32,124 nt of DNA from an uncultured Faecalibacterium sp. (GTDB taxonomy: Bacteria > Bacillota > Clostridia > Oscillospirales > Ruminococcaceae), in assembly GCA_944385995.1 (NCBI GenBank), contig CALWZL010000020.1, positions 1-32,124 of the forward strand. The letters are read 5' to 3'. The translations under genes were made by a program, and so were the position numbers. Positions 1 through 32,124 of this stretch are shown one piece after another. Below the pieces are notes generated by a model. That model was not told the DNA's origin, made no database searches, and saw only the letters and a list, made by a program, of their open reading frames with translations. Positions within the stretch are counted from its first letter, which is position 1. The number at the start of each line of letters is the position of its first letter.

Positions 1-17
1 GAAAGAAAATCTTCCAT
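1..17 (-). CDS. Start of a minus-strand gene cut by the window edge
   Basis: Only the first codons (MEDFL) are present. They follow an AAAGGTGA ribosome binding site at 28-21 on the minus strand, and a good minus-strand promoter lies upstream. The product cannot be identified from six residues. Because the gene is divergent from a cupin-hcp pair and a CRP-like palindrome lies in its leader, a Crp/Fnr-family regulator is a reasonable guess. That is context only. Confidence 0.5.
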
Positions 18-30
18 AGAATCACCTTTC

Positions 31-46
31 TGTTGGAATTACAACA
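31..46. promoter_or_regulatory. Candidate Crp/Fnr-type operator between divergent genes
   Basis: TGTTG-N6-CAACA is an inverted repeat with the 5-6-5 layout of CRP-family sites. Its centre (38.5) is 41.5 bp upstream of the start expected from the plus-strand -10 TACAAT at 68-73, the class II activator distance. It also lies about 16 bp downstream of the start expected for the divergent minus promoter, where binding would repress. Binding by such a regulator is inferred. Confidence 0.45.
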
Positions 47-60
47 TACACTTTGATGCC

Positions 61-89
61 ATTATAGTACAATACCCACAAGCCCGCAA
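61..89 (-). promoter_or_regulatory. Promoter of the truncated left-edge gene
   Basis: On the minus strand a TTGCGG -35 (89-84) is followed after 17 bp by a perfect TATAAT -10 (66-61). Transcription would start near 54 and run off the left edge. Confidence 0.6.
68..73 (+). promoter_or_regulatory. Candidate -10 of the cupin-hcp promoter
   Basis: TACAAT at 68-73 is a plausible -10 with no recognisable -35, as expected for an activator-dependent promoter with a site at -41.5. The transcript would start near 80, at the 8-bp repeat AAGCCCGC (two copies plus a half). It would carry a leader hairpin with arms at 98-107 and 114-122. Confidence 0.35.
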
Positions 90-212
90 GCCCGCAAGCT
101 TTTGGGCCGAAAAGCCCAAAGCATAGAGAACCCTGGCTGGGGCATCCTGTCAAAGAGCCTACGGGCAGGCGGGAGCCAACTGCAAGCCCAGGGAAAACAA
201 GGAGGTACCCCA

Positions 213-545
213 ATGGCAGCCAAAATGAAGAACATCAGCCAGGCCGAAGTCCTGGTTTTGAAGGATCAGATCGCCTATCAGGAAGGGCAGGTGGTCAGCA
301 AGACCCTGGCCCAGAACAGCGCTGTGAGCATCACCCTCTTTTCCTTTGACAAGGGGGAGGAGATCAGCACCCACGAGTCGGGCGGCGACGCCTTTGTCAC
401 CTGCCTGGACGGCGTGGGCAAGGTCACCATCGATGGGGTGGATTACCTTCTGCATGAAGGCGAGTCCATCGTGATGCCTGCAGGCCATCCCCATGCGGTC
501 TACGGCGAAGAAGCCTTCAAGATGCTGCTGGTGGTTGTATTTTAA
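213..545 (+). CDS. Small cupin-domain protein
   Basis: This 110-aa protein is a single cupin beta-barrel. Motif 1 is around residues 48-66 (GEEISTHESGG, one His at 54) and motif 2 around 84-96 (PAGHPH, His92 and His94), enough to bind one metal ion. Start ATG 213 is chosen because AAGGAGG lies 6 nt upstream; longer open frames lack a site. It precedes hcp by 63 nt and probably shares its transcript, so a role linked to nitric oxide or redox stress is likely. The substrate is unknown. Small one-domain cupins may be enzymes or ligand sensors and the sequence does not decide. Confidence 0.85.
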   Translation: MAAKMKNISQAEVLVLKDQIAYQEGQVVSKTLAQNSAVSITLFSFDKGEEISTHESGGDAFVTCLDGVGKVTIDGVDYLLHEGESIVMPAGHPHAVYGEEAFKMLLVVVF

Positions 546-555
546 AAGAAAAACG

Positions 556-580
556 CCGGGGCCGGGCATGCCCGCCCCGG
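556..580 (+). other. Intercistronic hairpin between cupin and hcp
   Basis: CCGGGGC (556-562) pairs with GCCCCGG (574-580) around a GGGC/GCCC inner stem. No T-tract follows, so it is more likely an RNA-stability or processing element than a terminator. The hcp ribosome binding site (AAAGGAG, about 597-603) lies downstream of it. Confidence 0.5.
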
Positions 581-608
581 AACAAAAACTGCTTCAAAGG
601 AGACAGCT

Positions 609-2249
609 ATGGAACGTCAGATGTTTTGTTTTCAGTGCCAGGAGACCGCAGGGTGCAAAGGCTGCACCATGGTGGGTGTGTGCGGCAAAAAGCCGGATGT
701 GGCCGCCATGCAGGACCTGCTGGTGTATGTGAGCAAGGGGATTTCCGCGGTCACCACGGCCCTGCGCAAAGAGGGCCAGACGGTGTCCCCCGAGATCAAC
801 CACCTGATCACCCTCAACCTGTTTGTGACCATCACTAATGCCAACTTTGACAAAGAAAGCATCGAGGCCCGCATCCGCGCCACCTTGGATGCCAAGCAGG
901 AGCTGCTGGCCCGGCTAAAAGACAACGCCGGCTTGCCCGAAGCCGCCCTGTGGGACGGCGCAGGAAACTGGGAGGAGAAGGCCAAGACCGTGGGTGTTCT
1001 CTCCACCGAAAACGAGGATATCCGCTCCCTGCGGGAACTGATCACCTATGGCCTCAAGGGCCTGTCCGCCTATTCCAAGCACGCCAACGCCCTGCTCCAG
1101 GATGATGAAGAGGTGGACGCCTTCCTGCAGCGTGCTCTGGCCGCCACCCTGGACGACAGCCTCAGCGCCGACGACCTGGTTGCCCTGACCCTGGAGACTG
1201 GCAAGTATGGCGTCTCGGGCATGGCTCTGCTGGACAAGGCCAACACCACCGCCTACGGCAACCCCGAGATCACCCGGGTCAACATCGGGGTGGGGAAGAA
1301 CCCTGGCATCCTGGTTTCCGGCCATGACCTGCGGGATCTGGAGATGCTGCTGGAACAGACCCAGGGGACCGGCGTGGATGTCTACACCCACTCCGAGATG
1401 CTGTCCGCCCACTATTATCCTGCCTTCAAGAAGTACCCCAACTTTGTGGGCAACTACGGCAATGCCTGGTGGAAGCAGAAGGAGGAGTTTGAGTCCTTCC
1501 ATGGTCCCATCCTGATGACCACCAACTGCATTGTTCCCCCCAAGGACAGCTACAAGGACCGGATGTACACCACCGGCGCCGCCGGCTATCCCGGCTGCCA
1601 CCACATCCCCGGCGGGATTGGGGAGCAGAAGGACTTCTCGGTCATCATCGAGCACGCCAAGAAGTGCGCCCCTCCCACTGAGATCGAGACCGGCGAGATC
1701 ATCGGCGGCTTCGCCCACGCCCAGGTCTTTGCCCTGGCGGACAAGGTGGTGGAGGCCGTCAAGAGCGGCGCCATCAAGAAGTTTGTGGTGATGGGCGGCT
1801 GTGACGGCCGGGCCAAGAGCCGGGAGTACTACACCGAGTTTGCCAAGGCCCTGCCCAAGGATACCGTCATTCTCACCGCCGGCTGCGCCAAGTACAAGTA
1901 CAACAAGCTGGCGCTGGGTGACATCAACGGCATCCCCCGTGTGCTGGATGCTGGCCAGTGCAACGACTCCTACTCGCTGGCGGTCATCGCCCTCAAGCTG
2001 AAGGAGATCTTCGGCCTGGAGGACATCAACGATCTGCCTATCATTTACAACATTGCCTGGTATGAGCAGAAGGCGGTCATCGTGCTGCTGGCCCTGCTGT
2101 ATCTGGGAATCAAGAATATCCACCTGGGTCCCACTCTGCCCGCCTTCCTCAGCCCCAATGTGGCCAAGGTTCTGGTGGAGAACTTCGGTATCGCAGGCGT
2201 CGGCACCGTGGAAGAGGACATGAAGCTGTTCTTCGGCGAGAGCGCCTAA
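609..2249 (+). CDS. hcp: Hydroxylamine reductase / hybrid cluster protein, class I
   Basis: This 546-aa cytoplasmic iron-sulfur enzyme is full length. Family members reduce hydroxylamine to ammonia in vitro and act as nitric oxide reductases in vivo. The N-terminal cluster cysteines are C7, C10, C19 and C25, the closely spaced pattern of class I Hcp from strict anaerobes. The hybrid Fe-S-O cluster ligands can be matched to His239, Glu263, Cys307, Cys398, Cys426, Cys451, Glu486 and Lys488, with spacing close to the Desulfovibrio protein. ATG 609 follows AAAGGAG. No hcr reductase partner gene is adjacent. Control by the palindrome at 31-46 is inferred. Confidence 0.97.
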
Positions 2250-2290
2250 TCCAAAGGCATCTGACACCCGAATAACAGGAATATAAATGG

Positions 2291-2334
2291 AACAGGAGTG
2301 GCGCAGCGTCGGCAGCGCCACTCCTGTTCGTTTG
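2291..2334 (+). terminator. Terminator after hcp
   Basis: A perfect 14-bp stem (2291-2304 with 2315-2328) has a 10-nt loop and is followed by the T-rich CGTTTGT. The T-tract is poor but the stem is very strong. It closes the cupin-hcp transcript. Confidence 0.8.
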
Positions 2335-2386
2335 TACGCGCTCGAAACAGGCCATCCATCACATATCGAGGGTGGCGGACGGCCAT

Positions 2387-2418
2387 TTGCATAATCCTGC
2401 CCCGCCTCTGCCTATAAT
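2387..2418 (+). promoter_or_regulatory. Promoter of the ferritin-like gene
   Basis: A perfect TATAAT lies at 2413-2418. The best -35 is TTGCAT at 2387-2392, giving a long 20-bp spacer, so help from an activator is possible. AAGGAGG at 2436-2442 precedes the ATG by 8 nt. Confidence 0.5.
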
Positions 2419-2450
2419 ACGGGAGTAGAAAAGACAAGGAGGAACAGGGT

Positions 2451-3710
2451 ATGAATCCTTTTGAACAGAAACCTTCCCGGAAGGCAGGGGAGTTCCAGAG
2501 CTGGAAAAGTCTTTATCCCAAAGCCTACTGCAAGGACGAGACCGACGCCTATACCAAGGTGCGCATCATCCTGATGACGGGGGCTGAGTATGAGGCAGTG
2601 TGGTTCGGCCACCAGTTCCACCGCCACTGCACCGACAACGATCTGCGCCGGGAACTGGCTGTATCCCGGCGGCAGGAGCAGCAGCAACAGCATCAGCTGG
2701 CCTACCTGAAGCCCGCCGACGAGACCCAGCTGGAGACCACCATCACCTATGAGCAGCTGGCGGTGGACCTGACCGCTATCCTGGCCCAGCGGGACCCGGA
2801 CCCCTATGTGGTGAAGGCCCTGAACTTTGCCCTGCTGGAGGACTTTGACCACCTGTACCGGTATGCCGACCTGCTGGAAATGGAGCAGGGCATCCGGGCT
2901 GAGCAGCTGGTGGGAGGATATACCGAGATCATGCCCGGACGCCCCACCATCGCTCATCACCGCCATCCGGTGGACAGCGTCCGGCGGGCCTGTGATTTCA
3001 AGAAGGCAGACCTGCTCACCATGCTGGACACCTGCACCATCACCGCCGCAGAACAGCAGACCATGAACTACTATATGAACCTGGGTGCCTTCTATCCCAA
3101 CGACCTGGGTCGGCGGCTGTACCAGGAGATTGGCATGGTGGAGGAGCAGCACGTTACCCAGTACGGGGCCCTGATGGACCCCAGCTGCACCTGGCTGGAA
3201 AATCTACTGCTCCACGAGTACAACGAGTGCTACCTGTACTGGTCCTGCTTTGAGACTGAGACCGACGACTATGTGAAGAAGATCTGGGAGCAGTATTTTG
3301 ACATGGAGGTGGGACACCTGCACAAAGCGGCCCGGCTGCTGCAAAAGTATGAGGGCAAGGAGTGGCAGCAGGTGCTGCCCCAGGGAGAGTTCCCGGAACT
3401 GCTTCGCTTGGAGCCCCAGATCGACTATGTGCGCAAGGTGCTGAAGAACACAGTGGAGCTCACCGCCGCAGGGGAGGATTATCTGCCCATCGACCAGGCC
3501 GCCCCGGATTCGCCCTTCTTCCGGTACCAGGAAGCGGTGAACAAAGGCGGTCCCGAGGCGGTGCCCAGCCACTGCATCATCCAGACCTACCAGGAGAAAA
3601 ATGGGGAGGACTACCGTTACCAGACCAAGAAGCACCCCGTTCCCGCCCTGGCGGACCGCACCACCGACAACACCGAGCTGGGCCGTGTGCCCGGCGCTCC
3701 CAAAAACTGA
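2451..3710 (+). CDS. Ferritin-like di-iron protein of unknown function
   Basis: This 419-aa soluble protein has no signal peptide or membrane segment. I do not recognise a named family. Its central half is helical and carries a ferritin-type carboxylate/histidine set: Glu130 (in EDFDH), Glu231-x-x-His234, Glu256/Glu259, and Glu286-x-x-His289. This matches the E, ExxH, E, ExxH order of a four-helix di-iron site. The N-terminal 100 residues are polar with a Gln-rich run (QEQQQQHQ). The C-terminal tail is Pro/charge rich. It stands alone between two terminators, next to hcp, so a part in oxidative or nitrosative defence or iron handling is plausible. The metal site is an inference. Confidence 0.75.
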   Translation: MNPFEQKPSRKAGEFQSWKSLYPKAYCKDETDAYTKVRIILMTGAEYEAVWFGHQFHRHCTDNDLRRELAVSRRQEQQQQHQLAYLKPADETQLETTITYEQLAVDLTAILAQRDPDPYVVKALNFALLEDFDHLYRYADLLEMEQGIRAEQLVGGYTEIMPGRPTIAHHRHPVDSVRRACDFKKADLLTMLDTCTITAAEQQTMNYYMNLGAFYPNDLGRRLYQEIGMVEEQHVTQYGALMDPSCTWLENLLLHEYNECYLYWSCFETETDDYVKKIWEQYFDMEVGHLHKAARLLQKYEGKEWQQVLPQGEFPELLRLEPQIDYVRKVLKNTVELTAAGEDYLPIDQAAPDSPFFRYQEAVNKGGPEAVPSHCIIQTYQEKNGEDYRYQTKKHPVPALADRTTDNTELGRVPGAPKN

Positions 3711-3733
3711 TTTTCCAACGTATACCGTTTTCC

Positions 3734-3761
3734 AAAGCCCGGGCCCCTGCCCGGGCTTTTT
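3734..3761 (+). terminator. Terminator after the ferritin-like gene
   Basis: An 11-bp GC-rich stem (3734-3744 with 3749-3759) has loop CCCT and a T5 run at 3757-3761. It is a classic intrinsic terminator. Confidence 0.9.
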
Positions 3762-3858
3762 GGCGTCGGCAAGTAAGGCTATTGTCGCGGCGCCCAGTGA
3801 ATCCTTCCGGGTCAATCAATATCACTGCAAAAAATTGTAGTGCTATTTTTGTGCAAAA

Positions 3859-3925
3859 ATGGAAAGTGCGCTTGACATTTTGCGAAAATCTGTTATACTG
3901 AAGCTATGGAAAGTAAACTTTCCAT
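3859..3925 (+). promoter_or_regulatory. Autoregulated promoter with operator of the first XRE module
   Basis: TTGACA (3872-3877) and TATACT (3894-3899) are separated by 16 bp. Immediately downstream, ATGGAAAGT-AA-ACTTTCCAT (3906-3925) is a perfect 9-bp inverted repeat covering the expected start of transcription. The same half-site ATGGAAAGT recurs at 3859-3867, directly upstream of the -35, 47 bp away. Repression by the XRE protein encoded next, with one dimer site and one half-site bracketing the promoter, is the natural reading. Confidence 0.8.
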
Positions 3926-3942
3926 CCGAAGGGAGGCAGGAG

Positions 3943-4146
3943 ATGAAAAACCGACTGGAACAGCTGCGCAAAGAGCGCGGCATCCGACAGGAAGAGCTGG
4001 CCAATGCCCTTGAAGTGTCCCGTCAGACCATCGGCTCGCTGGAAAACGGACGGTATAACCCGTCTATTCTGCTGGCTTTCAAGATCGCGCGATACTTTGG
4101 GATGAGCATTGAAGATATCTTCATCTATGAGGAGGATGGCGCATGA
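3943..4146 (+). CDS. Small XRE-family transcriptional regulator
   Basis: This 67-aa protein is essentially a single helix-turn-helix domain. The HTH is around residues 14-40 (RQEELANALEVSRQTIGSLENG), followed by the family's NPS and SIEDIF motifs. Start ATG 3943 follows GGGAGG; the longer upstream frame would run through the promoter. It overlaps the next gene by 4 nt (ATGA), so the regulator and membrane protein are translationally coupled. It probably binds the 3906-3925 palindrome. Its closest relative in the window is the regulator at 5557-5751. Confidence 0.92.
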   Translation: MKNRLEQLRKERGIRQEELANALEVSRQTIGSLENGRYNPSILLAFKIARYFGMSIEDIFIYEEDGA

Positions 4147-4565
4147 AAGAGAGAATGCCGTTTATCATCGATATCGCAATCGGTGTGGTGTTGATCGCTG
4201 TAGGCCTGGTCATGCGAGTGGATTACTACGACACCATGGTCCTTTCTGCCGGGTTTGGCCTGGTGTCGGCAGGGCTGGTGCACCTGCTGCGGGTAATCTA
4301 CTGGCAGGCGCCCCAGCGTCAGGAAGAATATTTGGCCCGGCGGCAGGAGGCCCACATCAACGCCGTGGACGAGCGCAAACAGTTTCTGCGGATGAAGGCG
4401 GGGCACATTGCCTATCAGATCATGCTGGTGGTTCTGTTTGTGGTGGCGCTGGTTCTGGCCCTGGCCCGGGCAGAAGCCTGGGTGATTCTGCTGGTGTTCC
4501 TGCTGACGGTGTTTCAATGGGCCATCGGCGTTGTGATCTTCCGCGTTCTGGAAAAGCGGATGTAA
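4143..4565 (+). CDS. Four-helix membrane protein of an XRE module
   Basis: This 140-aa protein has two hydrophobic hairpins, residues about 7-25 and 31-50, then about 93-112 and 113-132. A charged cytoplasmic-looking loop with an RQEEYLARRQ stretch lies between them. It resembles the small membrane proteins encoded beside mini-XRE regulators in Firmicutes (DUF2178-like); the exact family is not certain. The function of these proteins is unknown. It starts inside the stop codon of the regulator and is followed 15 nt later by a second, related membrane gene. Confidence 0.8.
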   Translation: MKERMPFIIDIAIGVVLIAVGLVMRVDYYDTMVLSAGFGLVSAGLVHLLRVIYWQAPQRQEEYLARRQEAHINAVDERKQFLRMKAGHIAYQIMLVVLFVVALVLALARAEAWVILLVFLLTVFQWAIGVVIFRVLEKRM

Positions 4566-4580
4566 GGGAGGGTACAAAGT

Positions 4581-5026
4581 ATGAAAGAATATAAAACCTG
4601 GCTGGTTGTTGTGATGGCAGCGCTGGGCCTGCTGCTGATGGCCCTGAGCTGGGGACAGAGCGGGTCAAATTCTCCCTGGCCCTACCTCTGCAGTCAAATT
4701 CTCCCTGGCCCTACCTCTGCATCGGGATTGGTGCGGGGCTGTTTGGCCAGGGAACTGGTGAGCTGGTGTCCCGGCGGGCCCTTCGGGACTGTCCCGAGCT
4801 CCGCCGACAACTGGAAATTGTCCAAAAAGACGAGCGGAATATCGCCATTGCAAGCCGGGCCAAAGGTAAGGCCTATGATATGATGACCTATGCCTTTGGA
4901 GCCCTGATCGTTTCCTTTGCCGTGATGCGGGTGCAAATGGCTGTTGTATGGATGTTGGTATTGGTGTATTTGTTTGTTCATGGCTACGCCCTTTATTGGC
5001 GCTGCCGGTATGAAAAAGAAATGTAA
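4581..5026 (+). pseudogene. XRE-module membrane protein, frameshifted by a 29-bp tandem duplication
   Basis: Translation from ATG 4581 (GGGAGGG upstream) gives a proper N-terminal membrane helix but leaves frame inside a duplicated segment and stops at 4883. The rest of the protein (from about 4722, ending VISRRAL-like, QKDERNIAI, AKAYDMM and a C-terminal helix pair) is intact in another frame to 5026. Removing one 29-bp copy restores a single 138-aa frame with family-typical sequence across the junction (PYLCIGIGAGLFG). So the intact ancestor is clear and the lesion is one event. Whether it is a fixed pseudogene, a reversible switch or a sequence error cannot be told here. Confidence 0.85.
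4664..4721 (+). repeat. Exact 29-bp tandem duplication inside a gene
   Basis: Two identical 29-bp units lie at 4664-4692 and 4693-4721. Because 29 is not a multiple of three, gain or loss of one unit turns the host gene off or on. Confidence 0.97.
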
Positions 5027-5127
5027 TCGCGGCGGAGTATGCCGTCAGGCAGGGGCCATGGAGCTCCTGCCTTTTTATTTGTGCGGGATGATGAAAAGAG
5101 CAAGAGAAGAATGTGCATTACGTCAAA

Positions 5128-5163
5128 TTGACAGCGTCTATAAAATGTGATATATTTTTATCA
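5128..5163 (+). promoter_or_regulatory. Promoter and candidate operator of the second XRE module
   Basis: TTGACA (5128-5133) and TATATT (5151-5156) are exactly 17 bp apart. A TGATA-N6-TATCA inverted repeat (5148-5163) overlaps the -10, a likely site for the module's own regulator. This operator differs from that of the first module. Confidence 0.75.
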
Positions 5164-5201
5164 TAAAGAGCGAAATACACCACATAAAAGGAGGCTGTTT
5201 T

Positions 5202-5570
5202 ATGAAATCCAGATGTTATACCGAAGGAATGTTGGGATTGTTATCACTTTTGGGCTTTGTTGGTATTTTTACCGAACACCGCTCTTTCCTGGCATTTTTC
5301 GCTTTTGCAGTCGATTTTCAGTATTTCTTTACTGCGTCGGACGAAATGATGAGAGAATATATGAGTCGATCGGCGGCACGGGCTTTCTACTGGAATATGC
5401 TGACCACAGGGGCCATAGCGCTGGGCGCGATGTTGCTGGGCGCTTCGGCAGGAAAATCGCTACTGTACGGTATTCTGATTGGGTGGGCAGTAGCTGTTAT
5501 TGTACAGGCATTATCTGTCAGCTATTACAGGTTCAAGGAAAGCTGGGGGCTGGGACATGATCCGAAATAG
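5202..5570 (+). CDS. Small membrane protein of the second XRE module (DUF3796-like)
   Basis: This 122-aa protein has an N-terminal hydrophobic hairpin ([23 protein letters not shown]) of the type seen in DUF3796 proteins, then two helices around residues 64-105. AGGAGG lies 7 nt before ATG 5202. It overlaps the following regulator by 14 nt. Function is unknown; such pairs are common in Firmicutes. Base composition is lower in GC than most of the window, which may reflect separate acquisition. Confidence 0.8.
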
Positions 5571-5751
5571 GATTAAAGAATACCGGGCACGTTTTCAGAT
5601 GAAGCAGGAAGACCTTGCCCGTCTGGTGGGAGTCCGTCGGGAGACCATCGGCAACCTGGAAAAGGGAAAATACAATCCGTCCCTGGTCCTGGCCTGGAAT
5701 ATTGCTAAGGTGTTTGGAGTCACCATCGAGGATGTCTTTACAGTAGAATGA
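5557..5751 (+). CDS. Small XRE-family transcriptional regulator (second module)
   Basis: This 64-aa single-domain HTH protein is clearly similar to the 3943-4146 regulator: both share the ETIG/QTIG recognition helix, the G-K/R-YNPS motif and a C-terminal IED-V/I-F. Start ATG 5557 lies inside the end of the membrane gene, so translation is probably coupled. Gene order here is membrane protein then regulator, the reverse of the first module. It probably controls the promoter at 5128-5163. Confidence 0.9.
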
Positions 5752-5824
5752 AAGAAAGCCGTTCTCCACAAGCGGAAATGACCGTCGGTTTGATACGGAT
5801 TGTTTAAAAAGGTGTCTCCACACA

Positions 5825-5861
5825 AAAAGAGCTTCGCCTTTCTCAAAGGCGAAGCTCTTTT
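5825..5861. terminator. Bidirectional terminator between convergent genes
   Basis: A perfect 17-bp stem (5825-5841 with 5845-5861) has a 3-nt loop and an A/T run on both sides. It serves the XRE module on the plus strand and the lipoprotein gene on the minus strand. Confidence 0.92.
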
Positions 5862-5871
5862 GCTGTAAAAG

Positions 5872-7440
5872 TTACTGTTTGGTGGTCCAGGTCAGATCCA
5901 GCACCGGCCCATAGGGATCAAAGACCAGCCCATCCACCCCGTCGGCCAGCAGCAAGCGCTTTTGCTGCGCGAAGAGAGGAACGACCGCACAGGTCTCCAG
6001 CAGCTGCCGCTCACATTGGGCCAGCAGTTCACAGCGGACGGCGCTGCTGCTTGCCGTCATGCTCTGGGTCAGCAGAGCCTCATAACCTGCATTGTTGTAG
6101 AGGCACAGTCCATCGGGAGAAAAACTCCGCAGAACGGTGTAGACGCTGCCGTCGGTACAGGTGACAGGCGCCACAGCAATGGTGTAGTCGCCTTCTGCCA
6201 TCCGGGTTTCAAAATCTTCCTCCGGGACCTCCTCAATCGAGAAGAAGAGGGACAATTCCCGCTGCCAAACGCTGTTGATTGCCTCCACAGCCTGGGTCAG
6301 ACCTGCTTCCTTGGGAACCAGGATGGTAATACCCATCAGATCAGAACTGGTGATTGTTTGCCGGGCGGCCCTGTAGAGGGTGTAGGCGTTGCCGAGGGAG
6401 GGAGTGGGATCGCCGGCAGCTTCCCGGTAGTCGATGCTGCCCACCGTCAGCCCGTCGGGAATCAACCCGGTGACGCTGGTATAAATGTTGGTGTTGACGG
6501 TCAGGGGCATGGCCTGCCGGGCTGCGGAGGCCAACGATTGCCGCAGCTCGGTGGAAGAAAGGGCGGCGTTCTGGGTGTTGAACAGCAGACACCAGGTGGT
6601 GTCGGAATAGCTGATGGATCGCAGGCTGGTGGCGGCGTCAGAGGTATCCAGGGCGGCGGTGCACCGCTCGTTGAGAATCAGGTCCTCGGCGGTCTGCACC
6701 GAACCGGTATTCTGGACCAGACGGAGAGAGTCCACCAGGCCGTCTCCCACGTCCCGCCGCAGAAAGAGACCGCTGGAAGTCCAGTTGTACAGATAGAAGC
6801 TGCCGCTGGAAATGGTGGTGTCGATGGAAAGGCCATAGCTGCCGCCGGTGCTCAGGAAAAATTCCTCATCGCAGGGCATAGCGCCGGGCAGCGCCAGCTT
6901 GTTGACGAAGTCGTCGTCCTGCTCGGAGAGGTGAAAAACGACCGTCAGGGTGTCGGCGGCGGTTACACCGATTTGTTCGGGATCGGTCAGACCTGCCAAA
7001 GCCGTGTCCGCTCCCTCGATGGCCGAGAATTCCACTGCATAGGGCGAATGGGTCTCAGGAGAGAACATCCGCTGAAACGCATAGACAAAATCCTCGGCGG
7101 TGATGGCGTAATGGGTATCCTCACCGTTGGTGGTCTTGTAGGTCAGGCCGGACTTCAAATAAAAGGTGTAAGTCAGTCCGTCGGCCGAGACCTTCCAGTC
7201 CTCGCAAAGATCATTTTGGGCCTGACCGTCTGCATCCAGACGGACCAAACCGCCATATAGATTGGTACAGGCGATGACATCCTCAGAGGCAGAGGCAATC
7301 TGGGGGTCGAGGTTGGAGGGAATTTCCTCCACAAACCATGTAAAGCTGTTGACACCCGAACCCTGGGTGCAGCCAGTCAGGGGCAAAAGCAGTGCCGCCG
7401 CGAGAACGGCGGCGAAAAACCGAATCAAGGTACGTTTCAA
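5872..7440 (-). CDS. Oligopeptide-type ABC transporter substrate-binding lipoprotein
   Basis: This 522-aa SBP_bac_5 (OppA/DppA-type) protein captures peptides outside the membrane. The start is taken as TTG 7440: AAAGGA lies 8 nt upstream, and it gives a short charged n-region, a hydrophobic core and a lipobox LTGC with Cys24. An in-frame ATG at 7473 lacks a binding site. The mature part has the family opening (FTWFVEEIPSNLDPQ) and the YTFYLKSGLTY and ITAEDFVYAFQRM blocks. No permease or ATPase gene is near, so it is an orphan binding protein that must use a transporter encoded elsewhere or act as a sensor. Confidence 0.9.
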   Translation of the reverse strand: MKRTLIRFFAAVLAAALLLPLTGCTQGSGVNSFTWFVEEIPSNLDPQIASASEDVIACTNLYGGLVRLDADGQAQNDLCEDWKVSADGLTYTFYLKSGLTYKTTNGEDTHYAITAEDFVYAFQRMFSPETHSPYAVEFSAIEGADTALAGLTDPEQIGVTAADTLTVVFHLSEQDDDFVNKLALPGAMPCDEEFFLSTGGSYGLSIDTTISSGSFYLYNWTSSGLFLRRDVGDGLVDSLRLVQNTGSVQTAEDLILNERCTAALDTSDAATSLRSISYSDTTWCLLFNTQNAALSSTELRQSLASAARQAMPLTVNTNIYTSVTGLIPDGLTVGSIDYREAAGDPTPSLGNAYTLYRAARQTITSSDLMGITILVPKEAGLTQAVEAINSVWQRELSLFFSIEEVPEEDFETRMAEGDYTIAVAPVTCTDGSVYTVLRSFSPDGLCLYNNAGYEALLTQSMTASSSAVRCELLAQCERQLLETCAVVPLFAQQKRLLLADGVDGLVFDPYGPVLDLTWTTKQ

Positions 7441-7685
7441 GGCGAATATCCTTTCTCTATTGTCAGGTGCCATGCACCGAAACTCTATGTAACCGGCCCG
7501 GAAAATATCCATGGGGCCTCTGGGGAAAAGCGGGCGCTGCCGGAATCTGCGGGCAGGCCGCGGCATCAAGGGAAAGCAGAGGAGGCGTATCCACGCAAAA
7601 ATCCCGCTCCTGCCGTCCTGGGTCAAGTGTAACAGAAACGATTTGAAAAGACAACAGGCTTTTGCGGCTTGTTTTGGGATTTTCG
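7441..7685. other. Divergent intergenic region
   Basis: This stretch lies between the lipoprotein gene and the murD promoter. The minus-strand TTGACC at 7626-7621 has only a poor -10 (GATTTT) 17 bp on, so I see no convincing promoter for the lipoprotein gene and no gene. Confidence 0.5.
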
Positions 7686-7714
7686 TTGCCAAGCGGGGCG
7701 AAAAAGGCTATAAT
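7686..7714 (+). promoter_or_regulatory. Promoter of the murD operon
   Basis: TTGCCA (7686-7691) and TATAAT (7709-7714) are 17 bp apart. A short GGGGGC/GCCCCC hairpin follows in the leader, just before the GGGAGG site of murD. Confidence 0.85.
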
Positions 7715-7773
7715 AGACCGTGTGTCTGAATCTCTGACAGATAGGGGGCAACGGCCCCCGGGAGGAATCGATT

Positions 7774-9168
7774 ATGCAGAAGGAACAGCAGCAGCTTGCC
7801 GCACTGGTGCGCGGGAAAAAAGTCGCGTTCATCGGCGCGGGCGTCAGCCACAAGACCCTGATCGAGGAATTTGTGGGCCTGGGGGCCGAGGTAACGCTCT
7901 GTGATAAAAAGAAATCGGTGGAGGAGTTTGGCGACTATGCCGACACCATCCGCCGCCTGGGCGTTCATCTGAGCCTGGGTGAGACGTACATGGACGGATT
8001 CAAGGGCCAGGATATCATCCTGCGGACCCCCGGCTTTGAATACTACCAGAAACCCCTGCAGGACGCGATTGCGGCGGGGACCATGGTCACCAGTGAGGTG
8101 GAACTCTTCTTTGATTTCTGCCCCTGTGAGATTGTGGCGGTGACCGGCAGCGACGGCAAGACCACCACCACCACCCTCATCAGTGAGTTCTTCAAGGCTG
8201 CCGGCCGCCGGGTCCATCTGGGCGGCAACATCGGCGCGGCTTTGCTGCCCATGCTGCCCGACGTGGCCCCCGACGATGTGGCCGTGGTGGAGCTGTCCAG
8301 CTTCCAGCTCATCAGCATGCGCAAGAGCCCCAAAGTGGCGGTGGTCACCAATGTGACCCCCAACCATCTGGACCACCACAAAGATATGCAGGAGTATATC
8401 GATGCCAAGCGGAACATTCTGCTGCATCAGGTGCCGCCCTGCCGGGCCGTCCTGGGCTATGAAAACGACATCACCCGGGCCATGCAGGCCGACTGCAAGG
8501 GCGAACAGGTCTGGTTCACCCGCCTGCATGAGACCGACAACGGCGCCTTCCTACGCAGCGATGGGATGCTCTGCATGGCGGAGCACGGGGTGGTGACCCC
8601 CTTCCTGGCACAGAAGGATGTCAAGCTGCGGGGCCTGCACAACATCGAAAACCTGCTGGCCGCCGCTGCCGCCGTCTGGGGCCGGGTGCCGGTGGAAGCC
8701 ATCCAGAAGGTGGGCAGCACCTTTACCGGTGTGGAGCACCGGATTGAGCCGGTCCGGGTTCTGGATGGGGTCACCTATTACAATGACTCCATCGCCACCA
8801 GCCCCACCCGCACCATCGCAGGCCTGCGGAGCTTCGATCAGAAACTCATCCTGATCGCCGGCGGCTATGACAAGAAGATCCCCTACGAGCCCCTGGCCCC
8901 CGAGATTCTGGCCCACGTCAAGGTTCTGGTCCTGATGGGCGCCACCGGGCCCCGGATTGAAAAGGCAGTTCGGGAGGTGCCCGGCTTCGCCGAGAGCGGC
9001 CTGGAAATCCTCCACGCCAACAGCATGGAAGAGGCCGTGGCCTTGGCCCGGGGCGCTGCAAAGCCCGGCGACATTGTCAGCCTTTCGCCGGCCAGCGCGT
9101 CCTTCGATGTCTATCCCAACTTTGAAGTTCGGGGCCGCCACTTCAAACAGATTGTAAACGGGCTGTGA
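7774..9168 (+). CDS. murD: UDP-N-acetylmuramoylalanine--D-glutamate ligase
   Basis: This 464-aa cytoplasmic Mur ligase adds D-glutamate to UDP-MurNAc-L-Ala in peptidoglycan synthesis. It has the N-terminal UDP-binding Rossmann domain, the ATP loop GSDGKTT at 125-131, the central-domain motif ELSSFQL, the NVTPNHLDHH block and a C-terminal domain with GGYDKKIPYEPL. Length is normal. GGGAGG precedes the ATG. It starts a likely three-gene operon, with its stop overlapping the GNAT start. The substrate D-glutamate would come from murI at 29813-30637. Confidence 0.97.
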   Translation: MQKEQQQLAALVRGKKVAFIGAGVSHKTLIEEFVGLGAEVTLCDKKKSVEEFGDYADTIRRLGVHLSLGETYMDGFKGQDIILRTPGFEYYQKPLQDAIAAGTMVTSEVELFFDFCPCEIVAVTGSDGKTTTTTLISEFFKAAGRRVHLGGNIGAALLPMLPDVAPDDVAVVELSSFQLISMRKSPKVAVVTNVTPNHLDHHKDMQEYIDAKRNILLHQVPPCRAVLGYENDITRAMQADCKGEQVWFTRLHETDNGAFLRSDGMLCMAEHGVVTPFLAQKDVKLRGLHNIENLLAAAAAVWGRVPVEAIQKVGSTFTGVEHRIEPVRVLDGVTYYNDSIATSPTRTIAGLRSFDQKLILIAGGYDKKIPYEPLAPEILAHVKVLVLMGATGPRIEKAVREVPGFAESGLEILHANSMEEAVALARGAAKPGDIVSLSPASASFDVYPNFEVRGRHFKQIVNGL

Positions 9169-9920
9169 TAGCCTGTGCCAACACCCCGGCAGGAAAAAAG
9201 CGATTCCGCCGCGCCTGCCGGGGCGTGCCTTGCCTGGAAGTTTTTCTCCCGATGGAACAGGCCTTGTTTGGCCGCAGCCAGCCGGGACGGTTTTATGCAG
9301 GCCCCTCTCTGGCTTTGGACATTGGCGGGGCGGACGCATGGGCGGCCGGCGGCGCAAACCCGGAGGAGCTGGCGTCTTTTCTGGCGTTCTGCGGCTGCCG
9401 GTCCCTCATCACCAGCGGTTCGGCCCCGGCGGGCTGGCGTCAGGCGGAACAGATGCCCTGCTTCGCCCTGGGGGCAAGAGAGCGGCTGCCTGTGCCGCCG
9501 GCAGAAGAAAGTCTCTGGGCGTCTCTCCGCCTGGAGACCGAGCCCTCGGCGGGAGTTCTGGCCCGGTTTCTCTACCCGGACCAGACCCAACAGCGGGAAG
9601 ATTACTACTCGGCCCTCTGCACCAAGCGCAGCCGCGGTCTGGCCCGGGTCTGGGCCCTGATGGACGGCGGCCGAATCGTCGCCACCGTCGGCGCCTATGC
9701 CATCCGGGGAGGGGAAGCCTATCTGGCCTGCGGGTGTACGGCGGAACCATTGCGGGACCGGGGAATGGGCGGGCGGCTGATTGCCTCTCTGGCCAATGAA
9801 CTGGCGGGCCAAGGACTTCGGGTGAGCCTGGTGTGCCATCCCGAGCGGGCCCATTTCTATCAACGGCTGGGATTTCAGCAGGTCGGGATGCTGACCCGCT
9901 GGCAGTCCAGCCAAACATGA
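9165..9920 (+). CDS. GNAT-family N-acetyltransferase
   Basis: This 251-aa protein has an unassigned N-terminal half and a C-terminal GNAT fold. The acetyl-CoA loop is RDRGMGG at 197-203 and the late motif is HPERAHFYQRLGF. The start is taken as GTG 9165, overlapping the murD stop by 4 nt (GTGA), which suggests coupling. ATG 9252 is an alternative that would remove 29 residues and also lacks a strong binding site. Proteins of this two-part build acetylate unknown substrates; position after murD does not prove a cell-wall role. Confidence 0.8.
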   Translation: MIACANTPAGKKRFRRACRGVPCLEVFLPMEQALFGRSQPGRFYAGPSLALDIGGADAWAAGGANPEELASFLAFCGCRSLITSGSAPAGWRQAEQMPCFALGARERLPVPPAEESLWASLRLETEPSAGVLARFLYPDQTQQREDYYSALCTKRSRGLARVWALMDGGRIVATVGAYAIRGGEAYLACGCTAEPLRDRGMGGRLIASLANELAGQGLRVSLVCHPERAHFYQRLGFQQVGMLTRWQSSQT

Positions 9921-9941
9921 AAGGAACGCAAACGATACCCT

Positions 9942-11201
9942 ATGCTTGAACGCTTTTTTGACTATAAGCCTGAGGTCCTGGCGCTGGACCAGAAGGCCAT
10001 GGAACTCTGTGCGCCCTATTTCCGTCAGGCGGAGGAGGTGCGGGACTTCAATCAGCTCAAGATGCTCCGCGCCTTCGCTGACAACCAGATGTCGGCCACC
10101 GATATGCTGGGAACCACCGGCTATGGCCTGTGGGACACCGGCCGGGCCAAGCTGGAACAGATTTTTGCCCAGGCCATGGGCTGTGAGGACGCTTTGGTCC
10201 GCAGCCAGTTCATGAGCGGCACCCACACCCTGGCGGTGGCCCTGTTCGGTCTGCTGCGGGCAGGGGATACCCTGCTGGCCGCCACCGGCCGTCCCTATGA
10301 CACCCTGGAAGGGGTCATCGGCATTGAGGGCAAGGGAGCGGGAACCGGTACCCTCACCGACTACGGGATTCACTATGAGGAAGTCCCCCTGCGAGAGGAT
10401 TTCACCCCCGACTATGAAGCCATTGCAGCGGCAGCACCCCGGGCCAAGGTCTGCCATATTCAGCGCAGCCGCGGCTATATGCAGCGCAACGCCTTCGATC
10501 TGGAAACCATCCGCAAGGTGGCCGAGACGGCCCGAAGCACCAACCCCAATATCATCGTCTTTGTGGATAACTGCTACGGCGAATTCACCCAGACCCGGGA
10601 ACCCTGTCAGGTGGGGGCCGACCTGATCGCCGGCAGTTTCATCAAGAACCCAGGCGGCGGCATTGCGCCCACCGGCGGTTACATTGCGGGCCGGCGGGAC
10701 CTGGTGGAACAGTGCGCCTACCGCCTCAACGCCCCCGGTCTGGGCAAAGATCTGGGCTGCACCCTGGATACCCCCCGGGAAATGTATATGGGCTTCTATT
10801 ACGCCCCCGGCGTGGTCTGTGAGGCCATCAAGACCGCCATCTATGCCCAGTGCCTGCTGGAACTGGTGGGCAAGAAGCCGGTTCCCCGCTACTGCGACGA
10901 CCACAACGACATTGTGACCTGCTTTGATGCCGGCACCGCCGAGGCTCTGGTGGGCTTCTGCCGGGGCATCCAGGCGGCCAGCCCGGTGGACAGCTACGCC
11001 GCCCCCGAACCCTGCCCCGAGCCGGGCTATACCGATGAAGTCATTATGGCCAGCGGCAGCTTCACCCAGGGCAGCACCATCGAGCTGAGCTGTGACGGCC
11101 CCATGCGGGCCCCCTATACCTGCTATCTGCAGGGCGGGCTGAACTTCACCGCCAGCCGTGCCGGTGTACTGCTGGCCATCCAGAATGCCTACTTCGCCTA
11201 A
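9942..11201 (+). CDS. Methionine gamma-lyase-family PLP enzyme (PF06838)
   Basis: This 419-aa fold-type I PLP enzyme belongs to the Firmicutes family formerly called aluminium resistance protein. Lys235 in GSFIKNPGGG is the expected Schiff-base lysine. The FVDNCYGEF block supplies the PLP-ring aspartate, and SGTHTLA lies in the phosphate-binding region. The family is annotated as methionine gamma-lyase or cystathionine lyase-like, but the substrate is poorly established. AAAGGAAC precedes the ATG at a long spacing. It ends the murD operon and is followed by a terminator. Confidence 0.9.
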   Translation: MLERFFDYKPEVLALDQKAMELCAPYFRQAEEVRDFNQLKMLRAFADNQMSATDMLGTTGYGLWDTGRAKLEQIFAQAMGCEDALVRSQFMSGTHTLAVALFGLLRAGDTLLAATGRPYDTLEGVIGIEGKGAGTGTLTDYGIHYEEVPLREDFTPDYEAIAAAAPRAKVCHIQRSRGYMQRNAFDLETIRKVAETARSTNPNIIVFVDNCYGEFTQTREPCQVGADLIAGSFIKNPGGGIAPTGGYIAGRRDLVEQCAYRLNAPGLGKDLGCTLDTPREMYMGFYYAPGVVCEAIKTAIYAQCLLELVGKKPVPRYCDDHNDIVTCFDAGTAEALVGFCRGIQAASPVDSYAAPEPCPEPGYTDEVIMASGSFTQGSTIELSCDGPMRAPYTCYLQGGLNFTASRAGVLLAIQNAYFA

Positions 11202-11207
11202 AATCCA

Positions 11208-11245
11208 GAGAGCCCGGGCCGGAGATTCGGTCCGGGTTCTCTTTT
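11208..11245 (+). terminator. Terminator of the murD operon
   Basis: A 13-bp stem (11208-11220 with 11229-11241) contains two G-U pairs and has an 8-nt loop, followed by TTTT. Confidence 0.88.
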
Positions 11246-11311
11246 GGCCTGGATGGGAAATCCGCCGGATTCCGACCGGACGGCGCCCGCAAAATTTGTC
11301 GGGAAATGGCC

Positions 11312-11340
11312 TTGCAAAAAGCCCGGTGGACTACTATACT
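11312..11340 (+). promoter_or_regulatory. Promoter of pepC
   Basis: TTGCAA (11312-11317) and TATACT (11335-11340) are separated by 17 bp, just after the murD-operon terminator. Confidence 0.75.
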
Positions 11341-11382
11341 GGAATCCAAGTATTTTAATAGGAAAAGGACAGTGAATTCTCT

Positions 11383-12699
11383 ATGCGTCAAGTTACCCCC
11401 ATCAGTCCCGCATTGCTGTCGCAGTTTGAGCAGAGCTATGCCAGCCGGCCCTATTTGGCAGTGATGTCCAACGCCATCAGCCGCACCGATTTGAACGATG
11501 CCTCCTTTGTGCCGGCCGCGGCGGCCAAGCTGCGGATGGATTTCTCGGTGGTGGTGCCCACCACCGGAATCACCAACCAGAAAAAGAGCGGCCGCTGCTG
11601 GATGTTTTCGGTTCTGAATGCCCTGCGGGAACAGGTGATCCAGAAGTGCCATCTGGAGGATTTTGCTTTCTCGGCCACCTACCTTGCCTTCTATGACAAG
11701 CTGGAGAAATGCAATCTCTTCTATGAAAATATCCTCCATTTTGCCGGTCAGAAACTGGACGACCGCGAGACCTGGACCTTGCTGGGCAATCCGCTGCCCG
11801 ACGGCGGCCAGTGGGATATGGTGGCCAGCCTGATCCGCAAATATGGCGTCGTGCCGGAATGGGTGATGCCGGAGAATGTCCACTCCACCGGTACCGCCCA
11901 GTACATGCCGATTCTGAGCCGCAAACTGCGCAAGGACGCTTTGGAACTGCGGTCTCTGGCCCAGGCCGGCAAAGAGACGGCGGCCCGCCGCACCGAGATG
12001 CTGCAAGAGGACTACAATGCCCTCTGCATCCTGTACGGCCAGCCGCCCAAGACCTTTGACTTTGCCTATACCGACAAGGACAAGAAATACCACTGTGAGG
12101 AAAATCTGACCCCGCAGAGCTTTTTCGAGAAGTATGTGGACTATGATTTCAGCGCCTATGTGCCGGTGATTTCCTCTCCGATCCACCAGATCAACCGCAC
12201 CTATTGCCAACCCTTCATGGGAGATGTGGTGGAAGAGAATATGTTCTGGCTCAATCTCAGCCAGGAAGAGATGGAAGATTTGACGGTCCGCCAGATGCAG
12301 GCAGGGGAGCCGGTCTGCTTCAGCTGCGACTGCCGTCCCGATCGGGACCGGGCCCGTGGCTATTGGGACCCCGACTGCTTTGAGTATGGACAGGTGCTGG
12401 GCGGTCTGGACCTGGACATGGACAAGGTGGAACGGCTGACCAGCCGGGACAGCACCATGAACCACTGCATGATGTTCTGTGGCGTCAATCTGGACGAAAA
12501 CGGCAGGCCCAACCGCTGGAAGATTGAGAACAGCTGGGGCGATGCCGCAGGTCAGAAAGGCTATTTCATCGGCAGTGAAAAGTGGTTCAAGACCTACGTT
12601 TATCAGACGGTGATCCGCAAGGACCTGCTGAGCCCGGCCCAGCGCGCCCTGCTGGATCAGGAACCCCTGCCCATGGAGCTGTGGGACCCTCTGGCCTGA
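11383..12699 (+). CDS. pepC: Aminopeptidase C (bleomycin hydrolase family, C1B)
   Basis: This 438-aa cytoplasmic papain-fold cysteine aminopeptidase trims N-terminal residues from peptides. The catalytic triad is visible: Cys72 in SGRCWMFS, His361 in MNHCMMF and Asn383 in IENSWG. Length and the N-terminal hook region fit the hexameric PepC/bleomycin hydrolase family. The usual self-processing C-terminus is replaced by a short PMELWDPLA tail. It is transcribed alone, between its own promoter and the terminator at 12718. It probably completes degradation of peptides taken up or released by turnover. Confidence 0.95.
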   Translation: MRQVTPISPALLSQFEQSYASRPYLAVMSNAISRTDLNDASFVPAAAAKLRMDFSVVVPTTGITNQKKSGRCWMFSVLNALREQVIQKCHLEDFAFSATYLAFYDKLEKCNLFYENILHFAGQKLDDRETWTLLGNPLPDGGQWDMVASLIRKYGVVPEWVMPENVHSTGTAQYMPILSRKLRKDALELRSLAQAGKETAARRTEMLQEDYNALCILYGQPPKTFDFAYTDKDKKYHCEENLTPQSFFEKYVDYDFSAYVPVISSPIHQINRTYCQPFMGDVVEENMFWLNLSQEEMEDLTVRQMQAGEPVCFSCDCRPDRDRARGYWDPDCFEYGQVLGGLDLDMDKVERLTSRDSTMNHCMMFCGVNLDENGRPNRWKIENSWGDAAGQKGYFIGSEKWFKTYVYQTVIRKDLLSPAQRALLDQEPLPMELWDPLA

Positions 12700-12717
12700 T
12701 TGAATCCATGGTCAACG

Positions 12718-12757
12718 CGGCAGCGTGTGCTTTCAGGGCGCAGGCTGCCGTATTTTT
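12718..12757 (+). terminator. Terminator of pepC
   Basis: CGGCAGC (12718-12724) pairs with GCTGCCG (12744-12750), enclosing a TGTGC/GCGCA inner stem, followed by TATTTTT. The T-tract runs into the stop codon of the convergent gene. Confidence 0.8.
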
Positions 12758-13349
12758 ATCGCACCTGGTGTGTCAGTTCGTCCAGATTTTGGGTGTAGCA
12801 GGGCAGGCAATGCTCGATGAACCAGTTGGCCTCTGGACAGTTCATTTCGGTCAGCGATTTTTTCTGCTGGGCCAGAGCGGCGTCGAATTCGTGGTTGCCG
12901 CTGCGGGTTTCCTCCAGACACTTGATGAGGGCGGAAAGGCGGTCCGCCGCCTTGAGCAGTTTTTGCTCGGAGTCGGTGAGCAGGTCCCCGGTGATGTAGG
13001 GGGTGATCTCCTCCTCCAGCTCCGGGGGCAGCATGGAAGCCATTGCGGCGGCGCTCTCCCGCTCGATGGCTTTGTAGGCGTCCCGGAGGGTGGCGTTGCG
13101 GTATTTGACGGGGGTGGGCATGTCGCCGGTGATGATCTCGGAGGCATCGTGGTAGAGAGCTGCCACCGTCACCGTCTTGGGCCGGCAGGGAGTGCCGGTG
13201 TACCGACGGGCAATCAGACAGAGGGTGTGGGCGATCAAGGCGGTATCGCAGGTGTGTTCGCTGAGGGATTCGGCCCGAAGGGAGTGCATCAGACTCCAGC
13301 GGGTGATGTATTTCATCCGGGCCAGCAGCGCATTGAAGGGATACAACAT
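12756..13349 (-). CDS. HD-domain 5'-deoxynucleotidase, YfbR family
   Basis: This 197-aa HD phosphohydrolase removes phosphate from deoxynucleoside 5'-monophosphates, as known for E. coli YfbR. The metal-binding HD set is His32 (ESLSEH), His67-Asp68 (YHDASE) and Asp136 (AADRLSA), matching the E. coli spacing with an offset of one. GDMPTPVK at 75-82 is also typical. GGGAGG lies upstream of ATG 13349. It is convergent with pepC and divergent from the YfhO gene. Likely role: balancing dNTP pools. Confidence 0.93.
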   Translation of the reverse strand: MLYPFNALLARMKYITRWSLMHSLRAESLSEHTCDTALIAHTLCLIARRYTGTPCRPKTVTVAALYHDASEIITGDMPTPVKYRNATLRDAYKAIERESAAAMASMLPPELEEEITPYITGDLLTDSEQKLLKAADRLSALIKCLEETRSGNHEFDAALAQQKKSLTEMNCPEANWFIEHCLPCYTQNLDELTHQVR

Positions 13350-13472
13350 AGACTAAACCTCCCGGCCGGCGGCATTGTGAGATGCTGCCGGTTTTTGCTA
13401 CCAAAATACCTTTGCCGGGCCCGGTTGTCAAGGCGCGGGCCAAACTTCGCCCTTTTCTTGCCTGGGCAAACA

Positions 13473-13481
13473 TGCTATACT
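13473..13481 (+). promoter_or_regulatory. Extended -10 promoter of the YfhO-family gene
   Basis: TGCTATACT is a good extended -10. The region at -35 (TTTTCT) is poor, and TTGCCT at 13458 is only 12 bp away. The leader is about 75 nt. Confidence 0.5.
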
Positions 13482-13561
13482 ATCGGATGAAAACCGTCCC
13501 CTGGGGCGGGAATCTTCCGGCAGATATCCTGCGATATTCTGCAAAGAAAAGAGGAAACACT

Positions 13562-15958
13562 ATGGACTTTGCAAATCCGTCCCGGCGCCGTCTCCTGCGG
13601 CACAAGAGGGATCGTTTCTGGCTGACGGTGGGACTGTGTGCCCTGACGGCGGCGCTGATTTTTCTGCCCTTCCAGATCATTGACGGCGGATTTTTCCACT
13701 ATGCCGGCGACTTCAACGGCCAGCAGATCGGCTTTTACCGCTATATGAACGGCTTTGTCAAGGGCCAGGGGTACCCCGACGGCCTGACATCGGTGAATGG
13801 CCAGCAGCTGCCCACCAACACCTTCTCCTGGGCCACCGACCTGGGCAGCGGGGTTATGAATGCCTATTCCTTTTATCTGTACGGCTCGCCCTTTTTCTGG
13901 CTGTCCACCTTGTTCCCCCAGAGCTGGATGCCCTACCTGATGTGCCCGCTGCTGGTGCTCAAATTTGCGGTGGCGGGCGGCGGGTCCTATCTCTACCTCC
14001 GCCGCTATGTCAAAAATCTGGACTATGCGGTGCTGGGCGCCTGCCTGTACACCTTTTCCGGGTTCGGCCTTTACAACATCTTCTTCAACCATTTCATCGA
14101 TGTGCTGGCCCTGTTCCCCTGGATGCTCTGGGCGCTGGATGCCTGCATTTACGACCGCCGCCGGGGGCTGTTCGCCTTCTTTGTGGCCATCAACCTGCTG
14201 AACAATTACTTTTTCTTTGTGGGGCAGGTGGTATTTCTTATCATCTATTTTGTCTGCAAGGTGACCACCGGGGAAATCAAGCTGACCCGCAGCCTGTTCG
14301 GCACTCTGGCCTTTGAGAGTCTGTTGGGCGTGGCCATGGGATGCCTGCTGGTCTGGCCGGCGTTCCTCTCTCTGATGCAGAATCCCCGCACCACCGACGT
14401 GTCATCGGGCTGGGGCTTTTTGACTTACTCCAAGGTGCAGCAGTATCTTGCCATCCTGGTCAGCTGGCTTCTGCCTCCCGACTCGCCCTATATCGTCTCG
14501 ATCTGGTCCGAGGGAACCATCAAATGGACCAGCATGACCGCCTATTTGCCTCTGTGCAGCCTGGCGGGCGCCATTGCCTATTGGCGGGCGCGGCAGGGGG
14601 ACAGCCGGAAACGGATCATTGCGGTCTGTGCCCTGTTTGCCCTGGTGCCGGTTTTGAACAGCGCTTTTTACGCCTTCAATGCCAGCTATTACGCACGGTG
14701 GTATTATATGCCGGTGCTGATTCTGGCGGCCATGACCGTCAACGCCTGGGAGGATGACACCGTCCAGCTGGAGCGCCCCGCCGGGATAACGGCCTGGCTG
14801 ATGATAGCCACCCTGGCCTTTGCCCTGGTGCCGGTGGACAACGGAGAGGACGGGTGGAGTCTCGGCGTTCTGGAAAACCCCGAGCAATATCTGGCGGTTC
14901 TGGGCTTCGGTCTGGTGGGGCTGGCGATTTACGGCTGGCTGATCCAGCATCGGGCCGACCAAAAGCGTTTCTGCCAGCAGATGCTGGCTGCCGTCCTGGC
15001 TTTCAGCTGCATTTTTGGCTGTGTGCACATCGGGATCGGCAAGTTTGGTCAGTGGAATTACGACAGTGACCTTGTGGACCAGTATCAGGCGTCCATTGCA
15101 CTCCAGGAGGCCTTCCCGGAAGGGGATTGGCGGGTGGACACCTACAACGCCCACGACAATCTGGGCCTCTGGATGGACAAGAGCTGCCTGCAATTCTTTG
15201 ACAGTACAGTGGCGCCCAGCATCCTCCGGTTTTATTCGTCGCTGGGCTTTACCCGGGATGTCCGCAGCAATCCCGATGTCTGTTATTACGCCCTCCGGGG
15301 CCTGTTGAGCGTCCGGTTTACGGTGATGCCGGAGGACCAGCGGGCCAGCTTTGAGGAAGCCGTCGGGGCGGGTTGGACCTACTACGGCACCGTCGAAGGA
15401 ATGGCCTTCTATGAAAACGACAACTATCTGCCCATGGGTTTCACCTATGACTATTACGTCAGCGAGGATATCCTGGAAGGAATGACCACACAGGATGCCT
15501 GCTGTCTGCTGGTGCGGGCCCTTGCCCTTTCGGAGGAGGACATCGCCAAGTATGGCCAGTATCTGACCCCGGCCCCCGACAGCGTCATGACCAATTTCAC
15601 CTACGAACAGTATGTCCAGGACGTGGCCGACCGGCGGGAGACAACCTGCAGCGACTTCATGATGACCAATTCGGGCTTCAGCGCCGAGATCCAGCTGGAC
15701 CGGGACAACCTGGTGTTTTTCTCGGTGCCATATGACGACGGCTTCACCGCCTACGTCAACGGCCAGGAAGCCGAAATTTTGCAGGTGGACAACGGGATGA
15801 TGGCGGTTCTCTGCCCGGCGGGCTGGAATAACATCGACTTCGTCTATTCACCGGCGGGGCTGTCCCTGAGCCGGACGGTAACCCTGATTGCGATTCCGAT
15901 TTGGCTGGTCTATACCGGATATTTCTTCTGGAAGCGGAGAAAAACCGCTCGTCGATAA
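13562..15958 (+). CDS. YfhO-family multi-pass membrane protein
   Basis: This 798-aa integral membrane protein has about 13-14 hydrophobic segments, starting near residue 22. An extracellular loop near residues 45-85 carries the family pattern GDFNGQQIGFYRYMNGF, and a large C-terminal extracytoplasmic domain (about 500-765) precedes a last helix and a basic tail (KRRKTARR). B. subtilis YfhO is linked to glycosylation of lipoteichoic acid, and these GT-C-like proteins probably transfer sugars from lipid carriers. The substrate here is unknown. The start is ATG 13562 with GAGGAA upstream; the longer frame would include the promoter. Confidence 0.88.
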   Translation: MDFANPSRRRLLRHKRDRFWLTVGLCALTAALIFLPFQIIDGGFFHYAGDFNGQQIGFYRYMNGFVKGQGYPDGLTSVNGQQLPTNTFSWATDLGSGVMNAYSFYLYGSPFFWLSTLFPQSWMPYLMCPLLVLKFAVAGGGSYLYLRRYVKNLDYAVLGACLYTFSGFGLYNIFFNHFIDVLALFPWMLWALDACIYDRRRGLFAFFVAINLLNNYFFFVGQVVFLIIYFVCKVTTGEIKLTRSLFGTLAFESLLGVAMGCLLVWPAFLSLMQNPRTTDVSSGWGFLTYSKVQQYLAILVSWLLPPDSPYIVSIWSEGTIKWTSMTAYLPLCSLAGAIAYWRARQGDSRKRIIAVCALFALVPVLNSAFYAFNASYYARWYYMPVLILAAMTVNAWEDDTVQLERPAGITAWLMIATLAFALVPVDNGEDGWSLGVLENPEQYLAVLGFGLVGLAIYGWLIQHRADQKRFCQQMLAAVLAFSCIFGCVHIGIGKFGQWNYDSDLVDQYQASIALQEAFPEGDWRVDTYNAHDNLGLWMDKSCLQFFDSTVAPSILRFYSSLGFTRDVRSNPDVCYYALRGLLSVRFTVMPEDQRASFEEAVGAGWTYYGTVEGMAFYENDNYLPMGFTYDYYVSEDILEGMTTQDACCLLVRALALSEEDIAKYGQYLTPAPDSVMTNFTYEQYVQDVADRRETTCSDFMMTNSGFSAEIQLDRDNLVFFSVPYDDGFTAYVNGQEAEILQVDNGMMAVLCPAGWNNIDFVYSPAGLSLSRTVTLIAIPIWLVYTGYFFWKRRKTARR

Positions 15959-16005
15959 AAACAGGGGCGGCCTCCTGCGGCAAGATGCAGGGGGCCGCCC
16001 CTGTT
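15955..16005 (-). terminator. Strong terminator between the YfhO and MATE genes
   Basis: A 19-bp stem (15960-15978 with 15987-16005, one G-U pair) has an 8-nt loop. The T-run (TTTTT) is on the minus strand, so it serves the MATE gene. It may also stop plus-strand transcription. Confidence 0.9.
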
Positions 16006-16021
16006 GCAGGGAGGCGTAAAT

Positions 16022-17353
16022 TCAGGCGGCAGCGCCTTCAGCGGCACCTTTGGACCCAATCCGAAGGAGAACCGTTGCCAGCAAAAAGCTGAAAGGCGCA
16101 CTGAAGAAAGAAGCCAGGTAGAAACCGCTGTAGCCCAGAGCCGGGACCAACAGGACACAGGCCAGCAGATCGGCCGCGGTGCCGCCGATGTTGGAGATCA
16201 GATAGAGTCCCATCTGCTGGCGGCCCCGGAGGCTGGCCTCCTGAAGGTGTTTCATGGCGGTGAAGGTGTAGACAATGGATTGACGGCTCAGAAGGAGGGC
16301 GCCGTAGCCGATGGCGTCGGGATCGGTGGTAAAGAGCCGCAGCAGAGGCCGAGCCAGCAGGATACAGCCCGCCGAGACCGCCAGAGCGTAGACCAGCATC
16401 ATCCCCCGGGCCTGCCGGACGCCGTCCTGTACCCGGTCGGGCTGATGGGCCGCGGTGTTTTGGGCGATGAAAAAGACCAGAGCCTGGGTGAAACCAAAGA
16501 CCGGCATCAGCAGCAGGGTAGACATCTTGCTGGCACAGGAAAAGCCGGCAATGGCGGCCACACCGATGCCGCCCAGCAGTCCCTGTTTGACCATGCTGCT
16601 GACCGGGCCGCTGGCCTGCTGGATGGTGTTGGGAACGGACAGGCGGAAAGTCTCCCAGAGATAGCGCCGATCCAGCATCGAAAAGTGAAATGGTCCGGTC
16701 AGCAGGGTGCGGCGGAGATACCAGAGGATAAAGATAAAGCCAACGATCTGGGAGAAAGCGGTCGCGCCGGCGGCACCGGCTACCCCGAAGGGGCCTACCA
16801 GAGCCAGATCCAGCAGAATATTGAGGACCGAGGTGCCCAGCACCGCAAACAGGGGCGTTTTGGAGTCGCCGCAGCCCATGATGAGCTGTTTGGACAGGTC
16901 GTAGATCATCAGAAAGGGCAGGCCCGTCAGATAAAACCGGCTGTAGGTCAGGGCCTGGGGGATGATTTCAGCGGGGGTGTGGATCAGCTGCAACAGCCAG
17001 TCGATGCCATAAAAGGCGGCAGCGGTCAGGAGAAGGCCCAGCACGCCGTCGATGAACAGCAGGTTATAAATGACGGTGGACAGCTCCTCTCTGGAGGCGG
17101 TGGGCCGCTTGGCGGCCAGGAGCAGGCCGCCGCCCAGCTCCATCCCGCCGGAAATAAACATAAAGACCATCAGGGCGGTGGAGGCATTGGAGACGGCCGC
17201 CAGGGCGTTGGCGTCCAGGCACAGGCCGATAATCATGGTGTCGGCCACGGTGTAAAGCTGGGTGGCCACCATGCTCAGGATGACCGGCCCGGCAAAGGAA
17301 AGCAGAGCAGGGCGGACCGGTCCGGCCAAAAGATTGCGGTTGGATGTAGACAT
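16022..17353 (-). CDS. MATE-family multidrug efflux transporter
   Basis: This 443-aa protein has twelve predicted membrane helices in two repeats of six and exports cationic drugs or dyes using a Na+ or H+ gradient. Family marks include PVILSMVATQLYTVADTMIIG near the start and SVPNTIQQASGP at the start of the second half. ATG 17353 is chosen because GGAGG precedes it. The longer frame from 17416 would cover the promoter. It is divergent from a MerR regulator, and its promoter has the MerR-type 19-bp spacer, so expression is probably induced by a transported compound. Confidence 0.93.
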   Translation of the reverse strand: MSTSNRNLLAGPVRPALLSFAGPVILSMVATQLYTVADTMIIGLCLDANALAAVSNASTALMVFMFISGGMELGGGLLLAAKRPTASREELSTVIYNLLFIDGVLGLLLTAAAFYGIDWLLQLIHTPAEIIPQALTYSRFYLTGLPFLMIYDLSKQLIMGCGDSKTPLFAVLGTSVLNILLDLALVGPFGVAGAAGATAFSQIVGFIFILWYLRRTLLTGPFHFSMLDRRYLWETFRLSVPNTIQQASGPVSSMVKQGLLGGIGVAAIAGFSCASKMSTLLLMPVFGFTQALVFFIAQNTAAHQPDRVQDGVRQARGMMLVYALAVSAGCILLARPLLRLFTTDPDAIGYGALLLSRQSIVYTFTAMKHLQEASLRGRQQMGLYLISNIGGTAADLLACVLLVPALGYSGFYLASFFSAPFSFLLATVLLRIGSKGAAEGAAA

Positions 17354-17404
17354 AAGAGGGTTCCTCCGGTTGCAAAATGTTGGGATTTCTGGTATCCTGA
17401 AGCT

Positions 17405-17435
17405 ATGATAAACCATCCAGCAGCTGGATAGTCAA
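17405..17435 (-). promoter_or_regulatory. MerR-type promoter of the MATE gene
   Basis: On the minus strand TTGACT (17435-17430) and TATCAT (17410-17405) are separated by 19 bp, two more than optimal. The spacer contains a perfect 15-bp dyad, ATCCAGC-A-GCTGGAT (17415-17429). This is the classic arrangement in which a MerR protein untwists the DNA to activate. A plus-strand promoter for the regulator (TTGCAA 17370-17375, 17 bp, TATCCT 17393-17398) ends beside it. Confidence 0.88.
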
Positions 17436-17443
17436 GGGGGAAA

Positions 17444-18217
17444 ATGATGCAGGAGGGATATCTTCGTACCGCGGCCTTTGCCGCTCTGGCAGGGGTCAAC
17501 AAAAAGACCCTTCATTACTACGACGAGATTGGGCTTTTTCGCCCGGCCTATGTCAACGAAAAGGGATACCGGTTTTATTCGCCCTTTCAGCTGGACCGCC
17601 TGGCCCTCATCATCACCCTGCGGGATCTGGGGGTGCCGCTGCAGGTGATTCGGGAATATCTGGGGGAAGGAGACCTGGCCCGGCTGGACGAGATTCTCAC
17701 CGCCCAGCGGGAAGAGCTGGACCGGCGGATCGTCCAGCTGGAAGCCCGTCGGGCTTTGTTGGAATCGGTCCAGACCTCCAACCGCGCTTTTTTGAAATGG
17801 TGCGATCAGGGACCTCAGCGGCTGTATCGGGAGGAAGAGCGGATTGCCGTCCTGATGACCGGCGAGGAGATGGACCGGGGCCGGTCGGTGATTGTCAATT
17901 ACCTGACCGACGGTCCCGGCACCGGCCTGTGTATGGAGGGCCAAACCCGTTTCCTCTACCAGAAACAGAAGGACGGGCCCATTTTGGTCCCGGCGGGGGA
18001 CTATCTGTGCTTGTATGAGACAGTGACAAAACCCATCTGCTGGGACTGGCTGGTCAGCCGGCGCCAAATGCTTCAGGAAGAGGCCGCGGCCCATGGCTGG
18101 CAGCTGGAGGACCGGGCTTTGGTGGAGTTTGACGACTTGTCGGCAGCGCAGGAGGCACCCCGGGGCATTCGGATGCGGATATGTGAAAAAAACTCATCTG
18201 AAATAGATCACAGATAA
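17444..18217 (+). CDS. MerR-family regulator with effector-binding domain
   Basis: This 257-aa protein has an N-terminal winged HTH (residues 5-75: LRTAAFAALAGVNKKTLHYYDEIGL, then RFYSPFQLDRL). A coiled-coil dimer helix (about 80-112) and a C-terminal GyrI/BmrR-like ligand domain follow. It probably binds a toxic compound and activates the divergent MATE gene through the dyad at 17415-17429. The start is one of two adjacent ATGs at 17444/17447 behind AAGGGGG. Ligand unknown. Confidence 0.9.
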   Translation: MMQEGYLRTAAFAALAGVNKKTLHYYDEIGLFRPAYVNEKGYRFYSPFQLDRLALIITLRDLGVPLQVIREYLGEGDLARLDEILTAQREELDRRIVQLEARRALLESVQTSNRAFLKWCDQGPQRLYREEERIAVLMTGEEMDRGRSVIVNYLTDGPGTGLCMEGQTRFLYQKQKDGPILVPAGDYLCLYETVTKPICWDWLVSRRQMLQEEAAAHGWQLEDRALVEFDDLSAAQEAPRGIRMRICEKNSSEIDHR

Positions 18218-18228
18218 AAATTTGTATC

Positions 18229-18256
18229 TTGACTTTACGCCGTTAAAGTGTATAAT
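18229..18256 (+). promoter_or_regulatory. Promoter of the trpXYZ leader
   Basis: TTGACT (18229-18234) and TATAAT (18251-18256) are 16 bp apart. Transcription would start near 18262, at the base of the T-box. Confidence 0.88.
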
Positions 18257-18261
18257 GCAAT

Positions 18262-18541
18262 CAAACCGATGAGGCGAAAGAGACCTTGGATCGTGTTCCT
18301 TCAGAGAGCCCGGATGGATGGGAACGGGCGGAATACAGCCATGGTTATGGGTCGCCGAGGGCCGGGTGAACGGGCGTTTGACCTCAGTAGCTTAGGACGG
18401 GTGTCTCCCGTTACAGGGCAGGGAAGTGTTGGCTTCCCGTGAGGAGGCTCTGCACAGCAGCAGGGCAAACAAGGTGGCACCGCAGAATCGTATTTCCGAT
18501 CCTGTCCTTGTGGTAGAACACAGGGACGGGTCGTTTTGTTT
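18262..18541 (+). ncRNA. T-box riboswitch, tryptophan-specific
   Basis: The leader senses uncharged tRNA and controls read-through into trpXYZ. Stem I is closed by GGCGA (18273-18277) and TCGCC (18352-18356). The AGAGAG bulge and GGATGGATGGGAA apical region follow the T-box consensus. The specifier loop next to TCGCC contains UGG (18348-18350), the tryptophan codon. The T-box core AAGGTGGCACCGC is at 18471-18483. Its UGGC (18475-18478) pairs with GCCA, fitting the G73 discriminator of bacterial tRNA-Trp. A 12-bp terminator stem (18501-18512 with 18519-18530) and TTTTGTTT end it. Codon, discriminator and downstream transporter agree. Confidence 0.93.
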
Positions 18542-18544
18542 GAG

Positions 18545-18583
18545 AAGGCCCGTTCCGCAGACAAGGCGGAGCGGGCCTTTTGT
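18545..18583 (+). terminator. Second terminator-like hairpin before trpX
   Basis: A 14-bp stem (18545-18558 with 18566-18579, one G-U) has a 7-nt loop and is followed by TTTTGT. It lies only 4 nt after the T-box terminator. Its 3' arm (18566-18574) is also perfectly complementary to CCGCTCCGC at 18587-18595, so an alternative hairpin can form. Confidence 0.75.
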
Positions 18584-18617
18584 ATGCCGCTCCGCACCCA
18601 CGAAAGGAGCTTATACC

Positions 18618-19697
18618 ATGAAACACAGCAAGATGATTTCCCGCCGCAGCTTCCTCCAGGCCGCCGCTTCCGCGGCAGCTCTCTCCGCGCTGGCACTGAC
18701 CGGCTGCGGCTCCTCCTCGGGAGCATCCTCGGCCGCAGGCGCATCTTCTGCGGCCTCGGCTTCGGGCACCACCTACAAGGTAGGAATTGTCAACTATGTG
18801 GATGACGCCTCCCTGAACCAGATTGTCGCCTCGGTGGAGGCACGCCTGGATGAAGTGGGCGCAGAGCGGGGTGTTACCTTCAACTATGCCGATTACTATT
18901 CCAATGCCCAGGCAGACCAGTCCAACCTGAACCAGATCGGCGCCGACCTGGTGGCGGACGATGTGGACGTGATTGTGGCGGTGGCCACCCCCACCGCCTC
19001 CACCATGCTGGCCGCTGTGGAGGATACCGATATTCCGGTGATCTATTCGGCGGTCACCGACCCTGTGGGGGCCGGCTTTGACGGCCTGGACAACATCACC
19101 GGCACTTCGGACGCCCTGGATACCGACGCCATCATGAATTTGATCCTGGCGGTCAATCCCGATATCACCCAGATCGGCCTGTTGTATGACCTGGGCCAGG
19201 ATTCCTCCACCCAGGCCATTGCCGACGCCAAGGCCTTCTGCGACGCCAACGGCATCTCCTACATCGAAAAGAACGGCACCAACACCGCCGAAGTCCAGAT
19301 GGCGGTGGAGGCTCTGGCCGCCAGCGGGGTGAAAGTGGTCTTTACTCCCACCGACAACACCATCATGACCGCTGAGCTGGCCATCTATGAGACCCTGATC
19401 GAGGCCGGCATCCAGCACTACACCGGTGCAGACAGCTTTGCTCTGAATGGTGCCTTTATGGGGTACGGCGTGGATTATGTCCAGCTGGGCGAGGCCACCG
19501 CTGATATGGTGGTGGAACTGCTGTGCGACGGCAAGAGCATTTCGGATATGCCCTACCGCACCTTTGACAACGGCACCGCCACCATCAACACCGAGACCTG
19601 CGCGGCCCTGGGCCTGGATCTGGAGACGGTCAAGGCTGCCTTTGAGCCCTACTGCACCAGTGTCGAGGAGATCACCACCGCGGAAGAATTTGCCTGA
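18618..19697 (+). CDS. trpX: Tryptophan ABC transporter, substrate-binding lipoprotein
   Basis: This 359-aa protein is of the ABC_sub_bind family (PF04392). It has a signal peptide with a lipobox LTGC (Cys30), an Ala/Ser-rich linker, then a two-lobed binding fold beginning YKVGIVNYVDDASLNQ with the motifs IVAVATPTAS and VVFTPTDNTIM. The signal contains SRRSFLQ, which matches the Tat consensus. ATG 18618 follows AAAGGAG. The tryptophan assignment rests on the T-box upstream and on the known T-box(Trp) control of trpXYZ in Firmicutes, not on binding residues. Confidence 0.9.
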   Translation: MKHSKMISRRSFLQAAASAAALSALALTGCGSSSGASSAAGASSAASASGTTYKVGIVNYVDDASLNQIVASVEARLDEVGAERGVTFNYADYYSNAQADQSNLNQIGADLVADDVDVIVAVATPTASTMLAAVEDTDIPVIYSAVTDPVGAGFDGLDNITGTSDALDTDAIMNLILAVNPDITQIGLLYDLGQDSSTQAIADAKAFCDANGISYIEKNGTNTAEVQMAVEALAASGVKVVFTPTDNTIMTAELAIYETLIEAGIQHYTGADSFALNGAFMGYGVDYVQLGEATADMVVELLCDGKSISDMPYRTFDNGTATINTETCAALGLDLETVKAAFEPYCTSVEEITTAEEFA

Positions 19698-19738
19698 TCC
19701 GGGACCGCGCCCGGGAATCTGATTGAGGGAGTTTTGAG

Positions 19739-20695
19739 TTGAACATGCTGGCTAGTATTTTTTCTGTCAATGTCTTGCAGTCGGCGCTGGAACTGGGCTG
19801 TATCTATGCACTGGTGGCCCTGGCGCTGTTTCTAAGTTATTCGATCCTGAACATTGCGGACCTGTCCACCGACGGCTGTTTTACCCTGGGATGCGCCGTC
19901 TGCTGTCAGGTGGCCGTGACCGGACATCCTGTTTTGGCCCTCTTTGCCGCCATGGCGGCGGGCGTGCTGTCCGGGTTCATCACAGCCTTTTTGCAGACCA
20001 AACTCGGGGTCGAAAGCATCATGGCCGGCATCATTGTCAACACCGGCCTGTACACCATCAATCTGGCGGTCATGGGCTTTTCGTCCAATATGAGCCTGGT
20101 GAAGGTGGACACGGTCTTTTCCCTCGGCAAAGGACTGCTGGCCTTTGCCGGCAGCTGGTACCAGCTGATTTTGGCGGCGGTGGTCATTGTGGTGGCCGGC
20201 GCCCTGATGGTCTGGTTCCTGGGCACCCGGCTGGGTCTGTCCATCCGGGCCACCGGCGACAATGCCGCCATGGTCCGCGCCTCCAGCATTGACCCCTCCT
20301 ATACCATCATGGTGGGCCTGTGCATTTCGGGCAGCCTGACCGCCCTGTCGGGCGCCCTGCTGGCCCAGTATCAAAAGAGCTGTGACATCAACGTGGGCAC
20401 CGGTATGGTGACCATTGCCCTGGCTTCCCTCATCATCGGCGAGACTTTGCTGGGCAAGCGGACCATGGTCCGGCGGGTGATCGGCGTGGTCTTTGGCAGC
20501 TGTCTCTACCGCTTCATTGTGGCGGTGGCCCTGCGGTTCAATGTCCCTGCTGCGGCCATGAAGCTGGTCTCGGCGGTGATTGTGGCGGTGGCCATCTCGA
20601 TGCCCGCCATCCGGCAGAAGATCGCCTTTGAAAAGCGGAAACAGGAGGCCCGGGTCCGTCACGCCCAGACCCACGGCAAGAAGGAGGCAGTCTGA
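19739..20695 (+). CDS. trpY: Tryptophan ABC transporter, permease
   Basis: This 318-aa BPD_transp_2 (branched-chain amino-acid type) permease has about eight to nine helices, with the early motif LNIADLSTDG typical of this subfamily. The start is taken as TTG 19739, 7 nt after GAGGGAG; ATG 19745 is the alternative. It follows trpX by 41 nt and overlaps trpZ by 1 nt. It forms the membrane channel for the TrpX cargo. Confidence 0.92.
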   Translation: MNMLASIFSVNVLQSALELGCIYALVALALFLSYSILNIADLSTDGCFTLGCAVCCQVAVTGHPVLALFAAMAAGVLSGFITAFLQTKLGVESIMAGIIVNTGLYTINLAVMGFSSNMSLVKVDTVFSLGKGLLAFAGSWYQLILAAVVIVVAGALMVWFLGTRLGLSIRATGDNAAMVRASSIDPSYTIMVGLCISGSLTALSGALLAQYQKSCDINVGTGMVTIALASLIIGETLLGKRTMVRRVIGVVFGSCLYRFIVAVALRFNVPAAAMKLVSAVIVAVAISMPAIRQKIAFEKRKQEARVRHAQTHGKKEAV

Positions 20696-21516
20696 TGCTG
20701 ATGCTGGAAATGAAAGGGGTCCGCAAGACCTTTAACCCGGGCACCGTCAACGAAAAGGTCGCCCTGGCCGGCGTGGATCTGGCCCTGGAAAAGGGCGATT
20801 TTGCCACCATTGTGGGCTCCAACGGCGCAGGCAAATCCACCCTGTTCAACGCCATCACCGGCGGCTTCATCGCCGACGAGGGCTGCATCATCCTGGGGGG
20901 AGAGGACATCACCTTCACCCCGGAGTTCCGGCGCAGCAAGGTGATTGGACACCTGTTCCAGGACCCGCTGAAAGGCACCGCCCCCAACATGACCATCGAG
21001 GAAAATCTGGCCCTGGCCTACCTGCGGGCCGGCACTGCCCAGCGGGCCTATTTCTCCCGTATTTCCCGGAAGGATAAAGAGTTTTTCCGGGAGCGTCTGT
21101 CTCTGCTGGAAATGGGCCTGGAAGACCGGATGAAGCAGCCGGTGGGGCTTTTGTCGGGCGGTCAGCGCCAGGCATTGACCCTGCTGATGGCCACCCTGGT
21201 GACCCCCAAACTGCTGCTTTTGGACGAACACACGGCGGCTCTGGACCCGGCCACGGCGGATAAGGTGTTGGAGCTGACCCGGAGCATTGTGGCTGAACAG
21301 CAGATCACCTGCCTGATGGTCACCCACAACATGCGCCAGGCCCTGGAGCTGGGCAACCGGACCCTGATGATGAACGGCGGACGGATTGTCTTTGATGTAC
21401 AGGGCGAGGAGCGCAGCAAGATGACGGTGGACGATTTGCTGGAGCGCTTCCGCCAGAGCGCCGGCGAGGAGCTGGACAACGACCGCATCCTGTTGAGCAA
21501 GGTGGAAAAGGGCTGA
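20695..21516 (+). CDS. trpZ: Tryptophan ABC transporter, ATP-binding protein
   Basis: This 273-aa ABC ATPase has Walker A GSNGAGKST (41-49), signature LSGGQ (153-157), Walker B LLLLDE (173-178) and switch His211. It starts on the last base of the trpY stop codon (TGATG), so the two are coupled. It powers tryptophan import and is the last gene of the unit before a strong terminator. Confidence 0.94.
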   Translation: MLMLEMKGVRKTFNPGTVNEKVALAGVDLALEKGDFATIVGSNGAGKSTLFNAITGGFIADEGCIILGGEDITFTPEFRRSKVIGHLFQDPLKGTAPNMTIEENLALAYLRAGTAQRAYFSRISRKDKEFFRERLSLLEMGLEDRMKQPVGLLSGGQRQALTLLMATLVTPKLLLLDEHTAALDPATADKVLELTRSIVAEQQITCLMVTHNMRQALELGNRTLMMNGGRIVFDVQGEERSKMTVDDLLERFRQSAGEELDNDRILLSKVEKG

Positions 21517-21537
21517 GAAAGCCCGGCACAGATATAG

Positions 21538-21599
21538 AAAAATTCCCCGGCGAATGCCCCCGCAGATGAGCGGGCAGGCGATTCGCCGGGGAATTTTTT
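21538..21599. terminator. Bidirectional terminator after trpZ
   Basis: An 18-bp perfect stem (21538-21555 with 21581-21598) has a further CCCGC/GCGGG stem inside its loop. It is flanked by A-runs and T-runs, so it serves trpXYZ and the convergent small gene. Confidence 0.93.
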
Positions 21600-21613
21600 G
21601 CTGTGGAATCGGC

Positions 21614-21847
21614 TTACTTCACGTACTCAATGGTGTACTCGAAGCCGTACTCCTCCTGGAGCTTCTTGACGGCGGGCTCGCAATCCTCGATGAAGGTGGG
21701 AGCGTAGACCGAAGCGCCGTTGTGGGCCTTCTTGTAGTCCTCGACAATCTGGGTCAGCTTGTTCCAGCCCTCGCTGGCCTTGGCCTGATCGACAGTGTCA
21801 GGGAAATTGATGATGAATTCGCGATGCTGCGGAATACGAGCTTTCAT
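21614..21847 (-). CDS. Conserved-looking 77-aa protein of unknown function
   Basis: A 77-aa soluble, acidic/basic mixed protein with no signal, membrane segment or cysteine cluster beyond one Cys. It looks like an alpha/beta single domain (REFIINF strand, long polar helix VDQAKASEGWNKLTQIVEDYKKAHN, late helix CEPAVKKLQEEYGFEY). AAAGGAG precedes ATG 21847 and a strong terminator follows, so it is a real gene. It lies 68 nt after the TatD gene and may be on the same transcript. I do not recognise the family. Confidence 0.75.
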   Translation of the reverse strand: MKARIPQHREFIINFPDTVDQAKASEGWNKLTQIVEDYKKAHNGASVYAPTFIEDCEPAVKKLQEEYGFEYTIEYVK

Positions 21848-21915
21848 AAGACATTCTCCTTTGTTTCTGACAATAAATCCATCAGCAGCCGGCGGACCGG
21901 CCGCGGGTCAGTGAA

Positions 21916-22749
21916 TTAGTCCAGGCCAAAGACCCGGCGTGCATTTTGGGCAGTCTGTGCAAAAACCGCCTCGGGTGTGACCCCCTTGCGCTCAGCGATG
22001 TAGGCGCCGACGTAGGCAATCAAAGAGCTGTCGCACCGGGTGCCGCGGACAGGCTCAGGGGCCATGTAGGGACAATCGGTTTCCAGCAAAATGGATTCCA
22101 GGGGCAGGGCGTCGATGGCCTTGGCGGCCCGCTTGGCGCCCCGGAAGGTGGCCGCGCCGCCGAACCCGATCAGGATGCCCTGTTTGACCAGCCACAGGGC
22201 GTCCTCTGCGCTGCCTGAATAACAGTGCAGGATGCCCTTGGGTTTGTATTTCTTGAGCAGGGCATAGACATCGGCGTGGGCTTCCCGGTCATGGACCACA
22301 ATGGGCTTGTCCAGCTCCAGAGCCAGACGGATTTCGGCCTCAAAGAGGGCCAGCTGGGCGTCTTTGGGCACCGGCCAGTGGTAATCCAGGCCGCATTCGC
22401 CTACGGCTACCACTTTGGGGTCGTCGTAATAAGACTCCAGCGTCCGCATCTCGGCGGCCCAGTCTCCGCCGTACACCGAAATGGTGGGGGCGGGTTCCTG
22501 ATCCCCGCACTTGTCGGCAGGGAGGAGGCTCTCGGGATGGATGCCGATGGCGGCCCAGACCCACGGATAGCGGTGGGCCAGCTCCAGGCAGCGGGGTGCA
22601 TCCCCCGAATGGGTGGCCTGTTCACAGATTCCGACAACGCCTTTGCCAGGCAAGCTGTCCAGAACGGCATGCCGGTCGGCATTGAAAGCACCGGAAGAAT
22701 AATGGGCGTGGGTATCGAAGATAGGTCCGGCCGAGGGATAGACGCTCAT
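21916..22749 (-). CDS. TatD-family metal-dependent hydrolase
   Basis: This 277-aa TIM-barrel amidohydrolase-fold protein belongs to a family of metal-dependent DNases and related hydrolases. Metal and catalytic residues are in place: His14 and His16 (FDTHAH), Glu118 (GECGLDYHW), His153 (VHDREA), His175 (HCYSGS) and Asp224 (ETDCPYMAP). ATG 22749 overlaps the stop of the EamA gene by 4 nt and has AAAGGAG upstream. TatD genes commonly follow metG in Firmicutes, as here with one gene between. Confidence 0.93.
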   Translation of the reverse strand: MSVYPSAGPIFDTHAHYSSGAFNADRHAVLDSLPGKGVVGICEQATHSGDAPRCLELAHRYPWVWAAIGIHPESLLPADKCGDQEPAPTISVYGGDWAAEMRTLESYYDDPKVVAVGECGLDYHWPVPKDAQLALFEAEIRLALELDKPIVVHDREAHADVYALLKKYKPKGILHCYSGSAEDALWLVKQGILIGFGGAATFRGAKRAAKAIDALPLESILLETDCPYMAPEPVRGTRCDSSLIAYVGAYIAERKGVTPEAVFAQTAQNARRVFGLD

Positions 22750-23699
22750 GCCTTGCTCTCCTTTCCTCTGCGGTTGACCAGCCAGATGCCGGTGCAGACC
22801 AGAACCAGGGCAGCCAGATACTGCCATTCCCACAGGGGCTCTCCGTTGAGAAGGGCCGACAGCAGCACATTGACCACCAGGTTGACCAGTCCGAAGACGC
22901 TGATCCGGCTGACGGGATTGTTTTTCATCAGCAGAGCCCAGAGGACATAGCCGGCCCCTGAAACGAAGGCCAGATACAGCAGAACCGGGATGCCGAGTGG
23001 ATTCTGGGGGGTAAGGGAACCGTCCAGGGCCAGGCCCAGTACCAGCAGTGCCAGACCGCCCACCCCCAGATTCAGGAAACAGACCATAAAGCTGTCCGCC
23101 TTTCGGGTGACCGATTTGTTCCAGGGCCCCGAGATGGTAAAAATCAGGGTAGCGGCCATCATGCAGAAGACGCCCCAGGCGCTGCCGCCGCCGTGGTTGC
23201 CGATGGTGGCCACCAGTACGCCGGCAAAGCCCACCACACAGCCAGCCGCCTTGGCGGGGGTGATCCGATCGGAGCGGTAGAGAAAGTGGGCCAGAATCAC
23301 CCCCAGAAAACTCTGGGTACTGTTCAGGATGCCGCCGAAAGCGCCGGTCAGCAGGGCCACGGCCGCATAGTAGAAGGCATATTGTGTGGTGGTCTGCCAG
23401 AGGCCCAGTGCGCAGCACTCCGCCAACACTTTGCCCCGGGGCAGGGAAGGAAGGTGACCTTCCAGGGCGGCCCCTGCCAGCAAAACCAGCAGACTCCCCA
23501 GCATAAACCGCACCCCTGCAAAGCAGAGGATGGACGCAGTGTCAGCGGCATCGATGGCGAAGAGCCGGTACCCAAGCTTGATGAAAGGAAACGCCGAGCC
23601 CCAAAAACAGTTGCAGAGGATGGCAAAGAGCACCGCAAAAGCGGGGATGGAAAACAGAGCGTCCAGTTTGGCGGTGCGGGCGGTGTTGTCAGACGGCAA
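22746..23699 (-). CDS. EamA/DMT-family transporter
   Basis: This 317-aa protein has ten membrane helices formed by two EamA repeats and is probably a metabolite or amino-acid exporter. The start is taken as TTG 23699, 7 nt after GGGAGG, which lies just past the metG stop. The longer frame to 23741 would overlap metG without a binding site. It ends in a basic RRGKESKA tail. It is an insertion in the usual metG-tatD order and is probably co-transcribed with metG. Substrate unknown. Confidence 0.88.
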   Translation of the reverse strand: MPSDNTARTAKLDALFSIPAFAVLFAILCNCFWGSAFPFIKLGYRLFAIDAADTASILCFAGVRFMLGSLLVLLAGAALEGHLPSLPRGKVLAECCALGLWQTTTQYAFYYAAVALLTGAFGGILNSTQSFLGVILAHFLYRSDRITPAKAAGCVVGFAGVLVATIGNHGGGSAWGVFCMMAATLIFTISGPWNKSVTRKADSFMVCFLNLGVGGLALLVLGLALDGSLTPQNPLGIPVLLYLAFVSGAGYVLWALLMKNNPVSRISVFGLVNLVVNVLLSALLNGEPLWEWQYLAALVLVCTGIWLVNRRGKESKA

Positions 23700-23712
23700 A
23701 TCAGAGCCTCCC

Positions 23713-25707
23713 TCAGTGGATGCGGCTGCCGGCCGGCACATCGTCAGCGTAGAAGGCGATGGAGCAGCCGCCGTCAGCGGTGTCAGAGGCCACGATCATA
23801 CCTTCGCTGACGTACTTGCCCTTCATCATGGGACGGGGGGCCAGGTTGGCCACAATGCCCACCTTCTTGCCGATCAGATCTTCGGGGCTGTACCACTTGG
23901 CAATACCCGACAGGATGCAGCGCTCCCGCTCACCGTCGAAAACGGTCAGGTGCAGCAGTTTCTTGCTCTCCTTGATGGTCTCGCAGGCGCGGATCTCAGC
24001 CACCCGCATTTCCACCTTGCAGAAGTCGTCAAAGCTGATCTCGGCCTCGTGCTCCAGTGCGGCGGCGGGCTGCTCTGCCTTGGCGGCAGCGGCCTCTTTG
24101 GCTTCCTTGGCCTTCTGGGCAGCCTCGGCAGCGGCTTTCCGCTTCTCGTCCTCGGCCTTCAGGTGTGCGATCTCCTTGGCCACATCGATGCGGGGGAACA
24201 GAGGCTCGCCCTTGTGAACGGTATAGCTCTCCTGACCGCCGTAGACAGCCTGGTCCAGTTGGAGGCTGTCAGCCGACAGACCCAGCTGCTCCATCATTTT
24301 GGGCGCAGTGGAGGGCAGATAAGCATTCAGCAGGATGGCGCAGACCCGCAGGGCCTCGCACAGATGGTACAGAACGCAGGCAAGGCGGCCTTCATTGGCG
24401 GGGTCTTTGGCCAGAGCCCAGGGAGCGGTTTCGTCGATATATTTGTTGGCGCGCTGGACCACCGCAAAGATCTCGGTCAGTGCCTGGGGAATGGTCAGAC
24501 TGTCCATGTCCTCGGCTACCTTGGCGGGCAGAGCGTCGATCATCTGCTCCAGCTCGGTGTCGATGGCCTCGGTCCCGGCCGACTTGGACACGGTGCCGCC
24601 GAAGTATTTCTCACACATGGCCACGGTGCGGCTCAGCAGGTTGCCCAGATCGTTGGCAAGATCGCTGTTGATGCGGTTGATGAGGGCCTCGTTGGTGAAC
24701 ATGCCGTCATTGCCGAAGGGAATCTCCCGCAGCAGGAAGTAGCGGATGGCGTCCACCCCGTAGCGGTCGCAGAGGATGACAGGGTCCACCACGTTGCCCA
24801 CCGACTTGGACATCTTGCCGCCGTTCATCAGCAGCCAGCCATGGCCAAAGACCCGCTTGGGCAGGGGAAGATCCAGAGCCATCAGCATGGCGGGCCACAG
24901 AATGGTGTGGAAGCGCAGAATTTCCTTGCCCACCATGTGGAGGTCGGCGGGCCAGAACTTGTCGTAATCGTGGTACGTCTCATTGCCGTAGCCCAGAGCA
25001 GAAATATAGTTGCTCAGGGCGTCGACCCAGACATACATGGTGTGCTTGGGATCGAAGGGAACCGGAATGCCCCACTTGACCGAGGTACGGGAGACACAGG
25101 TATCCTGCAGGCCCTGCTTGATGAAAGCGATCATCTCATTCTTTCGGCTCTCGGGCTGGATGAACTGGGGGTTCTCCTCGTACAGCTTGAGCAAACGGTC
25201 GGCATACTTGCCGGTACGGAAGAAATAGGCTTCCTCGTGGGCGTCGTAGACCTCGCGGCCGCAGTCGGGGCACTTGCCGTCCACCAGCTGGCTGTCGGTC
25301 CAGAAGCTCTCGCAGGGCTTGCAGTAGTGGCCCACATACTCGCCCTTGTAGATGTCGCCCTGTTCGTACAGCTTGGTGAAGATCTTCTGGCAGGTCTCCA
25401 TGTGATAGTCGTCGGTGGTGCGGATGAAGCGGTCATAGCTGACATCCAGCAGTTTCCACAGGTCCTTGACAGTGGCGACGATCTTGTCCACGTACTCCTT
25501 GGGCTGGACGCCGGCTGCGGCGGCCTTGTCCTCGATCTTCTGGCCATGCTCGTCGGTGCCGGTCAGGAACATCACATCATACCCCTGCATCCGCTTGAAG
25601 CGGGCCAGTGCGTCACAGGCCACGGTGGTGTAGCTGTGGCCGATGTGCAGCTTGTCGCTGGGGTAATAGATGGGGGTGGTGATGTAGAACTTTTTCTGTT
25701 CAGACAT
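23713..25707 (-). CDS. metG: Methionyl-tRNA synthetase
   Basis: This 664-aa enzyme charges tRNA-Met. It has HIGH at 21-24, a zinc knuckle with Cys129, Cys132, Cys146 and Cys149, and KMSKS at 298-302. An Ala/Lys-rich linker (about 530-555) leads to a C-terminal OB-fold tRNA-binding domain (FDDFCKVEMRVAEI to the end). ATG 25707 follows AAAGGGAG. The T-box upstream couples expression to uncharged tRNA-Met. A 9-bp hairpin with a TATG loop lies in the leader between the T-box terminator and the gene. Confidence 0.97.
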   Translation of the reverse strand: MSEQKKFYITTPIYYPSDKLHIGHSYTTVACDALARFKRMQGYDVMFLTGTDEHGQKIEDKAAAAGVQPKEYVDKIVATVKDLWKLLDVSYDRFIRTTDDYHMETCQKIFTKLYEQGDIYKGEYVGHYCKPCESFWTDSQLVDGKCPDCGREVYDAHEEAYFFRTGKYADRLLKLYEENPQFIQPESRKNEMIAFIKQGLQDTCVSRTSVKWGIPVPFDPKHTMYVWVDALSNYISALGYGNETYHDYDKFWPADLHMVGKEILRFHTILWPAMLMALDLPLPKRVFGHGWLLMNGGKMSKSVGNVVDPVILCDRYGVDAIRYFLLREIPFGNDGMFTNEALINRINSDLANDLGNLLSRTVAMCEKYFGGTVSKSAGTEAIDTELEQMIDALPAKVAEDMDSLTIPQALTEIFAVVQRANKYIDETAPWALAKDPANEGRLACVLYHLCEALRVCAILLNAYLPSTAPKMMEQLGLSADSLQLDQAVYGGQESYTVHKGEPLFPRIDVAKEIAHLKAEDEKRKAAAEAAQKAKEAKEAAAAKAEQPAAALEHEAEISFDDFCKVEMRVAEIRACETIKESKKLLHLTVFDGERERCILSGIAKWYSPEDLIGKKVGIVANLAPRPMMKGKYVSEGMIVASDTADGGCSIAFYADDVPAGSRIH

Positions 25708-25792
25708 GGTTTTGATTCTCCCTTTTCCGTTTGGACCCGCCCGACAGGTCATAACCTGCCGGACAAGCCCGTTGCATTGCAAAAGAGGAAGT

Positions 25793-26089
25793 AAAAAACT
25801 CCCGTCCTCGCGGGGAACAATGCCCTGCAAGGACGGGAGCAGAATACTTCCGTGGTACCACCTTGGTTCGCCGGCTCCTCACGGGGCACGGCCTCGATGC
25901 TGCATTCCGGTGAAAACGCCGGATACAGCCGGACGCAGTAACGGGCGCACCCGGCACAGACTCAAAAATTTCGCCTGTGCGGCTCCGAGACCATCTTCAG
26001 CGCCCCGATGCCTGCCCGGTTTCACCGCCGCGGGCTCTCTGCAAGGATCGCAGAACGCTTACTCTTCTCTTCACAGCCGATTGTATATC
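25793..26089 (-). ncRNA. T-box riboswitch, methionine-specific
   Basis: Read on the minus strand, stem I carries the GCAGAGAG bulge and a GGCGGTGAAA apical region. The specifier loop reads GAAG-AUG-G (AUG at 25994-25992), methionine. The T-box core AAGGTGGTACCACG is at 25864-25851. Its UGGU pairs with ACCA, fitting A73 of tRNA-Met. A 10-bp terminator stem (25830-25839 with 25799-25808) is followed by T6. All parts agree with control of metG. Confidence 0.94.
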
Positions 26090-26095
26090 ATGGTT

Positions 26096-26124
26096 ATTAT
26101 AGGAGAAGCGGTGCTGTTTGTCAA
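26096..26124 (-). promoter_or_regulatory. Promoter of the metG T-box
   Basis: TTGACA (26124-26119) and TATAAT (26101-26096) are exactly 17 bp apart: a consensus promoter on the minus strand. Confidence 0.93.
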
Positions 26125-26191
26125 CAGGGGATTTGCCCGCCCGAAAAAATCCCGCCCTTCCGTGATGTCCGGGGCAGGGGAGAGGCAAAAC

Positions 26192-26238
26192 AAAAAACCT
26201 GGCGGATGAGAGCGGTTGCAAGCCTCTCATCCGCCAGG
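26192..26238 (-). terminator. Terminator of the large ncRNA
   Basis: A perfect 15-bp stem (26224-26238 with 26198-26212) has an 11-nt loop and, on the minus strand, a tail TTTTTTGTTTTG. It is a textbook intrinsic terminator and belongs to no recognised gene. Confidence 0.95.
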
Positions 26239-26471
26239 ATGCTTACTTCTTCGGAGTCATAGCCTCTTTACCTCACATTGCCTATTTTTCGGAGTTGACC
26301 TCGCCTTTCATAGTGTTGGCCTTCCTTATGCTTTAGGAAATGATAGGGTAGGGGATCGCCGATTTAACTAGTACATTGGTTTCAAGCCTCATCCGAATCG
26401 TTGGATTGCGTCTTACGAAGGACCTTCATAGAAACACATTCTCTCGATTGAATCACTCCAGGGGACAAGTT

Positions 26472-26574
26472 ACCTAAATCATTGGAGTACTCCCTCCGTG
26501 TTACTCAAATATCTGCATCCATACAGGGACTTTCATGGGGGATCATCCTCTCAGGGGTGCGAATCTATTTGAAT
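26472..26574 (-). repeat. Duplicated RNA domain, downstream copy
   Basis: This copy shares a 40-nt block (26472-26511) with 26971-27011 at about five differences and one indel. Its closing helix is TATTTGAGT/ATTCAAATA (26503-26511 with 26566-26574). It contains the self-complementary decamer GGAGTACTCC (26484-26493). Confidence 0.85.
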
Positions 26575-26970
26575 GACCGTTGCTCGGATAGGGGATTATT
26601 CAGCTTAAAAATGTTACCTCGCAGCACTTTTTTGGATTTGATCTCTGGGAAACGGTGTTGTGCAAATCTTCCGGCTTCCAGTGCATTGTACCTCGATCCT
26701 GTCGATGCTTCGATGGGGCACATCGCCGCCGATCAAGCCAATGGATCTTTTCTCCTGCCTGCAATTTCCAGATGGATTCGGGCCCTGTACAGCAACTCTC
26801 ATTGGAATTACCTTTTACAGTTTCTTTCTCCTCCAAATTGACACCTTGCAGGGAACTGATCTGCCTTCCGCCCTAGCTTCCGGCACTTTTGATCGATCGA
26901 ATGCAGGTCCAGCCTACCTTGCTGTGCATCATTTCCGATCTGGTTTTGCGTTTGCCTTGAGGCCACGACT

Positions 26971-27069
26971 ACTTAAATCATTGGAGTAGCTCCTTCCGTG
27001 CTATTCAAATACTGGTATCCGTAAAAAGGCTTTCATCATATGAATCACTTCCTGCGGATCTATTTGAAT
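26971..27069 (-). repeat. Duplicated RNA domain, upstream copy
   Basis: The closing helix TATTTGAAT/ATTCAAATA (27003-27011 with 27061-27069) is perfect, with an inner helix ATCCG/CGGAT. In the other copy the equivalent inner pairs are U-G and G-U, so both copies can fold alike. Spacing between the copies is close to 500 bp. Confidence 0.85.
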
Positions 27070-27195
27070 TGCCAAGGGGTTTCTCGACAGACTGTTCGTA
27101 AATCGCTTTTATATGCTAAAGACTTCGCTTTTAAATCTTTTAGATTTTACTGTATGCGGGGGAAACATCCCGTTCTGGTAAGCGGCTTTTCGCTT

Positions 27196-27246
27196 TCAGC
27201 AATTCCCGACAGTCTGTCCGAACTGTGCGGGTGTCGTATCAACCAT
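27196..27246 (-). CDS. Possible 16-codon ORF near the 5' end of the large RNA
   Basis: ATG 27246 follows AAAGGAG (27262-27256) by 9 nt, and a second AAAGGGAG lies just before it. The peptide would be MVDTTPAQFGQTVGNC. The ORF overlaps one arm of the long-range helix (27209-27218), so translation could alter folding. It may equally be chance; no family is recognisable. Confidence 0.3.
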   Translation of the reverse strand: MVDTTPAQFGQTVGNC

Positions 27247-27329
27247 CGGTCTTCGCTCCTTTCTCCCTTTAAGTCAGCGGGGTTGGATCACCTTTGATCC
27301 TCTGCTGTACTTTCTTGGTTTCTGGCTAT

Positions 27330-27358
27330 AGTATAGCCGAAAAGGCAGCCGCTGTCCA
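27330..27358 (-). promoter_or_regulatory. Promoter of the large ncRNA, with palindromes
   Basis: TGGACA (27358-27353) and TATACT (27335-27330) are 17 bp apart. A perfect palindrome GGCTATA-G-TATAGCC (27324-27338) covers the -10. An AGAATCC-ACAA-GGATTCT inverted repeat (27364-27381) lies just upstream of the -35, followed by an AT-rich tract. Both are candidate operators. Confidence 0.72.
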
Positions 27359-27445
27359 TTCGCAGAATCCACAAGGATTCTATGGATATTTTATATAGAT
27401 TTAACATTATATGTTGATATATTCTTGTCAAATTGGCGCATGACA

Positions 27446-27480
27446 GGCAAAACAAATCCCCGCACCCACCGGCGCGGGGA
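27446..27480 (-). terminator. Terminator of argS
   Basis: TCCCCGC (27457-27463) pairs with GCGGGGA (27474-27480). The minus-strand tail is TTTGTTTTGCC. It lies 7 nt after the argS stop. Confidence 0.85.
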
Positions 27481-27487
27481 AAAGGGA

Positions 27488-29302
27488 TTACATCTTGTCG
27501 GGGACGTTGATCTTGAACATGGTCAGAACGTTGCGGATCACGTTGCGTACGCCGATGCACAGGGCGATGCGGGCCTGCTGCAGGGCGGGATCTGCGCCCT
27601 GGATGCGGCAGCTGCCATAGAACCGGTGGAATGCACTGGCCAGATCGATGACAAAGCGGTTGATCCGGCTGGGATCGTACTTTTCAGCGGCCAGGACGAT
27701 TTCCTGGGGGAAGGCGGCCAGCATTCGGATCAGATCCAGCTCGGCGGGATCGGTCAGAAGGGTGGCGTTGGTGTTTTCCACACCCAGGAACTCGACGCCT
27801 TCGCCGGCCAGCTTCCGCAGGATGGAGCAGATCCGGGCGTGGGCGTACTGGACATAGTAGACCGGGTTGTCGTTGTCGGTCTTGACGGCCTGATCCAGGT
27901 CGAAGTCGATGCTGCTGCCTGCCTCGTGCATATTGAAGAGAAAGCGTGCGCTGTCGATGGGCACTTCCTCCAGCAGATCGGTCAGGGTGATGGCATTGCC
28001 GGTCCGCTTGGACATACGGACGGGCTGGCCGTTCTGCATCAGATTGACCATCTGCATCAGGACCACATCCAGGCGGCTGCCGTCCAGACCGATGGCGTCC
28101 ATGGCGCCTTTCATACGGGCGACGTGGCCGTGATGGTCGGCGCCCCAGACATCAATGGCCTTGTCAAAGCCGCGGTCGGACAGCTTGTTGTAGTGGTAGG
28201 CAATATCGGCGGCGAAATAGGTCGGGATGCCGTTGGCGCGGACCAGAACCTCGTCCTTGTCCTCCTCGACGCCGTCGTCGGATTTTTTCTTGTTGGCGGC
28301 GCCGTATTTGGCGGCATACTGGGCGCTGCGGTACATAATGGCGCCGTCCTCAGCCTTGTAGCAGGCACCCTTTTCCAGCAGCTGATCCACAACATGTTTG
28401 ACTGCGCCGGAGGCGTGCAGGGTGCTTTCGGGGAACCAGACATCGTACTGAATGCGGTACTTGCCCAGGTCGGTCTTGAGGGCCGCGATGTTCTTGGGCA
28501 GGGCGTAGCCCACCAGGGCGTCCTTCAGGGCACCGAAGGCCTCGCTCTCATAGAGGGCGTCGTCCTTCAGGCCGCGGCAGGGAGCGGCGTACTTGTCACC
28601 CTCCTTGGCGGCAAATTCCAGAGCCAGCAGGGTGATGTCGCCGCCCTGGTAGCACTCCTTGGGGAGGGGATATTCACGCTCGTCGTAGTAGTGCTGGAGG
28701 TACCGGATGGCAAGACTCTTGCCGAACTTCTGGATCTGGTTGCCGGCGTCATTGATATAGAACTCGCGGGTCACGTCATAGCCGGCCCATTCCAGGACGG
28801 CGGCCAGGCAGTCGCCCAGTGCACCGCCGCGGGCATTGCCCATGTGCATGGGGCCGGTGGGATTGGCGGAGACGAATTCCACATTATAGCGCTTGCCCTG
28901 ACCGTAATCGGTCTGACCGTAATGGGTGTTGGAACAGGCAGCCATCACCACCCCGGCCCAGAAAGAGGGGGCCAGGAACAGGTTGATAAAGCCGGGACCG
29001 GCGGTTTCAGCCTTGGCAAAACAGCTGCCGCTGAGAGAAGGCAGATGTGCCAGGATGGCCTCGGCGATCATTTTGGGGGCCTTGTGCCAGGTGCGGGCGC
29101 CGGCCATGGCGAGGTTGGAAGCAATGTCTCCGTTTTTGGTGTCGGCGGGGACCTCCACAATGAAGGCCGGCAGGTCAGCCGCAGGCAGATCGCCGGCATC
29201 CATGGCGGCCTGAGCGGCCTGGGTCAGCAGGGCGCGGGCCTCGGCCAGAGCAGCCTGGCGGGGGTTGTAGTTCTCGAAAGCGGGGTAGGTTGCGTTGTTC
29301 AT
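27488..29302 (-). CDS. argS: Arginyl-tRNA synthetase
   Basis: This 604-aa class I synthetase has an N-terminal Add-1 domain, HMGN (153-156) as the HIGH signature within ANPTGPMHMGNARG, the MSK loop at 430-432 (VRMSKRTGN) and a C-terminal DALR anticodon-binding helix bundle. ATG 29302 follows AAAGGA at a rather long spacing. It is 53 nt after the DUF1934 gene with no promoter or terminator between, so it is the last gene of the ddl operon. Confidence 0.97.
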   Translation of the reverse strand: MNNATYPAFENYNPRQAALAEARALLTQAAQAAMDAGDLPAADLPAFIVEVPADTKNGDIASNLAMAGARTWHKAPKMIAEAILAHLPSLSGSCFAKAETAGPGFINLFLAPSFWAGVVMAACSNTHYGQTDYGQGKRYNVEFVSANPTGPMHMGNARGGALGDCLAAVLEWAGYDVTREFYINDAGNQIQKFGKSLAIRYLQHYYDEREYPLPKECYQGGDITLLALEFAAKEGDKYAAPCRGLKDDALYESEAFGALKDALVGYALPKNIAALKTDLGKYRIQYDVWFPESTLHASGAVKHVVDQLLEKGACYKAEDGAIMYRSAQYAAKYGAANKKKSDDGVEEDKDEVLVRANGIPTYFAADIAYHYNKLSDRGFDKAIDVWGADHHGHVARMKGAMDAIGLDGSRLDVVLMQMVNLMQNGQPVRMSKRTGNAITLTDLLEEVPIDSARFLFNMHEAGSSIDFDLDQAVKTDNDNPVYYVQYAHARICSILRKLAGEGVEFLGVENTNATLLTDPAELDLIRMLAAFPQEIVLAAEKYDPSRINRFVIDLASAFHRFYGSCRIQGADPALQQARIALCIGVRNVIRNVLTMFKINVPDKM

Positions 29303-29355
29303 GGGTATGTGATTCCTTTCTCTTGGACAGATCCAAACAGACGGTGCCAGTCCGG

Positions 29356-29799
29356 TCAGTTGACGTGGGTGACGGTGACTTCCAGGGAATTTTTGCTGAT
29401 GAGGGTGGACACATCGCCGTCCAGCAAGTAGCTGAACCGGGCGGTGCCGCCCTTTTCGTTCAGGCCGCACTCGATGCCGTCGGCGGTCACCCCGAGGGTC
29501 ACCGAGCCGTAGCCGGTCTCATAGTGGCAGAGATTGCGCCGGCCCTTCTCGATGATGAGCTGGCTGCCCTGGGGCCCGAAGCGGAGCATGGCCACCCGGC
29601 TGGAGTCGGCCGCAATCTTTAAGGTGGTGACGCAGCCCTCATAGCCGGTGGTTTCGGTCTCCCGGTAGGTGATATAGTAGCTGCCGTCCCGGATGGCAAA
29701 GCTGCCGCGGGTCATCAGCTCCACCTGTTCGGTCTCGCCGTCCTGTTCAATCTGACTTTTGATCCGAATGATATAGTTTTCCTTTAAGGCTTTGCTCAC
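29356..29799 (-). CDS. DUF1934 family beta-barrel protein
   Basis: This 147-aa protein matches the DUF1934 (YwiB-like) family in length, in position next to argS, and in motifs (SQIEQDGETEQVELMTRG, YYITYRETETTG, RFG). The predicted fold is a small all-beta calycin-like barrel and the function is unknown. The start is taken as GTG 29799, since GAGGA overlapping the murI stop lies at the right distance; upstream codons run inside murI. Adjacency of this family to argS is common in Firmicutes. Confidence 0.87.
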   Translation of the reverse strand: MSKALKENYIIRIKSQIEQDGETEQVELMTRGSFAIRDGSYYITYRETETTGYEGCVTTLKIAADSSRVAMLRFGPQGSQLIIEKGRRNLCHYETGYGSVTLGVTADGIECGLNEKGGTARFSYLLDGDVSTLISKNSLEVTVTHVN

Positions 29800-29812
29800 A
29801 GTTTTGTTGTCC

Positions 29813-30637
29813 TCAGTATTTGTCGATGCAGATCTGTTCAGCCGTCCCGCCCCGGTATTCACCCAGGAACAGGTCGGCCGTCTGGACGAAGCTGTCAGGC
29901 ACATCGCTCACAAAAAAGTGGGTGGTGCCGTGGGCGCGGTTGGCCCGCAGTCCCTTGCTGCTGAGCAGCTGGCCCAGATCATCGGCGGCGGCACGGCCGG
30001 GGTCGATCAGAGTGACCGACGGGCCCATGTATTCACCGATCATCCCCGCCAACAGCGGGTAGTGGGTGCAGCCCAGGACCAGGGTGTCGACGCCGGCAGC
30101 CCGGATCTCCTCCAGATACTGGCTGATGACCAGTCGGGTGACCTGCTGGCGCTCGGGGGCGGAACCGTCCACATAGCCGTTTTCCACCAGCGGCACAAAG
30201 AGGGGACAGGACCGGGCCGTGATCTCAGCTCCCGGCACCAGACGGCGGAGCAGCTGCTCATAACTGTGGGAGCGGATGGTGGCCGCGGTGCCGATGACGC
30301 CGATCTTCCGGCTGCGGGTAGCCCATGCAGCTTTTCGTGCCGCCGACGCCACCACGCCCATATAAGGTACGGGAAGCTTGGCGGCCTCTGCGGCGGGATA
30401 GGTGCTGGAGACGGTGCCGCAGGCGGCCATGATGCACTTGACGTTCTGGGACAGCAGGAACGCGATGTCCTGCCGCGCATACTGCAAGATGGTCTCATGG
30501 CTGCGGCTGCCGTAAGGCACCCGGCCGGTGTCGCCAAAATAGACGATGTCCTCGCCGGGGAGCTGTTTGCGGAGTTCCCGGACGCCGGTCAGGCCGCCCA
30601 GGCCGCTGTCGAATACGCCGATGGGGCGATTATCCAT
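29813..30637 (-). CDS. murI: Glutamate racemase
   Basis: This 274-aa enzyme makes D-glutamate for MurD. FDSGLGG is at 9-15 and the two catalytic cysteines are Cys73 (AACGTVSS) and Cys190 (LGCTHYPLL), with His192. The first motif reads CGT instead of the usual CNT. ATG 30637 overlaps the end of ddl by 8 nt, so the two are coupled. Together with murD at 7774 the window holds both D-Glu steps of peptidoglycan precursor synthesis. Confidence 0.95.
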   Translation of the reverse strand: MDNRPIGVFDSGLGGLTGVRELRKQLPGEDIVYFGDTGRVPYGSRSHETILQYARQDIAFLLSQNVKCIMAACGTVSSTYPAAEAAKLPVPYMGVVASAARKAAWATRSRKIGVIGTAATIRSHSYEQLLRRLVPGAEITARSCPLFVPLVENGYVDGSAPERQQVTRLVISQYLEEIRAAGVDTLVLGCTHYPLLAGMIGEYMGPSVTLIDPGRAAADDLGQLLSSKGLRANRAHGTTHFFVSDVPDSFVQTADLFLGEYRGGTAEQICIDKY

Positions 30638-31739
30638 GGTGCGCCACCGCCCTTTCCATTGCAAGAGCAACGAGGCGGTCGATGAGCTGGGGCAGAGGGG
30701 TGCCTTCGTGCTCCATGAGTTTCGGATACATGCTGATGGATGTGAAGCCGGGGAAGGTGTTGATCTCGTTGATGAGGACCCGGCCGGTGCCCCGCTCCAC
30801 AAAGAAGTCGCAGCGGGCCAGACCTTCACAGCCGACAGCTGTGTAGGCTTTGGCGGCGTAGTCCTTGACTTCGTCCAGTTTTTCCTCGGACAGACGGGCC
30901 GGAATCAGGGTCTCGCTGACGCCATTCTTGTATTTGTCGTCGTAGGTGTAGAACTCGGCGCCGGCCAGAATCTCGCCGGGACGGGTGGCGGCGGCGGGCT
31001 CGGAACCAATCACCGCGCATTCCACCTCCTGGCCGTCCACAAAGGATTCAAAGACTACCTTCCGGTCGTTCTGGAGGGCCAGCTTGACGGCAGCGTCCAG
31101 CTCAGCGGCATTGGCTGCCTTGCTGATGCCCACGCTGGAACCGGCATTGGCCGGCTTGACAAAGATAGGCCAGCCCAGCTTTGCCTCCAGGGCGGCATAG
31201 ATGCCGGCGGGGTCGGCCTCCAGCTGGGCTCTGGTATAGGCTGCCCAGGCACAGTGGGGAATGTTGTTGGCGGCAAACAGGGCGTTGGCCACTGCCTTAT
31301 CCATGCAGACCGCACTGGCCAGGACGCCGCAGCCCACATAGGGGATGCCGGCCAGTTCCAGCAGGCCCTGGACGGTGCCGTCCTCGCCCCACAGACCGTG
31401 GAGGGCGGGGATCACCACGTCGATGTGGAGCTTTTCCACATGGCCGGCGGGGGTGAACAGAATGGCGCCGTGGTCGGCGCGGTCGGGGCTGATGGAACAG
31501 GGCATATTGCCCGGCAGTTCTTCCCAGCTGCCGTCTGCCATCTGGGCCGAAGAGGCCTCGGTGTACAGCCAGCGGCCGTCTTTGGTGATGCCGATCTTGA
31601 TGAGCTCATACTTTGCGGGGTCCATGTTGTCCACAAAGGTGCCGGCCGATACACGGCTGATCTCATGTTCACTGGACATGCCGCCGAACAGCAGTGCCAC
31701 GCACAGCGGATGGGCGGCGGAATTTTCCTCGGAATACAT
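30630..31739 (-). CDS. ddl: D-alanine--D-alanine ligase
   Basis: This 369-aa ATP-grasp enzyme joins two D-alanines for the peptidoglycan stem. Visible motifs are LFGGMSSEHEIS at the start, HGLWGEDG, VKPANAGSSVGISK for ATP binding, and NEINTFPGFT for Mg2+ and the catalytic loop. The start is ATG 31739, after GAGGAG; an in-frame GTG at 31751 lies inside that binding site. It is the first gene of the ddl-murI-DUF1934-argS operon. Whether it makes D-Ala-D-Ala or a variant depsipeptide is not decided by what I can see. Confidence 0.93.
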   Translation of the reverse strand: MYSEENSAAHPLCVALLFGGMSSEHEISRVSAGTFVDNMDPAKYELIKIGITKDGRWLYTEASSAQMADGSWEELPGNMPCSISPDRADHGAILFTPAGHVEKLHIDVVIPALHGLWGEDGTVQGLLELAGIPYVGCGVLASAVCMDKAVANALFAANNIPHCAWAAYTRAQLEADPAGIYAALEAKLGWPIFVKPANAGSSVGISKAANAAELDAAVKLALQNDRKVVFESFVDGQEVECAVIGSEPAAATRPGEILAGAEFYTYDDKYKNGVSETLIPARLSEEKLDEVKDYAAKAYTAVGCEGLARCDFFVERGTGRVLINEINTFPGFTSISMYPKLMEHEGTPLPQLIDRLVALAMERAVAHHG

Positions 31740-31772
31740 TGTTGCATTCACTCCTCTATCTTTATAGAAGCC

Positions 31773-31811
31773 CCCTGACGGGGGCGTTCAATCATAATTA
31801 CACCCATCATA
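31773..31811 (-). promoter_or_regulatory. Promoter and leader hairpin of the ddl operon
   Basis: An extended -10 TGG-TATGAT (31811-31806 for the hexamer) is the best candidate, with no clear -35. The leader holds a GCCCCC/GGGGGC hairpin (31773-31788) with a 4-nt loop, then GAGGAG. No T-box or known riboswitch is visible. Confidence 0.45.
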
Positions 31812-31972
31812 CCATAAAAATGCGCCGGTTTCCATATTCAACGGCAAAATGCCGCCCCAAAATGATGAAAAAATGTCCCCTCTCCCGGTAAATCCGTTCT
31901 GCGCCGGCTGGGGAAAAAGGTCCGGTTTTGCCGCCGGCGTGAAAAAAATCCGAAAGATGGGCAAAATACTGC

Positions 31973-32001
31973 TTGACGGAAGAGAGAAAGCGTGCTAGAA
32001 T
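31973..32001 (+). promoter_or_regulatory. Promoter of the right-edge gene
   Basis: TTGACG (31973-31978) and TAGAAT (31996-32001) are 17 bp apart, with a TGC extended -10. The leader is about 95 nt and contains GCGCC/GGCGC and CGCCG/CGGCG hairpins (the latter 32047-32059) before a GGAGGTG site. Confidence 0.82.
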
Positions 32002-32103
32002 GATAGCACCTCTTTTGCGGGATTATTCAGTGCGCCTCTTTTTGGGCGCCGGCCCGGCGAACGAGGGAGGTTCGATAACCGTTATATATGGAGGTGTCAA
32101 CAA

Positions 32104-32124
32104 ATGACAGTGAAAATCACTCTG
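32104..32124 (+). CDS. Start of a plus-strand gene cut by the window edge
   Basis: Seven codons (MTVKITL) follow GGAGGTG by a suitable distance. The product cannot be identified. Confidence 0.6.

Follow-up and report, generated by a model that had tools for sequence, protein, structure and literature searches.

The segment between argS and the T-box leader of metG in an uncultured Faecalibacterium raises the question of what kind of gene it represents. An earlier note on this DNA had regarded it as a discrete gene for a large structured non-coding RNA, possibly of a new class. In the window, as we call the whole stretch of 32,124 nucleotides that was analysed, the segment is discrete and structured, and it occurs in a single copy in its own genome (88% complete), the terminator palindrome excepted. 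The designation non-coding is probably wrong, since the segment carries a conserved series of tiny open reading frames (ORFs). Its features, all on the minus strand and given in the direction of the predicted transcription, are as follows (SD, Shine-Dalgarno sequence):

27330..27364, minus: promoter, TGCGAATGGACA-17-TATACT with an extended -35 motif, kept in the genus
26192..27323, minus: the whole element (inferred transcript), which 7 other genomes share over its full length with 84-91% identity
27285..27300, minus: 5' hairpin GGATC..GATCC; both sides have changed in 2 of its 5 pairs (14 short-form sequences)
27196..27246, minus: ORF1, 16 codons, MVDTTPAQFGQTVGNC; SD AAGGAG at a spacing of 9
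27209..27218, minus: 5' arm of the long-range helix, inside ORF1; 10 bp
27086..27095, minus: 3' arm of the long-range helix; 10 bp with 27218-27209
27001..27039, minus: ORF2a, 12 codons, MMKAFLRIPVFE; pairing is possible between its 3' end (27011-27003) and 27069-27061
26973..26981, minus: dipeptide ORF ATG ATT TAA (M-I); SD AAGGAG, 19 nt past the ORF2a stop
26564..26959, minus: expansion, about 400 nt long, seen in the 1.1-kb form and without a conserved ORF; limits approximate
26501..26536, minus: ORF2b, 11 codons, MKVPVWMQIFE, in the second copy of the unit (from the repeats and the ORF listing)
26474..26482, minus: dipeptide ORF ATG ATT TAG (M-I), 18 nt past the ORF2b stop
26382..26429, minus: ORF4, 15 codons, MKVLRKTQSNDSDEA, read by eye; without a clear SD, the weakest member, with counterparts in relatives
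26368..26376, minus: dipeptide ORF ATG TAC TAG (M-Y), 5 nt past the ORF4 stop; SD GAGG within the end of ORF4
26282..26311, minus: penultimate ORF, 9 codons, MKGEVNSEK; all 43 rows (35 distinct) retain the frame
26243..26260, minus: last ORF, MTPKK-stop, 21 nt past the preceding stop and a few nt before the terminator stem
26192..26238, minus: intrinsic terminator, 15-bp stem and T6; arms 26198-26212 and 26224-26238, 15 nt, 100% complementary

Boundaries, relatives and neighbourhood

The element is richer in A+T than its surroundings, as had been noted earlier, with a G+C content of 0.44-0.51 against 0.57-0.61 in its neighbours (500-nt windows). The homologues that the earlier note had suggested collecting are readily recovered by BLASTN: among 100 genomes, including its own, 29 matched, namely 28 of the 31 members of the genus and one g13 genome, the three genus members without a match being 77-83% complete. 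They fall into several size forms, of about 1.1 kb (8, the window's included), 621-641 nt (17), 860 nt and 915 nt, with L030 at about 750 nt. The 1.1-kb form contains a second copy of an internal unit along with the expansion, and the repeated domains described earlier correspond to direct repeats at 26471/26970 and 26558/27053 (spacing 499 and 495).

Both the promoter-like sequence and the terminator claimed for the element are present. The core promoter TGGACA-17-TATACT (27358-27330, minus strand) is, as a consensus match alone, at chance level (3 sites vs 1.7 +/- 1.3 in shuffles). The extended motif TGCGAATRGACA-17-TATAAT, searched as TGCGAATRGAC-N-TATANT with the positions of the sites compared to the BLASTN matches of the element, is found in 20 of the 31 genus genomes, as a single site in each, always directly upstream of the element and with identical spacing; the reversed control pattern does not occur in these 31 genomes. 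A near variant, TCTGCCAATAGACA, is seen in four of the 11 genus genomes that are without the exact match. Across 394 genomes of the order the pattern yielded no clear case outside the family: it matched only G007 (Faecalibacterium) and G678 (with a 13-nt spacer), the latter being at chance level as the reversed control gave 5 matches in the same genomes. We regard the extended -35 motif as a dedicated control site, possibly for a dedicated regulator. At the other end, the terminator stem covaries, with changes on both sides in 7 of its 15 pairs (14 short-form sequences); it was not listed by our terminator scan because its loop of 11 lies outside the limit of the scan.

The element is flanked by argS on one side and by the metG T-box (26083-25826, minus strand) on the other. 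The T-box leader itself (26124-25826, minus strand) scores 98.4 bits in Rfam and is preceded by a perfect TTGACA-17-TATAAT promoter; in L030, metG follows the array and the Rfam search of the relatives did not report a T-box there. We compared the neighbours at 41 loci by tblastn with three proteins of the window, an approach adopted because neighbouring ORFs picked by length were often spurious (that earlier collection also omitted L052, L066-L069 and L071). An upstream argS is found in 19 of the 41 loci, a few of which are the same genome twice and several of which have too little upstream DNA to tell; they include the 1.1-kb-form and rumen Faecalibacterium, Gemmiger and g13. A downstream metG on the same strand is seen at many Faecalibacterium loci, at L043 and at one Gemmiger locus (L044), while the F. 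prausnitzii loci mostly have other neighbours. As metG is not a constant neighbour, the unit is independent of a fixed downstream gene.

The earlier note could not match the segment to a known RNA class, and a search of Rfam bears this out: nothing reached the gathering threshold, the matches in 26050-27500 having E values of 1.3 or worse (limit 10). Among 11 relatives, searched at E values up to 0.1, we recovered a T-box and a low-scoring match outside the L010 element; one match at the terminator end of L011 had 27.9 bits against a gathering threshold of 111. Hence, a known Rfam RNA was set aside for the window and these relatives. A hidden long protein gene on either strand was likewise discarded, in agreement with the earlier view that there is no credible long ORF. 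The element has six ORFs of at least 60 aa, none of which is intact at full length in all 7 close relatives (one plus-strand frame, 27040-27297, does remain open in 2 of the 7, L004 and L009), and a Pfam scan of five of the six gave no match above the cut-off, with one weak match at E 0.048. However, a test for a long conserved protein misses the array because its ORFs are so short (2 to about 17 codons).

Tiny ORFs and their translation signals

In the window the chain of tiny ORFs comprises 16, 12+2, 11+2, 15+2 and 9+5 codons, and nearly all of them are led by an SD. Using 500 dinucleotide shuffles as the background, we find 8 SD-led ORFs of up to 20 codons in the window element against an expectation of 2.47 +/- 1.57 (2/500 as high), and 0 on its reverse strand. 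Such an excess, with at most 3 of 500 shuffles as high, is seen in 13 of the 15 elements tested; it is weak in L028 (6/500) and in copy B of g13 (31/500). Within the 32-kb window, the element holds 8 of the 16 SD-led ORFs of this size on the minus strand and 0 of the 18 on the plus strand, and all three SD-led dipeptide ORFs of the minus strand fall in the element, which makes up 3.5% of the sequence.

The dipeptide ORFs have the layout of two-codon minigenes, i.e. an SD-led ATG-codon-stop. The element regions (24.9 kb of distinct sequence) contain 67 distinct cases, which are not independent events as the elements are related, and 0 on the reverse strand; the flanks, with 434 kb of distinct sequence on both strands, contain 14. 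The flank control excludes duplicates and, in g13, the neighbouring array copy; L052 was kept out of the counts, and L043 and L071, which are 3' ends alone, out of the dipeptide count. The element sets overlap between our collections, with duplicates removed by identical sequence context alone. In the elements the second codon is NNY in 67 of 67 cases (TAC 49, ATT 10, ATC 3, TTC 3, AAC 1 and TGC 1) as against 3 of 14 in the flanks; TAC is absent from the 14 flank cases and TAT never appears in the 67 of the elements. All three stops are in use (TAG 36, TAA 26, TGA 5). A restriction of the second codon to NNY would be consistent with tRNAs that carry G or queuosine at position 34.

A further sign of coding is seen in the penultimate ORF, where the length of an A4/A5 run and the distance of the ATG co-vary and the frame closes in every one of the 43 rows, with TAA, TAG and TGA all used; 35 of the rows are distinct over the two last ORFs, and the A4/A5 changes represent far fewer events than 43. 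For ORF1, 23 sequences give a pN/pS of 0.73 in frame, and of 0.89 and 1.30 in the two alternative frames; the in-frame value is not far under 1 and only slightly below the other two. Thus, coding conservation is evident for starts, stops and frame and weak for the amino acids: the peptides of ORF1, ORF2 and ORF4 differ strongly between genera, with similar lengths.

A comparable chain of ORFs can be followed through the relatives. In F. prausnitzii an ORF1 of the type MVDMEPAQ..Q.VG.R is followed by an ORF ending in ..FE, M-Y, a further ORF and M-Y or MYS, and the 3' end has an ORF such as MKRLLRK or MKRTVQTEK and then MTPKK. Gemmiger displays MANFKDPIHHRRAWAC, an ORF like MKATTPPNRIILNFT, M-Y, mostly an ORF of 3-4 codons, MTMSKQSEK or similar, and MTPKK, which is thus common to both genera, with synonymous CCG/CCA changes. 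A g13 genome (L029, 690-1160 and 1440-1950) has two diverged tandem copies of the array, each with a promoter and a terminator, reading MFSDTTPAQNGRLGSC, MYQHFKDFREI, M-Y, MKMPFGTDRK and MTPII in one and MFSDTTPAQQRRLGYC, MYRILKYLLEF, M-Y, MKMPFGTDRK and MTPIG in the other; a second g13 genome (L073) likewise has two copies. In g26 (L074) we find MVIEEPVQFWQDGTCR, M-Y, M-C, MYDEKVVLMKRFKSI and M-Y, and in g143 a promoter, MKSEEPVQFWQVCAD, MVRANLPPNNI, M-Y, MTFKVQSEK, M-Y, MKPII and a terminator (the second and last ORFs read by eye). In g86 (L043, L071) the last two ORFs alone are visible before the contig ends. L027 repeats a pair of units twice, with one start being TTG (by eye).

The exact size of the ORFs is not essential, as L028 has lost the ORF1 stop, giving 22 codons, the longest ORF read, and some dipeptide ORFs have grown to 3-5 codons (MYS, MNS, MYQS, MHTSS). 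The constancy of ORF1 length in our counts is in part built in, since an ORF1 entered the collection only with a length of 15-16 codons and an R or C at its end; L028 (22 codons) and g143 (15, with a final D) lie outside it. Most rows from Faecalibacterium, Gemmiger and g13 have 18-20 nt between the ORF2 stop and the dipeptide start, and L026-L028 and L030 have 15-16 nt; the ORF4 stop and its dipeptide ORF are 16 or 12 nt apart in the short forms and 5 in the window. Taken together, it is very likely that these ORFs constitute a translated array, a view that derives from the comparison of sequences.

Besides Faecalibacterium and Gemmiger, arrays are found in four other genera of the family, in one of these as the 3' end alone. 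A pattern for the 3' end, which required MTPKK and hence under-samples its variants, matched 34 named contigs: 21 of Faecalibacterium, 10 of Gemmiger and one each of Subdoligranulum, Oscillospiraceae and Prevotella. The last, a Prevotella MAG contig (L052), has the MTPKK pattern inside coding-like sequence without a surrounding array and is probably a chance match. The sequence of genus g88 resembles that of the named Gemmiger loci. A 3'-end model (R1), built from 21 sequences, matched 27 of 396 family genomes at an E value of 0.01 or better. One weak match, in g143 (E about 6e-5), has the rest of the array upstream; of six R1 loci examined, L098, L102, L105 and L106 have arrays, L107 has none and L104 no clear one, and the remaining weak matches were not counted as members. 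Overall, the family-wide searches place the array in few of the 126 genera sampled. The dipeptide pattern GAGGCTNNGANNCCAATGTACTRA, which proved too narrow, matched only G055 (g26) among 394 genomes of the order. In two Gemmiger loci (L044, L102) a long expansion separates the M-Y ORF from the penultimate ORF, marking another site of array growth. An RNA of a mobile element was also considered and rejected: in narrow tests, the 3'-end pattern was unmatched in viral contigs and the short-form L013 in phages and plasmids.

Fold of the predicted RNA

The 10-bp long-range helix proposed earlier is present, with one arm inside ORF1. The 3' half of ORF1 has its best partner 80-97 nt past the stop in 30 of 33 records, 235-238 nt past it in two g26 records and elsewhere in L010. 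The mean energy of this duplex is -27.6. Swapping in the tails of other groups gives -22.4 +/- 3.6 (622 swaps, 8% as low as -27.6), and shuffled tails average -20.9 (2.4% as low). In 27 aligned Faecalibacterium rows, 95.2% of the cells are paired against 23-41% in slid controls, both-side changes occur in 15 cells (shuffles, 4.9 +/- 1.8), and the covariation score is 0.196 against 0.132. Counted by pairs, those with changes on both sides (3 vs 1.6 in shuffles, 68/500 as high) and the further pair types (11 vs 10.7, 256/500 as high) are not above chance, and one column is unpaired in 8 of the 27 rows. Between genera the letters of the helix change and its position stays. Apart from the terminator, this predicted helix has the strongest support of any part of the fold, judged from these alignments.

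A second predicted stem closes on ORF2, whose last codons and stop lie in the 3' arm. Most rows from Faecalibacterium and Gemmiger show this stem clearly and several others do not; no more than 2 of 50 shuffles are as good in 31 of the 67 rows. This amounts to partial support, as several of the rows are wrong ORFs picked by the script (MIPHESPCMDADI, MCFYE..). The many local hairpins described earlier fare modestly: RNAalifold on 14 short-form sequences (a set excluding L023, L024 and L028) yields few covarying stems.

Role, alternatives and known systems

The comparisons support the conservation of the promoter, the terminator, the starts, stops, frames and SD sites, and of the putative covarying helix that spans ORF1. 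Hence, the element is probably an independently transcribed and structured polycistronic "micro-mRNA", in which paired tiny ORFs are laid into stems. Given that the peptides are weakly constrained while the ORFs retain their start and stop, their SD and their small size, the act of translation, rather than the peptides, appears the better candidate for its function, and a sensor or brake of the translation state is the most likely role, as opposed to a source of peptides. We propose that the element would be transcribed and translated, with ribosomes loading on an RNA in which a short ORF of 2-5 codons comes after a longer one (about 9-17 codons) in each pair, and in which almost every ORF has a ribosome-binding site of its own. 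After terminating on the longer member of a pair, a ribosome might start again on the short one, which begins 12-21 nt downstream (5 nt in one case in the window). The translating ribosome would open stems, including the ORF1 helix, such that the fold of the RNA is remodelled, while repeated fMet-X-stop rounds on strong SDs could occupy ribosomes, initiator tRNA and the NNY-reading tRNAs, in the way reported for two-codon minigenes. A brake acting specifically by such minigene cycling is rather doubtful. A somewhat better case, though still a tentative one, can be made for a new class of translation-operated RNA gene, a folded array of paired tiny ORFs that would meter translation capacity and act in trans.

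These considerations have to be weighed against other readings. A structured non-coding RNA of a new ornate class, in which AUGs and stops are by-products of motifs like GGAG..CUCCAAUGUACUAAG, would accommodate the covarying helices, the lack of a long ORF intact in all relatives and the weak amino-acid constraint. GGAG and CUCC near many dipeptide starts can pair (by eye), and structure overlapping the ORFs can itself conserve letters, e.g. CCAATG. However, the use of three stops, NNY in 67 of 67 cases, the frame closing in 43 of 43 rows and a near-constant SD spacing are unexpected of an RNA motif, and in g143 the sequence is different and the order of the ORFs the same; we therefore deem this reading unlikely. 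It is also improbable that the peptides themselves act as tiny effectors or signals (e.g. MTPKK or fMet-Tyr), the array being a polycistronic peptide gene: MTPKK kept with synonymous changes and the pN/pS of 0.73 in ORF1 speak for it, but the ORF1, ORF2 and ORF4 peptides diverge between genera and dipeptides are low in information.

The stop of MTPKK a few nt from the terminator stem, together with a metG often downstream on the same strand, brings to mind a cis-acting leader, where ribosomes at the last ORF would determine whether the terminator is read through into the following gene, e.g. metG. Yet several F. prausnitzii and most Gemmiger loci are without an adjacent same-strand metG, g13 is followed by an epimerase-like gene on the opposite strand and g26 by a racemase-like gene (both named by eye), and metG in the window has its own promoter and T-box; accordingly, we hold attenuation in cis to be very improbable. 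A metG attenuator in particular was rejected, as the synteny is not fixed and no constant main ORF lies downstream. Finally, the many AAGGAG and GAGG motifs, some of them in possible hairpins (by eye), might be taken for the repeated GGA motifs of a CsrB-type sponge for a CsrA-like protein. That would seem scarcely credible, since GGA motifs alone would not preserve AUGs, stops and frames. A CsrB/RsmZ sponge was also dismissed because CsrA (PF02599) was not found in the element's own genome (88% complete), with 3 of 14 control genomes being matched. We therefore retain an array whose translation is its function as the preferred reading. If correct, it would be a type of gene that slips through annotation, being too short for protein callers and too coding for RNA libraries, in carriers that include bacteria of the human gut. 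Chains of dipeptide ORFs would then become directly testable as a gauge or brake of translation, and clusters of SD-led ORFs of 2-17 codons would provide a search rule for others.

Among known systems, the element resembles OLE, GOLLD, ROOL and other large bacterial RNAs (PMC12286853) in being large, structured, independent and phylogenetically restricted; it differs in having no match at the Rfam gathering threshold, with relaxed matches at chance level only, and in its array of tiny ORFs. With leader-peptide attenuators it shares an SD-led short ORF overlapping a stem near a terminator, but it has many ORFs and no fixed downstream gene. The uORF and sORF candidates from GC-IGR surveys are alike in that start and stop codons are conserved in structured intergenic RNA, the sORF class also being without a consistent downstream gene; the examples in the accessible portions of these papers (PMC11109978, PMC8632094) differ in having one short ORF per motif, mostly regulating a neighbour, and no array. 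The main text of PMC11109978 does not mention Faecalibacterium, Ruminococcaceae, Oscillospir- or Gemmiger, nor does that of PMC8632094 mention Faecalibacterium, Ruminococcus, Oscillospir- or Subdoligranulum. We found no comparable free-standing folded array across genera in Rfam or in our searches of the open-licence PMC literature (as distinct from preprints). Hence, while tiny ORFs and two-codon minigenes are each known, a free-standing, terminated and folded array of them appears to be new.

The closest parallel is offered by minigenes and natural mini-ORFs, which, in the sections available of one account, are SD-led ORFs of 2-6 codons whose effects come from translation and reinitiation and not from the peptide (PMC8708949). 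There, bacterial growth is reported to be inhibited, by way of peptidyl-tRNA, by two-codon minigenes that have a strong SD; minigenes of this length are the most toxic, and a strong SD and reinitiation add to the toxicity. The cases it describes are synthetic or occur as one or two per leader acting on a downstream gene. In contrast, the element in the window pairs three dipeptide ORFs with longer tiny ORFs on what would be a free-standing, terminated RNA.
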